Assembly (NCBI RefSeq): GCF_000183425.1
Contig: NC_014759.1
Coordinates: forward strand, 2,759,001 to 2,823,000
Origin: Marivirga tractuosa DSM 4126
Lineage (GTDB): Bacteria > Bacteroidota > Bacteroidia > Cytophagales > Cyclobacteriaceae
Length of the DNA stretch: 64,000 bases
Direction: 5' to 3'
The position numbers and the translations under genes are program-made. Positions within the stretch are counted from its first letter, which is position 1; each line of letters begins with the position of its first letter. A model generated the notes under the pieces. That model made no database searches and was not told the DNA's origin. It saw nothing but the letters and a program-made list of their open reading frames with translations. Of the stretch, positions 1 through 64,000 are shown piece after piece.

Positions 1-810
1 GAATGTTTTATCACGGTTTTTTGAGGCCAGCCCTGGAGTAGCTTCAGAAGCCACTAACTTTTTCCAAATACCCGGAATTGGTAATTCAAAATCCTTAAAA
101 TCTTTTTCGCTTACTTTAACGACCTGAGGCGATTCAATTGTTTGTTTAACTTCTAGCCACGAAAGAATTTGAAATGGGATCATGGTCAACTCATAAGGAT
201 GCAGCTTACCTATTAATGATTGAAAGGTAGATTGCTGGAAGAAAGTATTAGTCCTCACATCTGCCACTATCATATTGGCATTTTTAAATGAGCCTACTTT
301 TAATGGTCCTATTGCCGTAACATCAAAAGGGATGATGCTTCTACACATGGCACAATAGGTTAGTGCTACAATTTTATCTTCAAAATGGTCATTGATGATG
401 TGGTGGTGAATGACATAATCTAAGGGGTAGCACTTCGTAATGCCCTCATATTCAATCACGGCCATTTCCATTTGGTCATCAAGAGGTAGTTGATTAGGAT
501 CTTTCGCCATTGCTGGAAAAAACACAGCAGGAAATGCTTTCTCCTGATGCATTTTATAAGTTAAAACCAAGGCAAGTCCTGTGATCAATAAGGGGGCAAT
601 GACCCATAATGGCATTTCATTACTTTGGTAAAAAATTACGCCTGTCCATACTAATAGCCCTATAAAAATGAACCAATTGAGGGGCTTTCGTAAAAAATAA
701 TGGTAGTACAACCAACTTAAAGGAAAAGCTTCTACTAAAGCCATGTAAATGGCAGCAGTTCCAATTAATAATGATGCAATAGCCAATCCATAAAAAAATA
801 CTAATTCCAT
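1..810 (-). CDS. DUF3179 domain-containing membrane protein (C-terminus outside window)
   Basis: I translated the reverse strand from the ATG at 810 and the frame stays open to the window edge, giving 270 residues without a stop. The first 90 or so residues form about three hydrophobic segments. The following soluble part holds ALTYCAMCRSIIPFD, which matches the conserved TYC-x-x-C core of DUF3179, and the sequence before it (KCYPLDYVIHHHIIND) also fits that family. DUF3179 proteins are of unknown function; the paired cysteines suggest a redox or metal site, which is inference. The gene is partial only because the window starts here. It faces away from the riboswitch operon, so the 340 bases in between hold both 5' regions. 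Confidence 0.85.
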   Translation of the reverse strand, partial: MELVFFYGLAIASLLIGTAAIYMALVEAFPLSWLYYHYFLRKPLNWFIFIGLLVWTGVIFYQSNEMPLWVIAPLLITGLALVLTYKMHQEKAFPAVFFPAMAKDPNQLPLDDQMEMAVIEYEGITKCYPLDYVIHHHIINDHFEDKIVALTYCAMCRSIIPFDVTAIGPLKVGSFKNANMIVADVRTNTFFQQSTFQSLIGKLHPYELTMIPFQILSWLEVKQTIESPQVVKVSEKDFKDFELPIPGIWKKLVASEATPGLASKNRDKTF

Positions 811-1227
811 AAGCTTACTATTTTCGGCTCAAACCCAACTATTGGATTAGCACCGCATCTAAAAGTGGGCGTTTCCTTGAATGAAAATGTCCGATGCTCT
901 ACTAAATTTATTAAAAAATAGGGACTTCTGGAAGTGCTATCTGAAATCTATTTTCTTGGGAATGTGGTGTAAGTGATGATCTTTCAGCTAGTTACCTGAT
1001 CATGAGATGGGAACAGAGCAATTTTTCAAGTATAAACAGTCCAAGCGTACGCTTGAACTAGATGGTTTCACTTTTATACAGCACAGGCGGACGCTTGCGC
1101 TAGGGCGGTCCAGCCAAACTACCATCTGGTTCAGGCATCCGCTTGGATCATTACCCTATACCTAAGGGATAAATTTTAAATGCATTGCGTAAGTATCTAA
1201 TTATCCTTAGCTTCGTCTTATATTTTA
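811..1227. other. Gene-free divergent intergenic region
   Basis: No convincing gene lies between the leftward DUF3179 gene and the rightward riboswitch operon. The stretch carries palindromic repeats (listed separately) and must hold promoters in both directions. I cannot place either promoter with confidence. Confidence 0.7.
1039..1146. repeat. Dispersed palindromic repeat, inverted pair
   Basis: Bases 1042-1066 contain CAAGCGTACGCTTG followed by AACTAGATGGT. Bases 1120-1146 carry a close inverted copy (ACCATCTGGTTCA then CCGCTTGGA). Between them, 1082-1101 is a related unit, CACAGGCGGACGCTTGCGCTAG. Related units recur at 9371-9396 and 9460-9483, and a fragment at about 8508-8525, so this is a dispersed non-coding family and not a single operator. 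Function is unknown. Confidence 0.65.
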
Positions 1228-1303
1228 AATGGGGTGCCAACTGAAGGGCTGAGATTATACCCAAATAACCTGATCTAGGTAATGCTAGCGTAGGAATTGT
1301 GAA
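1228..1303 (+). promoter_or_regulatory. TPP (thiamine pyrophosphate) riboswitch aptamer
   Basis: The THI-box landmarks occur in order: GGGGTGCC at 1231-1238, GGGCTGAGA at 1246-1254, ACCC at 1259-1262, then ACCTGAT at 1268-1274 and AATGCTAGCGTAGGAA from 1281. The expected helices can be drawn: GCC/GGC for P3, GGG/CCC for P2, CTAG/CTAG for P5, and a weak AAT/ATT closing P1. These are the diagnostic bases of the TPP aptamer. It lies 55 bases upstream of the methyltransferase start, so it should control the whole downstream four-gene operon in response to thiamine pyrophosphate. Confidence 0.92.
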
Positions 1304-1333
1304 AACCAATCGAACTTCATCTTCCCCTGCATC

Positions 1334-1356
1334 CCTAGATCTTAAATTCTTAGATC
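1334..1356 (+). promoter_or_regulatory. Putative riboswitch expression platform next to the start codon
   Basis: GATCT at 1338-1342 and AGATC at 1352-1356 can form a perfect five-base-pair hairpin whose 3' side ends one base before the ATG at 1358. The overlapping octamer CCTAGATC at 1334-1341 is perfectly complementary to GATCTAGG at 1272-1279 inside the aptamer. The two pairings exclude each other. I infer a translational switch: when TPP folds the aptamer, the hairpin forms against the start codon; without TPP, the aptamer strand captures 1334-1341 and frees it. There is no T-run, so transcription termination is less likely. Confidence 0.5.
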
Positions 1357-1357
1357 G

Positions 1358-2083
1358 ATGACTCAAATTTCAAAAAAGGAAAAATTCGATGTCGCCACCG
1401 GTGAATTGCGCAATTGGCAAGGAAGACAGGAGTGGTTTTTTAATAGAGATGATACCGACCACTACGAGGCCTATTACGAAGGACCCTATAAGCGTCAGGA
1501 AGTTTGGCAAAAAAAGACGTTGGAAGGACTTATCAAGAAAGACAGCCGAGTTGAAAGCTTATTGGAATATGGCTGTGGTACTACCCGTTTCACCAGATGG
1601 TGGCATGAAATAGGAATTCAGGCTACAGGCGGTGATATTTCTCCTTTTATGTTGGCCCAGGGTGTTCATCTGTTCGATGGAGATCTTGTTTTAGCTGATT
1701 CCCATCATATGCCATTCAAAAATCATACTTTTGATGCGCTCGCCTTCATCACCACTTTTGAATATTACAAAAGACCTATTGAGGTAATCCGTGAAGCCGC
1801 AAGAGTAGGTAAATATGGAATCATTTTCGGAATGATGAACCGCAATACACCCAAATTAGTGCGAAGAAGAGTGCAGCAGTTATTTGGGCAGAACAATTAT
1901 TACGTAACGGCTAACTTTTATACGCCCGCTTCTTTGAAAGAACTCATTGCTGAGGCGCTCCCTGACCGGGATTATAGCATTCAGTGGAATGCGACTGGCT
2001 TACCTAAGTGGTTTCCACGTCAGCAATGGAAATTACCTTATGGCGATTTTTTTGGTTTGTATGTACAATTTAATGATGTGTGA
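1358..2083 (+). CDS. Class I SAM-dependent methyltransferase in TPP-riboswitch operon
   Basis: This 241-residue protein has a Rossmann methyltransferase core: motif I is YGCGTTRFTRWW at about residue 70, followed by the acidic GGDISPFML, and a motif-IV-like region DALAFITTFEYY near residue 125. The N-terminal 65 residues are charged and lack a signal peptide, so it should be cytosolic. It is the first gene after the TPP riboswitch; its TGA overlaps the next ATG (TGATG), which indicates translational coupling. The substrate is not recognisable from sequence. The operon also encodes a Trm112-like protein, and Trm112 proteins are known activators of class I methyltransferases, so the two may act together; that is inference. 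Confidence 0.85.
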   Translation: MTQISKKEKFDVATGELRNWQGRQEWFFNRDDTDHYEAYYEGPYKRQEVWQKKTLEGLIKKDSRVESLLEYGCGTTRFTRWWHEIGIQATGGDISPFMLAQGVHLFDGDLVLADSHHMPFKNHTFDALAFITTFEYYKRPIEVIREAARVGKYGIIFGMMNRNTPKLVRRRVQQLFGQNNYYVTANFYTPASLKELIAEALPDRDYSIQWNATGLPKWFPRQQWKLPYGDFFGLYVQFNDV

Positions 2084-3147
2084 TGGCGGCTTTTGATGAT
2101 CAATATGGAAAAGTAGATGCTCAGGTCTTTAAAGAGGATTTACTGAATAAATGTGGGGCAAAAAGACCGGAAGTGATTTGCGGTCCGAGATTTGGCGTTG
2201 ATACCGCCATAATTGAGTTGGGCAATGGAAAAGCACTGGCCACTTCCAGCGATCCGCTATCTCTGATTCCTTCTCTGGGCATGGAAATTTCTGCACACTT
2301 ATCCGTGCACTTATTAGCCAATGATATGTCAACCACTGGCTTTGCACCTCAGTTTGCTCAGTTTGTGCTCAATCTTCCGGTCAGCTTGACGCGAGAAGAT
2401 TTTAATTTGTATTGGAGTCACATTGATGCACTCTGTAAAAAATTAGGCATTAGTATTACGGGTGGCCATACCGGCCAGATTCCGGGGCAGGAATCTACCA
2501 TTTCCGGAGGAGGCACTATGTTTTTGCAGGCTCCGAAAGATAAAATATTAAGCAGTAATAATGCAGCCATAGGGGATAGCATTATCATGACCAAACATGC
2601 GGCTTTATCATCTTCTTCGCTTTTAGCCAATGCGTTTCCTGAAACGGTCAGTCAAAAGTGCGGTGAAGAAATTCAGAAAATTGCCGCCCACAACTTTTGG
2701 GATCTTTCTGTAATGAAGGAAGCCTTAGCCGCCTCCAGCATTTTGGAACCGAACCAAGAATTGCATGCCATGCATGATGTAACGGAAGGCGGGATTTTAG
2801 GAGCATTGGATGAAATGGCAGATGCCTCCGGCTGCGGTTTCACAGTGGAATTGGATAAAATTAAGCTCAATGAGGAAGTGAAGCAGATTACAGATCTGTT
2901 TGAGATCGATCCCTTTATCTCCATAGGTGCTGGTTCTATGTTGATGGCAGTAAAGCCGGGACATGAAGACCGCTTGATCAAAGGCCTTTCTAAAGAAGGA
3001 GTTGAAGCTTGTAAAATTGGCGTTTTCAAGGAAGGTTCTGCAAAGCAAGTAGTGGATGCGAATGGCAAGCAGAGGTCTTTTACTTTTGATGGAGTGGATC
3101 CTTATTGGGCCGCATTTTTCAAAGCATTTCAAGCAGGATGGCAATGA
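2083..3147 (+). CDS. AIR synthase-fold (PurM/HypE/ThiL-like) protein
   Basis: A 354-residue protein. Family hallmarks are FGVDTAII then SSDPLSLIP near the N-terminus, LSVHLLANDMSTTG in place of the usual NDL/NDI segment, ISITGGHTGQI in the middle, and HDVTEGGILGAL near residue 230, which is the glycine-rich AIRS C-domain signature. This fold binds ATP and includes PurM, HypE, SelD and ThiL. The TPP riboswitch makes a thiamine-related kinase role attractive, but the N-terminal motif is closer to HypE-like AIRS proteins than to true ThiL, so I do not assign a symbol. I use the ATG at 2083, overlapping the upstream stop; a GTG at 2080 is also possible. It overlaps the next gene by ATGA. Confidence 0.82.
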   Translation: MAAFDDQYGKVDAQVFKEDLLNKCGAKRPEVICGPRFGVDTAIIELGNGKALATSSDPLSLIPSLGMEISAHLSVHLLANDMSTTGFAPQFAQFVLNLPVSLTREDFNLYWSHIDALCKKLGISITGGHTGQIPGQESTISGGGTMFLQAPKDKILSSNNAAIGDSIIMTKHAALSSSSLLANAFPETVSQKCGEEIQKIAAHNFWDLSVMKEALAASSILEPNQELHAMHDVTEGGILGALDEMADASGCGFTVELDKIKLNEEVKQITDLFEIDPFISIGAGSMLMAVKPGHEDRLIKGLSKEGVEACKIGVFKEGSAKQVVDANGKQRSFTFDGVDPYWAAFFKAFQAGWQ

Positions 3148-3770
3148 AAAAACTAGCAGGACTTTATTTGGTGATTGACCCTAGTCAAGAGCATGATAGC
3201 TTGTTGAATAAACTTCATACGGCTTTGAAAGGGGGCATTGACATTGTACAGATTTGGGATCATTGGCCAAAAGCTCAGGACAAGGAAACGCAATTAGAAT
3301 TTATAAAGCGAGCAAAAAAATTGACAAAGGATTTTCAAGTGCCGCTGCTCATGAATCAAGATTGGGAATTGGCAGTGGAAACAGGATTAGACGGTGTACA
3401 TTTTGACCGACTACCTGCCGATTTTCCAAGTATTCAGCCCCAGTTGAAAGGCCAGTATATTGGCCTTACGGTCACGAATAATCTGGAAGAAGTGCAAATG
3501 GCTGAGCAAAACAGCTTGTCTTATATCAGCTTTTGCTCGGTATTTCCATCTCCTTCGGTTGACAGTTGCGATATTGTGCAGCCCGAAAGCATCAAGAAAG
3601 CAAAGGAAATCAGCAATATGCCCATTTTTCTTTCGGGAGGGATCAATCAAGAGAATTTCGAGCAATTGAAGGCCCTACCTTTCAATGGCATTGCGGTTAT
3701 TTCAGGGATCTTAAATGAAGAGGACCCTGAAGCGGCTGCCAAAAAATATAAAGAAAAATTGCAGGATTAA
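3144..3770 (+). CDS. Diverged thiamine phosphate synthase (ThiE/TenI-like) protein
   Basis: The 208-residue TIM-barrel has the ThiE plan: GLYLVID at the N-terminus, GGIDIVQIWDH near residue 30, LDGVHFDRL near 85, YISFCSVFPSP near 130, FLSGGIN near 165 and FNGIAVISGI near 185. Canonical ThiE has Q-x-R-x-K in the second motif; here Q36 remains but R and K are W38 and H40. The N-D metal motif is N71-Q72, and the T-x-T-K loop after VFP is replaced. These residues bind pyrophosphate and magnesium in known ThiE enzymes, so ordinary activity is doubtful. A longer reading from 3105 exists, but the ATG at 3144 overlaps the previous stop as ATGA and fits the family N-terminus. It is under the TPP riboswitch. 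Confidence 0.82.
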   Translation: MKKLAGLYLVIDPSQEHDSLLNKLHTALKGGIDIVQIWDHWPKAQDKETQLEFIKRAKKLTKDFQVPLLMNQDWELAVETGLDGVHFDRLPADFPSIQPQLKGQYIGLTVTNNLEEVQMAEQNSLSYISFCSVFPSPSVDSCDIVQPESIKKAKEISNMPIFLSGGINQENFEQLKALPFNGIAVISGILNEEDPEAAAKKYKEKLQD

Positions 3771-3797
3771 GAATATAGGAATTGAGATAAAAAAATT

Positions 3798-4097
3798 ATG
3801 CAAAGCAGACTATTAGAGAAAATGTGCTGCCCTTTTGATAAGGGTGATTTGAATATCAGTATTTTTAAACAGGAGGAGAACGAAATTATTGAGGGACTTT
3901 TGACTTGCTCAGATTGTCAGCGTTATTTCCCTATTATTTACGGTATTCCGATCATGACTCCTGATGAATACAGACAAAAATCATTGGAGGCTCCGGTTAT
4001 GAAGAAGTGGGGATTGGAATTGCCTGCAGGGTACCAAAGTTTTCGCTTGGATGGGCCTACCACTGCAAGGGCTTTGGAGATGGGTGATAATGGATGA
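3798..4097 (+). CDS. Trm112-like zinc-binding protein
   Basis: A 99-residue protein beginning MQSRLLEKMCCPFDKG, with a later CSDCQRYFPIIYGIPIM. Trm112 proteins typically read L-x-x-L-x-C-P, a middle insert, then C-x-x-C-x-x-x-Y-P-I-x-x-G-I-P-x-M, and this matches closely; the cysteines probably hold one zinc. It follows the ThiE-like gene by 27 bases and ends the operon. In eukaryotes and archaea Trm112 stabilises several methyltransferases, and the first gene of this operon is a methyltransferase. The last 35 residues extend beyond the minimal domain and contain no motif I recognise. Confidence 0.8.
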   Translation: MQSRLLEKMCCPFDKGDLNISIFKQEENEIIEGLLTCSDCQRYFPIIYGIPIMTPDEYRQKSLEAPVMKKWGLELPAGYQSFRLDGPTTARALEMGDNG

Positions 4098-4180
4098 AAA
4101 GTGAGTAGGCTAAGTGAGCTGTTGTACTGCGAGATAATGGCAAGGACACACGCGACACGCGTGCATCAACGGGGATAACT

Positions 4181-5110
4181 TTATTCATTTTCTTGATACT
4201 CAAAACACGTTAAACAAGTTTCTTCACAATCATAGTCGTGTATTACGTTCCCTTTGCACTTATCTTCTACACAATCTTTTCTTATAACATTAAATTCAGC
4301 ATCACAATTAATGCAATGAATGTTAGTAGAGTCAGGCTTGTTAGGTTTTAGGAAGGCCCATTTACTCTCTAAATAGCCATAGTCACCGTCAATCGTTCTT
4401 TTGCACTCAGGACAAAAATATGCCCTTCCTAATATGTCAGTACTTAGATATTTATTCAGCTTCTTTTTACCCAAAATGTCCAAGGCAAAATCTAAATGTT
4501 TATACGCTACTGCATATTCAATGTCCCAGTCAAAATAACCAAAAAGAGGATTTTCATAATTGAAACTTCTTGTCTCTAAAAACCAAGCGTCTTTACCAAA
4601 ACAATAAGTATATGCGTTAAAGATATGGTCTAAAAGTTCCTTAGCCTTAATTGAAACGTTGTTAGCACCGTGAATAGCTTCGTTTCGTTTTTGTCTTACC
4701 GTTTCAATAAATTCAATAAACTCATTAGAGATTTTCTTTTCAGAAACTGCGCAGAACGTTGTAAGAAGTGCTTCGCCTGAAATTGTGTATAAACTGTCAA
4801 ATTCTTTGTCTGCTCTTGACGGTAATGTAGGCCAATCCGCCCTTGTTTTTTCGATTAATAAAAGTGGGGTCGTTTTACAAATCGCGGATTTCATATAGGT
4901 TTCTATTCCTTGATGTAGAAGAATTAATGAAGTCCTTATAGTACCAGAATTATGTGTCCAAATTTGCTCTAACGAAACTTCAGCTCTTATTACTTCGTCA
5001 TCATATTCATCGTATTCGTCATAAACTTTGTAGAGCAGGTTAAACGCTTGTGTCAAACATTGTTTTGAAACATCTTCAAAGTCTTTATATGTAGGTAATC
5101 TTGTTATCAC
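4181..5110 (-). CDS. HEPN-like protein with C-terminal zinc ribbons
   Basis: I do not recognise a named family for this 309-residue protein. Its middle part is alpha-helical and contains KRNEAIHG near residue 142, an R-x4-H arrangement typical of HEPN RNase domains. The C-terminal 90 residues hold repeated cysteine pairs: YFCPECKRT, HCINCDAEF, then DCVEDKCKG and CEETCLTCF, which should form two zinc ribbons. The start is a GTG at 5110; a stop lies just upstream in frame and no ATG is available. It lies 104 bases downstream of the broken OLD-like ATPase gene on the same strand. HEPN proteins often work as toxins or defence effectors, so a linked role is plausible but unproven. Confidence 0.65.
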   Translation of the reverse strand: MITRLPTYKDFEDVSKQCLTQAFNLLYKVYDEYDEYDDEVIRAEVSLEQIWTHNSGTIRTSLILLHQGIETYMKSAICKTTPLLLIEKTRADWPTLPSRADKEFDSLYTISGEALLTTFCAVSEKKISNEFIEFIETVRQKRNEAIHGANNVSIKAKELLDHIFNAYTYCFGKDAWFLETRSFNYENPLFGYFDWDIEYAVAYKHLDFALDILGKKKLNKYLSTDILGRAYFCPECKRTIDGDYGYLESKWAFLKPNKPDSTNIHCINCDAEFNVIRKDCVEDKCKGNVIHDYDCEETCLTCFEYQENE

Positions 5111-5130
5111 AGTCGGATTTTATTATATCT

Positions 5131-5209
5131 GCTAACGTTAAATGTATGAATCGTAGCTTTGGTCTGGGAGTTTGCCTTGTGCGGCTACGATTTCTTACAT
5201 AATGTTGGC
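5131..5209. repeat. Long imperfect palindrome between ATPase and HEPN genes
   Basis: AATCGTAGC at 5149-5157 and GCTACGATT at 5184-5192 are perfect nine-base arms around a 26-base loop. Outside them, GCTAACGTTAAATGTATG at 5131-5148 pairs imperfectly with TACATAATGTTGGC at 5196-5209, leaving unpaired bases on one arm. Ends reading GCTAAC and GTTGGC with an irregular stem recall integron attC sites, but they do not fit the canonical RYYYAAC/GTTRRRY boxes. It may alternatively be a REP-like element or processing hairpin. Confidence 0.55.
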
Positions 5210-5214
5210 GGCTT

Positions 5215-6579
5215 TTAATTTAAAGTTTCTTCCAAAATATCAAATACTACTCTAAAGTTTTCAAAGTCCTTTAATTCACCGTTCTCACATATCCAATCAC
5301 AAAGATTTCCTTTTTCATCTTTGTTAACTGTCCACTCTTCAGGAACAGTAATTTCTTTACCTCTAACGGTTTTTACAAATGTAGGAAAAACGTCAATAAA
5401 GGCTTTTTTTGCTAAAGTTGCCTTGGTTAAAGTTTCTTTGGATAATAAGTTTTCAATTCCCTTTTCAACTGGGTTAGATTCTTGACAAGGAATAACTCGT
5501 TTAAAAACATTATCTTTTTGAGCACCTTGTTTATTTGTGTCGCAATCATAAAGAAGTAAGATATTCTGGGGAGTAATACTCGAAAGATCGGAATTAAAAT
5601 GTTTCCATATTTTATCAATGTTTCCGAATCCATTTGAATCTTTCAATTCAACTTCTTCAATCAATTCAGTTTTTTTTAGAAATTCTGCAGCTTTATTTAA
5701 ATATCTTATATCATAATCTCCTTCAACAAAGACAATTGGTTTCCTCGACTTAATTATGGCATCTCGAATAGATTCTTGATATCTAGTTGACTCTCCATAG
5801 GCATTATAGGCGGTATGAAATTCGGAAAAAAGTTCTGCTGATATTCTTTCGCCTTTCGGAAGATTGAGAATGTCAAAACCATCATATCCATAAGTTTTAT
5901 TCATTCCTAATAAAAAAAGTGGGGAATGTGAAGTAACGATAAATTGTACATTTGGGAAAAATCGTAGAAGTTTGGGAAGAAGTTCAAATTGAAATGATGT
6001 GTGAAGGTGTAAATCAATCTCGTCAATCACAACTAGACCTTGTACATCATTAGTGGATGAAATGTTTTGCCCAGTTTTATCAAAGTCTCTTAGGATTGAG
6101 CAAAATAGAGAGAAAATTAACGCTTGCCCTGTTGATAATTGCTGAATGTCAGGCACAAAGGCTTTTTCGTTTCTCATTATAGAAATCACGCGATTATTTT
6201 TGCCTCCTATACCTATACGATAAGTAGCTGGATCACTAAAGAGGGTTGACAAAAAACTGTTAATCACTGCCAGCAACTGGGAGTTTGGTCCTTCATAACT
6301 CCCTCCGCCAACCACCGCTTGCAGTAATCTGATTTGATCAACTTGATTGTTTTGAGGATTTAGTAAATCTTGAATTTGAATATTTTTTCTCTCTAAAACT
6401 CTGCTATCAAAAACTACATCTAGTAGCCAATTTTTCGTCTTACTTAAAGTAGTATCACAAATTATCTGTCTATTCGACAAATTCCTTAATTTAGGTTCCT
6501 CTGAAAATTCTACTTTTTTTAAGTTATGGTGATTGATCCATGCTGGTTCTTCAAATCGATTTGGAGGAAAATAGAGCAA
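5215..6579 (-). CDS. C-terminal fragment of the interrupted OLD-like ATPase (TOPRIM part)
   Basis: The 454-codon open frame after the internal stop; it can start only at a TTG (6579) with no visible ribosome-binding site, and its reading frame simply continues that of the upstream fragment. It holds the ABC-type signature LSTGQ, Walker B VVIDEIDLH, the switch histidine in TSHSP, and TOPRIM-like acidic motifs FVEGDYD and YDCDTN. It lacks Walker A. Without readthrough or reinitiation it would not be made as part of a working enzyme. Confidence 0.6.
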   Translation of the reverse strand: MLYFPPNRFEEPAWINHHNLKKVEFSEEPKLRNLSNRQIICDTTLSKTKNWLLDVVFDSRVLERKNIQIQDLLNPQNNQVDQIRLLQAVVGGGSYEGPNSQLLAVINSFLSTLFSDPATYRIGIGGKNNRVISIMRNEKAFVPDIQQLSTGQALIFSLFCSILRDFDKTGQNISSTNDVQGLVVIDEIDLHLHTSFQFELLPKLLRFFPNVQFIVTSHSPLFLLGMNKTYGYDGFDILNLPKGERISAELFSEFHTAYNAYGESTRYQESIRDAIIKSRKPIVFVEGDYDIRYLNKAAEFLKKTELIEEVELKDSNGFGNIDKIWKHFNSDLSSITPQNILLLYDCDTNKQGAQKDNVFKRVIPCQESNPVEKGIENLLSKETLTKATLAKKAFIDVFPTFVKTVRGKEITVPEEWTVNKDEKGNLCDWICENGELKDFENFRVVFDILEETLN

Positions 6580-6675
6580 ACTGTTTTTTATATAAATATC
6601 CCTGAGCGCTTGAGTGTTAGAATTGAAATTTGAATTGAAAAATGAATACTCTTCGTTCGGAATTGAATTCCAATC

Positions 6676-7038
6676 TTAATGTAATGGGGTATACTTCAGT
6701 TTTTCTTCGAATTCTTTTCTTGTTAAGTTTAATTGAAACTCTGAACAATAAAAACTACCTAAAAGCTCTATTTTACCATGGTAAAAATCTTCACCGTTCC
6801 TGATATAATTTGATGATCTAAGTTTATAAACTTTCCCTTTTTCTACCTCAACATCATCAAAAATAACTTGCTTACCTGCAATAATGGAATTAATTATAAA
6901 TGATATTGCTATGCTTTTTCCAGAGCCATTCCTACCAACTAATACGAGAGGTTTTATAACGTTATCTTTTGCTTCAAATGAATGATTAATATTGTGAATA
7001 GGTCCAGTATTCTCTAATATCAGTTTTTTTAAAATCAT
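6676..7038 (-). CDS. N-terminal fragment of the interrupted OLD-like ATPase
   Basis: The first 120 codons before the internal TAA. They encode MILKKLILENTGPIHNI, typical of the SMC/RecF-like ATPase N-terminus, and the Walker A loop GRNGSGKSIAISF at about residues 35-47. This piece lacks Walker B and the nuclease domain, so on its own it should not be an active ATPase. If expressed, it would be the only part made from the native start codon. Confidence 0.6.
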   Translation of the reverse strand: MILKKLILENTGPIHNINHSFEAKDNVIKPLVLVGRNGSGKSIAISFIINSIIAGKQVIFDDVEVEKGKVYKLRSSNYIRNGEDFYHGKIELLGSFYCSEFQLNLTRKEFEEKLKYTPLH

Positions 7039-7510
7039 AAATCTATTGGTTTCAAAGCCTTATTCTAACTAATTTTTTATAACATATTGAATATAAATAT
7101 TTTATAATTTATTGATTTTCATTAATTCATTCAATTTCTTGCTCTCCCGTAAGCTTGCAAGGTCGATTGTTTAGCTCTTTGTGTTCATGAGTACTAAAAT
7201 TAATAAAACGATAGCCTCAAGAATAATCTATTTGGAAATACTCGTTTTAAATCCAACTTCCAGAAAGCTTATGAAATTTTTATACTCCCAAGCAGAAGGC
7301 CTAAAAGTAGGGTTTCTAAAGGTTTCGGTTGATGTTGATTTGTAAATATAGAAATACCGTTCTAGTTTTCACCATATAAATATCACTATTCATCGAAAAA
7401 AAGAGAATTTAGTAATGAATTATGAATGAAGGATTGTGGTAAGGCTAGCGCATAAGCCTATATGTTCTAGCAATACCCAATTAGAGGAGGCTCATGAAAC
7501 GCCTTAAGAA
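7039..7510. other. Gene-free stretch
   Basis: About 470 AT-rich bases upstream of the interrupted ATPase gene and downstream of the lipoprotein gene. I see no open frame with protein-like content, no RNA gene and no strong hairpin. It should contain the ATPase promoter, which I cannot place. Confidence 0.6.
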
Positions 7511-8221
7511 TTACATTACCAGACTTAACAAATACCAGTGTTTACGTCTCTTGATCAGCTTAACCTTATTTAACCTATCGGAATTATATCCAACTGCAAT
7601 TTCAATTACTGCGGTATCTTGATTAATAATTGGTTCACCCATAATTCGACCTTCAGAAAGTATATTGACAAATTCATTTTGTACTTCTGATGGAAACGCT
7701 TCTATAGTGGTTAATTCATAAAGCCCTTCACCTAATTCACCATAAGGATCACCTATATGTCGCAATTTTGAAAAATCATTACTCTTTGCAGCTTCAAACA
7801 AATAATTAATGGTTCCTTCTGGAGTGCATTGGAAATCAAACGACTTAAATAAATTTGTCTTGGCTAATTCAGTTTGCAAATTAGCCTTAGTGGTCTTTAG
7901 TGTAGAAATAGTTTCTCTTTGTTCTCGCAATTGTCGTTTCTTAGTTGAAAGAGATCTTCCTATTACAAAATCATCTATTTCTTTCAATCTATTATTAGCA
8001 TGTCTGAGCTCAGTATCTATTTCCTCGATCATATTTTTGATCCAATTTTGTCTCAACTGTTTTCCTACCTCTATTTTCTCATTATGGATTCTTATTTCTT
8101 CATTTATCCTCTTTATTGAGTCAGCTACAAAAGCCTCTCGCTCTTTAATTTCTTCCTCTGTTGGACCACATGATACAGCTATCATGGATATAAAGAGTAC
8201 TAATAGAAATGGATTTATCAT
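7511..8221 (-). CDS. Coiled-coil lipoprotein of unknown function
   Basis: A 236-residue protein starting with a lipoprotein signal peptide: a hydrophobic stretch ending in IAVSCGP, with the cysteine near residue 18 as the lipidation site. Residues 22-120 are highly charged and heptad-like (many E, K, R, I, L), which suggests a long coiled coil. The C-terminal 100 residues contain FQCTPEGTINYLFEAAKSND, resembling small DUF4878/NTF2-like lipoprotein domains in which the aromatic-rich end (KRRKHWYLLSL) closes a sheet. It probably sits in the periplasm, anchored to a membrane. It is a single gene with no clear operon partner. Confidence 0.7.
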   Translation of the reverse strand: MINPFLLVLFISMIAVSCGPTEEEIKEREAFVADSIKRINEEIRIHNEKIEVGKQLRQNWIKNMIEEIDTELRHANNRLKEIDDFVIGRSLSTKKRQLREQRETISTLKTTKANLQTELAKTNLFKSFDFQCTPEGTINYLFEAAKSNDFSKLRHIGDPYGELGEGLYELTTIEAFPSEVQNEFVNILSEGRIMGEPIINQDTAVIEIAVGYNSDRLNKVKLIKRRKHWYLLSLVM

Positions 8222-8537
8222 TTTTCTGACAGATTAAAAAATTGGAGCTCTAAATTCCTTGGTAATATTCATTCACAGAAGGGGATAAAGGCTCTGGCTT
8301 TAAAACATAAATATACGGGATGAGTAAATTAATTCAAAGATATAACTATATGCAACAATAGATTTCGATAAACAATATCAAAGTATAGAACAATAGACTG
8401 GTAATAAGGATGAATTCCCCTAGACCTCATTTGCAAAGCGGCTTCTATAAATAATGAGTTTTCAGATCGAGTTGGATTGTTATCTTTTGCTGAATTAGAC
8501 CCACACAACACGCTTGCGCCAACGGTAGCAAAACTTT
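8222..8537. other. Intergenic stretch with repeat fragment
   Basis: About 315 bases between two leftward genes. A short piece at about 8508-8525 (ACGCTTGCGCCAACGG) is related to the dispersed palindromes elsewhere in the window. A 60-codon frame at 8329-8511 has no recognisable protein and I do not call it. Confidence 0.5.
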
Positions 8538-9215
8538 TTAAAATTTATACCCCAAAGTAATTCTGGCAACGGCATTTCTTACCGATTCTTCAAGCGGAAT
8601 GTCTTCATATTTCATTGTCCTGTAAAATCCGTAGTCGTAAGTGGCTTGAATAATGTATGACTTTACCTGCGTACCTAGACCAACTTGAATTCCATAGTCA
8701 ATTCGGTTACTAAATTTTGCTTCAAATTGATTTTCAAATTCCCTAGCTTCGCCATCTACAAATAATTCCGTAGTGCTATCATCAAATAGTAATAAATTAA
8801 CATAAGGTCCTGCTAAAGCATATAATTGTTGCTCTCCAAGCTTAAAATTGAATTTTAGGGTTATTGGTAAATCAAGATAATACTCATTAATAGAAGATTT
8901 AAAATCATATCTGTAAGATGCATTGGTGTTATCAAATCTGGGAATGTATATCGTTGATTCGCTGTATTCTCTTTTTAAAGAAAACAGTAATGCCGGGATA
9001 AGATCAAAATGATCGTTCAGTTTCATAGCAACGGCTGGGCCAATATGAAAACCGGGTCTGTACTCTATATTGATTGAGGATGTATTATCTTTTTGATGTC
9101 CCAAATTAGAAAAATTGATCCCACCCATAAGAAAAGCATCTTGGCCGTGGGCTACATTACTAAATAGCACAAATGATAAAATATAGATTAAAAGGGCTTT
9201 GCTTATTTTGCTCAT
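8538..9215 (-). CDS. Outer-membrane beta-barrel protein (porin family)
   Basis: A 225-residue protein with a cleavable signal peptide (hydrophobic core then VAHGQDAF) followed by alternating polar/hydrophobic strands: MGGINFSNLG, GFHIGPAVAMKL, LALAGPYVNLLL, YGIQVGLGTQV. It ends in ITLGYKF, and a C-terminal phenylalanine is usual for proteins inserted by the BAM complex. This fits the PorT-like beta-barrel family (OMP_b-brl_2) common in Bacteroidota. The cargo or function cannot be deduced. It is monocistronic; the upstream side carries the dispersed repeats at 9371-9483. Confidence 0.8.
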   Translation of the reverse strand: MSKISKALLIYILSFVLFSNVAHGQDAFLMGGINFSNLGHQKDNTSSINIEYRPGFHIGPAVAMKLNDHFDLIPALLFSLKREYSESTIYIPRFDNTNASYRYDFKSSINEYYLDLPITLKFNFKLGEQQLYALAGPYVNLLLFDDSTTELFVDGEAREFENQFEAKFSNRIDYGIQVGLGTQVKSYIIQATYDYGFYRTMKYEDIPLEESVRNAVARITLGYKF

Positions 9216-9370
9216 ACTAGAGTTTCATTTTTCTTTCTCGTCATCTTTTTTCTAAAAGGAAGGCTGAAATTACGCATTTGTAATGCAGATGCAATGATAG
9301 AGGTTAAGCAAAACAAATCCAATTTGAGTTGAAAATGATAACTATCTAGTTTTTAGGCAAAAAGCACAAG

Positions 9371-9483
9371 CGGACACTTGCGCTATTGGGTGGATAGGCA
9401 AATGTCACTATTGATCCTTCGCTTCTTCTTTTCTAATCACATTCTTGTTTCTTGATCTAAGTCCAAGCGGACGCTTGAACTAG
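9371..9483. repeat. Dispersed palindromic repeat, second copy pair
   Basis: CACAAGCGGACACTTGCGCTA begins near 9371, and GTCCAAGCGGACGCTTGAACTAG lies at about 9460-9483. The first matches the unit at 1082-1101 and the second the unit at 1039-1061. The two unit types therefore occur together twice in the window, in intergenic DNA both times. Confidence 0.65.
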
Positions 9484-9511
9484 TGGTGAGCTATCATTGG
9501 AGGAAAAATAA

Positions 9512-9587
9512 AAAAGCAAGAGCGGTTTAAAGTGATTTGTGCACTCCACCTAAGAAGTGATGGATCACCTTAACCGCTAGTGCTTTT
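9512..9587 (-). terminator. Long imperfect hairpin, probable terminator of the DUF2892 gene
   Basis: Nested arms AAAAGC/GCTTTT (9512-9517 with 9582-9587), AGCGGTT/AACCGCT (9521-9527 with 9572-9578) and GTGAT/ATCAC (9532-9536 with 9564-9568) build one long bulged stem. Read leftward, it follows the stop at 9608 by about 20 bases and ends in a T-rich run. It is longer than a simple terminator, so it could also be a repeat element. Confidence 0.5.
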
Positions 9588-9607
9588 ATTCAATCTGTAG
9601 TGATTTC

Positions 9608-9820
9608 TTATTTACTTTCTTTCATAGGACAGCTGGAAATCCCGAAAGGTGCGTAAAGAGGGCAAAAGCTTATCAAGCTGGTTAGTACAAAAACTCCTGC
9701 TAGTACTAGAAGCACTATACCTACTGTTCCTGAAATGATACCTGTGAAATAAAGAACTCCTACAATTGCAGCGATTATTACTCTAATAATTCTGTCTGCT
9801 GATCCCATATTTTTTTTCAT
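9608..9820 (-). CDS. DUF2892 small membrane protein
   Basis: A 70-residue protein, MKKNMGSADRIIRVI then two hydrophobic segments (IAAIVGVLYFTGIISG; IVLLVLAGVFVLTSLI) and a cysteine-bearing tail FCPLYAPFGISSCP. This is the YgaP-C-terminal/DUF2892 pattern, an inner-membrane module often linked to rhodanese or stress genes. A longer frame from 9877 exists, but the family begins at the MKKNMG start, which has AAGAAG just upstream. The Crp/Fnr gene lies 77 bases upstream on the same strand, so it may regulate this gene. Confidence 0.82.
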   Translation of the reverse strand: MKKNMGSADRIIRVIIAAIVGVLYFTGIISGTVGIVLLVLAGVFVLTSLISFCPLYAPFGISSCPMKESK

Positions 9821-9897
9821 CTTCTTAAAATTTAAATTGTTTTGCTTTATGATAGTATAAAGATAAGCGGTGCTCAATTCCTAGTCAGTGACTGCGG

Positions 9898-10524
9898 TCA
9901 CCACTCGCCAACAATTTTTATTTCCCCAGCCTTTTGTACCACTTTCTCTTCATTTTCCAGCTTTTTCAGCACTCGGGTGATCACTTCACGAGCTGTTCCT
10001 AATTCGTTCGCAATCTGGCTATGGCTCATTTTGATGGAATTAGTACTGGTCAGGGCGGATTTCTTTTTCAGATAATCATACAGGCGCTTATCCATTTTGT
10101 CCAGAAGCAAATGGCTTATAGTTTCCAGTAATTCTGAATACCTCAGGTTGTATTGAGTATAAAAGAGTTCATTAAAATCCGGGTATTTTTGCAGCCATTC
10201 AGGTAATAGCTGTACGGGAATTAAGATGATTTTGGAATCGGTTTCCGTAGTGGCAAAGACTTTACTTGGGCTGTTTTTTAGTGCCGCATTGAAGGTCATC
10301 ACACAACTTTGAGCTGGTTCTATATAGTACAGCAGTAACTCCTTCTCTTCAAATTTTGAATATACTTTCACTAAACCATCGAGGACAATGGGTAAGACCT
10401 TTACATATTGCTGCGCTCTTAAAATTTCAGTTCCTTTGGGAAATTCTTGTACAGTTGATTCTTGCAGTATTTTTTCCACCAAATCAGGTTTTAAAAAAGA
10501 CAATATCTTCTTTTCAGATTCCAT
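9898..10524 (-). CDS. Crp/Fnr family transcriptional regulator
   Basis: A 208-residue protein with an N-terminal cyclic-nucleotide-binding-type beta-roll (FPKGTEILRAQQYVKVLPIVLDGLVKVY) and a C-terminal helix-turn-helix, MSHSQIANELGTAREVITRVL, whose Arg-Glu-Val recognition helix is typical of Crp/Fnr proteins. I see no N-terminal cysteine cluster of the Fnr type, so iron-sulphur sensing is unlikely. The effector is unknown. It lies directly upstream of the DUF2892 gene in the same direction; in Bacteroidota this pairing suggests control of small stress or redox genes. Confidence 0.88.
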   Translation of the reverse strand: MESEKKILSFLKPDLVEKILQESTVQEFPKGTEILRAQQYVKVLPIVLDGLVKVYSKFEEKELLLYYIEPAQSCVMTFNAALKNSPSKVFATTETDSKIILIPVQLLPEWLQKYPDFNELFYTQYNLRYSELLETISHLLLDKMDKRLYDYLKKKSALTSTNSIKMSHSQIANELGTAREVITRVLKKLENEEKVVQKAGEIKIVGEW

Positions 10525-10642
10525 TAGTTGTGGTTTTAAAGAGTTTATGTACGCTGCTGTAAAGATATAGCTTTTCTGAATAAAGACTATTTATGAGAGA
10601 TCCTCCGCTCGAGCTCGATACAAACCAATTTACAGCCTATCC

Positions 10643-12157
10643 TCACATAAGCCCACCAAACTGAATCCCCGTCAATTCTGCCATGTCTTTCTTCCAGGTA
10701 GTGATGTCCTTAGGATTGAATTTATTCAAATGATCATGCCCACAAGCCCTGGCCATTACTTGCATAAGCTCGGTGGAGGCGCTAAAGAAATTATGAAGCT
10801 GCTGAGCTGATTTATCGATATTAATCAATTTCCTTAATTCCGGTTTCTGGGTGGCTACGCCTGCCGGGCAGTTGTTGGTATTGCACATTCTGGCCGCCAC
10901 ACAACCAATGGATTGCAATGCTGAATTGGATACTGCAATCCCATCTGCACCCAGCGCTAAAGCCTTAATAAAATCATCTGGTATGCGGATGCCGCCTGTT
11001 ATAATTAAGGTCACATCTTTTCTATCCATTTTATCAAGATACTTTCTAGCTCTGGCCAAAGCGGGTATAGTCGGTACAGAAATATTATTTCTGAAAATCA
11101 AAGGCGCGGCCCCTGTTCCGCCTCCTCTGCCATCTAAAATGATGTAATCCGCACTGGCGTCTAAGGCAAATTGTATATCGGCTTCGATGTGATTGGCCGA
11201 CAGCTTAAAACCGATGGGAATACCACCCGTTACTTCCCGAACTTTATCGGCAAAAGCTTTAAAGTCTTCAGCAGAGTGCAAATCATCAAAAGTAGGCGGT
11301 GAAACGGCAGCAGTGCCCTCCTTCAAATTCCGCACTTCTGCAATTTTACCCACTACTTTATTGGCAGAAAGATGTCCGCCTGTTCCGGTTTTAGCGCCTT
11401 GTCCGCCTTTAAAATGGAAGGCTTGCACGCGCTTTAGTTTCTCCCACTCAAAGCCAAATTTGGCGGAAGCGTATTCATAAAAATATCTGGAATTAGCGGC
11501 TTGCTCTTCATTCAGCATACCGCCTTCGCCAGAGCAAATGCCAGTTCCGGCTAATTCCGCTCCTTTGGAAAGGGCTACTTTAGCTTCTTCAGACAAAGCA
11601 CCAAAACTCATATCCGACACAAATAAAGGGATGTCCAGTTTTAAAGGTTTTTTAGCATTAGGACCGATGATTAGTTCGGTAGCCACAGGGACATCTTCCA
11701 TCAAAGGTTTGGTAGCCAATTGGGCTGCCAGAATTTGGATATCTTTCCATTGCGGCAATTCTGGGCCTGGTACACCCATAGCACCCATTTCTCCGTGATG
11801 CCCGGTTTTCGATAAACCGTCTTTGGCCAGTGCTTTAATAAAAGCCAAAGTAGGTTCTTCTTTGGTGGAACCCGAAGAAGGAACCGCCTCGCTTTTGGCG
11901 CTATCGTTTGATTCTTCTTTTAACGTGGCATGTGTTCCATCGCAATAAGGCGGATTTTTGCTATGCTTACACATGCAGAGATAGGCATCGCCCGTTTCTT
12001 CGGCCACAAATTGCTTTGGTGTTATATCAGTTTTCCTGTGGGAACCATCACAAAATGGTTGGTTCTGACTTAATCCGCAGGCACACCAATATTTTTCTTC
12101 GCCTTTGGTGAGTTCAACTTTAATGGGTTTTCTGTCGGCTATCTTAGGTTTACTCAT
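10643..12157 (-). CDS. Twin CDGSH iron-sulphur / glutamate synthase-domain fusion protein
   Basis: A 504-residue fusion. Residues 20-80 hold two CDGSH motifs: C25-x-C27...C36-D-G-S-H40 and C61-x-C63...C72-D-G-T-H76, each able to bind a [2Fe-2S] cluster by three cysteines and one histidine. After an acidic, serine-rich linker, residues 130-490 form an FMN-binding glutamate-synthase barrel with GGQGAKTGTGGHLSANK, LDGRGGGTGAAPL, ITGGIRIPDD and the [3Fe-4S] motif MCNTNNCPAGVATQ. It lacks the glutamine amidotransferase domain of GltB. The CDGSH part may deliver electrons to the flavin; the substrate is unknown. Confidence 0.85.
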   Translation of the reverse strand: MSKPKIADRKPIKVELTKGEEKYWCACGLSQNQPFCDGSHRKTDITPKQFVAEETGDAYLCMCKHSKNPPYCDGTHATLKEESNDSAKSEAVPSSGSTKEEPTLAFIKALAKDGLSKTGHHGEMGAMGVPGPELPQWKDIQILAAQLATKPLMEDVPVATELIIGPNAKKPLKLDIPLFVSDMSFGALSEEAKVALSKGAELAGTGICSGEGGMLNEEQAANSRYFYEYASAKFGFEWEKLKRVQAFHFKGGQGAKTGTGGHLSANKVVGKIAEVRNLKEGTAAVSPPTFDDLHSAEDFKAFADKVREVTGGIPIGFKLSANHIEADIQFALDASADYIILDGRGGGTGAAPLIFRNNISVPTIPALARARKYLDKMDRKDVTLIITGGIRIPDDFIKALALGADGIAVSNSALQSIGCVAARMCNTNNCPAGVATQKPELRKLINIDKSAQQLHNFFSASTELMQVMARACGHDHLNKFNPKDITTWKKDMAELTGIQFGGLM

Positions 12158-12224
12158 GATGGGTTATTTTTAAAGGTCAAGTTCAGTAGTTAAAATTTAT
12201 CCTGCATTCATCTAGATTAATAAA

Positions 12225-12770
12225 TTACGGCTCTTCCAAAAAAGTCATTTTAGATCTAAGTGTGCTAAGGGCCTGAGGTGTAATCCCTAAAAAAGCAGCT
12301 ATCATTCGTTGCGGGATTCGATTGGGGAGTTCGGGATAAGTTTTCAGAAAGTATTGGTATCGATCTATGGCAGGAGCACTCATCAACATCAATACCCTGC
12401 GCTGCAAAATTCCCATTCTTCTGTATAAAAGATGGGTATATTCTGTAATTTCCTGATTTGAAAAACTGGCAATGGTGAAGATATCCTGATCAAAAATCAT
12501 TACCTCGGAATCTTCCAAACAATCTATAAACAGTTGTCCAGGCTGGTCGTATTCCAATGATTCTATATCGCCCACAATCCATCCTTCAGGTGCAAAGCTA
12601 AAAATATGTTCTTTGCCTTTACTATCAATAATGTAACTTCTTAATATGCCTTTTTTAACATAATATCTATGGGCATTGAGTTCACCAGAGTGCTGAATGA
12701 TTTCTCCCTTACGATAGCTTTTGGTTTTGACGCTTGGATTATTTTCTAGTATGGATGCTAAATTCTCCAT
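12225..12770 (-). CDS. Crp/Fnr family transcriptional regulator
   Basis: A 181-residue regulator with a cyclic-nucleotide-binding-like beta-roll (YRKGEIIQHSGELNAHRYYVKKGILRSY) and a compact C-terminal helix-turn-helix (RMIAAFLGITPQALSTLRSK). This short form is common in Bacteroidota. A frame from 12923 would add 51 residues, but they are hydrophobic, overlap the neighbouring crotonase gene by 53 bases, and do not fit the family, so I start at 12770. It lies upstream of the CDGSH/glutamate-synthase gene, 67 bases apart and in the same direction, and may control it. Confidence 0.85.
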   Translation of the reverse strand: MENLASILENNPSVKTKSYRKGEIIQHSGELNAHRYYVKKGILRSYIIDSKGKEHIFSFAPEGWIVGDIESLEYDQPGQLFIDCLEDSEVMIFDQDIFTIASFSNQEITEYTHLLYRRMGILQRRVLMLMSAPAIDRYQYFLKTYPELPNRIPQRMIAAFLGITPQALSTLRSKMTFLEEP

Positions 12771-12870
12771 TGAGTAAATATAATAAATTTGCATGAGGAA
12801 TTTAGTAACTAAACTAGGCAGACAAAGTAGCAGCACTAGCAATATGCGGCATTCATTCGATGAATATTGC

Positions 12871-13683
12871 TTAATCTTTAAAATTAGGGGCGTGTTTTTC
12901 CATGCTCGCTTTAAAGGCTTCACTCAAATCATCAGACAATAGCATTGCGCTGTTCCATGTGGCCATGTAGTTTAGCGAATCATCAACGCTATGATCTCTG
13001 CTGTATTTCAATACTTCTTTAGTGCCTCGAATGGACAAAGGAGATTTTGAAGCTATAGTGGTGGCCAGTTTATGAGTGCTTTCCATCAATTCATCTCTTG
13101 ATGGTAAAGAATGATTCACTAAGCCAATTTCTTTGGCTTCTTTTCCATATACTTTTCTGCCCGTATAAGCCATTTCGGAAACTATGCCAGGAGAAATTAA
13201 TTTGGGCAGGCGCTGCAAAGTTCCTGAATCGGCTACCATTCCTAAGTCGATTTCTTTTATGGTGAAATAGGCATCATCACTGCAATAGCGCATATCACAA
13301 GCGGCAATGATATCGACTCCTCCACCAATGCATCCGCCATGCACTGCGGCCAATACTGGCTTTTTGCATTTTTCAATGGCATTAACCGCTTCTTGAAGGA
13401 TTAATACCAATCCTCTAATTTCCTCACTTCTTCTTCCTGCACATTCAATCTTTTGATATTGACTCACCGACATCAGCAATTCTAAATCGATGCCCGCGCA
13501 AAAGTTTTTGCCTTCTCCTGCTAACACAATGGCTCTTACTTCTGCTGTATCAGATAGTGTATCAAAGATTTCCTTCAACTCTGTCCAGGCTGGCTTATGT
13601 AATGCGTTTGATTTTTCTGGTCTATTGAAGAAAACAGTGGCTACTTTTTGCTCGATTTCAACTTTGAAATAATGATTATTCAT
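12871..13683 (-). CDS. Enoyl-CoA hydratase/isomerase family (dienoyl-CoA isomerase-like)
   Basis: A 270-residue crotonase. The first oxyanion-hole segment reads GEGKNFCAGIDLELL, the second AAVHGGCIGGGVDI. The catalytic segment KEIDLGMVADSGTLQRLPK closely resembles that of delta3,5-delta2,4-dienoyl-CoA isomerase, including an acidic residue in KEID and the aspartate before SGTLQRLP, so I favour isomerase over hydratase activity. It should act in breakdown of unsaturated fatty acids. Other beta-oxidation genes are not in this window. The sequence upstream of it, before the terminator at 13846, is a 160-base gap that must contain its promoter. Confidence 0.85.
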   Translation of the reverse strand: MNNHYFKVEIEQKVATVFFNRPEKSNALHKPAWTELKEIFDTLSDTAEVRAIVLAGEGKNFCAGIDLELLMSVSQYQKIECAGRRSEEIRGLVLILQEAVNAIEKCKKPVLAAVHGGCIGGGVDIIAACDMRYCSDDAYFTIKEIDLGMVADSGTLQRLPKLISPGIVSEMAYTGRKVYGKEAKEIGLVNHSLPSRDELMESTHKLATTIASKSPLSIRGTKEVLKYSRDHSVDDSLNYMATWNSAMLLSDDLSEAFKASMEKHAPNFKD

Positions 13684-13845
13684 GATGCAGTATTTTTTTC
13701 TTTTGTACTCAATTTTTTAGTTGCCTACTTCAATTTACGGATATTTACTTTTTTATCATGTATTTAACTATATCAAAAAGAAATTATTTGCCTGATGACT
13801 GCTAAAAGTGATTCATAAAGCAATTTAGGTTTTAAAACAATAAAA

Positions 13846-13871
13846 AAGGCTCAGAATTATTTCTGAGCCTT
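13846..13871 (-). terminator. Rho-independent terminator of the VOC gene
   Basis: AAGGCTCAGAA at 13846-13856 and TTCTGAGCCTT at 13861-13871 form a perfect 11-base-pair stem with a four-base loop. On the minus strand the stem is followed by a T-run, 20 bases after the stop codon of the VOC gene. Confidence 0.9.
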
Positions 13872-13891
13872 AATTTTGTAAGGTACTTTTT

Positions 13892-14422
13892 TTAGTCAGG
13901 TGAATAGGCACCTGAAGAGTAAGTTAGTTCATAGCTATGGGAATAGATTTCAAATACAATTCCGAATGGGTCTTCCACATATACCATCTTAAATGGTTTT
14001 TCTTTAGGGTAATATTCCCTGATCGGCATGCGCTGCTTACCGCCATTTGCTACAATTTTATTCGTTAATCCTTCAATATCTGGGTCTTGCACACAAAAGT
14101 GAAACAAACCTGTATTAAAAGGATTAAAATCAGGTGCCTCTTTTACACCATGCGGAAAGGAGAATAATTCAATGCCAATACCATCCGAAGTTGACATATG
14201 TGCTATTTCAAATTGCTCCCAATCATCTCCAAATACATCTATGCACATTTGGCCAATTGCTGTGTCTGATTCTTTTTTCACAACAGAAGGCTCCATAATG
14301 GTATACCAGCCCATTACATCGGCATAAAAAGCAACTGCCTTTCTAATGTCAGGGACGGTAATTCCAATGTGTGAAAATGATTTAGGATAGGTAGATTTCG
14401 CCATGATTTCTTTATTCTCCAT
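13892..14422 (-). CDS. VOC family (glyoxalase/dioxygenase-like) protein
   Basis: A 176-residue vicinal-oxygen-chelate protein. It shows paired beta-alpha-beta modules: SFSHIGITVPDIRKAVAFYADVMGW near the N-terminus and LFHFCVQDPDIEGLTNKIVANGG later, ending with YVEDPFGIVFEIYSHSYE. Metal ligands would be the H in SHIGI, the E in IELF, the H in FHF and the terminal E in FEIY, the standard VOC pattern. It begins five bases after the DJ-1-like gene stops, so the two form one transcript. Likely substrates are glutathione- or thiol-adducted aldehydes, or another small carbonyl compound; this is inference from neighbours. Confidence 0.82.
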   Translation of the reverse strand: MENKEIMAKSTYPKSFSHIGITVPDIRKAVAFYADVMGWYTIMEPSVVKKESDTAIGQMCIDVFGDDWEQFEIAHMSTSDGIGIELFSFPHGVKEAPDFNPFNTGLFHFCVQDPDIEGLTNKIVANGGKQRMPIREYYPKEKPFKMVYVEDPFGIVFEIYSHSYELTYSSGAYSPD

Positions 14423-14427
14423 TTTAA

Positions 14428-15222
14428 CTATTGCAATTTCTGTAATAGCAACTCTGCAGCTTTTTTAGAGGAAGCAGGATTCTGTCCAGTAATCAAATTA
14501 CCATCTTCCACTACATGTACACTCCAGTTTTCTCCCTTGGTGAAGGTACCTCCTTTTTCTGCTAACATATCTTCCAATAAGAAAGGAACTACTTCGGTTA
14601 ACTGAACCGCCTCTTCCTCTGCATTGGTAAAGCCGGTTACTTTTTTACCTTTTACTAAAGGCTCTCCATCTTTTCCTTTGACTTCTTTTAAAGCTGCTGG
14701 TGCATGGCAAACAAATGCCATTGGCTTGTCTTGCTCATTGAAGGTTTCAATCAACTCAATAGAAGTTTTGTCTTCTGCCAAATCCCAAAGTGGGCCATGA
14801 CCTCCAGGATAGAATACAGCATCATAATCTGCTGCTTTTACCTCTGACAATTTCTGAGTATTGGCAATGCGCTTTTGCACTTCCTCATCATTATTGAATC
14901 GCTTTGTGGCTTCCGTTTGGCTAGCTTCTGATTGACTTCTTGGATCAATGGGGGCTTTGCCTCCTTTTGGCGTAGCAATGGTAATGTCTACGTTTTCATC
15001 TTTCATGCTATAGTAAGGAGCAGCAAATTCTTCTACCCAAAAGCCTGTTTTTTCTCCTGTATCGCCTAATTCATCATGAGAAGTTAATACAAAAAGGACT
15101 TTTAGTTTTGCTGCTTTCTCTGTCTTTTCTTCGGTATTTTCTGCTTGCTTAGTATTGTTAGAATTGCATGCTGCAAACCCCATTACCATTACTGCTACTA
15201 TTAATAATTTAATGCTTTTCAT
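14428..15222 (-). CDS. DJ-1/PfpI (Hsp31/glyoxalase III-like) lipoprotein
   Basis: A 264-residue protein with a lipoprotein signal peptide (VMVMGFAACNSNN, lipidated cysteine near residue 19) and a DJ-1/PfpI domain: VLFVLTSHDELGDTGEKTGFWVEE at its start, YDAVFYPGGHGPLWDL, and the nucleophile elbow AFVCHAPAAL with the Cys-His pair. The strongest resemblance is to Hsp31-like class I glutamine amidotransferase-domain proteins that act as glyoxalase III or deglycases. Being exported and lipid-anchored is unusual for this mostly cytosolic family. It lies between a CurA-like reductase and a VOC protein in one leftward run. Confidence 0.85.
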   Translation of the reverse strand: MKSIKLLIVAVMVMGFAACNSNNTKQAENTEEKTEKAAKLKVLFVLTSHDELGDTGEKTGFWVEEFAAPYYSMKDENVDITIATPKGGKAPIDPRSQSEASQTEATKRFNNDEEVQKRIANTQKLSEVKAADYDAVFYPGGHGPLWDLAEDKTSIELIETFNEQDKPMAFVCHAPAALKEVKGKDGEPLVKGKKVTGFTNAEEEAVQLTEVVPFLLEDMLAEKGGTFTKGENWSVHVVEDGNLITGQNPASSKKAAELLLQKLQ

Positions 15223-15241
15223 CTCTTATTTTATTCTCTAA

Positions 15242-16243
15242 TTATAATTTAACAATCATTTTTCCTTTGTTCTTTCCTTCGAAAAGATCTAAAAAGGCTT
15301 GCGGTATTTGCTTGAACCCTTCTTTAATCGTTTCGGTATAGTGCAGTTTTTCTTGCTGCAACCATTCCGATAATTGTTGAATGGCTTCTTTGTTTTTATC
15401 AGCGTAATCTGTTACGATAAATCCTTGCATCAGCGAACTTTTCTTCACCAAAAAGGGCTGCACACTCATACTCTTGGGTGCTTCGGTATTATTGTAGACG
15501 GAGATAGCTCCACAGTTAATCGTTCTTGAGAATTTGTTGATGTTGAAAAGTACTGCGTCTGAAATCTCGCCTCCTACATTGTCAAAATACACATCTACTC
15601 CGTTTGGACATGCTTCAGCAATGGCTTCAGTCATGTTTTCTGTAGTTTTATAATTGATGACTTCATCGAATCCGAATTGAGATTTTAGCATCTCCACTTT
15701 TTCGTCCGATCCGGCAATGCCTACAACCTGCATTCCTAGAGTTTTTCCGATTTGACCGACTATACTACCTACTGCCCCGGCTGCTCCTGAAACAATTAAG
15801 GTTTCGCCTTTTACTGGTCTTCCAATCTCCATCAAACCGTGGTAGGCAGTGAGTCCTGTCATACCTAAAACACCCAAGTAAGCTGATAAGGCTGCTTGAT
15901 CAGGATCTACCTTCATTAAACCATCTCCTTTCACCACTTGCTGTTCTTTCCAGGCCAATTCTCCCACAACAAATTCTCCTTTTGCAAAAGCATCATTTTT
16001 TGATTCTAGAACTTCTGCTACTACGCCCGATTTGATCGGTTTATTAAGTTCGAAAGGTGGAACGTATGAAGGCGCATCGCTCATCCTACCTCTTAAATAC
16101 GGATCGACTGAAACGTATTTTGCGCCCAACAAAAGCTCGCCTTCTTGCACTTCAGGAATCTCTGAGGTGGTGATATCGAAATCGTCCAAAGAAGGTCGTC
16201 CTTTCGGTCTATTTTTTAAATTAATTGTATTGTTTGTACTCAT
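15242..16243 (-). CDS. NADP-dependent enone/alkenal reductase (CurA/LTB4 dehydrogenase type)
   Basis: A 333-residue zinc-independent medium-chain dehydrogenase/reductase. It has NRPKGRPSLDDF near the start, SVDPYLRGRM, GMTGLTAYHGL, the nucleotide-binding GAAGAVGSIVGQIGK, and DVYFDNVGGE, all of which are typical of CurA, leukotriene B4 12-hydroxydehydrogenase and alkenal double-bond reductases. It should reduce the carbon-carbon double bond of alpha,beta-unsaturated carbonyls with NADPH in the cytosol. It leads the run with the DJ-1-like and VOC genes, 19 bases upstream of the former. Confidence 0.87.
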   Translation of the reverse strand: MSTNNTINLKNRPKGRPSLDDFDITTSEIPEVQEGELLLGAKYVSVDPYLRGRMSDAPSYVPPFELNKPIKSGVVAEVLESKNDAFAKGEFVVGELAWKEQQVVKGDGLMKVDPDQAALSAYLGVLGMTGLTAYHGLMEIGRPVKGETLIVSGAAGAVGSIVGQIGKTLGMQVVGIAGSDEKVEMLKSQFGFDEVINYKTTENMTEAIAEACPNGVDVYFDNVGGEISDAVLFNINKFSRTINCGAISVYNNTEAPKSMSVQPFLVKKSSLMQGFIVTDYADKNKEAIQQLSEWLQQEKLHYTETIKEGFKQIPQAFLDLFEGKNKGKMIVKL

Positions 16244-16418
16244 TTTTCCTCTGTAAAATTTAATGCGTAGAGGGGGCTAACGAGCAGCTATTTCAGGAGT
16301 TGTTGGATTGGCGGTTATTTTAAAAAAGGTAGTGATCCAAAACAGAAGTAATGGATGCACAAATTTTCTTGCTGTGTTTTTACAGGCATTCTCCTATTTA
16401 AATAATTTCTTACTTCAT

Positions 16419-16847
16419 TTAGATCCCCAAAGTCATCAAGTGTTTTACTTCATGATAGGTGAGCGTTGCTTTAATACATTCTTTTAACTGCTCGATCGGG
16501 AGCTTTTGGTTCATCTCAAAAATAATGGCACGATTCCCTTCAAATTTGAAATCTTCCTCAAAAACTATCCTAAAGGTTTCCACCAATCGGCTGCTACATT
16601 GGAAAAATAGCGCATACTGCTCGGGTGTTTTCGCTTTCCAGTCCATTCGTAACGTACTTCCATTTTTGGTGATATAACTTGGCTCTCCCCATTTTAGGGT
16701 TTCCTCTAAAACATTAACAGAAGGCGTTTCTTCTGCTGTTTCGATCACCAAAGCTCTAAGGCGATTCATTTTATCCCGTACGTACTCAGGATATTTATCG
16801 AAAACTGCCTTGACTTTAGGATCACTTTTTAGTTCGAATGTGCTCAT
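16419..16847 (-). CDS. DUF1801 domain protein
   Basis: A 142-residue protein of the YdhG/DUF1801 fold (a small alpha/beta domain of unknown function). Supporting segments are VFDKYPEYVRDKMNRLRALVIETA, ETLKWGEPSYITKNGSTLRMDWK and YALFFQCSSRLVETFR; the KWGEPSY and iron-binding-like aromatic spacing are characteristic. Its ATG lies four bases after the stop of the upstream oxidoreductase gene, so the two are cotranscribed. A second DUF1801 protein lies at 18873-19247. Confidence 0.8.
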   Translation of the reverse strand: MSTFELKSDPKVKAVFDKYPEYVRDKMNRLRALVIETAEETPSVNVLEETLKWGEPSYITKNGSTLRMDWKAKTPEQYALFFQCSSRLVETFRIVFEEDFKFEGNRAIIFEMNQKLPIEQLKECIKATLTYHEVKHLMTLGI

Positions 16848-16851
16848 GAGT

Positions 16852-17817
16852 CTATAGTTTAATCACCACTTTTCCGGTATGCTTTCCTTCTCCAAAATAT
16901 TGAATCAATCGTGGGATTTCTTCGAATACGTAGGGACCATCAATTGAGGGTTTGATTTTACCTTCGGCATATAATTGGTTAATATAACTTAGCCCTTGAT
17001 TCGGTTGTAGTGCTACAAGCAGAAACTTCTTGCTGGTCAAAATAGAGAGTAAACCGCTGCTTAATCCAAATAGTATTAAATTAGCGGCCGTACCACCCAC
17101 AGTTACATATTTTCCTTTGGGCTTCAAAGCTTTCAAATAGGCCCAAGTCGCCTGAGAGGTCTTTGCATCCAGAATCAAATCATAGCGTTCGCCCCTTTTT
17201 GTGAAATTCTCTTTTTTATAGTCAATGACCTCATCATAACCGATGGCTTTCATATTGTGGAGCTTTTCGCCTGTATCAACACCCGTTACTTCTGCATCAT
17301 ACATTTTGGCTATTTGCAATGCAAATGTACCTACTCCGCCACCAGCACCATTGATTAGAATATTCTGCCCTTTCTGAATTTTGCCTTTCTCTACCAATCC
17401 CTGATAAGCAAGCATTGCGGCATGCGGAATAGCAGTGGCTTCTTCAAAACTCATTTCCTCTGGTTTTAATACCAATGCTTTTTCATTGATGGCAATGTAT
17501 TCAGCGAAACTTCCGAAGCCATATTCAGAAATATCTCCATAAACGGCATCGCCCTTTTTGAATTTTGTAACGCCTTCTCCGATATCTTCAATCAAGCCAG
17601 ATAATTCCATTCCGGCAATAGGACGTCTAGGTTTTGTAAGTCCAAATATTAAGCGATACAAATAGGGTTTTCCTCTCACCATGCCCCAATCATAGTCATT
17701 AATGGCAGTGGCATTTATTTTTACCAATACTTCATGTTTAGCTGGAAATGGAGTGGGCACCTCTTTGATTTTGAGTTCTTCTGGAGAGGTGTAATGAGAA
17801 CAAAAAATGGCTTTCAT
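16852..17817 (-). CDS. NAD(P)-dependent alcohol dehydrogenase / quinone reductase-like protein
   Basis: A 321-residue zinc-free medium-chain dehydrogenase. N-terminal GroES-like domain: KEVPTPFPAKHEVLVKINATAIN then MELSGLIEDIGEGVTKFKKGDAVYG. The nucleotide-binding fold starts at GQNILINGAGGGVGTFALQIAK, and the C-terminus ends HTGKVVIKL, as in quinone oxidoreductases of the ADH_zinc_N_2 group. The substrate is unknown, probably a quinone or enone. It is followed at four bases by a DUF1801 gene, and the CurA-like reductase lies further downstream in the same direction. Confidence 0.85.
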   Translation of the reverse strand: MKAIFCSHYTSPEELKIKEVPTPFPAKHEVLVKINATAINDYDWGMVRGKPYLYRLIFGLTKPRRPIAGMELSGLIEDIGEGVTKFKKGDAVYGDISEYGFGSFAEYIAINEKALVLKPEEMSFEEATAIPHAAMLAYQGLVEKGKIQKGQNILINGAGGGVGTFALQIAKMYDAEVTGVDTGEKLHNMKAIGYDEVIDYKKENFTKRGERYDLILDAKTSQATWAYLKALKPKGKYVTVGGTAANLILFGLSSGLLSILTSKKFLLVALQPNQGLSYINQLYAEGKIKPSIDGPYVFEEIPRLIQYFGEGKHTGKVVIKL

Positions 17818-17978
17818 CTGATAGAGGTTTATAGTTTTTGAGCAACAACAAATTACTCATTTAATGAAGATAGCATTTTACATTGAATGTTGATAAAAAA
17901 CGGTTTGTAATCTTCCTGACTCCAGATCAGTTATAAATCTGGGCATAATTCATATTGCTTCCATTACTGACGCCCTGT

Positions 17979-18452
17979 TCAAGCAAAGACTAAATAAGCG
18001 GCTGCCAACAAAGTAGGATATGATCTGTAAAGAATAGGAATTACCGTATGTAGATTCTTTACATTTATTACTCGCAAAACCAGCAGAATGACGGTAGTGA
18101 TAGCAATAGTGATTCCTCCGATAGTGAGTAAATTTTCAGCTCCTTTAAAATCTTGCAAGAAAAACAAAATTCCTATGGTGGCCACAGCCGTTCCGATCCA
18201 TAGTACTTTTGGCACAATTACAAATCCTAATAATGTCTGAAATCCGCTGCTTTTATCTTTTTCATTGCTTTCAGTTGAAGAAGGTTCTTCCTTTCGATTC
18301 GGGACTTGAGCGAATAAAAAGAAGACCAATGCTAGTCCAGCCAAACTGATGAGATATAAAACATCCAACTTTGTACCAATTGATTCTAGGACAACGGCTA
18401 TAGCTAATAAGCCTAAAAGTAAAAATTCAGCTTTGGAAAGGTATTTAATCAT
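17979..18452 (-). CDS. Small integral membrane protein, unknown function
   Basis: A 157-residue protein with two hydrophobic segments near the N-terminus (LLLGLLAIAVVLESI; VLYLISLAGLALVFFLFA), a polar linker with NRKEEPSSTESNEKDK, and three further hydrophobic segments. I recognise no family. It should be an inner-membrane protein with the charged loop in the cytoplasm or periplasm. It is alone between the oxidoreductase gene and the divergent YwbE-like gene. Confidence 0.65.
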   Translation of the reverse strand: MIKYLSKAEFLLLGLLAIAVVLESIGTKLDVLYLISLAGLALVFFLFAQVPNRKEEPSSTESNEKDKSSGFQTLLGFVIVPKVLWIGTAVATIGILFFLQDFKGAENLLTIGGITIAITTVILLVLRVINVKNLHTVIPILYRSYPTLLAAAYLVFA

Positions 18453-18621
18453 TAGATTCTATTTAAGGTTTGAATAGTACCAAACTTAAGAAAAAAGTTA
18501 ATTCTATCACTTGTAATCATCTAAAAAGCTCAAAATTTGCAAATTCGGAAGCTTGTAAAGGCTATCTTTTGAGAGAGAAATCCTTTAACTTGCATTCCTT
18601 TCATAAACCAAATTAATAGCT

Positions 18622-18822
18622 ATGACAGACGGAAAAAATAGAAACAATATAAAAATTGGAGATGAAGTGGAGATTGTGCAAAAGCAAGATCAGCGAAGTG
18701 GTGATCTGACCAATGGGTTTGTGAAAAAGATATTGACGAAATCTTCATTTCATCCGCATGGTATAAAAGTAATGTTAGAAACCGGTGAAGTGGGGCGCGT
18801 TAAAGAGGTTGTAGAGGAGTAG
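18622..18822 (+). CDS. YwbE family protein (DUF2196)
   Basis: A 66-residue protein, almost entirely made of the YwbE signature: IKIGDEVEIVQKQDQRSGDLTNGFVKKILTKS followed by HPHGIKVMLETGEVGRV. The family is small, cytosolic and of unknown function, with an SH3-like beta-barrel predicted. It is a single-gene unit, transcribed away from the membrane protein gene and convergent with the DUF1801 gene at 18873. Confidence 0.88.
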   Translation: MTDGKNRNNIKIGDEVEIVQKQDQRSGDLTNGFVKKILTKSSFHPHGIKVMLETGEVGRVKEVVEE

Positions 18823-18872
18823 TTTGCTAAGAACAGTAGGTTTGTCTGATGATGTATTCCTTAAACTGTAGT

Positions 18873-19247
18873 TTAAGGAGATTTTGATTTTCGTTTATTA
18901 TATTTCATTTCATCAAGCATTAAAGCTTCCTGAATAACTTCATACACCAGATCCACAGGAATTTCTTCCACTTTTGAAAACCTAATGCCAGCAACCTGCT
19001 TTCGACCATTGGCTTCCAGTAATCCCTGCTGATTTGATAATTCTTGCCCAAACAAAAATGCGAGTTCTACAGCATTCTTTTTTATGGGATTTAAATAGCA
19101 AACCCAAGATTTGTGATAATAAAAAGGGATTTTAAACCTTATTCTATCTTCTAATTCTAATTGGTGTGCGAGTAATTCATGAAAATAGAGCATGATCTCT
19201 TTTTGGTCATTTTCTAGTTGGCTTATAAAATCTTCAACATTTCCCAT
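18873..19247 (-). CDS. DUF1801 domain protein
   Basis: A 124-residue DUF1801-type protein: MGNVEDFISQLENDQKEIMLYFHELL, then RIRFKIPFYYHKSWVCYLNP and VELAFLFGQELSNQQGLL, close to the family core. I prefer the internal ATG at 19247, because the 14 residues before it (from 19289) do not resemble the family. It is convergent with the YwbE-like gene and lies just downstream of the M13 peptidase gene. The function is unknown. Confidence 0.75.
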   Translation of the reverse strand: MGNVEDFISQLENDQKEIMLYFHELLAHQLELEDRIRFKIPFYYHKSWVCYLNPIKKNAVELAFLFGQELSNQQGLLEANGRKQVAGIRFSKVEEIPVDLVYEVIQEALMLDEMKYNKRKSKSP

Positions 19248-19325
19248 TCTGTTAATTTTGGAAAATTCTGAATTAGAAAAAGTGTGCAAGGAATCTAATT
19301 TAGTCCCTGCACCTCTATTGTTATT

Positions 19326-21359
19326 TTACCAAACGGCTACTCTTTCCTCTTCAGGTAAATACATTTTATCTTCTGGCTGAATGTCAAAAGCCTCATAAAA
19401 CCCAGGAGTATTCATAAGCGGACCGTTAACACGCCACATTGGGGGTGAATGCGAATTCGTTTTGATCCACAAGCGAAGATATTCATCTTTCATTTTAACT
19501 CTCCAGATTCTGGCCAATGACATAAAGAATCTTTGATCTGGTGTAAATCCGTCTATCTTGGTAGTATCTTGTCCTTGCTCAGTCATTTTAAATGCATCAT
19601 AAGCTACAGCTAATCCGCTTAAATCAGCAGTGTTCTCTCCTACTGTCATGGCGCCATTGATATGCAATGTATCTTGAACAGTGAATGAACTGTAAAGGTC
19701 TACCACGGCCTGCGTTCTGGCATTAAATTCTTCATAATCGGATTTAGTCCACCAGTTATTAACATTTCCATCTTTATCAAATTGTGCCCCTTGATCGTCA
19801 AATGAATGGGTGAGTTCATGTCCGATCACCATACCAATTCCACCATAATTTAAAGCATCATCGGCTTCATAGTCGAAATAAGGAGGCTCTAAAATTCCCG
19901 CAGGAAAAACAATTTCATTTGCGGAAGGATTGTAATAAGCCGTAACCGTAGATGGCGTAGTATACCACTCATTTTTATCTACTTGCTGACCAAGCTTAGC
20001 TAAATTATAATCATATTGAGCTTTTGAGGCAGAGAGTATGTTAGCGAAATAGTCGTTGGGCACGACTTCCACATTACTATAATCTTTCCACTCATCTGGA
20101 TAGCCAATCTTTTTAGTGATAGAGAATAATTTTTCTTTTGCCTTCACTTTTGTACTGTCTGTCATCCATTCCAGTTGATCAATTCGGTTCGCATAAGCCT
20201 TTTGTGCATTATCTAGCAAATCCAACATCCGAACTTTAGCAGATTCAGGAAAGTATTTTTTCACATATAATTGCCCTAATGCTTCTCCCAACATATTATC
20301 AACAGCGCTTGCCATTTTTTCACCTCTTGTTTTTTGAACAGTCTGACCAGAGATCACTTTAGTATAGGCAAATTCCGCATCCACAAATTCTTTGCTCAAG
20401 TTGTCAGCATAGTTCTGTAAAGTGGTGGCCTTTAGATAAAGCTTCCAATCTTCAAGGGGAATGCTGGTTAAGAGTTCATTCAATTTTTCATAATAATCGG
20501 GTTGACCTACATCTACAGAATCCGTCTCGGCTCCCATTTCATTTAGTAATCTACTCCAAGCTATATTGGGATGCATTTCATTTAAATCTTCAACAGCCAA
20601 TTTATTGTAATTGGCTTTTACATCTCTTAATTCTACTCTCGTTCTGTGTGATTCTGCTATTTGCTTTTCAATTTCATAAACTGTATTTGCATTGTTGACC
20701 GCTTGCTCAGCTGAAGTTCCACTCAATTCAAAAAGAGTAGCCAAATATTCTTTATACGCTTTCTGGATGCCGAGGCTAGAAGAATTATTCTCAAAGTAAT
20801 AATCCCTGTTAGGCAATCCTAATCCTGTTTGATATGCATGTGCAATATTCACTTTACTATTTTTGTCATCGGGCGCTATATAAAAACCAATGATAGAATT
20901 ATTTTGATACTTAGTTTGAGAGGCCACAAAGCCCATCAAAGTTGGGACATCGCTTATAGATTCCACTTCAGCAAGAATAGGCTGAATCGGTTGATATCCT
21001 TTTTTATTGATGGCTACTGTATCCATTCCAGAAGCATAAAAATCGCCTACTTTCTGCTCTAGGCTTCCTTTTGCATTATCCAATTGTGATACACTATCCA
21101 ATAAATTTTGAAGGCGCAACCTTTGAGGATAATTCATAAAGCGATAAGCACCTACTCCCGCCTGTGTTTCCGGAATGGAGACAGAATCATACCAGATTCC
21201 ATTAACATATTGAAAGAAATTGTCCCCTGGATTTCTGGTGGAATCGATGCCTTCAATGGCAACATATTTTACTTTGGTGGCCGTTTCTGGTTTTTGATCC
21301 GTACAGCCTGTCATAATTAGAAAAAGAATGATGGCTGTGGAAAAGAATTTCATGCTCAT
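19326..21359 (-). CDS. M13 family zinc metallopeptidase lipoprotein (PepO/neprilysin-like)
   Basis: A 677-residue M13 peptidase. It begins with a lipoprotein signal peptide (ILFLIMTGCTDQ); the domain starts at PGDNFFQYVNGIWYDSVSIP. Zinc motif: VIGHELTHSFDDQG (HExxH); third ligand and catalytic aspartate in GENTADLSGLAVAYDAF. The C-terminus should read HSPPMWRVNGPLMN, matching the family's substrate-binding end. I start at 21359 (MSMKFF); a frame from 21425 would place 22 extra residues before the signal peptide. It degrades short peptides in the periplasm or at the surface. An M16 peptidase gene lies 99 bases upstream. Confidence 0.92.
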   Translation of the reverse strand: MSMKFFSTAIILFLIMTGCTDQKPETATKVKYVAIEGIDSTRNPGDNFFQYVNGIWYDSVSIPETQAGVGAYRFMNYPQRLRLQNLLDSVSQLDNAKGSLEQKVGDFYASGMDTVAINKKGYQPIQPILAEVESISDVPTLMGFVASQTKYQNNSIIGFYIAPDDKNSKVNIAHAYQTGLGLPNRDYYFENNSSSLGIQKAYKEYLATLFELSGTSAEQAVNNANTVYEIEKQIAESHRTRVELRDVKANYNKLAVEDLNEMHPNIAWSRLLNEMGAETDSVDVGQPDYYEKLNELLTSIPLEDWKLYLKATTLQNYADNLSKEFVDAEFAYTKVISGQTVQKTRGEKMASAVDNMLGEALGQLYVKKYFPESAKVRMLDLLDNAQKAYANRIDQLEWMTDSTKVKAKEKLFSITKKIGYPDEWKDYSNVEVVPNDYFANILSASKAQYDYNLAKLGQQVDKNEWYTTPSTVTAYYNPSANEIVFPAGILEPPYFDYEADDALNYGGIGMVIGHELTHSFDDQGAQFDKDGNVNNWWTKSDYEEFNARTQAVVDLYSSFTVQDTLHINGAMTVGENTADLSGLAVAYDAFKMTEQGQDTTKIDGFTPDQRFFMSLARIWRVKMKDEYLRLWIKTNSHSPPMWRVNGPLMNTPGFYEAFDIQPEDKMYLPEEERVAVW

Positions 21360-21458
21360 ATTATTTGATTTTGATCTTTTTAGCCAATCAAGATACACAA
21401 TTTTTATAATATAACTGACTTGCACATTTCCTTAAGTTCAATTTTTAATTAAGCTCCC

Positions 21459-24317
21459 TTATTCAACAAAAATATCATCCATTTCCAACTCCACTACTTT
21501 TCCCAAGGATTTTAATTTATTTAGGTCAAAGCGTGAAGCATCACCATAAATGGTAACAATCACAGGTTTATCTTTTATGTTTTTTTCATAAAAAGAGACA
21601 ATGTCCTCAAATTTTAGTTCAGGATATTTTCTATAATTAGTTTTATTAGGATCCTCTTTATAGCCGGTTTTCAAAAATGTTTCCGCAGTCCTTGAGATAT
21701 TTCGAAAATCTGATTTGCTCGAACTAGACTCCAATATCAAGCCTTCTTTAATGGAAGCTAGTCTCTCCTCATATTCTGGCATATCTTGAATTAAGTTCAT
21801 CACTACCTCTACGGCATCAGTAGTTTTATCTGCTTGAGAGCCAGTAAACAATACTAACCTTCCTCTCTTATTAGGATCATAAATAGGATCAATGTAATTT
21901 CCTCCAACAGAATAAGCCAACGATCGAAACTCTCGAACCTCCTGGAATAAAAGACCCGAAAGACTATTGGTATAATACGAATTGAAAGCTTCTTTCTTAA
22001 AGTCATCTGCATAATTCAAGTGCTCCCCATTTACTATATAGTAAACATAGCTCTGCACTGCTTTTTTGTCATTTAAAACATAGAAGGTGGTTTCTGCTAT
22101 ATCTTGTGCTTCCAAGAATTCATATTGATCTACATTATTTTTCTTAAATATTGAATTTGCAGAAAGCAATCCTGATAATTCTGCATCATTTTTATTCCCC
22201 ACATGATGAATGGAAGAAAAGCCGTTTTCTAAAAGCGTTGATAATTCTTCTTTTAGCATCTGAGGATCAAGTCTTTTCAATTCTTTTTCGGGAATACGTG
22301 ATTTGTAAGATGACTTTTCACCATAAAGCCCATAAACATATAAGATTCGACCCCCTGTAGCCGGATTATTCATATCCAGTTTATTTTCAGTCTTCCTCTT
22401 ATTGTATAGGAGCTTTGTGGTTTTTTCTGTAGGGTTAAATTCATTAAGCAAAAGTGATAATAACTCAATTGTTTCATCAAATTTTTCATTAAGCCCAGTC
22501 AATGAAATATCAAAGGAATTATAGTCCACAGTAAAACTATAATTGGCTCCTAGTTTTGAGAATTTCGACTTTATTTCTTCCGCTGATAAATTTGACGTTC
22601 CGGAATTATTTAAAGCATCTGCTAACAATCCATACTGGGAATCTTTATTGAAACCACCTGCAATGATCAGCTTAAGCGTAAACACATCATTCAAGTCATT
22701 TTGACTATTGTAAATGTATCCATCCAGAATACTGAAATCTTTCTCCACATTTATAAAGTTGGAGCTAATAGGATTTTCCGGTAATTTATTAAAGCTTTTT
22801 GCATAGACTGATTGCTCTTCCGTTCTTGCTGAGATTGGTTTAAATGATGGTTTCTCCAGCTTTGTTTTTTTAGGAAATCCTGTTCTTGACTGCAAAGTAA
22901 AGTAATTGTCTCCATAATATTTTTGGGCTGCCTTTTGAACATCTTCTTTGGTCAGCTGATTGATGTTCTCAGGAAAATCAAGGAAATCCTCATAGCTTGT
23001 GTCATAAATAAAGCTTAAGCCTAAATAGCGACCACGTGCACTTAATTGTTCGAGTGATAATTCAAAGTTTTTATAAATGCCATACTTGATCGATTCAAAA
23101 TATTCATCACTAAAATTGCCGTCCGCAATATCCTGAAAAGAATTTTTTACTTTTTCTTCAAATTTTTTGAGGCTTCCACCAAAAATTTTGGGTACATAAA
23201 AAATAAAGGTCGAGCCATCTTCTTCTAAAAAGCTTTGATTAGCACCAGCGTATAACACCTCATTATTTAAATTCCACTTATCTATAAAGCCCGTTTGGCT
23301 ACTATTATTCATCATGCTCCCTATTAATTCCAATGCTGGCCTGTCCGGATGAGTGACTGGCACTAATTTATAGCCCATAAATCCAGCTTTAATAGGTGTG
23401 ATTCTCACTTTCTCTACTTCTCTCCCTTTGAAACTACTACGCTCATATTCTGGAAATTCAGGAACTTTGCCACTTTTAAGTGCGCCAAAAGACTGTTCAA
23501 TTAGGGGTTTAATTTCCGAGCTTTTGAAGTTACCACAAAGCACTAAAGCCATATTATTAGCAACATAATAATCTTGAAAATATTGATACATTTTCGTTAA
23601 GGAAGGGTTTTTTAAGTGCTCAACACTACCTAATACTGTTTGCGTACTGTATGGATGGTCACCATACATAAACTCATCAAATTTTTCGAAAACCCTGCGT
23701 TGTAAATCATCCTGTGCTCTATTTTTTTCTTCATATACCGCTTCCAATTCACTTTGAAATAAGCGGAAAACAGGATTTTGGAAGCGATGAGCATAGATGT
23801 CTAACCATTTGGACATTTGGTTGGCCGGAAAAAAGTTATAATAATAAGTATAGTCGAAATTGGTCCCAGCGTTTACACTAGTTCCTCCAATTGATTTCAC
23901 CAGTCGGTCAAATTCATTTGGTATTGCATATTGAGAGGCCTTTAAGGTCTGTTCATTAATCAAATTCTGAATTTTCAGTTTGGATTCTTGGTCTTCCGCA
24001 ACTGCTAATTGGTCATAAAGAATTTTGATAGAATCCAAATGTGGTTTTTCCGAGCTGTAATTTTGTGTGCCCAGTTGATCTGTCCCTTTAAACAACATAT
24101 GTTCAAGATAATGGGCTATGCCAGTTGCATCTGCCGGATCATTTTTTCCTCCAGCATTTACCCAAACAGCTCCATAAACATTACTAGCGTTTTTGTCTTC
24201 ATTTAAATACACTTTCAGACCATTGGCTAGCTCATAATATTCAATTTGGATTTTTTGATCTTGCGCTATAAGTGCGCTGGTAGATAAGCAGAACGCTACA
24301 ACTAATAAAATTCGCAT
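21459..24317 (-). CDS. M16 family zinc metallopeptidase (PqqL/insulinase-like)
   Basis: A 952-residue double-length M16 peptidase with a signal peptide (VVAFCLSTSALIAQDQ). The inverted zinc motif is in GIAHYLEHMLFKGT (HxxEH) at about residue 66, with the downstream glutamate expected in VYEEKNRAQDD near 190. The C-terminal half is the second M16 lobe with EVREFRSLAYSVGGNY, as in this family. It should clear peptides in the periplasm. It precedes the M13 gene in the same direction, which suggests that the two peptidases act together in peptide scavenging. Confidence 0.92.
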   Translation of the reverse strand: MRILLVVAFCLSTSALIAQDQKIQIEYYELANGLKVYLNEDKNASNVYGAVWVNAGGKNDPADATGIAHYLEHMLFKGTDQLGTQNYSSEKPHLDSIKILYDQLAVAEDQESKLKIQNLINEQTLKASQYAIPNEFDRLVKSIGGTSVNAGTNFDYTYYYNFFPANQMSKWLDIYAHRFQNPVFRLFQSELEAVYEEKNRAQDDLQRRVFEKFDEFMYGDHPYSTQTVLGSVEHLKNPSLTKMYQYFQDYYVANNMALVLCGNFKSSEIKPLIEQSFGALKSGKVPEFPEYERSSFKGREVEKVRITPIKAGFMGYKLVPVTHPDRPALELIGSMMNNSSQTGFIDKWNLNNEVLYAGANQSFLEEDGSTFIFYVPKIFGGSLKKFEEKVKNSFQDIADGNFSDEYFESIKYGIYKNFELSLEQLSARGRYLGLSFIYDTSYEDFLDFPENINQLTKEDVQKAAQKYYGDNYFTLQSRTGFPKKTKLEKPSFKPISARTEEQSVYAKSFNKLPENPISSNFINVEKDFSILDGYIYNSQNDLNDVFTLKLIIAGGFNKDSQYGLLADALNNSGTSNLSAEEIKSKFSKLGANYSFTVDYNSFDISLTGLNEKFDETIELLSLLLNEFNPTEKTTKLLYNKRKTENKLDMNNPATGGRILYVYGLYGEKSSYKSRIPEKELKRLDPQMLKEELSTLLENGFSSIHHVGNKNDAELSGLLSANSIFKKNNVDQYEFLEAQDIAETTFYVLNDKKAVQSYVYYIVNGEHLNYADDFKKEAFNSYYTNSLSGLLFQEVREFRSLAYSVGGNYIDPIYDPNKRGRLVLFTGSQADKTTDAVEVVMNLIQDMPEYEERLASIKEGLILESSSSKSDFRNISRTAETFLKTGYKEDPNKTNYRKYPELKFEDIVSFYEKNIKDKPVIVTIYGDASRFDLNKLKSLGKVVELEMDDIFVE

Positions 24318-24522
24318 TTTGGTAATTTAAAGGTTGATAATCCCTTAAATATAAATGATTTATTTAAAAATAGGTAAAATAATGAGTCAGATCATTAGTT
24401 GAGAATAATTGAAAAAAAGCCTATTCCCAATAGACATAAAACTATTGGGAATTGAACCAATGCTTTTGAGTAATTCCTTTTTATTTTAATGATGTAAAGG
24501 TGAGAAGGTCAGGCTTCAGTGA

Positions 24523-25110
24523 TCATTGGATTCCAAAAGTAATACCCATCTCCAATATAATCCCTCCTGGTGCAACTAATTGCAATACTTGCTGTTCAAA
24601 TTGAGATAAAGTCGATCCGTCTTTTACTGCCCAAGGTTGGTTCTTAAATGGTAAAGCATATCCAATGTTCATATTGAAAGTGTTGTGTTTACCAAACCAC
24701 CAATTATATCCCGCCTTAAAGTTAAGGGTGCTGGCAGCATCAAATCGCATATTCACTTCATTGGGTGAACCATTGCCCGAGTCAAAGGTCATTACTATAT
24801 CACCAATGCCTGAAGATCGTACTAGATTGACACCTAGAGTAAAACCATTGGTATAAGAATGGTCATAACGAAGCCCGATTGAAGACCTGATCCCCCATGA
24901 GCTTAATCCAAGTCCGCCTTGCACAAAAAGGGTTTTATCTAAAATGTAATTAGCGGATATTCCTGCTAAACCGGTAAATGTATTAATGCCTGTTCCAAGT
25001 CCAAAATAGAACTTAGGACGGTCATCTACATCATAGTATTTATTTTCGTCCTGAGCCTTGAGATTTAATGCCAGCAATAAAACACCGATAATTAATAAAG
25101 ACTTTTTCAT
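24523..25110 (-). CDS. Outer-membrane beta-barrel protein
   Basis: A 195-residue protein with a cleavable signal (LLIIGVLLLALNLKAQDE) and beta-barrel-like alternation: FYFGLGTGINTFTGLAG, LFVQGGLGLSSWGIRSS, GFTLGVNLVR, LNFKAGYNWWFGKHN, NMNIGYALPF, and an end EMGITFGIQ. It is likely an outer-membrane protein of the OMP beta-barrel group. No ligand can be named. It is alone; the M16 gene lies about 200 bases downstream on the same strand. Confidence 0.72.
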   Translation of the reverse strand: MKKSLLIIGVLLLALNLKAQDENKYYDVDDRPKFYFGLGTGINTFTGLAGISANYILDKTLFVQGGLGLSSWGIRSSIGLRYDHSYTNGFTLGVNLVRSSGIGDIVMTFDSGNGSPNEVNMRFDAASTLNFKAGYNWWFGKHNTFNMNIGYALPFKNQPWAVKDGSTLSQFEQQVLQLVAPGGIILEMGITFGIQ

Positions 25111-25203
25111 TTCAGTTTAGCTTAATATGATAGTTCAACAAACTTATAGAAGTTTTTTTAAACAGCTGCAGTGTACATTAAAAGAATTTTAGTACATAAA
25201 AAA

Positions 25204-25227
25204 AGCACACATCCTTGAATGTGTGCT
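25204..25227 (-). terminator. Rho-independent terminator of the ExbB-like gene
   Basis: AGCACACAT at 25204-25212 and ATGTGTGCT at 25219-25227 form a nine-base-pair stem with a six-base loop. On the minus strand a run of seven T follows. It lies 70 bases after the ExbB-like stop. Confidence 0.88.
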
Positions 25228-25298
25228 AAAGTTTCCAGAAAGGTGGGAATTACCTCATGAGACTAGGTTAATACCCAACCAAAACACTATGGAAACGG

Positions 25299-25658
25299 CT
25301 ACTTTCGAGTGAACTGAAAACCAATTTTGAAAAGCTTTGCCAGCAGAAAAATAAAAAATCCGTAGAGCGTGGTATAAGATGAAACTTTTAAACCCCCTGC
25401 CAAAAGCGCCTGAGAAACCTCTCCAACTTGTTCAATAGCTTGGAAAGCACCTACCAAGCCTACTAATTGACCTAAAATGCCGAATACTAAAGCAAATAGT
25501 GCAATCTCTTGCGAAATTTTCAGCCATTTTTTAGCTTTTGGCTGATCCGCCTTATTTTTAATTACTAAAACGGAAGTAGCAATTACCCCAATTAATAGAA
25601 AGAATAATATCCCCATAAATAAGATCCCTCCCTCAACATGAATTTCAATAATGTTCAT
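25299..25658 (-). CDS. Orphan short MotA/TolQ/ExbB-like protein
   Basis: A 119-residue membrane protein. It has an N-terminal hydrophobic segment (LFMGILFFLLIGVIATSVLVI) and a C-terminal MotA/TolQ/ExbB-like section: FGILGQLVGLVGAFQAIE, then ALLAGGLKVSSYTTLYGFFIFLLAKL, where the glycine-rich and threonine-bearing helices match the channel helices. It is about half the usual ExbB length, and no ExbD or TonB partner follows; a terminator does. It may be a reduced, stand-alone ion-channel subunit. Function is inference. Confidence 0.7.
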   Translation of the reverse strand: MNIIEIHVEGGILFMGILFFLLIGVIATSVLVIKNKADQPKAKKWLKISQEIALFALVFGILGQLVGLVGAFQAIEQVGEVSQALLAGGLKVSSYTTLYGFFIFLLAKLFKIGFQFTRK

Positions 25659-25855
25659 AACTTTTGTTTTTTGGTGATGTACAATGCTATAACCTTTTCA
25701 GCTAATAATTTTCAAATATCGATAACTGACATTTTTCTAAAGGTAGAAAACATAAATGCAGTATTGGAAGGTATATTTTGCATTCTGCCTACTTAAAGCA
25801 GTATTTGGTCGATAATAAATGCTTCTTATCTGAACTTGATTAAATTTACCTTCTC

Positions 25856-26863
25856 ATGAAGCAAAATTATTTCTATCATATTCTTTTTTGGCTCCTATCA
25901 TTTGTGCTCTGCGCTTTTCTGCTTAGTTATGATAACAATTGGAAAGAGGCATTACTACTAGCCATAATTTATTTGCCCATCACTATAGTTTCCGCTTATT
26001 TAATCTCCAATTATTTAATTCCTACCTATTTATTGAAGGGTAAAAAAGGAAGGTTTGTAGTTTACGTCATCTATCTTATTATCTCAGCCATTTTCTTAAC
26101 ATTGCTTATCAACACTCTAGTTTTCATCTTGATAGCCGATCTTCAGTATAAGTTGATGCCACCAGCCACTCGGGATCTGGCTATTCTAAATACCGTTCTA
26201 TTTTTAATTGTATTTCTTTTTGTGGCGATCAATAGCATAGAAAAATGGAGAAAAACCGAAAATGAGAAGAATGAGGCAATCAAAAATATGGCAGAAGCAG
26301 AGCTTCGGTTTTTGAAAAGTCAGCTGAACCCGCATTTCTTATTCAATACTATGAATAATTTATATGCTCTTAGTTTGAAGAAATCTGATAAAGCTCCTGA
26401 ATTGATCTTACGCCTCAGTGCCTTGCTTGAATATATATTGGAAAACAGCAAAAAAGATCTCATCAAGTTTTCCGATGAAATCAAAACTTTGGAAGATTAC
26501 ATTTATGTGGAAAGTTTTCGCTTTGGCGATAGATTGGTAATTGAAAAGAGCATTGAAGTTCAAAATCCTGAAATCATTAAAATTCCGCCTCTAATATTGA
26601 TTACTTTAATGGAAAATTGCTTTAAACATGGAGGCAAAAATAATACTGAAAAATTATTCATCAACTATTCACTCCATGCAACAAATGATAAATTGGAAAT
26701 TTTATTTTCTAATAGTTTTATCCATAGTGAACATAATCCAAAAGCCATAGGACTCAAAAATATTGAAAGTCAATTGTCCTATATTTACAATGAAGATTAC
26801 GAATTGAAAAAGGATGTGGAAAATGGCATCTTTAAAATGGAAATTACAATTCCTGCAAGATGA
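25856..26863 (+). CDS. LytS-type sensor histidine kinase
   Basis: A 335-residue protein with four N-terminal hydrophobic segments within residues 1-130, a short helical linker, and the His_kinase (LytS/YehU) motif LKSQLNPHFLFNTMNNLYAL near residue 160, in which the histidine before FLFN is the phosphorylation site. The ATPase part shows IPPLILITLMENCFKHG (N box) and AIGLKNIESQL (G box). It overlaps the response-regulator gene by four bases (ATGA). It is a membrane sensor whose signal is unknown. Confidence 0.92.
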   Translation: MKQNYFYHILFWLLSFVLCAFLLSYDNNWKEALLLAIIYLPITIVSAYLISNYLIPTYLLKGKKGRFVVYVIYLIISAIFLTLLINTLVFILIADLQYKLMPPATRDLAILNTVLFLIVFLFVAINSIEKWRKTENEKNEAIKNMAEAELRFLKSQLNPHFLFNTMNNLYALSLKKSDKAPELILRLSALLEYILENSKKDLIKFSDEIKTLEDYIYVESFRFGDRLVIEKSIEVQNPEIIKIPPLILITLMENCFKHGGKNNTEKLFINYSLHATNDKLEILFSNSFIHSEHNPKAIGLKNIESQLSYIYNEDYELKKDVENGIFKMEITIPAR

Positions 26864-27537
26864 AAAAGTGGAAATGTATCATAGCAGATGATGAGCCTCT
26901 AGCAAGAGAATTGATAAGCGATTACGTGGCTCAAGTTCCCTTTCTGGAAGCAAAAGGAGTTTTCAGCAATGCTTGGGAAGTACGAGATTTCCTGCAGAAA
27001 AATTCGGTTGATTTATTATTTATCGATATTGAAATGCCTGGTCTGGATGGACTGACATTTATCAAAAGTTATAATGTGCAGCCAAAAGTAATTTTCATAA
27101 CAGCGCATAGAAAATATGCTGTGGAGGCGTTTGAAGTAAAAGCTCTGGATTATCTGCTTAAGCCGATTTCTTTTGAACGCTTTCTGAAATCTGTGAATGA
27201 GTTGGACACAAAAGCAACTAAAACTGCTCAAAAAATAAATCATATATTTATTTCAATAGATCGTCAACAGGAAAAAGTCCTATTAGATGAAATTTTGTAT
27301 GTAGAAGCTAAAGGAGATTATTTGAGGTTTGTGCTTCAAAATGGTAAGCCCCTACTCAGCAAAATGACGTTGAAATCTGTTATAGATCAATTGCCAGATA
27401 ATTTCACCCAAATCCACCGCTCTTTTATAGTCAATCAAGATAAAATTAGTGCCTTCCAGAAAGACAAAGTAAAAATTGGCGAAGAATGGTTGACTATTTC
27501 TAGATCATTTCAAAAGGAGGTTGATTTTAAACAATAG
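26860..27537 (+). CDS. LytTR family response regulator
   Basis: A 225-residue two-domain regulator. Receiver: IADDEPLAREL with acidic pocket, phospho-acceptor in LLFIDIEMPGLDGL (the aspartate of FID), and the threonine/lysine of FITAHRKYAVEAFEVKALDYLLKPI. LytTR DNA-binding domain from about residue 125: ILYVEAKGDYLRFVLQNGK, LKSVIDQLPDNFTQIHRSFIVN. Its ATG overlaps the stop of the LytS gene, so both come from one transcript. Target genes are not evident; nearby sequences before 25856 include a repeated GCAGTATT (25757 and 25797 regions) that might be an operator. Confidence 0.92.
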   Translation: MKKWKCIIADDEPLARELISDYVAQVPFLEAKGVFSNAWEVRDFLQKNSVDLLFIDIEMPGLDGLTFIKSYNVQPKVIFITAHRKYAVEAFEVKALDYLLKPISFERFLKSVNELDTKATKTAQKINHIFISIDRQQEKVLLDEILYVEAKGDYLRFVLQNGKPLLSKMTLKSVIDQLPDNFTQIHRSFIVNQDKISAFQKDKVKIGEEWLTISRSFQKEVDFKQ

Positions 27538-27726
27538 AAGAATCATAATAATCTTTCCTTAGTTGGCCTCCTGATATTGGGAATTATTCCTGCTAAGCAG
27601 CTTTTCGTATAGATGAGAAATGAATTCTGGAAAAACTGAAATAACAAACATTATATTTTCCTTTGCAAAAAATCATCGGCTTCCCGAAATTCGGAACAAG
27701 TTAGCGGCTTTGCGAGATTTTAGCCG

Positions 27727-27734
27727 TATCTTTG
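27727..27734 (+). promoter_or_regulatory. Probable -7 promoter box of nadC
   Basis: TATCTTTG followed by CA matches the Bacteroidota TAnnTTTG consensus, 26 bases before the TTG start of nadC. A clear -33 box at the usual distance is not visible. Confidence 0.5.
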
Positions 27735-27759
27735 CAGCTTTAATTAAATCGCTTAAACA

Positions 27760-28620
27760 TTGGCATACCAGTACTTAACCAAAGAAAACATACAAAAATT
27801 TATTCAATCTGCTTTAGCAGAAGATATAAGGGAAGGCGATCATTCTTCGCTTGCATCTATTCCTGCTGGAACGCAAAATACCGCTCAATTAATTATTAAA
27901 GGAGATGGTATTTTAGCAGGTATGGAAATGGCTGAACATATCTTTAAGGCTGTGGATGAAAAGCTTGAAATTGATTTTTTCAAAAAGGATGGTGATAAAG
28001 TTACGTCTGGAGAAATTGGCTTGAAAGTGCATGGTTCTGCTGTTTCTATTTTGAGTGCTGAGCGATTGGTTTTAAATTGTTTGCAACGCATGAGTGGAAT
28101 TGCCACTTATACACATAATCTTAATGAATTAATTAAGCATACTTCCACCAAACTTTTGGACACGCGCAAGACCACTCCAAATTTCAGAATTGCCGAAAAA
28201 TGGGCAGTGGCTATTGGTGGTGGACAAAATCATCGATTCGGTTTGTTTGATATGGTGATGCTGAAGGACAACCATAATGATTTTGCCGGTGGAATTACGA
28301 AAGCGGTTGAATCTACTCAGGAATATTTAAAGCAAAATAATTTAGACCTCAGAATAGAAGTGGAAACCCGCAATTTAGATGAGGTGAAAGAAGCTTTGGC
28401 TGTTGGCGGAGTAGATGTGATTATGTTGGACAATATGGACATCCCGGAAATGAAGCAGGCCGTGGAAATAATCAATGGAAAATGCGAAACTGAAGCATCC
28501 GGAGGCATAACTGAAGATACTATTAAAGCCATCGCAGAAACAGGCGTGGACTATATTTCAGTTGGTGCTTTAACGCATTCTTATAAAAGTTTGGACATGA
28601 GTTTGAAAGCAGTTTCCTGA
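27760..28620 (+). CDS. nadC: Nicotinate-nucleotide pyrophosphorylase (carboxylating)
   Basis: A 286-residue enzyme that makes nicotinate mononucleotide from quinolinate and PRPP in NAD synthesis. Diagnostic segments are AEDIREGDHSSLASIP, ILSAERLVLNCLQRMSGIAT, LDTRKTTPNFRIAEKWAV, GGGQNHRFGLFDMVMLKDNH and ASGGITEDTIKAIAETGVDYIS. The first codon is TTG at 27760; no ATG lies in frame nearby upstream, and the protein begins as the family does. The rest of the NAD pathway is not in this window. A GTTTGGG/CCCAAAC hairpin lies just downstream. Confidence 0.95.
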   Translation: MAYQYLTKENIQKFIQSALAEDIREGDHSSLASIPAGTQNTAQLIIKGDGILAGMEMAEHIFKAVDEKLEIDFFKKDGDKVTSGEIGLKVHGSAVSILSAERLVLNCLQRMSGIATYTHNLNELIKHTSTKLLDTRKTTPNFRIAEKWAVAIGGGQNHRFGLFDMVMLKDNHNDFAGGITKAVESTQEYLKQNNLDLRIEVETRNLDEVKEALAVGGVDVIMLDNMDIPEMKQAVEIINGKCETEASGGITEDTIKAIAETGVDYISVGALTHSYKSLDMSLKAVS

Positions 28621-28636
28621 AACCATAAAAATCGAA

Positions 28637-28644
28637 TATATTTG
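28637..28644 (+). promoter_or_regulatory. Probable -7 promoter box of the YcxB-like gene
   Basis: TATATTTG then CA fits TAnnTTTG. It lies about 60 bases before the YcxB-like start. A good -33 TTTG is not at the ideal distance, so the call is tentative. Confidence 0.4.
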
Positions 28645-28650
28645 CAATCC

Positions 28651-28668
28651 GTTTGGGGGAGCCCAAAC
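28651..28668. terminator. Short hairpin after nadC
   Basis: GTTTGGG at 28651-28657 and CCCAAAC at 28662-28668 make a perfect seven-base-pair stem with a four-base loop, 31 bases after the nadC stop. No T-run follows, so it may be a 5'-leader hairpin of the next gene instead. Confidence 0.4.
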
Positions 28669-28705
28669 AGAAAATCAGATTTTACACAATTAATATTTTG
28701 CAGCA

Positions 28706-29179
28706 ATGCTTGTTAAAACAAAAAAATATAAGCTGGATAACGGCACTTACATTAAAACTGGATTAAAGAATATCGTCAAAGAACAATGGTGGGTATTTTT
28801 GATTGCCTTGGCTATTTGCTCTGGTTACGCCTGGATTCCGAACATTTGGTGGTTTATAGGTTCTTTTATTGCTTTATTATTATACTTCCTTTTTTGGTTG
28901 ATTCAATTTGCTGGAGTAACTCAGCTTGATCAATACAAAATCCTTTTTGAGCGACTTTCCTATGAAATCAGTTCTCAGCAAATTTTAATAAAATTAAATG
29001 CTAAGCAAGGCATGCCTATTAAATGGGATCAAATTAAAAATGCCAAAGTAGGGAAAAAAGCTTTTACTTTAGTGCTTTCCAAGGCTCAATTTGTGTACCT
29101 TCCATATAAGGTATTTAAAACAGAGAATGAAAAGAAATTTGTGGAAACCATATTGAAAAGGAAGGAATTGATTAAATAG
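28706..29179 (+). CDS. YcxB-like membrane protein
   Basis: A 157-residue protein with two hydrophobic segments (WWVFLIALAICSGYAWI; WFIGSFIALLLYFLFWLI) and a C-terminal beta-rich part with YEISSQQILIKLN, IKWDQIKNAKVGKKAFTLVLSKAQFVYLP, where the YLP end is typical of YcxB-like domains. Function is unknown; it is probably in the inner membrane with the C-terminal domain inside. It sits between nadC and purN. Confidence 0.72.
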   Translation: MLVKTKKYKLDNGTYIKTGLKNIVKEQWWVFLIALAICSGYAWIPNIWWFIGSFIALLLYFLFWLIQFAGVTQLDQYKILFERLSYEISSQQILIKLNAKQGMPIKWDQIKNAKVGKKAFTLVLSKAQFVYLPYKVFKTENEKKFVETILKRKELIK

Positions 29180-29268
29180 AAGCTACTAGGCAATTACATG
29201 AGAAGAGTTCGTAATTACCTGATAATCAAATAACCTTTTTGTGTAATTAAATTTAGAATCTTATAATC

Positions 29269-29850
29269 ATGACCGCAATAAAAAAACTTGCCATATTAGC
29301 TTCCGGATCAGGCAGCAATGCAGAAAAAATCATCCAATATTTCAAGAGCAATAAAGAAATTGAAATTGTTGGGATTTTAACCAATAATGAAAATGCGGGC
29401 GTGACCGCCAGAGCAGAAAAAGCAGGCATTGCTTATCATGTCTTTTCAAAATCAGAATTTGAAGATGGCGCTCCAGTTTTGGATTTCCTAAAATCCCACG
29501 ATGTGGATGTGGTGGTTTTAGCAGGTTTTCTTTTAAAAATTTCCCCTAAAATAACGGCTCAATATCCTGATAGAATTATCAATATTCACCCTGCTCTTTT
29601 ACCAAAATATGGTGGAAAAGGAATGTACGGGCATTATGTTCATGAAGCGGTTATCAACAATCAGGAAACTGAAAGTGGTATCACCATTCATTTAGTGAAT
29701 GATGAATATGATGAGGGAGAAATTATCTTCCAGGCGAAATGCAGCATTCATCCGCAAATGGGCTCCAAGCAACTAAGTGCGAAAGTGCAGCAATTGGAGC
29801 ACCAACATTATCCTAAGGTTATTGAGGATTTTGTGGGGAAGCTTGATTAA
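29269..29850 (+). CDS. purN: Phosphoribosylglycinamide formyltransferase
   Basis: A 193-residue PurN, the 10-formyltetrahydrofolate-dependent step of purine synthesis. It begins KKLAILASGSGSNAEKIIQYF (phosphate-binding loop). Catalytic segments are IINIHPALLPKYGGKGMYG (Asn-His pair) and ESGITIHLVNDEYDEGEII (catalytic aspartate). It is alone, convergent with the TlpA-family gene, and a shared hairpin terminator lies between them. guaB, which also serves purine synthesis, is at 43.7 kb and is not linked. Confidence 0.95.
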   Translation: MTAIKKLAILASGSGSNAEKIIQYFKSNKEIEIVGILTNNENAGVTARAEKAGIAYHVFSKSEFEDGAPVLDFLKSHDVDVVVLAGFLLKISPKITAQYPDRIINIHPALLPKYGGKGMYGHYVHEAVINNQETESGITIHLVNDEYDEGEIIFQAKCSIHPQMGSKQLSAKVQQLEHQHYPKVIEDFVGKLD

Positions 29851-29893
29851 AGCTTAATCAAATCTTTTATTAATATTATTAAGAAATTATATA

Positions 29894-29928
29894 AAACCCA
29901 TTTTCAATCATTAAAATTGGATGGGTTT
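29894..29928. terminator. Shared terminator between convergent purN and TlpA-family gene
   Basis: AAACCCAT at 29894-29901 pairs with ATGGGTTT at 29921-29928; inner bases CAAT/ATTG extend the stem. A-runs before and T-runs after allow use in both directions, and convergent genes end on each side. Confidence 0.75.
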
Positions 29929-29939
29929 CTTACTTTACT

Positions 29940-31382
29940 TTAATCTATTTTAGCCTTCTCTTTCAATAACTCATCAATTACTAGATCAATATTTTCACTT
30001 GCCCTTCTACATTTATTCTTTACTACTATTCCGTTCCAATCTATTAATGTGCTATGCGGGAGACCCTGAATTCCAAAATCCTTTTGAAGCTTATCATTCC
30101 AGTTTCCGTTGGCATATAAATTAGTGGTTTTTAGATTGTATTTTTTTAAATAAGATTTCCATTTTTCCTCTTCCGAATCAATGCAGATATTGACAATTTC
30201 AACTGGCTGATCCTTATATTTTTCAGCTAATTTATTTTCCTCTGGAAATTCTTTAATGCATGGTTTGCACCAAGTTGCCCAAAAATTTATCAATAGAATC
30301 TTTCCCTTGAAATCACTTGACTTATATTCATTACCAGCACTATCCGCCAGGAAAAAGTAAGGTGTTTTTGCGCCTTTTGGTAAGATAGGATTAGCTTTCA
30401 TAAGGTCTTTCACATACTCTTGTAATTTTGGATCATTGATTTTTTTTATCCACTCAGTTTGGAAGAGGTATGCTCTTCTCTCCAATATATTTCCCAATGA
30501 AAAGGCTAGATATGTATCCCTTACTTCACCTTCCAATTCTTTCTTGGCAATGTCAAATCCGTCTTCGTAAAACTTAATCCATTCCGCCAAAGAAGAAGGT
30601 TTTGGACTTTGGTATAATGGATCGCCTAAAAAAGCTAAGTAGTCACTTAAAAAATTCATATAGCGATTGTTTCCTAGCATTTCAGCATCATTTATGGATA
30701 ATGTGCCTACAGTATTTTCTAAGAAATTTGGAGGTAAACTATCCGACATATTCATCATTCTCACTCTGTACATCAAGCTATTTAGTTTCCAATGCGCATT
30801 TAAATATTGAAGTCGTTTTTCTTCAAACTCTACATACCAATCTGGCAACTCGTTTTCATGTTTTGTTAAATATTGTTGATGCAAAGCTGTGATGGAATCA
30901 TTTACCTTAATCAAATTAACAAAGCTTATATCTCCGTGAGTATAACTTACTCTTGCCTTCCAATCTGAACCAGTAGTACTAAATTTTTGCTTAAGAAATT
31001 GATTGACGCTTTTTAATGTCCCTTGAAACTCCAAATTTCCATTGTCCGATAAAAGCAATTTATTTTGGGCATTTGCATTTGGCTTGCTAAAAACTTTATG
31101 ACTTTGTCCATCAACTTTTAAGTCAAAATAAATTTTGCCTTGCGTAATAATTTGAAAATCTAAGGCTTGCCCTGCTGAAATAGTAGTGTCTATTTCTTGT
31201 ACGTGCCATGGCAACAAATACCAGTTTTCAATCGCTATCGTAACAGCTTCTGAAGTTTTGTTTTCTATTTGTAGATTGCTCTTTCCGTTGAGCTTAAATC
31301 CGTCAACTTTTGTTTGGCTGTTGCAAGCAATAAGAAGTGATAAAATCAGAACTAATAAATATTTTAGATGGCTGTGGTTCAT
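29940..31382 (-). CDS. TlpA-family thioredoxin lipoprotein
   Basis: A 480-residue protein with a lipoprotein signal peptide (LILSLLIACNSQT, cysteine near residue 20). Residues 25-320 form a poorly conserved helical/beta region common to Bacteroidota TlpA proteins. The C-terminal thioredoxin-like domain has LINFWATWCKPCIKEFPE, with the redox C-x-x-C, then QGLPHSTLIDWNG, which includes the cis-proline. It likely acts in periplasmic thiol reduction or envelope stress. It is a single gene. Confidence 0.9.
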   Translation of the reverse strand: MNHSHLKYLLVLILSLLIACNSQTKVDGFKLNGKSNLQIENKTSEAVTIAIENWYLLPWHVQEIDTTISAGQALDFQIITQGKIYFDLKVDGQSHKVFSKPNANAQNKLLLSDNGNLEFQGTLKSVNQFLKQKFSTTGSDWKARVSYTHGDISFVNLIKVNDSITALHQQYLTKHENELPDWYVEFEEKRLQYLNAHWKLNSLMYRVRMMNMSDSLPPNFLENTVGTLSINDAEMLGNNRYMNFLSDYLAFLGDPLYQSPKPSSLAEWIKFYEDGFDIAKKELEGEVRDTYLAFSLGNILERRAYLFQTEWIKKINDPKLQEYVKDLMKANPILPKGAKTPYFFLADSAGNEYKSSDFKGKILLINFWATWCKPCIKEFPEENKLAEKYKDQPVEIVNICIDSEEEKWKSYLKKYNLKTTNLYANGNWNDKLQKDFGIQGLPHSTLIDWNGIVVKNKCRRASENIDLVIDELLKEKAKID

Positions 31383-31470
31383 ATCAGCAATTTTTGTGAA
31401 AGTTAAATATAACTAAATTATTAGTGGATTGTGAAATTGCTGAGCCATAATCCATTCTACTTATCTTATT

Positions 31471-31866
31471 TCACCTCAAATAATTCATCCAAAATATTAA
31501 ACTTAAATATATCCATAGCCCTGTAAAGAAAATATGAACCACAGTTTCAAAGGCTTTTCCTTTCCATAGTTTGGCGGAATATCCGAAAAACTGAGTTAAG
31601 AGCCGTAAGCTCCAAAAGATGGCAAGCCCAAGTGAAATAGTCTTTCCTAATTTTGTTTCTACTAGATCTGAAGATGAAGTAAGACAAAGTAAGCCCATTA
31701 AGAAAACCACAAGTGCAATGAAAAAGGTATGAACAGTCATCATTTGTCTGTTTATTAAAGTCAATGGCTTTAAATCTTCTTTCCATTTGAAGTATTTTGG
31801 GAAGATTAAGTGGACGAATGCAAGTGTCACAAGTAAAATTCCGATAATGTGAAAATGAATTTGCAT
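31471..31866 (-). CDS. Small membrane protein in methyltransferase operon
   Basis: A 131-residue protein, MQIHFHIIGILLVTLAFVH, with four hydrophobic segments. I start it at 31866; a frame from 32004 would overlap the methyltransferase gene by more than 130 bases and adds unlikely sequence. It has HxxxP-type residues in HLIFPKYFKWKEDLKPL but no family I recognise. It is the last of a compact leftward set with the methyltransferase, DUF2071 and DoxX-like genes. Confidence 0.7.
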   Translation of the reverse strand: MQIHFHIIGILLVTLAFVHLIFPKYFKWKEDLKPLTLINRQMMTVHTFFIALVVFLMGLLCLTSSSDLVETKLGKTISLGLAIFWSLRLLTQFFGYSAKLWKGKAFETVVHIFFTGLWIYLSLIFWMNYLR

Positions 31867-31870
31867 AGCA

Positions 31871-32623
31871 TTAAGGACGAGAAGTAAAGATAGACATGAA
31901 TGGGGTGAACTTGCTTTCTTCAAAGGAAGAAAAGCCCGCTTCTTGAAATGCTTTTTCCCATACTTTTTTTGAAAAGAAATGGGTAAAGCCAATGGTAAAG
32001 GCAAAAAAGTTAGGGAAATCTCTTAAATGCTCAACTGTAATGATATTTCCGTTTGGCTTGCAAATTCTGTGGCATTCTCTCAAAAAGGCTACCTTTTCTT
32101 TATGAGTTCGGATTTCATGAGCTGCAGAAAGTAAAAAAATAATATCTACCGATTGATCTTCTAAAGGAATTTCGTCAGATTTTATTTGAAGTGTATCAGG
32201 ATATACCATGCTGACTTTTCGTGCTCTTACTATTGCCAGTTCTGTGTGTTGCTTTGCATTATAGAAATCAAAAACTTTTAAAGTGGCTTCTGGGAAATTG
32301 CTTTTGAGTATAAAGCTCGTTTCATCAAAACCTGCATTGATATTCACAATTTGCTTTGGTTTTTGATCATTTAAATGAAGCTTTTTCAACCATTTGAAAT
32401 CGTAATAACCTGAAAAATCATAAACATAGGCAGAAATCACCAATGGCATAATAAGTCCATAAAGAAAAGCAGCTGCCACTATCCAAATCCAAAAATTTGG
32501 AACTTTAAAAAACAGCAAAGCCGCAAGAGTAAAAGCTAAAACCATTAATCCTATTACATAAAAATGCCGATTAAAGCTTAAAATATTGAGAACGCCTTGA
32601 AATTTCCGTCTTTTTAATTCCAT
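31871..32623 (-). CDS. Membrane-anchored class I methyltransferase-like protein
   Basis: A 250-residue protein. The N-terminal 70 residues hold two hydrophobic segments (HFYVIGLMVLAFTLAALLF; FWIWIVAAAFLYGLIMPLVI). The rest is methyltransferase-like: VNINAGFDETSFIL in the place of motif I, LKVFDFYNAKQ, DIIFLLSAAHEIRTHKEKVAFLRECHRICKPNGNIITVEHL. The glycine-rich loop is weak (NAGFDETS), so catalysis is plausible but not certain. Its start overlaps the upstream DUF2071 gene by ten bases, and the small membrane protein begins five bases after its stop. Confidence 0.78.
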   Translation of the reverse strand: MELKRRKFQGVLNILSFNRHFYVIGLMVLAFTLAALLFFKVPNFWIWIVAAAFLYGLIMPLVISAYVYDFSGYYDFKWLKKLHLNDQKPKQIVNINAGFDETSFILKSNFPEATLKVFDFYNAKQHTELAIVRARKVSMVYPDTLQIKSDEIPLEDQSVDIIFLLSAAHEIRTHKEKVAFLRECHRICKPNGNIITVEHLRDFPNFFAFTIGFTHFFSKKVWEKAFQEAGFSSFEESKFTPFMSIFTSRP

Positions 32624-33348
32624 TGCTCTACTTTTCCTTTTTTCCAGTAATAGGGAATATTACTCACCACAAAAGCATTCGCAAGATGGATATTTTTAAA
32701 TCCTTTATCCTCTATAAAGCCTACTTCTGCTTTTTGAATTTCTAGCGGTTCGGGTTTCCAATTTTGCCTGACGCCTTCAATAATTAGAACCTCATTTTTC
32801 CCCTGATTGTAAGTGAAAGTAAAAGGCAATGGCCCGGCAAATCGCCTAGCTTCTTTACAATCTTTAAAAGGGGAGTTTTCAGGTAATTTAATATCATGAT
32901 TGGCGGAATTAACCGCAACATCTAAAGCGGACTTTTCAGATTGAATTGTAAGAAGTTCACCTTCTTTTTTATAGCTGATATCTGTAGTGGTATAATTGTA
33001 ATGTGTAAAAATATTACCAAAGAAAGCCATCTTCCTTTTATTGGTTTCTGATTTTAAAATATATAAGCCTCTTAATCGCTTTCCTCTCTTATCGGTATAG
33101 CGCACGAAAACCCGAAATCCAATTAGAAAGAAATCATTACCCAACAATTTAGGAAATCCTTTTGGTCTCAAGCTTTTGGTGTTCACCATGGCTACCGCAA
33201 CAAAAGCCCATTTGTTATCAAAAGTATCCAGCTCTAAACATTCCGGAATCATATCCTGCAATTCTTCTTTGGCAATAGCATAAGACAACACAATAGAGTT
33301 TTCAAAATAGGTTTCAACTGCAAAAGGATGATTTTTTAGAAGGTTCAT
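32614..33348 (-). CDS. DUF2071 (YqjF-like) family protein
   Basis: A 244-residue soluble protein. Segments matching the YqjF/DUF2071 group are VLSYAIAKEELQDMIPECLELDTFDNKWAFVAVAMVNTKSLRPKGFPKLLGNDFFLIGFRVFVRY, here cited by its parts LQDMIPECLELDTFDNKWAF and GNDFFLIGFRVFVRY, and AGPLPFTFTYNQ. Function is unknown. It overlaps the DoxX-like gene by four bases upstream and the methyltransferase gene by ten bases downstream, so one transcript is expected. Confidence 0.8.
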   Translation of the reverse strand: MNLLKNHPFAVETYFENSIVLSYAIAKEELQDMIPECLELDTFDNKWAFVAVAMVNTKSLRPKGFPKLLGNDFFLIGFRVFVRYTDKRGKRLRGLYILKSETNKRKMAFFGNIFTHYNYTTTDISYKKEGELLTIQSEKSALDVAVNSANHDIKLPENSPFKDCKEARRFAGPLPFTFTYNQGKNEVLIIEGVRQNWKPEPLEIQKAEVGFIEDKGFKNIHLANAFVVSNIPYYWKKGKVEQWN

Positions 33349-33662
33349 TGGGTGGATTGCTGGTTTAGTTTCTTATTCAGGATGAACTCATTATAATACA
33401 CAAGACTTATGAAAATAAATGCAAAAATTATATTGAATCTTCCCCAAAGCAAAAGCTCCGGGACAAATATAAATTCCAAAGTATTCATAGTTGCTACGGT
33501 GATTATTTGAACTATGGCATTCAACTTTGATTTGAATTTTGTTAGAATCCAAATTGCCATTATTATTTCAGAAAGCCCTATTAAAACGGTAAACAATCTT
33601 GAATTTTCATCACCCAAAATGCTTGCAACTATTTGCTCATGCCTTGGAACAAGATTTAGCAC
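33345..33662 (-). CDS. DoxX-like membrane protein with unclear start
   Basis: The listed span starts at a GTG and gives 105 residues, VLNLVPRHEQIVASILGDE then three hydrophobic segments. The same frame stays open upstream to a TAA at 33768-33770 and encodes convincing protein there (LRTLHKTLTLLIATVWLING), including a first transmembrane segment. In that stretch I find no ATG, GTG or TTG; an ATT at 33738-33740 is possible. Either a rare start is used or the start has been lost. A degenerate copy of the 5' part lies at 34700-34840. The gene overlaps the DUF2071 gene. Confidence 0.68.
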   Translation of the reverse strand: MLNLVPRHEQIVASILGDENSRLFTVLIGLSEIIMAIWILTKFKSKLNAIVQIITVATMNTLEFIFVPELLLWGRFNIIFAFIFISLVYYNEFILNKKLNQQSTQ

Positions 33663-33843
33663 TTTGCAAGCAAGTCCATTTATAAGCCAGACTGTGGCAA
33701 TTAGGAGGGTTAGGGTTTTATGGAGGGTTCGTAGTTTAATTGCAGGTATATATGGTTTGTAGTGAAATTACAAATCTTTCGTATTAAAATAAAAAGTAAA
33801 ATACTTTCGATTGTGTATAGATATTGCGCATAATAATGCACTA

Positions 33844-34344
33844 TTATGCTTTTAGTTTTATTTTATGTTCCTTATGTCTTTGTAGAATTTTATTCAATAG
33901 TTTAACCGAATAATATCTGTTATTATCAAGAAAGGTTAAAAATAATGGTCTTAATTCTTTTATTAAGCCTTTATCTTTTGCAACTGACAAAATCCCTAAA
34001 GTCCCAATACAATTTATATCAAAGTTTTCAGCAATATTTCTAGCCTTTTTATCATCTATTAGCAAGAAATCAGCATTAAGTTCTTTATATAGAATTACAG
34101 ATTCGGATTCCCCATAATCCATAACAAATGTCAGTTCATTAAAACCTTTAATATGGCTGACTTTATCTTTAAAAAAGAGTGATATTTTATTATAAAACTC
34201 AGTGCTTTTGTCAAGAGTTATTTCATCCCAGACCGCTTTTGATATTTTTATTTCATTAAAGAGTTGATTCAAAAGTTCTAATTTATCAACAATTGCTAAT
34301 GAAAAAATAGGTCCAGCATCAGCAATGACAAGTCCGTTATTCAT
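33844..34344 (-). CDS. PIN-like toxin (DUF3368 family)
   Basis: A 166-residue protein of the DUF3368 group of PIN-domain nucleases. The acidic residues expected are in VIADAGPIFSLA near the start, DYGESESVILYKE near residue 80, and LIDDKKARNIAENFD near 95, followed by GTLGILSVAKDKG. It should be an RNase toxin held by the antitoxin encoded just upstream; the two genes share one base. The pair sits between two direct repeats derived from a DoxX-like gene. Confidence 0.88.
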   Translation of the reverse strand: MNNGLVIADAGPIFSLAIVDKLELLNQLFNEIKISKAVWDEITLDKSTEFYNKISLFFKDKVSHIKGFNELTFVMDYGESESVILYKELNADFLLIDDKKARNIAENFDINCIGTLGILSVAKDKGLIKELRPLFLTFLDNNRYYSVKLLNKILQRHKEHKIKLKA

Positions 34345-34604
34345 TATTTTAATTTTTCAATATCGCCTAAAACATCTTCTTCGGTCAAATTTGAAATTGA
34401 TATTTTATTTTTAGAAAGCTCCTTTTCAAAATCTAGGCGTGTCATTCCGGAAAGCTGAGCAGCTTTTCCAATAGTCAACTTTTTTGATTTATATAATTCT
34501 ACAGCCAAGGTTAATTTTATCCTATTTTTCAAATCAGTTTCTGACTCGTTTAAAGCCAAAAAAATATCATTGGGGAAATCTATTGAAATTGTTTGAGTAC
34601 TCAT
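34344..34604 (-). CDS. UPF0175 family antitoxin
   Basis: An 86-residue UPF0175 protein. The helix-turn-helix-like core is KLTLAVELYKSKKLTIGKAAQLSGMTRLDFEKELSKNKI, here recognised by LTIGKAAQLSGMTRLDFE. UPF0175 proteins are known antitoxins of DUF3368 toxins. It is the upstream gene of the pair, overlapping the toxin gene by one base, an order that favours antitoxin excess. It probably binds its own promoter in the 34605-34700 region. Confidence 0.88.
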   Translation of the reverse strand: MSTQTISIDFPNDIFLALNESETDLKNRIKLTLAVELYKSKKLTIGKAAQLSGMTRLDFEKELSKNKISISNLTEEDVLGDIEKLK

Positions 34605-34699
34605 TTTATCTGCCTTTATTCAAATTTAACGTTTTCCTGTAAAGTTTAATTCAATTATGGAGATTTTTGCATCAAAATTAAAGCCTTAGTAAACCAACA

Positions 34700-34840
34700 G
34701 CTTTTCGAAAGGTATTAAAACGGTAAACACTCTTGAGTTTTCATCTCCCAAAATTCTTGCAACTATTTGCTCATGTCTAGCAACAAAGTTTAGCACTTTG
34801 CAAACATGTTCATTTATTGGTACTTTAGTTGCATAATTAC
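34700..34840 (-). pseudogene. Degenerate 5' fragment of a DoxX-like gene
   Basis: This stretch closely matches 33580-33703 base by base. On the minus strand it reads HVCKVLNFVARHEQIVARIL then DENSRVFTVLI, compared with ACKVLNLVPRHEQIVASIL and DENSRLFTVLI in the gene at 33345. It has no proper start and is cut off after about 45 codons. It is a remnant of a second DoxX-like gene on the other side of the toxin-antitoxin module. Confidence 0.75.
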
Positions 34841-34871
34841 CTACATTAAATCCTAATTTAATTACTTTATC

Positions 34872-36644
34872 ATGCTTTCTATCCGCTATTACCTCTACTC
34901 ACTTTCCTCCATACTGTTATTAAGTATAGCTACTACTGGATGTTCTGACTCAAACAAAGATTCTAGTGTTTCACAAAGTTCTCAATATACCTCCATATTT
35001 GGTCAAAATGTCCTCGTATTTGACGATTCTATGGATCTGGATAGTATTAAGATGAGGCTTGAGGCATTACACGAGCAGCAAAAATATAATGAGTTTGGTT
35101 CGGAGAGATATGCACTATTATTCAAACCCGGAACTTATGATTTAGATGTGACGGTCGATTATTATGTTCAAGCGTTAGGTTTAGGAAGATATCCAGATGA
35201 TGTTACCATCAATGGAGCAGTACAATCCACTTCATCTACAAGTGACAATAAAGTAACCACTATGTTTTGGCGTGGTGCCGAGAATTTCAAAGTTGTCCCG
35301 AAAAATGGCGAAATGATTTATTGGGCAGTTTCGCAAGCTGCTCCTTACCGAAAAATGCATGTTGCGGGTGATATAAATTTTGATAAAGGAAGTTGGGCAA
35401 GCGGTGGCGTACTTGCTAATTCTGTTGTAGAAGGCAGGGCTGGTTTAACCACTGGACAGCAGTGGATGACAAGAAATTCAAGCATCGGTAAGTGGGAAGG
35501 CGGAAACTGGAACAGGGTGTTTGTTGGAGTGGAAGGCGCTCCGAATGATACATGGCCCGCTCAACCCACAACCGTAATTGACAAAACACCAGTAGTTCGT
35601 GAAAAACCATTTTTGACTTATACGGAATCGGGCGATTATGCGGTATTTGTTCCCGAACTGCTAAAAGAAACTTCCGGTCCTTCTTGGATAAATCGTGATG
35701 AAAAAGGTGAGCTAATATCCATAGCTGATTTTCATATCGCTTTTCCCGATAAAGACAATTCCACTTCCATTAATCAAGCACTCGCAGGTGGCAAGCATAT
35801 TTTGTTTACACCAGGAATTTATGACCTAGATGAAACCCTAACAATAAAAAAACCTAATACTGTAATTCTGGGGATTGGATTACCTACACTCATTCCTCAA
35901 AATGGAGAAATTGCGGTGGCTACCCATGATGTCCCTGGAGTAAAATTAGCCGGCTTTATGGTAGATGCAGGTCCAGACTTATCTCCAAGCCTAATTCAAA
36001 TTGGGACAGAGGATTCTGATGAGGATTTTTCTGCTAATCCCATTTCTCTTCACGATATCTATTGCCGAGTTGGCGGTGCGGTAGTTGGTCAAGCCGAAAC
36101 CACTGTAACTATCAATAGCAATTATGTAATTGGCGATCATTTTTGGTTATGGCGGGCCGATCATGGTACGGGAACTGAATGGATGGACGGACAAAATAAG
36201 CATGGGCTTGTGGTAAATGGGGATCATGTCACCATCTATGCCTTGTTTAATGAGCACTTCCAAGGATATCAAACGCTCTGGAAAGGAGAATACGGAAGAA
36301 CTTATTTTTACCAATCTGAAATCCCCTACTCCCCACCTAGCTTAGAGCTTTGGAATGATAATGGAAAGCCTGGTTATGCTTCTTATAAAGTTGCAGATAG
36401 CGTTGAAAATCACAATGCCTATGGCTTGGGTATTTATAGTTTTTTCCGTGGTGAGCCCACGGTCTCCAATAATGTCAGGTTAGAAAATGCCATGGAAGTC
36501 CCTGATAATTCAGGCATAGTAATAACACATATCTCAACATTTGCTGGGCTCAATGGCGGCATCAATCATTCCATTAATGGAATGGGAGAATCCACCGAAG
36601 TGGGGGAGCTTAAGCTTTATGATGGGTTTAAGGGGAAAGAATAG
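34872..36644 (+). CDS. Right-handed beta-helix lipoprotein, unknown function
   Basis: A 590-residue protein with a lipoprotein signal peptide (ILLLSIATTGCSDSN). Two stretches of the form H-I-L-F-T-P-G-I-Y-D-L (near residue 310) and YALLFKPGTYDLDVTVDY (near residue 80) are starts of parallel beta-helix repeats as in GH55/pectate-lyase-like proteins. Later VILGIGLPTLIPQNG and VPGVKLAGFMVDAG fit the same coil pattern. Homologues in databases are sometimes labelled adenylyl cyclase, which nothing in this sequence supports. It is likely exported and carbohydrate-active or binding; this is inference. Confidence 0.75.
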   Translation: MLSIRYYLYSLSSILLLSIATTGCSDSNKDSSVSQSSQYTSIFGQNVLVFDDSMDLDSIKMRLEALHEQQKYNEFGSERYALLFKPGTYDLDVTVDYYVQALGLGRYPDDVTINGAVQSTSSTSDNKVTTMFWRGAENFKVVPKNGEMIYWAVSQAAPYRKMHVAGDINFDKGSWASGGVLANSVVEGRAGLTTGQQWMTRNSSIGKWEGGNWNRVFVGVEGAPNDTWPAQPTTVIDKTPVVREKPFLTYTESGDYAVFVPELLKETSGPSWINRDEKGELISIADFHIAFPDKDNSTSINQALAGGKHILFTPGIYDLDETLTIKKPNTVILGIGLPTLIPQNGEIAVATHDVPGVKLAGFMVDAGPDLSPSLIQIGTEDSDEDFSANPISLHDIYCRVGGAVVGQAETTVTINSNYVIGDHFWLWRADHGTGTEWMDGQNKHGLVVNGDHVTIYALFNEHFQGYQTLWKGEYGRTYFYQSEIPYSPPSLELWNDNGKPGYASYKVADSVENHNAYGLGIYSFFRGEPTVSNNVRLENAMEVPDNSGIVITHISTFAGLNGGINHSINGMGESTEVGELKLYDGFKGKE

Positions 36645-36759
36645 TATTGCTTTTTGAGGCGGTTTCCTGTCCACCCGTCACAAAGGTAGCGAAGATGAAT
36701 GACCTTTGCGGCCACCATTATTAGATCCATGTTTTCTTAGGTGCTATTAATACCTATAT

Positions 36760-37686
36760 TTATTGATTCTCGTTCATAAAATTCAATATTATTTCTTTAA
36801 ATTCTTGTGGTTTTTCAATAAATGGAAAATGTCCGCAATTGTCGATGATTTTAAGCTTTGATTGATCAATTGCATCATGAATTCTTTGTCCTGCAGTTTC
36901 GGCCAACGGGTCATCGTCTCCATAAATCAACAATGTCGATGATTTGATAGCTTTTAGGTCTGCATGAAAGTCATAATTCATTAAGTCCTTGGTCAAATTT
37001 TGCAAAAGCCCGCTAGTTTTCTTGTAATTTTCATTAAGGTCAAGACCAAGACTGTCAATGAGGGAAGAATTATGAAATTGATGCTTAAAGCCAATTTTCA
37101 TGAGCTCTTCAATTGTTTTGGGATCTCGTTTTTGAAAAGCCTCCATTTGGATAATATTCACTCTACTTATGCTGTCTTCTTGCGTGAAACGGTCAGCTAA
37201 GATTTGATTTGCATTGGCATTGATGTCACTACTTGCACCGGTAGAGTTAATAAGAATTAATGATTTTATCTTTTCGTGGTGTTTGATAGCGTATTTCATA
37301 GCCAATAGTCCGCCCCATGAATGTGCCATCAGGTTAAGCCTTTTTATTCCAAAAGATTGTCGTAAACCCTCAATATCTTTGACGAAATTGTCAATGGTAA
37401 TGGAGCTGGTGTCAACATTTAAAGATGACTTTCCACAAGCTCGTTGGTCGTAAAAGATTAGCTGATAATGGTCAGCAAGTGTAGAAAGGTGCGAAAAGAG
37501 ATAATTGTGATTTAATCCTGGTCCACCATGCAAAACAAGTATGGGTTCTCCTTTTCCTATTGTTTTGTAATAAAGCTGTGTCCCGTTGATTTCTTTAGTT
37601 CCAAGGTCTGAATATTTGTGTTTCGGTCTATCCGAACAACCTATTAGAAGAAACAGAAGTATATTTAATATCAAAAGTTTTTTCAT
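36760..37686 (-). CDS. Alpha/beta hydrolase lipoprotein (proline iminopeptidase-like)
   Basis: A 308-residue protein with a lipoprotein signal peptide (LLFLLIGCSDRP). The alpha/beta-hydrolase core reads ILVLHGGPGLNHNYLF (oxyanion HGGPG), FYDQRACGKSS, nucleophile elbow LMAHSWGGLLAMKYA, acid near YGDDDPLAE and histidine in NCGHFPFIEKP. HGGPG and DQRACGKS are typical of proline iminopeptidases (S33). Being lipid-anchored, it would trim peptides in the periplasm or outside. It lies 24 bases downstream of the gene for a small membrane protein. Confidence 0.88.
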   Translation of the reverse strand: MKKLLILNILLFLLIGCSDRPKHKYSDLGTKEINGTQLYYKTIGKGEPILVLHGGPGLNHNYLFSHLSTLADHYQLIFYDQRACGKSSLNVDTSSITIDNFVKDIEGLRQSFGIKRLNLMAHSWGGLLAMKYAIKHHEKIKSLILINSTGASSDINANANQILADRFTQEDSISRVNIIQMEAFQKRDPKTIEELMKIGFKHQFHNSSLIDSLGLDLNENYKKTSGLLQNLTKDLMNYDFHADLKAIKSSTLLIYGDDDPLAETAGQRIHDAIDQSKLKIIDNCGHFPFIEKPQEFKEIILNFMNENQ

Positions 37687-37710
37687 AGCACAGAATAATT
37701 TGGGCAGTTT

Positions 37711-38304
37711 TTATTCAATTTCAAAGTGGTTTAGCCATTCTTTTTCAGTCCGAAAATCACCATGTGCATCCTTTTCCATAAATAACGCACCTTGCTGTTT
37801 ATCGATTAATAGAGTGTCTGGTATAAAGCTATTTTCGTATGGCTTTTCGCTGAATATTATCAAATCATTTTCAATTTTATACTTGCCTTTATAAGTCTTT
37901 GAAAAACCAAATGGTCCATTAGCTTGATTTTCAACATTTCCATTTTCCCTTAAAATCAGTCGGTAATGGTAAAGATCATCCTTTAGAACAGCGCTCATAA
38001 TGGTAGCTGATTTGAAAATTTCCGAGTGATACAGATTAAAAGCTAATATTGCAAAAATTACAATTCCGTGGGCACTTAGTTTAACTTTACTTGTTTGTTT
38101 ACCAGTTCTGGCTAATGATATAAAAGTGTCAAAAAATGAAAAAATGTAAAGTAGTATTATGGGAGTTATTAAAAGCCAATATGACAAGAGCCAAATAACC
38201 ATCCCGCCATAAAAGTCTGTAATTATCCAACCAATCAGCCCTATTGCTGATACAATGGCGATGATATCATATACTGATATTTTGTATTTTCTTTTTACAA
38301 TCAT
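37711..38304 (-). CDS. Membrane protein with C-terminal periplasmic-type domain, unknown
   Basis: A 197-residue protein with four hydrophobic segments in residues 10-100 (including IIAIVSAIGLIGWIITDFYG and IWLLSYWLLITPIILLYIF). The remainder is polar with ENGNVENQANGPFGFSKTYKGKYKIENDLIIF, here seen as the short parts LRENGNVENQANGPFG and KGKYKIENDLIIF, resembling lipocalin-like or copper-resistance-like beta pieces. I recognise no family. It is upstream of the hydrolase gene and probably cotranscribed. Confidence 0.65.
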   Translation of the reverse strand: MIVKRKYKISVYDIIAIVSAIGLIGWIITDFYGGMVIWLLSYWLLITPIILLYIFSFFDTFISLARTGKQTSKVKLSAHGIVIFAILAFNLYHSEIFKSATIMSAVLKDDLYHYRLILRENGNVENQANGPFGFSKTYKGKYKIENDLIIFSEKPYENSFIPDTLLIDKQQGALFMEKDAHGDFRTEKEWLNHFEIE

Positions 38305-38492
38305 TAATAGCTGGTTTCTTCAAACTGGTAACAACATTCCGCTATCAACATTGCTGATACACATTATTATCAAATAAATATATCAAGCTATTGTCAATTA
38401 AAAGTTCAGTTACATACCAAATATAAAAAATTCAAAGTGAAACCCTTAGTAAATTCCAGCCATTTGATAAGTCTTAAAACTCGAAACAAAAA

Positions 38493-38519
38493 AGCGTCTC
38501 AGATAAACTCTCAGACGCT
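38493..38519 (-). terminator. Rho-independent terminator
   Basis: AGCGTCT at 38493-38499 pairs with AGACGCT at 38513-38519; inner bases extend with one mismatch. On the minus strand a T-run follows. It lies about 45 bases after the stop of the gene at 38565. Confidence 0.85.
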
Positions 38520-38564
38520 CTTGTGGGATTTCAAAATTTTAAAACTCGCTATTTATAATCAAAT

Positions 38565-39245
38565 TTAAAATGAATATCCAATTCCTATAGAAGGCATAGT
38601 AAAGGATGGTTTTTCTCCAAATATTAAATCCATTCCGTAAATCACGGCATTTCCAATTGCCATTTCAACCAGATCATCAGATGCAAAGCCCAATAAGGTT
38701 GTAGAAGTAAAACCTACCTGAAAAAATACACTGTGAGATGGTTTTTGGAATCGATAGTGCATTGAGAAGGTGCTTGTTGGTATTCCGTAGTTTCTTGTTT
38801 CCTCTTGTCGGTTGGAGTACCATTGACCGTAATAGCCAGCCCATCCAAAACCCATGGTAAACAAATGACTTTTTCGGCCCACCAACATATTAAATTCAAA
38901 GCTGGCATTTGCCAGAGTCAATTCATTATACTCTGGGAATTTAAAATAAAAGCCACCAATTTTTGCTCCAAAATTTATTAGACCATTCTTCGTTATAATT
39001 CGCTCATAGTTAAACGATGCGGGAACAGAAGTCCCAAAGAGATTAACATAAAAAGTGTTTCTACTGAACTTTTCTCCCTTAATTCTTTGCTCTTGTCCAT
39101 TTACTCGAACTTTGGGCGTAGTAGTAGCTTGTTCAGTAGTAGGAGTATTCGTAGCTGGTTTTGTCTTGGGCTTTATTTTAATGCTTGTCTGCGCAACTGC
39201 AGATAAACAAGAAAGCACTAATAGTAATGTAAATAATTTGTTCAT
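38565..39245 (-). CDS. Exported protein, probable outer-membrane beta-barrel
   Basis: A 226-residue protein with a signal peptide (LLLVLSCLSAVAQTS), a threonine/proline-rich linker (KTKPATNTPTTEQATTTPK), and then beta-strand alternation: FYVNLFGTSVPASFNYERI, NFGAKIGGFYF, MGFGWAGYYGQWY, VFFQVGFTSTTLLG, and the end PSIGIGYSF with terminal phenylalanine. It is most likely an outer-membrane barrel with a short N-terminal spacer. No specific family is recognised. Confidence 0.72.
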   Translation of the reverse strand: MNKLFTLLLVLSCLSAVAQTSIKIKPKTKPATNTPTTEQATTTPKVRVNGQEQRIKGEKFSRNTFYVNLFGTSVPASFNYERIITKNGLINFGAKIGGFYFKFPEYNELTLANASFEFNMLVGRKSHLFTMGFGWAGYYGQWYSNRQEETRNYGIPTSTFSMHYRFQKPSHSVFFQVGFTSTTLLGFASDDLVEMAIGNAVIYGMDLIFGEKPSFTMPSIGIGYSF

Positions 39246-39456
39246 AGAATTTCATTTAAAAATTTAATATCAAACTTAGTGCCAGCAAAAAAAGTCTGGT
39301 AGTTTTCTATTTCAATCAATTGGTAAGAAACAAAACCTCTGTCGTGAAAAGCTACCTCAAAATTAATATAAATATTCTAATTTTTATTTAATTATTTTCA
39401 TTTCTAGTCTGACCTCTCTTTCGATGTCAAATTTGCTTAGAAATAATCAACACAAA

Positions 39457-39487
39457 AAAAGCATCTTAGCTGAGCTAAAATGCTTTT
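39457..39487 (-). terminator. Hairpin terminator of the M3 peptidase gene
   Basis: AAAAGCAT at 39457-39464 pairs with ATGCTTTT at 39480-39487; TTAGCT/AGCTAA inside extends the stem with one mismatch. It follows the stop at 39515 by 28 bases on the minus strand, with a T-run after it. Confidence 0.82.
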
Positions 39488-39514
39488 CAAGAAACTTGAC
39501 CATTTTAAATAAAA

Positions 39515-41557
39515 TTATTTCAACCCAGCCCTTTCCAACAAAGCCTCAATTTTAGGTTCTCTGCCTCTGAATCTTTTGTATAATTCCATTGGGTGTTCGC
39601 TTCCTCCTTTTGAAAGGATGTTGTCTTTAAAGGATTGGGCTACTTCTTTATTGAAAATGCCTTTTTCCTTGAATAAAGAGAAAGCATCTGCATCCAATAC
39701 CTCTGCCCATTTGTAGCTGTAATAACCAGAGGCATAGCCACCCGAAAATATATGTCCGAACTGGGTGCTCATTAAAGTCCCTTCCACCTTGTCAAATAAT
39801 TTAGTTGGCGCCATGGCTTTTCCTTCAAATTCAGCAACATCTTTAATATTTTGTGCTTCTTTTCTATCTAAACTGAAATACCCCATATCCAGAAGTGCTA
39901 AACTTACTTGTCTTACGGTAGCATAGGCTTCATGATAAGTACTGCTGGCTTTTATTTTCTCCACATATTCTTGTGGAATCTTCTCGCCTGTTTCATAATG
40001 CTTGGCAAATAAATCGAGACATTCTTTTTCATAACACCAGTTTTCAAAAATTTGGGATGGCAATTCCACGAAATCCCAATAAACATTGGCTCCGGACAAA
40101 CTTCCGTAGCGGCCTTTACCTAACATGGCGTGCAGCGCATGACCAAATTCATGGAACAAAGTGGTGACTTCATTGAAAGTCAATAAACTCGGATTGCCCG
40201 GTGAAGAAGGCGTGAAATTACAAACATTGGAAACCAAAGGTCTATTGTCTTCTCCGTTTTTTCGGTATTGATCCCGATAAGTCGTCATCCATGCACCTCC
40301 TCTTTTTCCTTCTCTCGGATGAAAATCGGCATAGAAAATGGCAACATGTTCACCTGAAGTTGTGCTTACTTCATAAGTGGTTACATCTTCATGATAAACC
40401 GGAATATTTTTGACTTCCTTAAATCGGATATCATATAATTTTTCAGCCGATTGGAATACGCCATCCAAAACATTTTCTAATTTGAAATAAGGTCTGAGCA
40501 ATTCATCATCAATGGCATATTTCTTCTTTTTCAGCTTTTCAGAATAATAGCCCCAATCCCAACGCTGTAAATCACTGTCATCACCTAGTTCTTTTACAAA
40601 TGCTTTTATTTCGGCTACCTCTTCTTGTGCTTTTGGTAAGGCTTGTTGTAATAGGTCGTCCAAAAAAGCTTGCACTTTATTGGTACTTTCAGCCATTCTT
40701 TCTTCCAGCACATAATCTGCGTAAGAATCATAGCCTAAAAGACTGACTTTCTCACTTCTCAGATTTACGATTTCCTGAATAATGGCTTTATTATCTCGCT
40801 CATCATTTTTATTGGCTTTGGACATATAAGCTTTGTAAAGCTGTTCCCTCAATGAACGATTATCCCCATTTTCCATAAAAGGAACAAAGCTTGGGGCTTG
40901 CAAAGTGAAAACCCATTTTCCTTCTTTGCCTTTTGCCTTGGCTGTATTCGCAGCTTGTCGAATGGCAGAATCAGGCAATCCGCTCAAGTCTTTTTCATCT
41001 GAAATCACCAATTCATAATCATTGGTTTCTGCCAGAACATTTTCACCAAAAGTCAAGCTGAGTTGGGAAAGCTTTTTCGTGATTTCCTTAAAGCGGGCTT
41101 TGTCCTTTTCATTCAGATCCGCTCCGTTTCTGATAAAGGCTTTATAGGTTTTGGTCAACAGCATTTCTTGCTCATTATCGAGCTGCAACTGCTCCTTTTG
41201 ATTGTAAACTGCTTTTACACGCTCAAATAAATCGGCATTTTGCCAAATGTCATTGCCAAATTCTGATAAGATGGGAGAAGCTTCTCTGGCTACTTCTTGA
41301 ATTTTTTTATTGGTTTCGGCACTGTTGAGGTTGAATAAAATGGAAGTTACTGAGCTTAATTTTTCTCCTGCAAATTCCATTGCTTCCAAAGTATTTTCGA
41401 AAGTAGGCGCTGTACTTTGAGAAGTGATGTCCTCAATTTCTTGCTTAGCTTCTTTAATGGCTTCTTCTATAGCCGGCATAAAATGCTCGGATTCAATTTT
41501 ATCAAAAGGAGGAGTTTGAAAAGGGGTATCAAAGTTTTTTAATAATGGGTTATCCAT
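39515..41557 (-). CDS. M3 family zinc oligopeptidase (Dcp/PrlC-like)
   Basis: A 680-residue M3 peptidase. The zinc motif is TLFHEFGHALHAMLG (HEFGH) near residue 470, the distal glutamate is expected in PSQIFENWCYE about 30 residues further on, and HPREGKRGGAWMTTY before it is family-typical. There is no signal peptide, so it works in the cytosol, cutting short peptides from protein turnover or uptake; the M13 and M16 exopeptidases in this window could feed it. The family is PrlC/Dcp, but I cannot separate dipeptidyl carboxypeptidase from oligopeptidase A. Confidence 0.92.
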   Translation of the reverse strand: MDNPLLKNFDTPFQTPPFDKIESEHFMPAIEEAIKEAKQEIEDITSQSTAPTFENTLEAMEFAGEKLSSVTSILFNLNSAETNKKIQEVAREASPILSEFGNDIWQNADLFERVKAVYNQKEQLQLDNEQEMLLTKTYKAFIRNGADLNEKDKARFKEITKKLSQLSLTFGENVLAETNDYELVISDEKDLSGLPDSAIRQAANTAKAKGKEGKWVFTLQAPSFVPFMENGDNRSLREQLYKAYMSKANKNDERDNKAIIQEIVNLRSEKVSLLGYDSYADYVLEERMAESTNKVQAFLDDLLQQALPKAQEEVAEIKAFVKELGDDSDLQRWDWGYYSEKLKKKKYAIDDELLRPYFKLENVLDGVFQSAEKLYDIRFKEVKNIPVYHEDVTTYEVSTTSGEHVAIFYADFHPREGKRGGAWMTTYRDQYRKNGEDNRPLVSNVCNFTPSSPGNPSLLTFNEVTTLFHEFGHALHAMLGKGRYGSLSGANVYWDFVELPSQIFENWCYEKECLDLFAKHYETGEKIPQEYVEKIKASSTYHEAYATVRQVSLALLDMGYFSLDRKEAQNIKDVAEFEGKAMAPTKLFDKVEGTLMSTQFGHIFSGGYASGYYSYKWAEVLDADAFSLFKEKGIFNKEVAQSFKDNILSKGGSEHPMELYKRFRGREPKIEALLERAGLK

Positions 41558-41692
41558 GGAAAATTTTTCTTTTTAAAATATCGAATGCAAACTTAAGTTG
41601 TTTATTACGGAATTGAAGGTAGAGAAGATTAAATTATAGGAATTGATTTAATGTTTTTTCTGATAAAAACTATATATCAGCTAGGTCAATCG

Positions 41693-41838
41693 ACACCCCT
41701 GTAGTCCCCTCAAGGGGACAGTCTCACAGATTTATTATTGTAGAAAATAAAAATTGATAAAATATTACTAGTTCAAATTAAAAAACAAAAGTAATTCCAT
41801 GCGGCTCCCCCGCCAGCTGGCGGGGCGAAGGGGGGTGT
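41693..41838. repeat. Non-coding element with nested palindromes
   Basis: The outer ends are inverted copies of ACACCCC/GGGGTGT (41693-41699 and 41832-41838). Inside, TCCCCT-CA-AGGGGA lies at 41705-41718 and the perfect 18-base palindrome CCCCGCCAGCTGGCGGGG at 41808-41825. The high GC of these parts contrasts with the AT-rich surroundings. This looks like a MITE- or REP-like dispersed element; no transposase is present. Confidence 0.55.
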
Positions 41839-41858
41839 GGCTCATCTGGGTTACCTTA

Positions 41859-42281
41859 TTATCTCTTCGACAATTTCTTTTTTATGCTCCGGATTATTCC
41901 TCCCAAAAGAGGAATGTTTTCATAGAACAACTCCCCGGCATCAAAGTAGTCTCTTTGGCTGATTATTTTATCTTCCATTATCAACACCGAAATTCCAGAT
42001 GCTTTTACATTCTTTTTCGGTCTTTTTAATTTTAAATCCATTTCCCAGGATAAATATGCTTTATTATCCACTATGGATTCTTCTGTAAAACGGAATGAGC
42101 CTTCTATCAGATTGTCATTTAGTTTATTGAAGTATTCTTTGAGGTTTTCAATTCCATGAATTTCGTGAATGGGGTCTTTAAAAACTATATGATCCGAATA
42201 GATTTCATTTAGAATAGATTGGTTCTTGAAATCTATTGGAGAGAAGTATTGCTTAAATTTTTCAACAACATGAATATTCAT
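41859..42281 (-). CDS. SnoaL/NTF2-like protein
   Basis: A 140-residue protein, MNIHVVEKFKQYFSPIDFKNQSILNEIYSDHIVFKDPIHEIHGIENLKEYF, recognised by the parts IYSDHIVFKDPIHEIHG and LKEYFNKLNDNLIEGSFRF. This cone-shaped NTF2/SnoaL fold carries steroid-isomerase-like or unknown small-molecule roles. It has no signal peptide. It is a single gene between the palindromic element and a lipoprotein gene; no function can be given. Confidence 0.78.
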   Translation of the reverse strand: MNIHVVEKFKQYFSPIDFKNQSILNEIYSDHIVFKDPIHEIHGIENLKEYFNKLNDNLIEGSFRFTEESIVDNKAYLSWEMDLKLKRPKKNVKASGISVLIMEDKIISQRDYFDAGELFYENIPLLGGIIRSIKKKLSKR

Positions 42282-42390
42282 AACAGTAAGTTTTATAATT
42301 GCCTATAAGTAGCAATATCAGATTACAGATAGGCAATTAAAAATAGTTAAAAATAATTGCATCTGTGTTGACTATTACAATTTCTAACAG

Positions 42391-43599
42391 TTAATGAACC
42401 TCTTTATCAAATTTAAAAGACTCTGTTTTATTAGTGACCACAATTTCATATCCTCCGCTCTTTAAAGCAAGATGGCATTTGTCTGTATTATTTTCTACTT
42501 CCACAATATCGATGGGCACGGCCTCATTAATATCTTCTCCTTTTTTGTAAGCCAAAACCATAACCGGAAATTCAATTGGAATATCCTTCAATTCTACTGA
42601 GACATTCTGATTTCCATTTTGAAATAACCAATTCGGTCTATTATTAACATATTCAGTTTTTGGATGCAGAACTGCAATATCAGCCCAAGCTTCATCTCGT
42701 TCATACTTTAATGGATTATTATCTTCATCAATCAAAATGGAGGATTCTTTGATATCAAATGCCTTTAAAAGTGGTTGATTATATTCCGTTTTACTTCTTT
42801 CAGAATATTCTTCTTGATTAATGGTTAATGGATTGATCCCAGTATATTCAGTTAATCTTCCAGCCATCGCTTTTTCCCATCCGCTATAATTCCCTTCCAT
42901 TAGATGGGCAAAACCACAATGAATTAGAAATTTTTCGTTTGGTTTTGATTCAATTACTTTCTGAATGTTCTTGGCTTGCTCAATTTCTCTTGGTTTTCCT
43001 CCTCCCTTTTCCATATTCTCATAAGCGAACAAATCATAACCAATTTCTAATGCATCTCTTACCAAGTTTCCAAATTGCGGATCTTTTATATAATAACCTG
43101 TTATTTGAATAGGATATCCTCGGCTCTTTAGTGCTGCATCTAAATCCACCCCATTGTTTAAAGCTTCCAAACCCAAATTTTTGTACCCATTATCGAATAA
43201 ATTCTGCAGCAATGATTTTGTAAAAACTCTATGCATAGGATTATGATGTGCCTCATTAATTATCACAACTTGATTTTTTTTAGCTTCCTGAAGTATGTAT
43301 TCTTTAGCATTGATAACTGAATAGTTTGAACGAATAGAATCTATTTCTGATTGCTTATAATTCCAATTCTGGCTAGGCATTCCTAAATCCCAGAGAATCA
43401 AGGCATTTTTGTAATCTCCCTTTTTTGCATATTCTGATGCTGCAATTTGGTATCTTCCAGGAATTGTATCATTCATTAAATTCTCCTCTATTTCAGAATT
43501 GAATTTATAATCAGTAGAGAAATTAATTTCTTGGATTTCTTTTTGTTTACAAGCTGCCAAAAGAAATATTGGGATTAATAATAAGGTTGTTTGTTTCAT
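42391..43599 (-). CDS. TIKI/ChaN/EreA-like lipoprotein, unknown function
   Basis: A 402-residue protein with a lipoprotein signal peptide (LLLIPIFLLAACKQK). The middle part has VVIINEAHHNPMHRVFTKSL, NLGLEALNNG, ENMEKGGGKPREIEQAKNI and FLIHCGFAHLMEG; conserved Glu and His residues in this layout are typical of the TIKI/ChaN/erythromycin-esterase-like superfamily of metal-linked hydrolases. The best guess is an exported hydrolase or haem-related protein. The substrate cannot be told. The C-terminal 100 residues look beta-rich and specific. Confidence 0.68.
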   Translation of the reverse strand: MKQTTLLLIPIFLLAACKQKEIQEINFSTDYKFNSEIEENLMNDTIPGRYQIAASEYAKKGDYKNALILWDLGMPSQNWNYKQSEIDSIRSNYSVINAKEYILQEAKKNQVVIINEAHHNPMHRVFTKSLLQNLFDNGYKNLGLEALNNGVDLDAALKSRGYPIQITGYYIKDPQFGNLVRDALEIGYDLFAYENMEKGGGKPREIEQAKNIQKVIESKPNEKFLIHCGFAHLMEGNYSGWEKAMAGRLTEYTGINPLTINQEEYSERSKTEYNQPLLKAFDIKESSILIDEDNNPLKYERDEAWADIAVLHPKTEYVNNRPNWLFQNGNQNVSVELKDIPIEFPVMVLAYKKGEDINEAVPIDIVEVENNTDKCHLALKSGGYEIVVTNKTESFKFDKEVH

Positions 43600-43669
43600 T
43601 GATCCTTCAATTATATACTATGATTAAATTATAATTCTACATATAATAACAGACAATCTAACCAAAAAA

Positions 43670-43695
43670 AATAGCGTTAGTCTCCCAACGCTATT
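43670..43695 (-). terminator. Rho-independent terminator of guaB
   Basis: AATAGCGTT at 43670-43678 pairs with AACGCTATT at 43687-43695 around an eight-base loop; on the minus strand eight T follow. It lies 45 bases after the guaB stop. Confidence 0.92.
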
Positions 43696-43739
43696 TTGAA
43701 AATTCTTATGTCTAGAATCTAGATTCTAAAATCTAGTCT

Positions 43740-45212
43740 CTATTTTCTACTATAATTCGGTGCTTCTCTCGTTACATGCACATCGTGCGGATGACTTTCA
43801 GCAACACCAGCAGCAGTGATTTTTACAAATTTCGCTTCTTTCAATTGCTCAAGGTTTCCTGCTCCGCAATATCCCATACCAGCTTTTAGTCCACCTATCA
43901 TTTGGTGCAATACTTCCGAAACCAAGCCTTTGAATGGAACTCTACCTGTAATGCCTTCAGGAACCAATTTTTTGATGTCATCTTCTGCGTCTTGGAAGTA
44001 TCGGTCTTTACTACCCATATTCATGGCTTCGATAGATCCCATACCTCGGTAAGATTTGAATTTTCTTCCTTCAAATAAAATCATTTCGCCTGGTGCTTCT
44101 TCAGTTCCTGCTAAAAGCGAACCAATCATTACACTGTCGGCACCACCAGCTAAGGCTTTCACTATATCTCCTGAAAAACGAATACCGCCATCGGCAATAA
44201 TCGGAACACCAGTATCTTTTATAGCTTTATAAGTTTCATAAACTGCTGATAATTGTGGCGCACCTACTCCGGCTACTACTCTGGTCGTACAAATACTTCC
44301 AGGACCAACACCTACTTTTACGGCATCTGCTCCAGCAGCTACCAACGCTTTGGCTGCTTCTGGTGTAGCAATATTTCCCACTATCATTTCCAAGTCTGGG
44401 TAGGCTTTTTTAATTCTGGTTGCGGTATCAATTACCCCCTTGCTATGTCCGTGGGCAGTATCAATGGTCACCACGTCCACTCCGGCCTTCACTAGAGCAT
44501 CGATTCGTTCTTCAATATCTCCTGTAACCCCAACTGCTGCACCTACTCTCAGCCTTCCGTATTCGTCTTTGCAAGCATTGGGTTTATCTTTTTTCTTCAG
44601 AATATCTTTATAAGTGATCAAACCCATTAAAATACCTGACTTATTAATAATCGGTAATTTTTCAATTTTATGCTCTTGCAAGACTCCCTCGGCACCTTCT
44701 AAATTGATACCTTCTTCAGCTGTGATCAGTTTTCCGCTGGTCATTACTTTCTCAACAGATACTTTACCGTCCTTTTGAAATCTTAAATCACGGTTAGTGA
44801 CAATGCCTACTAATTTTTTGTTGGAATCAACAACCGGAATACCTCCGATTTTATTTTCCCTCATGATTTTTAGTGCATCACCAACGGTGCTTTCGATATG
44901 CAAAGTGATGGGATCTAAAATCATCCCACTTTGAGAACGCTTCACTTTTCTAACCTCCATAGCCTGTTGCTCAATGGTCATGTTCTTATGAATAAAACCA
45001 AGACCACCTTCTAATGCAATAGCAATAGCTAAATGATGTTCCGTTACGGTATCCATAGCTGAGGAAACCAAAGGAATGTTAAGCGTTATATTTCTAGTTA
45101 ATTTTGTGGAAGTGTCAGTGTCTCTCGGTAAAACTTCTGAATATCCTGGAAGCAATAATACGTCATCGTATGTTAAAGCTTCATAAACGAATTTGGATGT
45201 GTCTAAGCTCAT
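43740..45212 (-). CDS. guaB: Inosine-5'-monophosphate dehydrogenase
   Basis: A 490-residue IMPDH converting IMP to XMP with NAD+ in guanine nucleotide synthesis. The barrel shows [38 protein letters not shown], and the catalytic loop [20 protein letters not shown] with the active cysteine; the flap reads [10 protein letters not shown]. Two CBS domains at residues 95-205 ([23 protein letters not shown], and [14 protein letters not shown]) carry regulatory nucleotide sites. Length is normal. It is transcribed alone from a promoter near 45250 and ends at a strong terminator. Confidence 0.97.
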
Positions 45213-45245
45213 AATGCAAATAATTTGCTGTTATTATTTGCAGGG

Positions 45246-45253
45246 CAAAAGTA
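45246..45253 (-). promoter_or_regulatory. Probable -7 promoter box of guaB
   Basis: On the minus strand TACTTTTG then C fits TAnnTTTG, 34 bases before the guaB start. An imperfect TTCC lies about 19 bases upstream in the -33 position. Confidence 0.5.
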
Positions 45254-45323
45254 CGAAGATAGTTCCATTATTGGAAATTAATTATTAATATTATTTTATT
45301 AAGAGTCAATAAATAATAACTAT

Positions 45324-46952
45324 ATGAGTCTCCCACTACTACTGCTTTTTTCAGCTATTGTATTAATCAGCGCTTATTTCACTTATGGTCGGTTTATCAG
45401 TAAAAAATTTGATATAAAAAATGATACACCCACTCCTGCCCATGCACAAAAAGACGGAGTAGATTATGTGCCATCGAATAAGCTTGTGGTTTTGGGTCAT
45501 CATTTTGCCTCGATTGCTGGGGCTGGCCCAATCGTTGGCCCTATTATAGCCGTTACTTTTGGTTGGGTTCCAGCGGTTATTTGGATTTTAGTGGGCGGAA
45601 TTTTTATAGGTGCTGTACATGATATTGGAAGCATGGTGGCTTCATTGCGGCATAAAGGGAAGTCCATAGGCATCATTATCCACCAATATATTGGCAGAAG
45701 TGGCAAAAGACTTTTTTTGATCTTCAGTTTTTCCACCTTAATTCTCATCATTGCTGTTTTTGCGGATATCATTGCAAAAACTTTTGTGAAAAATCCCGGA
45801 GTGGCTTCTACTTCCGCTCTATTCATTTTGCTTGCTGTTGTCTTTGGATTTTTCAACCGGAAATTAGCTCATAAAAAACCTGCTTTCTTATGGCTTTCCA
45901 TCATTGGCGTCTTCTTGATGTACTACTTTGTGATACTAGGAAACAATATTCCATTTGAATTGAATTATGTTTTTTGGGTAGGATTATTATTGGCTTATGC
46001 TTTTGTGGCATCGGTTACGCCCATGTCGGTTTTATTGCAGCCAAGAGATTATCTCAGCAGTTTTTTGTTATATGGCTTAATTATATTGGCAATTATTGGG
46101 GTTTTTGTAGCCAATCCGGAAGTAAAAATGGATAGTAATATCATTTTCAAAAGTGAAGATATTGGGTATTTATTTCCCGTACTTTTTATAACCGTTGCTT
46201 GTGGAGCCATTAGTGGGTTTCATTCTTTAGTGGCATCGGGCACTACTTCCAAACAGATCGATAAAGAAACCGATGCAAAAGTTGTGGGCTATGGCGGAAT
46301 GTTAATTGAATCTTTTTTGGCAATAATTTCTGTTTGCGCTGTGATGGTGATTAGCCGAACAGATTATGAAGGAAGTTTATCTGCTGATGGACCTGTGAAT
46401 ATGTTTGCCGATGGAATGGGTTTTGTGATTTCTTCTTTGGGAATTGAAGAAGGCTTGGCCGTCAATTTTGTGGCGCTTACGATTTCGGCTTTTGCCTTAA
46501 CTACTTTAGATACATGCACCCGTTTGGCAAGATTTACTTTTCAGGAATTTTTTGAGGAAACTGAAAATGAAAAAGTTCAGAGCATTACTCAAAATAGATT
46601 TTTATCTACCACAGTAGTCGTGATTTTGTCTTCCCTTTTTTTACTATCTGGTGAGTTCACTACCCTGTGGCCTATTTTTGGATCTGCGAATCAATTACTT
46701 GCGGCTTTAGCATTATTGGCTGTTGCAGTATGGATGATTAAATCGGGAAAGAAGGCGGGCTTTTTATTAATCCCGATGTTTTTCATGTTTGTGGTGACGC
46801 TTAGCTCATTATTTGTATTGGCCTTTCAGAATTTCGAAAAAGGGATTTACAGTATTTCCATAATTGCCGGATTATTATTTGTATTGGCTATTGTATTATT
46901 AGTTTTAGCTAAAAGGTGTTTGAAGAAGGAGGAACAAAAGATAGAAGTATAA
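45324..46952 (+). CDS. cstA: CstA family peptide/pyruvate transporter
   Basis: A 542-residue membrane protein with about 14 hydrophobic segments. The CstA signature is seen in YVPSNKLVVLGHHFASIAGAGPIVGPIIAVTFGWVP, cited here by VLGHHFASIAGAGPIVGP, then GAVHDIGSMVASLRHKGKSIG, and SGTTSKQIDKETDAK, ALTTLDTCTRLARF. These match CstA proteins; in E. coli CstA imports pyruvate and peptides on starvation. This one is the shorter form common in Bacteroidota (E. coli has about 700 residues). It is convergent with the TPR gene at six bases' distance. Confidence 0.9.
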   Translation: MSLPLLLLFSAIVLISAYFTYGRFISKKFDIKNDTPTPAHAQKDGVDYVPSNKLVVLGHHFASIAGAGPIVGPIIAVTFGWVPAVIWILVGGIFIGAVHDIGSMVASLRHKGKSIGIIIHQYIGRSGKRLFLIFSFSTLILIIAVFADIIAKTFVKNPGVASTSALFILLAVVFGFFNRKLAHKKPAFLWLSIIGVFLMYYFVILGNNIPFELNYVFWVGLLLAYAFVASVTPMSVLLQPRDYLSSFLLYGLIILAIIGVFVANPEVKMDSNIIFKSEDIGYLFPVLFITVACGAISGFHSLVASGTTSKQIDKETDAKVVGYGGMLIESFLAIISVCAVMVISRTDYEGSLSADGPVNMFADGMGFVISSLGIEEGLAVNFVALTISAFALTTLDTCTRLARFTFQEFFEETENEKVQSITQNRFLSTTVVVILSSLFLLSGEFTTLWPIFGSANQLLAALALLAVAVWMIKSGKKAGFLLIPMFFMFVVTLSSLFVLAFQNFEKGIYSISIIAGLLFVLAIVLLVLAKRCLKKEEQKIEV

Positions 46953-46958
46953 AAAATG

Positions 46959-48770
46959 TTATTGCGTAATAAAATCTCCTCTTAATTTTCTAAACCTTTT
47001 ACGTGCTTCTGCCACGAAAATACTGCCAGGAAAATCTGTTAATAATTGTTGGTAATACTCCTGAGCCTTTTCTTTATTCTCAATTAATTCTTCATAGACC
47101 AAAGCCATTTCAAAAAGGGCATCATCGGTTAAAATTCCATAAGGCATATCAAAAACGATTTGACTTAGCAATTCTACAGCAATTTCATATTCCCCTTTTT
47201 CTTTGCTGAGTCTAGATTTCAACCAAAGCAATTCATCCAATATTGGATGTTCTTTATATTCTTCAATTAATGAATCAAGTGTATGATTAGCTTTTACCGT
47301 TTTATTTTGATAAAGCATCAAATCCACATCAGCATAGGCGCGAAGCGCCTTTTGCGTACTATCCAAAATGGTGTTGTTTTTAATTAATATGCTTAGATCC
47401 ATTGCATCGTTAGCAATTTCCCGTCTGGTAGCATTTTTCAAAATATCAAGATGCTCCTGAGCCAATTCAAATTCACCACGGTAAAAAGAAAGCTTTGCAT
47501 TCTTCAATTTTGCTTCTTCTCCTAAGTTCTCATTTTTATGACTTTTCTCCACTTGATAGTAAAGCAGAACTGATTCCCATGGTTCATCAGTAATAATATA
47601 TATATCTCCTAAATTCAATTTTGCTTTGGCTATTAAATTTGGCTCTGCATTTGGGTAATTAATAATTTCATTAAGCATTTCTATTGCTTTTTCCGTTTCA
47701 TCAAGATAAAGAGCATGAAGTAAAGCCTTCTGTCGATAAGCTTCCAATGTATAAGTCGATAAGCCAATTTGATCAATTAAATTCTGATAAGAAACTGTTA
47801 AATTTCTGATAGCTGCAGTGTCTATAGGAAAATGGTTTTTGATTTTCATTTCCTGAGTTTTTATTAATTGTTGCTTTGCGTGAATATAATTTTGAGAATT
47901 AGGAAAATTATCGACTACATATTTAAAAATCATTTCCGCTATATCATATTCTTCGTTTTCATACGCCAGCTGACCTATTTCCATACTGTTCTCACCTTTC
48001 AACTGATTTCTTTTATCAATTGCCCTAGCTTGAATAAAAGCCGGGTAAAAATTTTCTAACTGCAGATGCGCCCAGATTAACAAGTCTCCATACAAATCCT
48101 TGTTGTCATTCTTTTGCATATTTTCCATAACCAATGCCACAAAAGACTCCAACTCTTCTTCTTCCGTTAATGACAATTGTAGCATATTCTTGACATATCT
48201 CAAATTACCTTGTCGCTCTTGTGCATAAGTCAAGTATTCTCTCACCATTTTGTCTTTTTGGTTATTATATCGATATAGTGTAGCCAATTGAATGGCAAAT
48301 GCATTTGGATCTCGCATTCTTTCCCTTGCAGATAAATACAATCTCTCTGCATAGCTCCTGTGCTGTTTATTAATAAAAAATTGAGCCGCTGATCTGAGAT
48401 AACCTAAATTTTGTAAGACTTTTTGCTCCACATCTTTGTATTGCTTTTCTGCTGTGGAACTATCATTAACTGTTATGTAATAATCAATTAAATCCACATC
48501 ATATTTGATATTATTGGGAGACCAGCGCCTAATTTTCTTTAAATATTTTTCTGTCTCATCATTAAGTTGCTTTGTATATAAAATCTCTAAATAATTATTG
48601 TGAATAAAAGAGATGTTCTGGGGTTCATCGGCCAGTTCCCTGTAAATACTTATTGCCTTATTCAAATCGCCTTCCTGATAATATGCATTAGCCAAAGAGA
48701 TTTGTTGATTACTTTGAGGTAAAGCAATTACAGCGACAAAATAAAAACATGTGAAAAATAATATTCTCAT
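46959..48770 (-). CDS. TPR-repeat protein
   Basis: A 603-residue exported protein (hydrophobic start ILFFTCFYFVAVIALPQSN) made almost wholly of helical hairpins. TPR-like units include ANAYYQEGDLNKAISIYRELA at the start, YENEEYDIAEMIFKYVVDNFPNSQNYIHAKQQL mid-way (short form EYDIAEMIFKYVVDNFP), and LVYEELIENKEKAQEYYQQLLTDFPGSIF at the end, recognised by ELIENKEKAQEYYQQLL. It is likely a scaffold in the periplasm. Its start lies next to the AT-rich putative origin region. Confidence 0.82.
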   Translation of the reverse strand: MRILFFTCFYFVAVIALPQSNQQISLANAYYQEGDLNKAISIYRELADEPQNISFIHNNYLEILYTKQLNDETEKYLKKIRRWSPNNIKYDVDLIDYYITVNDSSTAEKQYKDVEQKVLQNLGYLRSAAQFFINKQHRSYAERLYLSARERMRDPNAFAIQLATLYRYNNQKDKMVREYLTYAQERQGNLRYVKNMLQLSLTEEEELESFVALVMENMQKNDNKDLYGDLLIWAHLQLENFYPAFIQARAIDKRNQLKGENSMEIGQLAYENEEYDIAEMIFKYVVDNFPNSQNYIHAKQQLIKTQEMKIKNHFPIDTAAIRNLTVSYQNLIDQIGLSTYTLEAYRQKALLHALYLDETEKAIEMLNEIINYPNAEPNLIAKAKLNLGDIYIITDEPWESVLLYYQVEKSHKNENLGEEAKLKNAKLSFYRGEFELAQEHLDILKNATRREIANDAMDLSILIKNNTILDSTQKALRAYADVDLMLYQNKTVKANHTLDSLIEEYKEHPILDELLWLKSRLSKEKGEYEIAVELLSQIVFDMPYGILTDDALFEMALVYEELIENKEKAQEYYQQLLTDFPGSIFVAEARKRFRKLRGDFITQ

Positions 48771-48784
48771 TTCAATTCATTTAG

Positions 48785-49070
48785 ATATCCACTTTCTCCA
48801 CACACATAATATTATATTATTTATTTATATATAAACTATTATATATTGTTAAGGCTGTGGATATGTGGATAAAACATTAAATTTTGACTTACAGTTTAGT
48901 ATTCTTTATTATATGTGTATTACTTTGCTATTTATTAACTTATAATCAATTGAAGTTTAATGAATTAACACTTTATCGTTTTGATGTGAATAAGTTCTGC
49001 ATCTAAATTTGTTTGAGTATTTGTGTGGATTAAATTGTCGATATATTAAAGTTATCCTAAGTTATACTCA
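48785..49070. other. Candidate chromosomal replication origin (oriC)
   Basis: The gene-free stretch 48771-49119 has several DnaA-box-like 9-mers. TGTGGATAA at 48864-48872 is a perfect match to the reverse of TTATCCACA, with TGTGGATAT abutting at 48856-48864. TGTGAATAA at 48985-48993 fits TGTGNATAA. Single-mismatch copies are TTCTCCACA (48794-48802), TGTGTATTA (48914-48922), TGTGGATTA (49024-49032) and TTATACTCA (49062-49070). Bases 48806-48850 are almost purely A/T and could be an unwinding element. mnmG and two parS-like sites lie within 5 kb, which supports an origin. No dnaA gene is in the window. Confidence 0.6.
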
Positions 49071-49119
49071 CACTTTTGGAATTTAGCGTACTTGGCTATT
49101 GTTCCTTGTTAGTGAATGT

Positions 49120-51003
49120 TTATAAATCTTCATTTTCTTCACCTTCGTTAACAGTCTTATCCACACTAAAATCAAAGTTTTTGTCAATAACTTCCCAGTT
49201 AGCTTTAACGGTAATTACTTCTTCTAAGTAATATATGTTTTCAGCAGGAGTTAGTGTTAAAGGGTTACCTGCATCCCATTTCTGATTTCCATTCTTGTCT
49301 TCAATTAGTCTTAATCGATATGATCCAGATTCTACATAATTGAATTGAAACTTAGAGCTGTTGATTACTGTATCTTTTAATTCATACTTTTCTGTTAGCA
49401 ATTGTACAATGTAATCAGACTCTAGATTTTTAATCTCCCCTTTTATGGTTCCATAATCTTCGGCTTTTTTAAATTGTATAGAGGTAGTAGATTGGTCCGT
49501 AGAATCAGATTCTATTCCTATAAATGCTCCTCTACCTGTATAAAGTTGTAAGGTATAATTACTTGTACCCGAAGTAGTATTTCCACGTGGAACACTTGCG
49601 TTTTCTGTTGTTGGCTTATTGTCGTTGCGTGTTAGTTGTCCAGTGTCTCTATTTGGCATACCATTTTTGCTGTTCCTTTCTATGTTGGAATCAGTACTGT
49701 CATTTTGGTTCTGAATAGAATCATTATAATTTTGAATGCTGTCAGATACTAATTTTAAGCTATCAATTAATTGATTTATTTCAGTTTCCTGAATAATAGT
49801 AGTCAATCGAACTTCTTTTCTATTAAAATTGAAATGTAGTTCTTCTTTGTTAAATGTTTTGATGGGTATAGTATCTATTCGTAATTGGATTGAGTCATAA
49901 TTAATAGTATAAATAGGTTTGCTAAGATTGTAGGTAAATTGTTGTTGACCAGATATAGTTTTGCCATTTGGTTTGTTCTCTATTTTTATTTTATCATTAG
50001 TAATTCTACTTTCCCTGATTTTGAAAAATACTGTGTCAGTTCTAGACTGAGAAAGTGAATCTTTTACTGTAATAAATAATTGAACCGAATCGGTTTCATA
50101 CTCTAAATTAGGAAAGTTTTCTTTGTATATTTTTAGGTATTGTGATGCTTCTACACCATTAGTGTAAATATGTTGATCTGGATTTTTGGGGTTAATGATT
50201 TCATAGCTAGAAAGGCCTTTGTTGTATTGCACTATAAAATCTTTACCTACTGGGCTAAATTTTTTAAGCTTAAGTGTATCTTCATTTCTTTGGTAGGTGC
50301 TGATTGCTATAGGTGGTATGCTATCAAATAGAGTGAGTGTATCGGAGTGAAATCCATATGATTCTGCTTGGGGGTTGTTGATTAGATTATCATTTTTATC
50401 TTCAAATGTGTAAAGTAAGTATTTACCGGCCTTAAGATTTTGCATCCGAAAATTGCCTTTTTCATCGGTGGTAGTAAAGTAGACTGGTTTTCCTTCTCTT
50501 AGATTGGCTGTATCAGATTTTGCATCATACAAGCCAACCAAATATCCTTTGCCGGGTTCCTGAGTCATTAGTTTGGTGATAGTACCTTCTACCTTAAGTG
50601 AGTCAAGGTATGGACCAGTGCTAAAGGCTAAAACTGGGTTTTCCCATAAGTTGCCTTCTGTTATATCAGATAGCGCCTTCCGAAAATTAAATGTATAGGT
50701 GGTAGAGTCTTCGAGCGGTTGTTTTAATTCTATAGTGAGCTCTTGTTTTTTAAGGGCTGCTTCATATTCAATATCTGCTCTCGGAGTTATGATTAGTTCT
50801 TTATTGATTTGTTCTAGTTTCATCCATTCGTTGAAAAACAGCTTAATTTCATTCCCCTTGAAATTTGTAGATTGATCTTTTGGACTAGATTCATATAAGA
50901 TTGGAGCTTTTTCATCCTTTTCACCGCCTGTAGGACTTTGTACAGTTGCACAAGCATAGACAACAATTAGGATAAACGTTAAGCTTAGGTACTTTTTGAT
51001 CAT
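49120..51003 (-). CDS. Ig-like domain lipoprotein (SbsA/Big_5 type)
   Basis: A 627-residue protein with a lipoprotein signal peptide (LTFILIVVYACATVQ). Right after it, SPTGGEKDEKAPILYESSP and NEIKLFFNEWMKLEQI, then LTIELKQPLEDSTTYTFNF, form the N-terminal bacterial Ig-like (Big_5) domain. The middle has repeated beta-rich parts and a low-complexity stretch rich in N, S, T and D around residues 410-470. The C-terminal GSYRLRLIEDKNGNQKWDAG fits a SpaA-like end. It is probably a surface-exposed lipoprotein. Its minus strand carries a palindrome CACGTG resembling parS. The methyltransferase gene overlaps its start by four bases. Confidence 0.8.
   Translation of the reverse strand: MIKKYLSLTFILIVVYACATVQSPTGGEKDEKAPILYESSPKDQSTNFKGNEIKLFFNEWMKLEQINKELIITPRADIEYEAALKKQELTIELKQPLEDSTTYTFNFRKALSDITEGNLWENPVLAFSTGPYLDSLKVEGTITKLMTQEPGKGYLVGLYDAKSDTANLREGKPVYFTTTDEKGNFRMQNLKAGKYLLYTFEDKNDNLINNPQAESYGFHSDTLTLFDSIPPIAISTYQRNEDTLKLKKFSPVGKDFIVQYNKGLSSYEIINPKNPDQHIYTNGVEASQYLKIYKENFPNLEYETDSVQLFITVKDSLSQSRTDTVFFKIRESRITNDKIKIENKPNGKTISGQQQFTYNLSKPIYTINYDSIQLRIDTIPIKTFNKEELHFNFNRKEVRLTTIIQETEINQLIDSLKLVSDSIQNYNDSIQNQNDSTDSNIERNSKNGMPNRDTGQLTRNDNKPTTENASVPRGNTTSGTSNYTLQLYTGRGAFIGIESDSTDQSTTSIQFKKAEDYGTIKGEIKNLESDYIVQLLTEKYELKDTVINSSKFQFNYVESGSYRLRLIEDKNGNQKWDAGNPLTLTPAENIYYLEEVITVKANWEVIDKNFDFSVDKTVNEGEENEDL
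49579..49594. other. Weak third parS-like palindrome, inside the Ig-like gene
   Basis: TTCCACGTGGAA at 49581-49592 is a perfect 12-base palindrome with the CACGTG core and GAACA on one side, but the left flank (ATTTC) departs from the parS consensus. It could be a degenerate ParB site or coincidence within coding sequence. Confidence 0.35.
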
Positions 51004-51884
51004 TTCTTGATAATGTAAATTAAACTTGAGTAATTGTTCCGATTAATATTTGCATAACGATTTGATTTATAACCAGTTATGAATGATTTAAAGAACTTAT
51101 TTTTGTTATATTTATATTTATTGCTCAGTAAACTGATATAATAAGCATCCAATTTCATGGGATACACCTTTTTTACTTTAAGGCCGTGTTTTAACATAAG
51201 TGTTTTCATAGTGTCTTGGCTGAAATGATATAAATGACGAGGTACATCATAGGCAGCCCAGTCATTTTCAAATATACTTTGTTCGTAGCTTTCTATATTC
51301 GGTACTGCTATAACAATCTTTCCTTTTTCTTTTAGGATTGTTTTTAAGATCTTGATTGTATGATTGATGTTATGAATATGTTCTAAAACATGCCATAGTG
51401 TGATGATATCAAACTTCTTGTTCTTAAGATTTAGCTCTTCTATGTTTGCTTTAACCTTTGTTTTGCTTTTAGCGATGTCTCTTGCTTTTTCATTTGGTTC
51501 TAAGCCGTAAGTTTTCCAGCCATCTTCTTTCATCGTTTCAAGGAAATAGCCGGTACCACATCCATAATCTAGTAATCTGCCCTTTTTATCTTTAGCCACA
51601 GAGTTAATGAGTCTCCTTTTGGTAGCCAAGGCATATTTTCTCGCCATTTTATATAAAAAATTGATGGGAGAATTTGCTTTGTCTGAATGAGAAATATATT
51701 CTTCTGATTGATAATATTTACCTATTTCTTCTTCACTAGGTCTAGGGTTAGTAAATTGGAAATTGCAATTATCACAAATCATTATGTTAAAACTTTCCTG
51801 ACTGACGGAATGATCTTTAACAACCAAATGATTTTTTAAATTCGAAGCACTACAAACTGGACACTCGTTAAGCTTTTCGTACAT
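51000..51884 (-). CDS. Class I SAM methyltransferase with N-terminal zinc ribbon
   Basis: A 294-residue protein. Residues 1-50 hold a zinc ribbon: ECPVCSASNLKNHL, then IMICDNCNFQFTNPRP. The methyltransferase core follows: RLLDYGCGTGYFLETMKEDGW (motif I), YGLEPNEKARDIAKS (motif II), FDIITLWHVLEHIHN (motif IV), KGKIVIAVPNIESYEQ. The C-terminal tail is rich in K, N, R and Y. This Methyltransf_23 group often methylates sugars or polyketide-like surface compounds. It is four bases upstream of the Ig-like gene in overlap, and five bases after mnmG. Confidence 0.87.
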   Translation of the reverse strand: MYEKLNECPVCSASNLKNHLVVKDHSVSQESFNIMICDNCNFQFTNPRPSEEEIGKYYQSEEYISHSDKANSPINFLYKMARKYALATKRRLINSVAKDKKGRLLDYGCGTGYFLETMKEDGWKTYGLEPNEKARDIAKSKTKVKANIEELNLKNKKFDIITLWHVLEHIHNINHTIKILKTILKEKGKIVIAVPNIESYEQSIFENDWAAYDVPRHLYHFSQDTMKTLMLKHGLKVKKVYPMKLDAYYISLLSNKYKYNKNKFFKSFITGYKSNRYANINRNNYSSLIYIIKK

Positions 51885-51887
51885 AAT

Positions 51888-53753
51888 TTATCTTCCTAAA
51901 TAAACCATTAAAATTGAAATATCTGCAGGTGTTACTCCACTTATTCTAGATGCTTGCCCTAATGTTTGAGGCTTTACTTTTCGAAGTTTTTCTTTTGCCT
52001 CAGATGATAAAGCAGGAATTTGACTATAATCTAATGAATCTTTGATTTTTAAGTCCTCCAGATTTTTCATCTTTTCAATCATCTGATTCTCCTTTTGAAT
52101 ATAACTCTCGTATTTGATATGGATTTCAGAGGCTTCTATTACCTCTTTGCTGTATCCATTGATCATTTGATTAAGTTCATCTTCTATTTGTTGTAATTCC
52201 TTAAAACTGATTTCAGGTCTTTTTAATATGCTATAGGCATTAGTTTTTTCCTTAATTGGAGATGAATTGATTTTAGACAGGTTTTCGTTAACTATATTAG
52301 GTTTGACTTTATGCGTTTTTAAGTTTTTAATAAAGGCATCAATATGTAATTGTTTTTCTTCTACATATTTCATTCTCTCATCAGAAGCTAATCCAATTTG
52401 ATGACCCAATGGAGTTAAACGTACATCAGCATTGTCTTGCCTTAAAAGGATTCTATGTTCAGCTCTTGAAGTGAACATACGGTATGGTTCATCTGTTCCT
52501 TTGTTTATTAAGTCATCAATCAATACCCCAATATAAGCTTCAGACCTAGTAAGAACAAAGGGTTCCTTTTCATTTATTTTTAAGTGTGCATTGATTCCTG
52601 CCATCAATCCTTGACAAGCAGCTTCTTCATAACCAGTAGTACCATTTATCTGCCCAGCAAAATAAAGGTTTTCTACTAGTTTTGTTTCTAGCGTTGTTTT
52701 TAATTGTGTTGGAGGAAAGAAATCATATTCAATTGCATATCCTGGTCTGAACATCTTGACATTCTTAAAGCCTTCTATTTCTTTGATTGCTTTGTGCTGA
52801 ATATCTTCAGGCAAGGAGGTAGAAAAGCCATTTACATATACTTCTACTGTGTCCCAACCTTCTGGCTCTACAAATATTTGATGTCTATTTCTTTCTGCAA
52901 ACCTATTAATTTTATCTTCTATAGATGGACAGTACCTTGGGCCAAGTCCTTGAATGCGTCCATTAAACATAGGAGATTTCTCAAATCCTTCTTCTAATAT
53001 CTCATGAACTAAGGGGTTTGTATAGGTAATGTGGCAGCTTCTTTGTCTATCTAATATTTTCGTTTCCTTAGAGAATGAGAATTTTTCAGGATGTTCATCC
53101 CCTTTCTGTTCTTCTATTTTGGTATAATCTATAGTCCGTCCATCCACTCTTGGAGGAGTTCCTGTTTTCATCCTTCCTGATTCAAACCCTAATTCTTCAA
53201 GTTGTTCAGTAATTCCTTTGGATGCTCTTTCCGCTGAACGTCCACCACCGAATTGTTTTTCCCCTATATGAATTAATCCGTTGAGAAATGTACCATTGGT
53301 TAAAACTACCGCCTTGGCTTTTATCTTAAGACCCATACTGGTTTCTATCCCTACAACTTTGTTATTTTCCACTATGATTCCGGCTACCATTTCTTGCCAG
53401 AAATCAAGATTTGGAATTCGTTCTAGTTGTAATCTCCATTCTTCAGCAAAGCGCATCCTATCATTTTGTGTTCTAGGACTCCACATTGCGGGACCTTTAG
53501 ACTTGTTCAGCATCCTGAATTGGATCATTGATTTGTCTGCAATAATGCCTGAATAACCACCAAGGGCATCAATTTCTCGGACTATCTGTCCTTTGGCTAC
53601 TCCACCAACTGCTGGGTTGCAAGACATTTGGGCAATTGTATTCATATTCATGGTGGCCAACAACACCTTTGAACCCATGTTTGCTGCAGCGGCTGCTGCT
53701 TCGCATCCTGCGTGACCTCCTCCTACTACTATTAAATCGTAATCTTGAAACAT
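51888..53753 (-). CDS. mnmG: tRNA uridine-5-carboxymethylaminomethyl synthesis enzyme MnmG (GidA)
   Basis: A 621-residue MnmG. With MnmE it uses FAD and NADH to place carboxymethylaminomethyl at U34 of several tRNAs. Seen are the FAD-binding YDLIVVGGGHAGCEAAAAAANMG at the start, MSCNPAVGGVAKGQIVREIDAL, the catalytic-type GTPPRVDGRTIDY, and LYFAGQINGTTGYEEAACQGL at the end of the FAD domain. Length is normal. mnmG lies near the replication origin in many bacteria. Two parS-like sites lie just upstream of its start. Confidence 0.96.
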   Translation of the reverse strand: MFQDYDLIVVGGGHAGCEAAAAAANMGSKVLLATMNMNTIAQMSCNPAVGGVAKGQIVREIDALGGYSGIIADKSMIQFRMLNKSKGPAMWSPRTQNDRMRFAEEWRLQLERIPNLDFWQEMVAGIIVENNKVVGIETSMGLKIKAKAVVLTNGTFLNGLIHIGEKQFGGGRSAERASKGITEQLEELGFESGRMKTGTPPRVDGRTIDYTKIEEQKGDEHPEKFSFSKETKILDRQRSCHITYTNPLVHEILEEGFEKSPMFNGRIQGLGPRYCPSIEDKINRFAERNRHQIFVEPEGWDTVEVYVNGFSTSLPEDIQHKAIKEIEGFKNVKMFRPGYAIEYDFFPPTQLKTTLETKLVENLYFAGQINGTTGYEEAACQGLMAGINAHLKINEKEPFVLTRSEAYIGVLIDDLINKGTDEPYRMFTSRAEHRILLRQDNADVRLTPLGHQIGLASDERMKYVEEKQLHIDAFIKNLKTHKVKPNIVNENLSKINSSPIKEKTNAYSILKRPEISFKELQQIEDELNQMINGYSKEVIEASEIHIKYESYIQKENQMIEKMKNLEDLKIKDSLDYSQIPALSSEAKEKLRKVKPQTLGQASRISGVTPADISILMVYLGR

Positions 53754-53774
53754 AATAATGTTTTATTTATTAGA

Positions 53775-53790
53775 TGTTCCACGTGGAACA
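53775..53790. other. parS-like site (ParB-binding palindrome)
   Basis: TGTTCCACGTGGAACA is a perfect 16-base palindrome. It differs from the ParB consensus TGTTTCACGTGAAACA only in the symmetric C/G pair next to the core. It lies 22 bases upstream of mnmG. Confidence 0.75.
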
Positions 53791-53821
53791 CCTTGTCATT
53801 TATTGTTGAATTTATTTTAAG

Positions 53822-53837
53822 TGTTTCACGTGGAACA
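53822..53837. other. parS-like site (ParB-binding palindrome)
   Basis: TGTTTCACGTGGAACA has one mismatch to the ParB consensus TGTTTCACGTGAAACA. It is 31 bases from the first site and 10 bases from the ybeY stop. Two sites in one intergenic gap make chance unlikely. Confidence 0.78.
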
Positions 53838-53846
53838 CTTAAATCT

Positions 53847-54275
53847 TCATAATAATTCTATTGCTTTATTTTCTGCCTCTCTCATTTCCTGCCGGTCTGC
53901 CTCAGATTTGTCGTTAAATCCAATAAGGTGTAGCAATCCATGTGCCATTACTCTAGCAAGCTCCTCTTTAAAGTTTAAGTTTAAATTCTCGGCATTTTCA
54001 GTTACTCTATCTATACTAATGAAAATGTCAGATTCTATAGCATTGTTTCCTGTTGTACTTTCCTTCAGATCAAAAGTGATTATATCAGTATAAGTATCAT
54101 GATCGAGAAAATCGACATTGATTTTGTGAAGAAATTTATCGGAACAAAATATGTAGTTAAGTTCATCTATTTCGTGATCATAGATTTTAGCCAGTTGTTT
54201 AAGCCAAGCTTTATGTTTCTGTAGCTTCCTTAAATCAAAATGACAGTCTTCTTTAAAAAAGTAGATGTTATTCAT
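53847..54275 (-). CDS. ybeY: rRNA maturation endoribonuclease YbeY
   Basis: A 142-residue zinc-dependent RNase that matures 16S rRNA and helps in ribosome quality control. The metal region is LARVMAHGLLHLIGFNDKSEADRQEM, cited here by MAHGLLHLIGFND, in which two histidines are present and the usual third is replaced by N-D-K as in many Bacteroidota YbeY. Upstream NYIFCSDKFLHKINVDFLDHDTYTDIITFDL, seen as LNYIFCSDKFLHKIN and DHDTYTDIITFDL, is typical. It shares one base with the RsbW-like gene. Confidence 0.9.
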   Translation of the reverse strand: MNNIYFFKEDCHFDLRKLQKHKAWLKQLAKIYDHEIDELNYIFCSDKFLHKINVDFLDHDTYTDIITFDLKESTTGNNAIESDIFISIDRVTENAENLNLNFKEELARVMAHGLLHLIGFNDKSEADRQEMREAENKAIELL

Positions 54276-54676
54276 TAACTGATATAGAAACTTAGTTTGA
54301 CCTTTTTACCTTCATCTTCAAAACTTAATTCATCACTTAATGCTTTCATTAAGAATATTCCCCTTCCGCCTGGCTTGTCAATGTTTTCAGGAGCCGTTGG
54401 ATCTGGAAGCGAATTATAATCAAATCCTTTTCCTTCATCAGAAATATTGAAGACGATAGAATTGTTTTCCATATTTAGTGTGAGAAAAACGTTTTTATCT
54501 TTATTTCCTTCATTTCCATGAATGATTGCATTGTTTACAGATTCAGTTACCGCAATCATAATGTTGCCATAAATGTCATCGTCCAATTCAAACTTCTCTT
54601 TTGCATTGTCAATAAAGCTCTCAACAATTCTGATATTCTCGCTGAGAGACGGAATACTTATACTGATTTCACTCAT
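54275..54676 (-). CDS. RsbW-like ATP-binding (anti-sigma/HATPase) protein
   Basis: A 133-residue GHKL ATPase. The N box is IMIAVTESVNNAIIHGNEGNK, the G1 box ISDEGKGFDYNSLPDP and the G2 box DKPGGRGIFLMKALSDEL. It lacks a kinase histidine, which fits RsbW/SpoIIAB-type anti-sigma kinases or similar switches. No sigma factor or antagonist is adjacent. The stop of the DUF4175 gene overlaps its start by four bases and its own stop overlaps ybeY, so these three are one transcript. Confidence 0.87.
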   Translation of the reverse strand: MSEISISIPSLSENIRIVESFIDNAKEKFELDDDIYGNIMIAVTESVNNAIIHGNEGNKDKNVFLTLNMENNSIVFNISDEGKGFDYNSLPDPTAPENIDKPGGRGIFLMKALSDELSFEDEGKKVKLSFYIS

Positions 54677-57600
54677 CGTAATAGGTTTTCTTTAGATTTT
54701 AATCGATTATAATACTTATTAATTTCATTTTTATAGTAAGGCGAGAAATTTGGCGGCACATTTCTTAGCTGCTCAATTTCTTTTTCCTTTTCTTTTATAT
54801 ACTCTTCAAAAGCATTAGGGATTCGCTCACGTTCATATTCTGTAGCAGTTTCTCCTTTTCTTTCATCCTTTTCTTCTTGTTCTTCTCTTGCTTTTTCTGA
54901 CTCCAACAACCTAGTAACAATTTGTTGTTGTCTTTCTATTAATCTTCGATCCAGCCTTTTATTTACTAGATCTTCCTCTATCTTTTCCATTTCCTCAGAA
55001 ATATCACCTGGAGCTCCTCCGTTCTCCTCACCTCCTTCTTGCCCTTCTTTTCCTAATTGCTTTTCAAGCTCCTCCATCATTTTCCTAATTTTAGCTTGCT
55101 CTCCTGCTAATTCGCCAAGCTTCTCCGAAAATTGCCTGCCTTGCTTTTGTCCTTCATTAAGCTCTTGGGTTTTTTGATTTAAGGATTTTTGCATTTCAGA
55201 AAGGCTTGGGGTTTGCTCGTTGCCTTGGGATTGTTGACCCATGCCCATTGAAGATTGCATTTGCATCTGCATCTGTTCTAATACATCGTCTAACATAAGG
55301 GCAAGGTTGTTCATTGAAGTCATGGCAAATTGCTGTTCTCCTATGGCAATCCCGTTATCTCTTTCTCGTAAGGCTTCTATACTGCTTTGCATGGCCTCAT
55401 TCATTTTATCCATTTCCTTTGTTATAAAGGATTCTAGTTGAAAAACTCTTTGAGCAAGGGTAGTAAGACTGTCCTCAATGATTTTTGCATCATCTTGCAT
55501 CGCTAACTGTTTTTCCGATAATGTTATAAAGCGGGGATCACTAGGATTTACTTGCTTAAAGTTGTTCATCAGTTCTTCCTGTCTGAAGGAAAGTTTTAGC
55601 AGATTATCTACAATATCTTTTAAATCGTCTATGTTTTCTTGCAGCATTTCCATTTCCATGCCCATTTGCATTGAAGAAAGCATTTCAGACATTTTTTTCA
55701 TTTCCTCAGCTGATTTCTTTTGTTGCTCACTAGCCCCACTTTTATTGTTTTCCTGAATTTTTTGCAGGCTGTTTTGCTGCTGCAAGTCAATCTCAGTTTC
55801 TTGCTCTTTCGTATCTTTTAATTGGTTGGGTTGCTTTAAAGACTGATTACGTTTTTCGATTTCTCTTAAGTCCTCTTGAATTTTTTCAAATTCTTCATTA
55901 ACTCTTTTTTGTTCATCTAAAGCTTTTTGCTTTTCCTCTTCAGAAGAAAACTGTTCATTGTCGGATTGATTCTGATCTGAATTAGGATCATTTAATTCTT
56001 CAGACTTATTATGATCTTTTGATTGATTTTCTTCAGCTAATTCTTTTTGCTCTTTTTCTAATTCCTTGAGGCTCTCTCCTACTTGCTTCATGTCGTACTG
56101 AATCTCCATTCTTTTAAAGAGTTCCATCATACGTTCCATTTCCTTAAGCTTGTTCTTTTCTTGTTTTTTAAGGTCTTCTACAGATTCACGGAATTCATCG
56201 GATTGGTTTTGTTCTTCCAAGAGAGATTTTATTTTTTCCATTAGCTCCTCATTCTCATCTTTGAGCATTTCCTCCATTAAGCTTTCTAATTGCTCGGATT
56301 TCTCTCTTAAGTCAGGATCATTTTTATTAAAACGATCTCTTTTTGCTTGGTTTTTTTCTAATTCTCTTTTAATTTTTTCAAGCTCCTTTTTTCTCCGCTC
56401 TTGTTCCTTAAGAATTTCTTCTAAAAGCTTTTTGTCTTCCCAGTTTAAATTTCTTTTGCCTTTAAGTATCCGCTCTAATTCTTCTAGTTTTTGATTAGTT
56501 CTTTCAGAGGCTTTAATGTTTCTATCTAGTTGATTTTCAGCACTTTGACTAGTATTTTCTATTTCTTTCTGAATCTTTGCTTCATCTGGTAATTTAAATT
56601 GATAGGTTGAACTTTTAGAAATTTTAGCCCCATTTATTCCATCATTGTCAGCAACTTGAACGTAATAATCTAAAACAGTTCCTTCTTCGTTTAGCAAAGA
56701 GTCAACTTTCCAAACTTTGAAATATTTTTGGTTTCTAACTTGAGTATTAAAGGACAATGGAATTTTTCCGGTTCCAACAATATTATTACCCTTCCTTTTG
56801 GTGTAAATCAATTGTAATCTAGAAAATCCATAATCATCACTGATCTCTCCTGCAATTGCTACTTGACTAAAATAGATACTGTCATTAATTGGATTCAAGG
56901 TTATATCAGGATACTTATCTTTAATTACTTCAACTGAATAGTCTATAATTTCATTATAATTAGCTTCAGAATTAAATAAATGCAATTTGTAATAACCGGA
57001 TTGAGTTAGGTTTTTTTGCAGTCTAAAAGTATTCTCGTTAACTTTTTCAAAAGAAAGACTGTCATCAAGCAATTCAATAGTAATTCTGTCACTCGAGGCA
57101 CTTTGGATTAACCATTCTGCTTTCGTTCCTTCTGGTATAATCAAATTTCCTGAGTTAATTATTCTTTCTGAAGATGTACCTACATAATCAGGATAATCCA
57201 AGCTGATGTTCATGTTCTGAATTCTCGGTTTTTCAAAAACTTTTAATTCGTATTCAGCTGATTTGAATCCAGCAGCTTCAAGCTGGAATTTCATATCTTT
57301 TTGGAGGTTTTTTAAGTTGAACTGAAAACGGCTGTTGCTTAGCTTTTCAAATTTTTGTTTGACCTCTTCTTTTTGTATGAAAAGTTCAGCAGGTAATTCC
57401 TCACCAGTTAATTCTGCCCTAATTGTGAAATTTTCTCCTTTAAAGGCCTTTAATTCTTCATTGTGTATGGAAAATTTAAATGGTGCTTTTGGAACAAAGT
57501 CTTCATTGAATTTAATGATTCTGTAGCTTCCTTCTGTAATCATGTAAGGAGCAAACATTAGCATTAAGCTTATAATAATAGCTGGAATAGCCACATAAGG

Positions 57601-58074
57601 TAGATAGCTAGCATTTGTTGATTTAAGACTGATACTGTCCTTGAAATTCAGTATGGATATTTTTTCGGATTTCTGAATTATACTAGCTGCAATCAAGCTG
57701 TTTTGTCGACTACTTAATTCTTTTAACTGAATGATATTCAGTAGTTTATCATCAATTTCAGGAAAATATTTTCCGATTTCTAGGGCGGCCTGTTTATCGC
57801 TCAAGGCTTTTCCGTTAGTCAACAAATGATAAATAGGAAGGAATATGTATCGTGTTACAAAATATATTAAAGTTATACCGACTACTATGAAAACAATAGT
57901 CCTGGAAATACTGCTCATTTGTAACTTATATTCAAGCCAACTAGCAGTTATAAGAACGAAAAGAAATATAGCCAAGCTGATCAATAAACCCTTTATTAGT
58001 TTGTTGACATAGTATTTCCTTTTGTACTCTTTGAGTTTTTTAAGGATTTCAGCTATATGGTAATTTTCGCTCAC
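54673..58074 (-). CDS. Large coiled-coil membrane protein (DUF4175)
   Basis: A 1133-residue protein. Three hydrophobic segments lie near residues 28-45, 60-78 and 165-185. Residues 190-520 look beta-rich with DNDGINGAKISKS near their end, in Ig-like fashion. Residues 520-1100 are a huge, heptad-like coil of E, K, Q, L and M (for example EKIKRELEKNQAKRDRF, and MEMEMLQENIDDLKD). This is the DUF4175 plan. Its function is unknown; the middle of this protein is thought to lie in the periplasm. It is the first gene of a transcript with the RsbW-like protein and ybeY. Confidence 0.85.
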   Translation of the reverse strand: MSENYHIAEILKKLKEYKRKYYVNKLIKGLLISLAIFLFVLITASWLEYKLQMSSISRTIVFIVVGITLIYFVTRYIFLPIYHLLTNGKALSDKQAALEIGKYFPEIDDKLLNIIQLKELSSRQNSLIAASIIQKSEKISILNFKDSISLKSTNASYLPYVAIPAIIISLMLMFAPYMITEGSYRIIKFNEDFVPKAPFKFSIHNEELKAFKGENFTIRAELTGEELPAELFIQKEEVKQKFEKLSNSRFQFNLKNLQKDMKFQLEAAGFKSAEYELKVFEKPRIQNMNISLDYPDYVGTSSERIINSGNLIIPEGTKAEWLIQSASSDRITIELLDDSLSFEKVNENTFRLQKNLTQSGYYKLHLFNSEANYNEIIDYSVEVIKDKYPDITLNPINDSIYFSQVAIAGEISDDYGFSRLQLIYTKRKGNNIVGTGKIPLSFNTQVRNQKYFKVWKVDSLLNEEGTVLDYYVQVADNDGINGAKISKSSTYQFKLPDEAKIQKEIENTSQSAENQLDRNIKASERTNQKLEELERILKGKRNLNWEDKKLLEEILKEQERRKKELEKIKRELEKNQAKRDRFNKNDPDLREKSEQLESLMEEMLKDENEELMEKIKSLLEEQNQSDEFRESVEDLKKQEKNKLKEMERMMELFKRMEIQYDMKQVGESLKELEKEQKELAEENQSKDHNKSEELNDPNSDQNQSDNEQFSSEEEKQKALDEQKRVNEEFEKIQEDLREIEKRNQSLKQPNQLKDTKEQETEIDLQQQNSLQKIQENNKSGASEQQKKSAEEMKKMSEMLSSMQMGMEMEMLQENIDDLKDIVDNLLKLSFRQEELMNNFKQVNPSDPRFITLSEKQLAMQDDAKIIEDSLTTLAQRVFQLESFITKEMDKMNEAMQSSIEALRERDNGIAIGEQQFAMTSMNNLALMLDDVLEQMQMQMQSSMGMGQQSQGNEQTPSLSEMQKSLNQKTQELNEGQKQGRQFSEKLGELAGEQAKIRKMMEELEKQLGKEGQEGGEENGGAPGDISEEMEKIEEDLVNKRLDRRLIERQQQIVTRLLESEKAREEQEEKDERKGETATEYERERIPNAFEEYIKEKEKEIEQLRNVPPNFSPYYKNEINKYYNRLKSKENLLR

Positions 58075-58125
58075 TTTTCTTGTAACGTGAATTTGAAAAC
58101 AATGATTTCCAATATTTTATGGAAT

Positions 58126-58893
58126 TTACGATACATCAAGTTCAACTTTAATCGGACAATGATCTGAATGTTTTACGTCTTGTAATATATCGGCTGCTTT
58201 TAACTGATTTTTTAGATTCTCTGAAATCATATGATAATCAATTCTCCATCCCTTATTCCTTTCCCTTGCAGCAGATCGATAACTCCACCAGCTATATTGA
58301 TCAGGTTCTTTATTTAGATGCCTAAAACTATCTATAAACCCATCATTTAAGAAGTCGGTCATCCATTCACGCTCCTCAGGCAAAAAGCCTGAACTATTTT
58401 TATTTCTTACGGGGTCATGTATATCAATTGCTTGATGGCAAATGTTATAATCTCCACAAATTAGCAAGTTTGGAATTTCTTGCTTTAAATCTTGTATATA
58501 AGCTCGGAAATCGGACAACCATTGCATTTTGAAATCCTGCCGTGGGTCACCACTTGACCCGCTGGGCATATAAGTGTTAAGCACGGAGAAATTTTCAAAA
58601 TCTGCTCTAATGACTCTGCCCTCTCTATCGTAAATATCCATATTACAACCTATTTCCACATTATTCGGTTTTACCTTCGTAAAAATACCAACTCCGCTAT
58701 ATCCTTTTTTCTCTGCCGAATGCCAGTAAATGTGATAGCCTAAATTCTCAAAAACTGAGAGATCTACATCCGAACGATTAGCTTTCAATTCTTGTAAGCA
58801 AAATACATCTGGCTTTTCTTCTTCGAGCCATTGGCTTAGCCCTTTTCTTTCTGCTGCCCGGATTCCATTTACGTTATAAGATATAATATTCAT
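58126..58893 (-). CDS. xth: Exodeoxyribonuclease III
   Basis: A 255-residue AP endonuclease/3' exonuclease that removes abasic sites. Core motifs: NVNGIRAAERKGLSQWL, CLQELKANRSDVDL (catalytic Glu), GYSGVGIFTK, LICGDYNICHQAIDIHD (Asp/Asn), and the end VKHSDHCPIKVEL with the Asp-His pair. The layout is of the ExoA/XthA type and length is usual. It acts in the cytosol in base excision repair. It is alone; 51 bases separate it from the DUF4175 gene downstream. Confidence 0.95.
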   Translation of the reverse strand: MNIISYNVNGIRAAERKGLSQWLEEEKPDVFCLQELKANRSDVDLSVFENLGYHIYWHSAEKKGYSGVGIFTKVKPNNVEIGCNMDIYDREGRVIRADFENFSVLNTYMPSGSSGDPRQDFKMQWLSDFRAYIQDLKQEIPNLLICGDYNICHQAIDIHDPVRNKNSSGFLPEEREWMTDFLNDGFIDSFRHLNKEPDQYSWWSYRSAARERNKGWRIDYHMISENLKNQLKAADILQDVKHSDHCPIKVELDVS

Positions 58894-58916
58894 AATCTAT
58901 AAAGATAATACAATTT

Positions 58917-59270
58917 TTATAAGCCGATTTCTTCTTCAAAATACTCAATTACGTGCATTTTAAGTAATTTTTCTTGTTCCAACAGGTCAAAATGAGGAAG
59001 CGGCTTTACTAATTTCCAATGTGGCCAACCTGCTTCATCCACACCTTCCAATTCATAAAAGCCTGAGAGACTTAATACTTTGCAAATTGCAATATGCATT
59101 AAGTCTTGCTTTTCCTCTTTGCTGAAAGTGTGTGGGCCTTTGCCAAGTTCTTGAACTCCAATCAAAAATAACACAGCATTCATATCTTTAGGCTTTTTGC
59201 CTAAAGCATCTTTAAGCTGAAGCCGCAATGCTTGCCATTTTCTTTCGAGTTCAAGATCTTTTTTAATCAT
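58917..59270 (-). CDS. Conserved hypothetical protein (117 aa)
   Basis: A short cytosolic protein, helical at the N-terminus (DLELERKWQALRLQLKDALGKKPKDM) with a middle NAVLFLIGVQELGKGPHTFSKEEKQDLMHIAICKVL and end WPHWKLVKPLPHFDLLEQEKLL; only short parts such as LFLIGVQELGKGPHTFSKEE are diagnostic. I recognise no family name, but its form looks conserved. It overlaps the AhpD-like gene by eight bases, which suggests a functional link in redox or stress handling. Confidence 0.7.
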   Translation of the reverse strand: MIKKDLELERKWQALRLQLKDALGKKPKDMNAVLFLIGVQELGKGPHTFSKEEKQDLMHIAICKVLSLSGFYELEGVDEAGWPHWKLVKPLPHFDLLEQEKLLKMHVIEYFEEEIGL

Positions 59271-59613
59271 TGCCGTTTTCTTTCAAATATTCCCAATATT
59301 CCACTGCTCTTCTTAAATGAGGAATTACAATGGTTCCCCCGATCAAATTCGCAATTGAGAAGATTTCGAAAACTTGTTCATCGTTAACACCCAATTCGTA
59401 GCATTTGCCCAAATGGTAACGAACACAATCATCGCACCTTAAGACCATGGACGAGGATAACCCTATCATTTCCTTGGTTTTTTTATCTACACTACCTTCT
59501 GCAAACGCATTGGTATCTAGATTAAATATGCGCTTGAGAATTTTATTATTGCTTCCTACAATTTTATCATTCATTTTTGCGCGATACTCGTTGAACTCTT
59601 CTACTTTATTCAT
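59263..59613 (-). CDS. Carboxymuconolactone decarboxylase family protein (AhpD-like)
   Basis: A 116-residue alpha-helical protein. The redox C-x-x-C is seen in MVLRCDDCVRYHLGKCYELG near residue 62, with the histidine after it, and GGTIVIPHLRRAVEYW follows. This is the AhpD-like layout of the CMD family, thiol-based peroxide-related enzymes or simple decarboxylases. With a C-x-x-C, a peroxidase-related role is the better guess. It is cotranscribed with the 117-residue gene downstream and is divergent from comF. Confidence 0.85.
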   Translation of the reverse strand: MNKVEEFNEYRAKMNDKIVGSNNKILKRIFNLDTNAFAEGSVDKKTKEMIGLSSSMVLRCDDCVRYHLGKCYELGVNDEQVFEIFSIANLIGGTIVIPHLRRAVEYWEYLKENGND

Positions 59614-59665
59614 ATATTAACCTATCAATCAATAAATAGTAAATTAACCTGCAAAGTTAGCCGTT

Positions 59666-60373
59666 GTGAAGCTACGAACCCAAAACTTTTCCGTAATAGT
59701 ATCAGATTTTCTATCATTATTTTTTCCTAACTACTGCGCTGCCTGTAATTTAACCCTTAGCAAGTCGGAAAATCTAGTTTGTAGCCATTGTTTAGCCTCA
59801 ATTCATCAAACCCATATGCATACAGATCAACCTAATCAGTTGCACAAGCGCTTTTTTGAAATTCCTAATTTGAAATATGCCATGTCTTTTGCTTGGTTTC
59901 AAAAAGGAAGTGTGATACAAAATCTTTTACATCAGCTGAAATATGAGGGAAACGAAGCAATAGGTGTTTTGTTGGGGGAACTTTACGGTGATCAGTTATC
60001 AGACATTTATAGCGAAAAATGGGATATAATTACCGCAGTCCCCATACATATTAAAAAGCGAAGACAAAGAGGATTTAATCAAAGCCATAGAATAGCTGAA
60101 GGCCTAAGCCATAGATTATCAATTCCATTTGTTCCGTTATTAGAGAAGTCGGTACATAAAAGAAGCCAAACCAGGAAACATCGAATAGACCGATTTAGTA
60201 ATGTGGAATCTACTTTTCAATTGAAGAAAGCATCCACAAGCTTAAAAGGCAAAAGAATTTTGCTTGTGGATGATGTTTTAACGACTGGTGCAACGGTACA
60301 AGCTTGTAGTGAACCCCTACAAAAAGCTGGTGCCGAAATTTCTATTGTCACAATTTCGGCTACCAAAAATTGA
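59666..60373 (+). CDS. comF: ComF family phosphoribosyltransferase-like protein
   Basis: A 235-residue ComF-type protein. An N-terminal zinc ribbon reads YCAACNLTL then CSHCLASIHQTH. The phosphoribosyltransferase domain shows DIITAVPIHIKKRRQRGFNQS, the ComF hallmark, and the PRPP loop ILLVDDVLTTGATVQAC. ComF proteins are linked to DNA uptake in competent bacteria; here no other com genes are adjacent, so its link to uptake is by family only. It is divergent from the AhpD-like gene and nearly abuts the convergent binding-protein gene. Confidence 0.9.
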   Translation: MKLRTQNFSVIVSDFLSLFFPNYCAACNLTLSKSENLVCSHCLASIHQTHMHTDQPNQLHKRFFEIPNLKYAMSFAWFQKGSVIQNLLHQLKYEGNEAIGVLLGELYGDQLSDIYSEKWDIITAVPIHIKKRRQRGFNQSHRIAEGLSHRLSIPFVPLLEKSVHKRSQTRKHRIDRFSNVESTFQLKKASTSLKGKRILLVDDVLTTGATVQACSEPLQKAGAEISIVTISATKN

Positions 60374-60382
60374 AGTATAAAA

Positions 60383-61240
60383 CTATTCATTTATAGCATC
60401 TAGCATGGAAACTACATAATTACCCAAGGAATTAGCTACTATCTTTTTATACTCAGTAGAATTGGTAAAACCACCATTTTTGTTGAAGAACTCATTTATT
60501 ATAGGTGCCCAATCACTATTTTTTGGCATAATAAAACCAAATTCCTCACCTGTTTTATCTCCTGCAGGATGTCTTTTTATATCTTTTGCATCTTCAATAG
60601 CTGATAAATAAGAGGAGAAGTCTAAATAGGTAAAGTAATTATCACTTTGATTCACTTTTTCATAACATTCTTGAAATGAATTAACAGATTCAATTGTCAA
60701 GACAGGAAACGAGCTATCTTTCAGTTCTTTAGCTCTCTTTTCATGGGTAGTACCTCTTTGAACAATCATGGTCATGCCTTTGAATTCAGAAGAAATATTA
60801 TCAAAATTCTGCAAGTCAGGAACAGATTTATTAGTTAGCAAAATAGATACATTAGAAAAGAATGAAGGACTAAACTGAACCTCGCTTTTTCTAGCTTGTG
60901 TTATGGTGACATCTGCCAATCCAAAAACACCACCTTTGGCATTTTGAACACTGCTATAGAATTCTGAAAAATTCACAGCATTATTGGGCTGATGAACATT
61001 CACTTGCAAATTCACATTATGGGTGCTTTCTACGTATTCCACAAATTTATCCCATATGTTGATGCATAATCCATCCAACTCATCACCATTTTTATATATA
61101 AACTTTCCTGAGTAATTGTAGGTAATGGTGACTTCCCCACTTCCTTTTGATTTTGTTTCTTTCCAACTATCACCCGATAATTGAGCATTAACTGTGAAAC
61201 TTAAAAATACTGCCGAGAATAGTAATATTAAATTTTTCAT
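60383..61240 (-). CDS. Periplasmic substrate-binding protein (SBP_bac_3-like)
   Basis: A 285-residue exported protein with a signal peptide (LILLFSAVFLSFTVNAQ). The SBP_bac_3 features are GLCINIWDKFVEYVESTH, GVFGLADVTITQARKSEVQFSPSFFSN (short form LADVTITQARKSEVQFSP), and MTMIVQRGTTHEKRAKEL, typical of amino-acid-binding proteins. No ABC permease or ATPase is nearby, so it may be a receptor or work with unlinked transporters. I use the ATG at 61240 because the earlier frame (61306) precedes the signal peptide. Confidence 0.82.
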   Translation of the reverse strand: MKNLILLFSAVFLSFTVNAQLSGDSWKETKSKGSGEVTITYNYSGKFIYKNGDELDGLCINIWDKFVEYVESTHNVNLQVNVHQPNNAVNFSEFYSSVQNAKGGVFGLADVTITQARKSEVQFSPSFFSNVSILLTNKSVPDLQNFDNISSEFKGMTMIVQRGTTHEKRAKELKDSSFPVLTIESVNSFQECYEKVNQSDNYFTYLDFSSYLSAIEDAKDIKRHPAGDKTGEEFGFIMPKNSDWAPIINEFFNKNGGFTNSTEYKKIVANSLGNYVVSMLDAINE

Positions 61241-61601
61241 ATCTGTCAGATTTAATGATGATCGTTGAATATACATTATATCCAATTTACCCATTTCTAA
61301 TATCAATTAAAACAGATATGGAGTCAAATTTGTTCTATAGTCTAAATACTATCATTATTTCCATACTTGGAAAAATCTAATTTTATGTAAGGTATGTAGA
61401 CTTAATTATCTTTCAGAAAGACAGCAGTTCATTTTAAAAGAAGTAATCTTACCCTTGGTGTGTTATTTTTTGGAGATGGTCGAAATCACGACTCCTTTAA
61501 TATAGCGTGATTTTAGAATCAAATTAGTTTAAAAGAAATTGTGGAAATCTCATGAGATTTTTATCATTACTAGTTTTAATAATCAAATATGTTTTAATAA
61601 T
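61241..61601. other. Gene-free stretch
   Basis: About 360 AT-rich bases between two leftward genes. It should hold the promoter of the binding-protein gene and the terminator of the ParA transcript. I see no strong hairpin and no open frame of interest. Confidence 0.6.
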
Positions 61602-61967
61602 TTACTTAAGCTTTTCCATTATTAAATCTTGATGATGGAGATAGAGCACCATGTTTTCTAGCATAATATCAGCACTTTCTTTTTGATTTACCTGATCTAG
61701 CACTTTTTCACAAACCTTATAAAGCACTTGTCTCTCACTAATTTGATGCGCACTGGCAGTTTTTTTTATGAACCCAGCAATTTCATCCTCAAGTAATGCT
61801 CCTTCGGGAAGCTTGTTCAATTTTTGAACTTCGGACTTTAATGATTCTACTTGTGCCAAAGTTGTTGGCTTTTTACTCATGTAGTCTTTATTATCGCCCT
61901 CCTCCTTGGGAGATTGACTTTTCATAAATTCATTTAAATCTTTTAAGGTGTCTTTTTTCTTAGCCAT
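61602..61967 (-). CDS. Small partner protein of ParA, unknown family
   Basis: A 121-residue charged, helical protein: MAKKKDTLKDLNEFMKSQSP, a flexible middle, then LAQVESLKSEVQKLNKLPEGALLEDEIAGFIKKTA, seen as EVQKLNKLPEGALLEDEIAGF, and ISERQVLYKVCEKVLDQV. I recognise no family. It lies ten bases after the ParA-type gene in one transcript, as small adaptors of ParA/MinD ATPases often do. An adaptor or DNA-binding role is inference. Confidence 0.7.
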   Translation of the reverse strand: MAKKKDTLKDLNEFMKSQSPKEEGDNKDYMSKKPTTLAQVESLKSEVQKLNKLPEGALLEDEIAGFIKKTASAHQISERQVLYKVCEKVLDQVNQKESADIMLENMVLYLHHQDLIMEKLK

Positions 61968-61977
61968 TTCAGTTAAT

Positions 61978-62598
61978 TTAAATATGAGCGAGGATTGCTT
62001 TTGCTATTGGCAAAAATTCTTTTTCAGCTAATATAGTGCTGAAATTAGCGAATATATTTTTTGCTGGTACTTTAACTTCTAAGATCTCTGCATCCAGTTC
62101 GGATAAAGCTTCTTTGACCGTATCAATTTTGGTAGCAGAATGCACTCTATTAGGTAAAACCAAAATTTTCAACTTTTTATTTTCATTCAAAGCCGGCTTA
62201 ATATCTTCAACCGTTTGATAGGTAACCAATAAATCATTGGGGGTTAAGCTGGTAGGTACAATTACCAAATCACTCTGAATACTTAGCCTTTTGATATGCT
62301 CATCAGTGGTTTTGCCGGCACTATCCACAACAATAAAGTCGAGCTTTTTAGCTTTTATCTGATCAATGTCCTCCAAAACTCGATGATCTTCAGATCCAAT
62401 TATCGGAAAAACAGCTGATTCTTTTGCTCCGGTTTTGTACAATTCCATTTTTCTCAATGTATTGAGCGTATAATTGGTATCAGTTTCCAGCATCACGAGT
62501 TTATGCCCTAAACTATGCAACATGGTGGCAAAATGAATAGCGCTGGTAGTTTTTCCAGTCCCGCCTTTTCTTGAGATAAATGAAATTATTTTAGTCAT
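61978..62598 (-). CDS. ParA/MinD-type ATPase (orphan)
   Basis: A 206-residue P-loop ATPase of the ParA family. The deviant Walker A is FISRKGGTGKTTSAIHFAT, with the first lysine before GG as in ParA. The next acidic motif is VMLETDTNYT, and FIVVDSAGKTTDEH fits Walker B; LPNRVHSATKID follows. It lacks the N-terminal DNA-binding part of plasmid ParA. No ParB gene is beside it. Short ParA proteins position plasmids, complexes or chromosomes, and here a small unknown protein follows. Confidence 0.85.
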   Translation of the reverse strand: MTKIISFISRKGGTGKTTSAIHFATMLHSLGHKLVMLETDTNYTLNTLRKMELYKTGAKESAVFPIIGSEDHRVLEDIDQIKAKKLDFIVVDSAGKTTDEHIKRLSIQSDLVIVPTSLTPNDLLVTYQTVEDIKPALNENKKLKILVLPNRVHSATKIDTVKEALSELDAEILEVKVPAKNIFANFSTILAEKEFLPIAKAILAHI

Positions 62599-62684
62599 AG
62601 TAAAGAATGAATATCAATAAAAATACATAGCTGTAACCCTTTTTCCAAATGTAGGTTAAATTTGCAAAAAAGATAATCATAAAA

Positions 62685-63275
62685 ATGTATAATACAGCCG
62701 AGATTAATAAGCTTATTCAAACTAGGAGATCAATTTACCCAGCACAGTATTCGGGAGAAAGAGTGGATGATGAGATTGTTCAACAAATGCTGGAAAATGC
62801 CAACTGGGCACCCAATCATAAACACACTGAGCCTTGGCGATTTATTGTTTTTACTGACAAAGGGCTTGATCAGCTTGGTAAATTCCAGGCGGACATTTAT
62901 AAGCAAGTTTCAGCAAAGAATGAAAACTTTGATGAAACTAAAATGGAGAATTTAAGAAATAAACCACTTACAGCTTCGCATGTAATTGCAATTGGTATGA
63001 AAAGGGATGAAAAACATAGTATTCCTGAAGTTGAGGAAGTTGCGGCCGTGGCTGCTGCAGTGCAAAATATGCAATTAACGGCTAGTGCTTATGGAGTAGG
63101 TTGTTACTGGGGCTCAGGTGGAATCACTTATATGGAAGAAGCCAAAAAAGCATTAGCTCTTGAGAAAGAAGATAAACTATTGGGCTTTTTGTATGTAGGA
63201 ATGCCTAAAGATGGTTTTTGGCCTCAAGGTAAACGCAAACCGATCAATGATAAAATTAATTGGGTTCGAGAATAA
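62685..63275 (+). CDS. Nitroreductase family protein
   Basis: A 196-residue FMN-dependent nitroreductase-like protein. The start LIQTRRSIYPAQYSGERVDDEIVQQMLENANWAPNHKHTEPWRF, seen as RRSIYPAQYSG and ANWAPNHKHTEPWRFIVF, carries the FMN-binding Arg and Asn residues. Later AVAAAVQNMQLTASAYGVGCYWGSG and LLGFLYVGMPK are typical. It likely reduces nitro- or quinone compounds with NAD(P)H in the cytosol. It is alone and divergent from the ParA transcript. Confidence 0.9.
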   Translation: MYNTAEINKLIQTRRSIYPAQYSGERVDDEIVQQMLENANWAPNHKHTEPWRFIVFTDKGLDQLGKFQADIYKQVSAKNENFDETKMENLRNKPLTASHVIAIGMKRDEKHSIPEVEEVAAVAAAVQNMQLTASAYGVGCYWGSGGITYMEEAKKALALEKEDKLLGFLYVGMPKDGFWPQGKRKPINDKINWVRE

Positions 63276-63758
63276 ACCACAAAGTAACAGCTAAAGCTGA
63301 TTGTTTTTTTACCACAATAGACAAAAGAGAACAAAAGGACAGCTAAAGCTGTCAAAGTTTTACCACAAAGTTCCCCAAAGTGGTTCACTAAGATTCACAA
63401 AGTGACAGCTTAAACGGATTTTATTTTTGTGAATCTTAGCGTAAGTCTCTGTGCAACTTAGTGTTAGTATCTGTGTAACTCAGTGGTTAAAGAAACAATA
63501 GCCTTTGGCTATCATTTGTTTTCATTAAAGTACTTATGTTTGAGGCATGAATAGTTCAAAAGAATTCATTGCCAAGATAAAACACTTCTATTTTACGTTA
63601 CTTTGTGCAACTTAGTGTAAGCCTCTGTGCAACTCAGTGGTTAAAGTACTAGTAGCCTTTGGCTACCATTTGTTTTATTGATGTTATGCTGCTTTATTTA
63701 AAATTCCGCCATTTTCGTTTAACTTTGTTTTTTTAGAATAAAACTGATTTGAAATTCA
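63276..63758. repeat. Tract of dispersed direct and inverted repeats
   Basis: No gene. Two direct copies of about 77 bases lie at 63446-63522 and 63596-63674; each ends in a short hairpin, ATAGCC-TTT-GGCTAT (63498-63512) and GTAGCC-TTT-GGCTAC (63653-63667), after CTGTGCAACTCAGTGG-like words. A 13-base inverted repeat CTAAGATTCACAA / TTGTGAATCTTAG lies at 63388-63400 and 63427-63439, and GACAGC-TAAA-GCTGTC at 63338-63353. It separates the nitroreductase gene from pheS. Confidence 0.75.
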
Positions 63759-64000
63759 ATGTCTGAAAAGATAAAAGCATTAAAAGCTGAAATATCAGCA
63801 GCAAAGGCTAAAACTCAAGAAGAGTTGGAGGCTTATAGATTAAAATTTATTAGTCGCAAAAGTGTATTAGGAGATCTTTTTGCCGACATTAAAAATATAG
63901 CTCCAGAAGATCGCAAGGCTTTTGGTCAGGAAGTAAACGAAGTAAAGCAATTAGCAGAAGAAAAATTCAAAGAGCTAATTACAGGATTGGAAAGTGCAGA
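63759..64000 (+). CDS. pheS: Phenylalanine-tRNA ligase alpha subunit (5' part)
   Basis: The window ends inside this gene; the first 80 residues are present, starting with ATG at 63759. MSEKIKALKAEISAAKAKTQEELEAYR and KFISRKSVLGDLFADIK, recognised by YRLKFISRKSVLGDLF, match the N-terminal coiled-coil arm of bacterial PheS. It charges tRNA(Phe) together with PheT in the cytosol. The pheT gene is outside this window. Sequence before the start is the repeat tract. Confidence 0.9.
   Translation, partial: MSEKIKALKAEISAAKAKTQEELEAYRLKFISRKSVLGDLFADIKNIAPEDRKAFGQEVNEVKQLAEEKFKELITGLESA

Follow-up and report, generated by a model that had tools for sequence, protein, structure and literature searches.

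In the portion of PMC5613172 available to us, thiamine acquisition in gut Bacteroidetes is assigned to TPP-switched synthesis (thiSEGCHF-tenI), OMthi and pnuT-tnr3 operons, with YjbQ (a ThiE substitute) and THI4-like proteins as replacements. The available parts of PMC12442306 and PMC10470507 place thiE, thiC and tenA among the markers of B1 strategy, and that of PMC12442306 describes Bacteroidetes in which genes for making THZ and B1, but not HMP, are expressed.

Here we analyzed a locus of Marivirga tractuosa in which an RF00059 TPP riboswitch is followed by genes for a methyltransferase, an AIR-synthase-fold (AIRS) protein, a ThiE-like protein and a Trm112-like protein. Keyword searches of the literature found no paper on this four-gene set, hereafter the cassette. 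Since its hosts nearly always lack the usual B1 synthesis genes, the cassette probably represents an undescribed route of B1 salvage or reconstruction.

A TPP riboswitch precedes four genes in M. tractuosa

Throughout the 64-kb stretch of M. tractuosa DNA that was analyzed (the window), the riboswitch ahead of the cassette is the only Rfam match above gathering scores (Table 1). Its score exceeds the RF00059 gathering score of 54.3 bits, confirming the clear TPP aptamer of the original prediction, although the start given there (1228) falls inside the aptamer. The gene identities proposed at that time also held, all four proteins scoring over the respective Pfam cut-offs. The claim that the genes overlap was correct for the first three ORFs, which overlap end to start, but not for the Trm112-like ORF, which begins 27 bases past the end of the ThiE-like ORF. 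The next long ORF on the 3' side (4181-5110) lies on the opposite strand, so the unit seems to end at the Trm112-like gene.

Table 1. Riboswitch and genes of the cassette in the M. tractuosa window
Feature	Position	Strand	Evidence
TPP riboswitch aptamer (RF00059)	1220-1313	+	cmscan 65.7 bits, E 1.2e-10, whole model 1-105
Class I SAM-dependent methyltransferase, 241 aa	1358-2083	+	Methyltransf_11 4.6e-14, over cut-off
AIR-synthase-fold protein, 354-355 aa	GTG 2080 or ATG 2083 to 3147	+	AIRS and AIRS_C (3.4e-25), over cut-offs
ThiE-like TIM barrel, 208 aa	3144-3770	+	Pfam TMP-TENI, over cut-off
Trm112-like small protein, 99 aa	3798-4097	+	PF03966 (Trm112p) 34.7 bits, cut-off 22

The four genes form a conserved unit

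An alignment of 18 ThiE-like proteins was used for a locus search in named genomes, which gave 182 pattern-matching stretches, 116 of them encoding a relative. The best 80 of these 116 were taken as loci, so that the set was chosen via the ThiE-like protein. The AIRS, ThiE-like and Trm112-like genes lay on one strand and in the same order in 80/80 loci, and the methyltransferase gene was present in 79, the exception being L045, whose contig begins inside the AIRS gene. Across the 80 loci, the gap ahead of the Trm112-like match had a median of 18 bases and a maximum of 535. A fifth conserved neighbor gene was sought beside the cassette and none was found.

As an independent sampling, 395 genomes of the phylum were searched with the AIRS protein alone (E<=1e-25). 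Thirteen matched, the window's genome included (weakest match 2.8e-99), and all thirteen carried the four genes together. The original prediction was to be rejected if the four genes were rarely together in other genomes; they stood together in 79 of the 80 loci, L045 being cut by its contig end, and in 13/13 phylum-sampled genomes. The further claim of one pathway under one TPP switch was borne out as far as linkage goes, in that neither query protein turned up a locus with the genes apart (bar L045), and a riboswitch lay ahead in most. The four-gene set is thus a real unit.

Its distribution is patchy. The cassette occurs in many Bacteroidota and Balneolota, including the cultured genera Algoriphagus, Pontibacter, Pedobacter and Mucilaginibacter. 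Of 198 phylum genomes searched for the methyltransferase, 7 (that of the window among them) had it, and in the home family the cassette is carried by the home genome and G357 and is absent from seven other listed members. The methyltransferase is also the most conserved protein of the unit, with 67-96% identity to that of the window (79 of the 80 loci), compared to 44-93% for the AIRS, 38-86% for the ThiE-like and 43-95% for the Trm112-like proteins. At L044, used as a single yardstick, the match is 73% for the cassette methyltransferase and 33% for the home ThiL. In a tree of the first three cassette proteins (75 loci), close relatives cluster, Cyclobacterium stands beside Flavobacteriaceae, and Balneolota fall among Bacteroidota. 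Such crossing of host families would fit some transfer of the unit but is no proof of it.

TPP riboswitches at the cassette and elsewhere in its hosts

We chose 40 genomes for spread (that of M. tractuosa plus 39 from among the 80 loci), of which 38, most of them drafts, were examined. An RF00059 match over the gathering score was found directly upstream of the cassette in 34/38 genomes, always 1.8-2.0 kb ahead of the ThiE-like domain and hence immediately in front of the methyltransferase gene. The same search was positive in 10 of 14 control genomes. Similarly, 11 of the 12 phylum-sampled loci besides the window had RF00059 over the gathering score; no TPP riboswitch over the cut-off was found at the L149 cassette. 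Three Lewinella-type cassette genomes gave no RF00059 match, and loosening the threshold revealed none near the cassette either. Ekhidna lutea (G002) has a single match, which at 51.2 bits falls slightly short of the gathering score. It stands 4.2 kb ahead of the ThiE-like domain, and the interval from there to the cassette is taken up by a TonB receptor gene (L020, 3924-6146), an arrangement seen in 1 of the 80 loci. A search of 50 loci for leader segments able to pair with the aptamer gave no convincing signal, 5 loci lying above the 95th percentile of shuffles. Judging from the riboswitch, the cassette is predicted to be repressed by TPP.

The home genome has four TPP riboswitches in total, including that of the cassette. 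A tandem pair sits immediately upstream of a TonB receptor gene, which is itself followed by a DUF6687 gene; another lies directly before a PnuC/PnuT-type transporter gene, which overlaps a NadR-type kinase gene. Additionally, 20 further TPP sites, some under the gathering score, were found in 18 cassette genomes: 17 before a TonB receptor and 2 before a PnuT-type transporter. At the further TPP site of L170, neither kind of gene was seen. Each of the 18 genomes had at least one TPP-switched TonB receptor or PnuT-type transporter. The 17 receptors show 27-49% identity to the home receptor, a similarity that does not prove that each carries thiamine.

A true ThiL (TIGR01379, 326.8 bits; cut-off 184.15) is encoded away from the cassette in the home genome. 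At L044 (Balneolales), a ThiL gene (290.7 bits against the same cut-off) begins 22 bases past the Trm112-like gene on the same strand. This makes ThiL a direct cassette neighbor in 1 of 80 loci; a looser search of the flanks gave no second clear case, and what matched weakly were the AIRS genes of the cassettes.

Cassette hosts mostly lack the usual B1 synthesis genes

In the home genome we found no ThiC, no ThiG at E<=0.001, no ThiD family member at E<=1e-10 and, besides the cassette ThiE-like protein, no TMP-TENI protein over the cut-off. This agrees with the original prediction, according to which thiC, thiD and thiG are absent. The check for co-occurring thi genes was extended to the 38 cassette genomes. 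ThiC was detected in two of them (G019 and G037; 13/14 controls). Full-length ThiG was present in one (G019; 14/14 controls), 24 genomes having any match and the others being partial, and full-length ThiD in two (G019 and G037; 14/14 controls), with any match at E<=1e-10 in nine genomes and the others again partial. The cassette protein was the sole full TMP-TENI protein in 31/38 genomes, the remaining seven having another. These absence counts cover ThiC, ThiG and ThiD.

In one genome (G028), ThiD fragments and ThiE-frame fragments lie near each other, as if an old pathway were decaying.

Across the phylum, ThiC was found in 67/198 genomes and 15/104 genera, and in 0/7 cassette genomes of this sample. 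As ThiC is uncommon in the phylum anyway, its absence alone is weak evidence.

The ThiE-like protein mostly lacks the HMP-pyrophosphate and Mg residues of ThiE

The cassette ThiE-like protein keeps the ThiE/TenI barrel fold and the phosphate loops. In ThiE, R59, K61, D93, D112 and K159 serve HMP pyrophosphate and Mg. We counted residues in 81 cassette proteins aligned with only two canonical rows: Q57 and the phosphate-loop glycine are retained in all 81, whereas R59 is replaced by W in 79, K61 by N or H in 79 and D112 by P in 77, and D93 is kept as D in 10. For K159, the profile alignment shows V, and a second alignment, unsure at this position, shows S. Two cysteines are invariant in 81/81. 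The protein thus differs from B. subtilis ThiE (3o15, 1g67) both in the residues for HMP pyrophosphate and Mg and in its invariant cysteines, and it stays below the thiE equivalog cut-off (TIGR00693, 119.9 against 145.1 bits). Its match to the thiazole tautomerase TenI (B. subtilis 1yad, 3qh2) is lower than that to ThiE, with 65.6 bits for the tenI equivalog NF005819 (cut-off 251).

Family matches of the other cassette proteins

HypE has a C-terminal cysteine, and ThiL a GDDAA motif. The cassette AIRS protein shares the N- and C-terminal AIRS domains and conserved SDP, ND and DVTEGG motifs with HypE, SelD and ThiL, but it ends in FQAGWQ, without the HypE cysteine, and lacks GDDAA. Every NCBIfam model matched gave a score below its cut-off (thiL, 57.9 against 184.15 bits; hypE equivalog, 69.9 against 251.6; selD, 61.7 against 125), so that no equivalog was reached. 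Judged by its family, the protein is probably ATP dependent.

The structure model of the methyltransferase was weak (pLDDT 69), and none of its fold matches names a substrate. The Trm112-like protein has CxxC-type cysteine pairs and, by phmmer, matches the archaeal chains 6zxw_H and 6f5z_C; with NF038101, the archaeal methyltransferase-partner Trm112 model, it scored 67.6 bits (cut-off 77). Its nearest known counterparts are Trm112 proteins with their methyltransferase partners (Haloferax 6f5z), and here it is gene neighborhood that pairs it with a methyltransferase. Since the two genes share an operon, a heterodimer is a simple guess.

A candidate salvage module and its alternatives

The TPP switch, the importers of the same regulon, the ThiL behind one copy and the missing synthesis genes point together to B1 acquisition under shortage. 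We thus hypothesize, at about even confidence, that the operon is a TPP-repressed module of vitamin B1 salvage or reassembly ending in TMP. At low TPP, the switch would permit the making of the four proteins along with the thiamine importers under the other TPP switches, and the compound taken up would be related to thiamine without being thiamine itself, for example, a broken or altered vitamer. The AIRS-fold protein could activate an intermediate with ATP, and a methyl group would be transferred by the methyltransferase, which probably forms a heterodimer with the Trm112-like protein. The ThiE-like barrel would act on phosphorylated thiazole or a phosphorylated form of thiamine, with no use of HMP pyrophosphate and perhaps by means of an invariant cysteine; the product would be TMP, which ThiL would pass into the TPP pool. 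Several observations speak against such a module: two cassette genomes also carry ThiC, the Lewinella-type genomes and L149 have the cassette without a riboswitch over the cut-off, the Ekhidna match is below it, and the TonB receptor and the ThiL neighbor each occur in 1 of 80 loci. Moreover, we know of no methyltransferase in thiamine salvage. A bolder version, which we regard as doubtful, is that the cassette would be a complete, undescribed route to thiamine phosphate bypassing HMP pyrophosphate, in which an ATP-dependent enzyme of the AIRS fold and a methyltransferase held by Trm112 would supply a barrel that descends from ThiE and uses cysteine chemistry, allowing hosts without ThiC, ThiD and ThiG to rebuild B1.

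It is unlikely, in our estimation, that the cassette itself makes TMP by a new joining or ring-building route replacing ThiC, ThiD, ThiG and ThiE, which would render its hosts self-sufficient for B1 without the known genes. Full-length ThiC and ThiD are indeed missing from 36/38 genomes and full-length ThiG from 37/38, the cassette protein is mostly the only full TMP-TENI protein (31/38), and both the TPP riboswitch and the ThiL directly behind the L044 cassette would suit such a route. However, TPP-switched importers are retained in 18/18 genomes examined, a self-sufficient cell would need them less, four proteins look few for both rings, and related genomes manage without the cassette. The L044 ThiL fits this route and salvage alike. 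A fully conventional function is far less probable still: were the ThiE-like protein an ordinary TMP synthase joining salvaged HMP and thiazole, with the other three genes serving or accompanying it, one would not expect the pyrophosphate and Mg residues to be replaced in nearly all 81 members, the score to lie under the TIGR00693 cut-off, or full-length ThiD to be missing from 36/38 genomes.

The product may also be something other than B1. Methylated thiamine analogues derived from bacimethrin offer a comparison for an antivitamin, and a modified thiamine or a different cofactor could likewise be made under a TPP-sensing switch. The methyltransferase being the first and most conserved gene, the changed active site of the ThiE-like protein, and the patchy distribution with a tree that crosses host families all suit this reading, but the riboswitch, the TonB receptor in Ekhidna and the ThiL gene at L044 suggest that B1 is acquired under TPP shortage, and there is no conserved fifth gene such as an exporter; we consider it quite unlikely. 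The original prediction had left the choice between thiamine salvage, a modified thiamine and another cofactor. Of these, salvage is the candidate favored by the scarcity of ThiC, ThiG and ThiD, the Ekhidna receptor and the L044 ThiL.

Significance and comparison with known thiamine operons

If the salvage reading is true, many Bacteroidota and Balneolota taken for plain B1 auxotrophs would possess an additional means of covering their B1 requirement, and the label "thiamine phosphate synthase" would be wrong for the cassette ThiE-like subfamily. Furthermore, surveys that infer B1 synthesis from thiE could include the cassette protein in their counts. The small size of the unit, its strict conservation and its occurrence in cultured genera make its function directly testable.

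The cassette is unnamed in the portion of PMC5613172 available to us, and, unlike the synthesis operons described there, it belongs to hosts most of which (among the 38 genomes) are without ThiC, ThiG and ThiD. Nevertheless, it resembles the described thiamine acquisition operons of Bacteroidetes (PMC5613172, same portion) in that both are controlled by TPP riboswitches and share their regulon with TonB receptors and with transporters of the PnuT type.

Features in the surroundings of the cassette

Palindromic repeats were found near the cassette, and a loose search of the window with their pattern gave 6 matches, where 2.2 were expected. Downstream of the cassette, the AAA_21-type ORF and the short ATPase-like ORF (together window 5215-7038) may represent a single interrupted gene.

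Coordinates of the features (G, genome, with G000 the home genome; C, contig; L, locus)
Feature	Location	Strand	Remark
Palindromic repeats	window 1024-1147		upstream of cassette TPP riboswitch
Element similar to palindromic repeats	window 9461-9480		
AAA_21-type ORF	window 5215-6579	-	
Short ATPase-like ORF	window 6676-7038	-	before AAA_21-type ORF
Tandem TPP riboswitch pair	L005:7095-7355 = G000:C2:3883094-3883354	-	two matches, both above gathering score
Two NMT1/THI5-like proteins	L154:2839-4811		G013
ThiD and ThiE frame fragments	L217 = G028:C12:708000-716000		close together
Second TMP-TENI-type protein	L211:3365-3997		behind TonB receptor
Second TMP-TENI-type protein	L212:3225-3857		behind TonB receptor
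Second TMP-TENI-type protein	L213:6892-7518		behind TonB receptor
Acyl-CoA-dehydrogenase-like protein	L167:1123-2127		Pfam
Acyl-CoA-dehydrogenase-like protein	L213:3776-4888		Pfam
Acyl-CoA-dehydrogenase-like protein	L171:1209-2234		by eye
Acyl-CoA-dehydrogenase-like protein	L214:5261-6364		by eye

Genes accompanying other TPP riboswitches, and gene fragments in G028

In the home genome, the tandem TPP riboswitches are directly followed by a TonB receptor gene and then by a DUF6687 gene, and DUF6687 may have a role in thiamine uptake. A TPP riboswitch and a TonB receptor precede the two NMT1/THI5-like proteins in genome G013. One of the ThiD/ThiE frame fragments of genome G028 contains a stop; this genome also carries the cassette.

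The second TMP-TENI-type protein follows a TonB receptor at each of its three loci, and the receptor's TPP riboswitch match there is weak, at 36-39 bits. At L213, genes of the PnuT transporter, acyl-CoA-dehydrogenase-like and phosphodiesterase types separate the receptor from the TMP-TENI-type gene. The acyl-CoA-dehydrogenase-like protein (334-370 aa) is preceded by a PnuT-type transporter at all four of its loci, where the nearby TPP riboswitch match is below the gathering score, and its gene is possibly another, uncharacterised B1 salvage gene.
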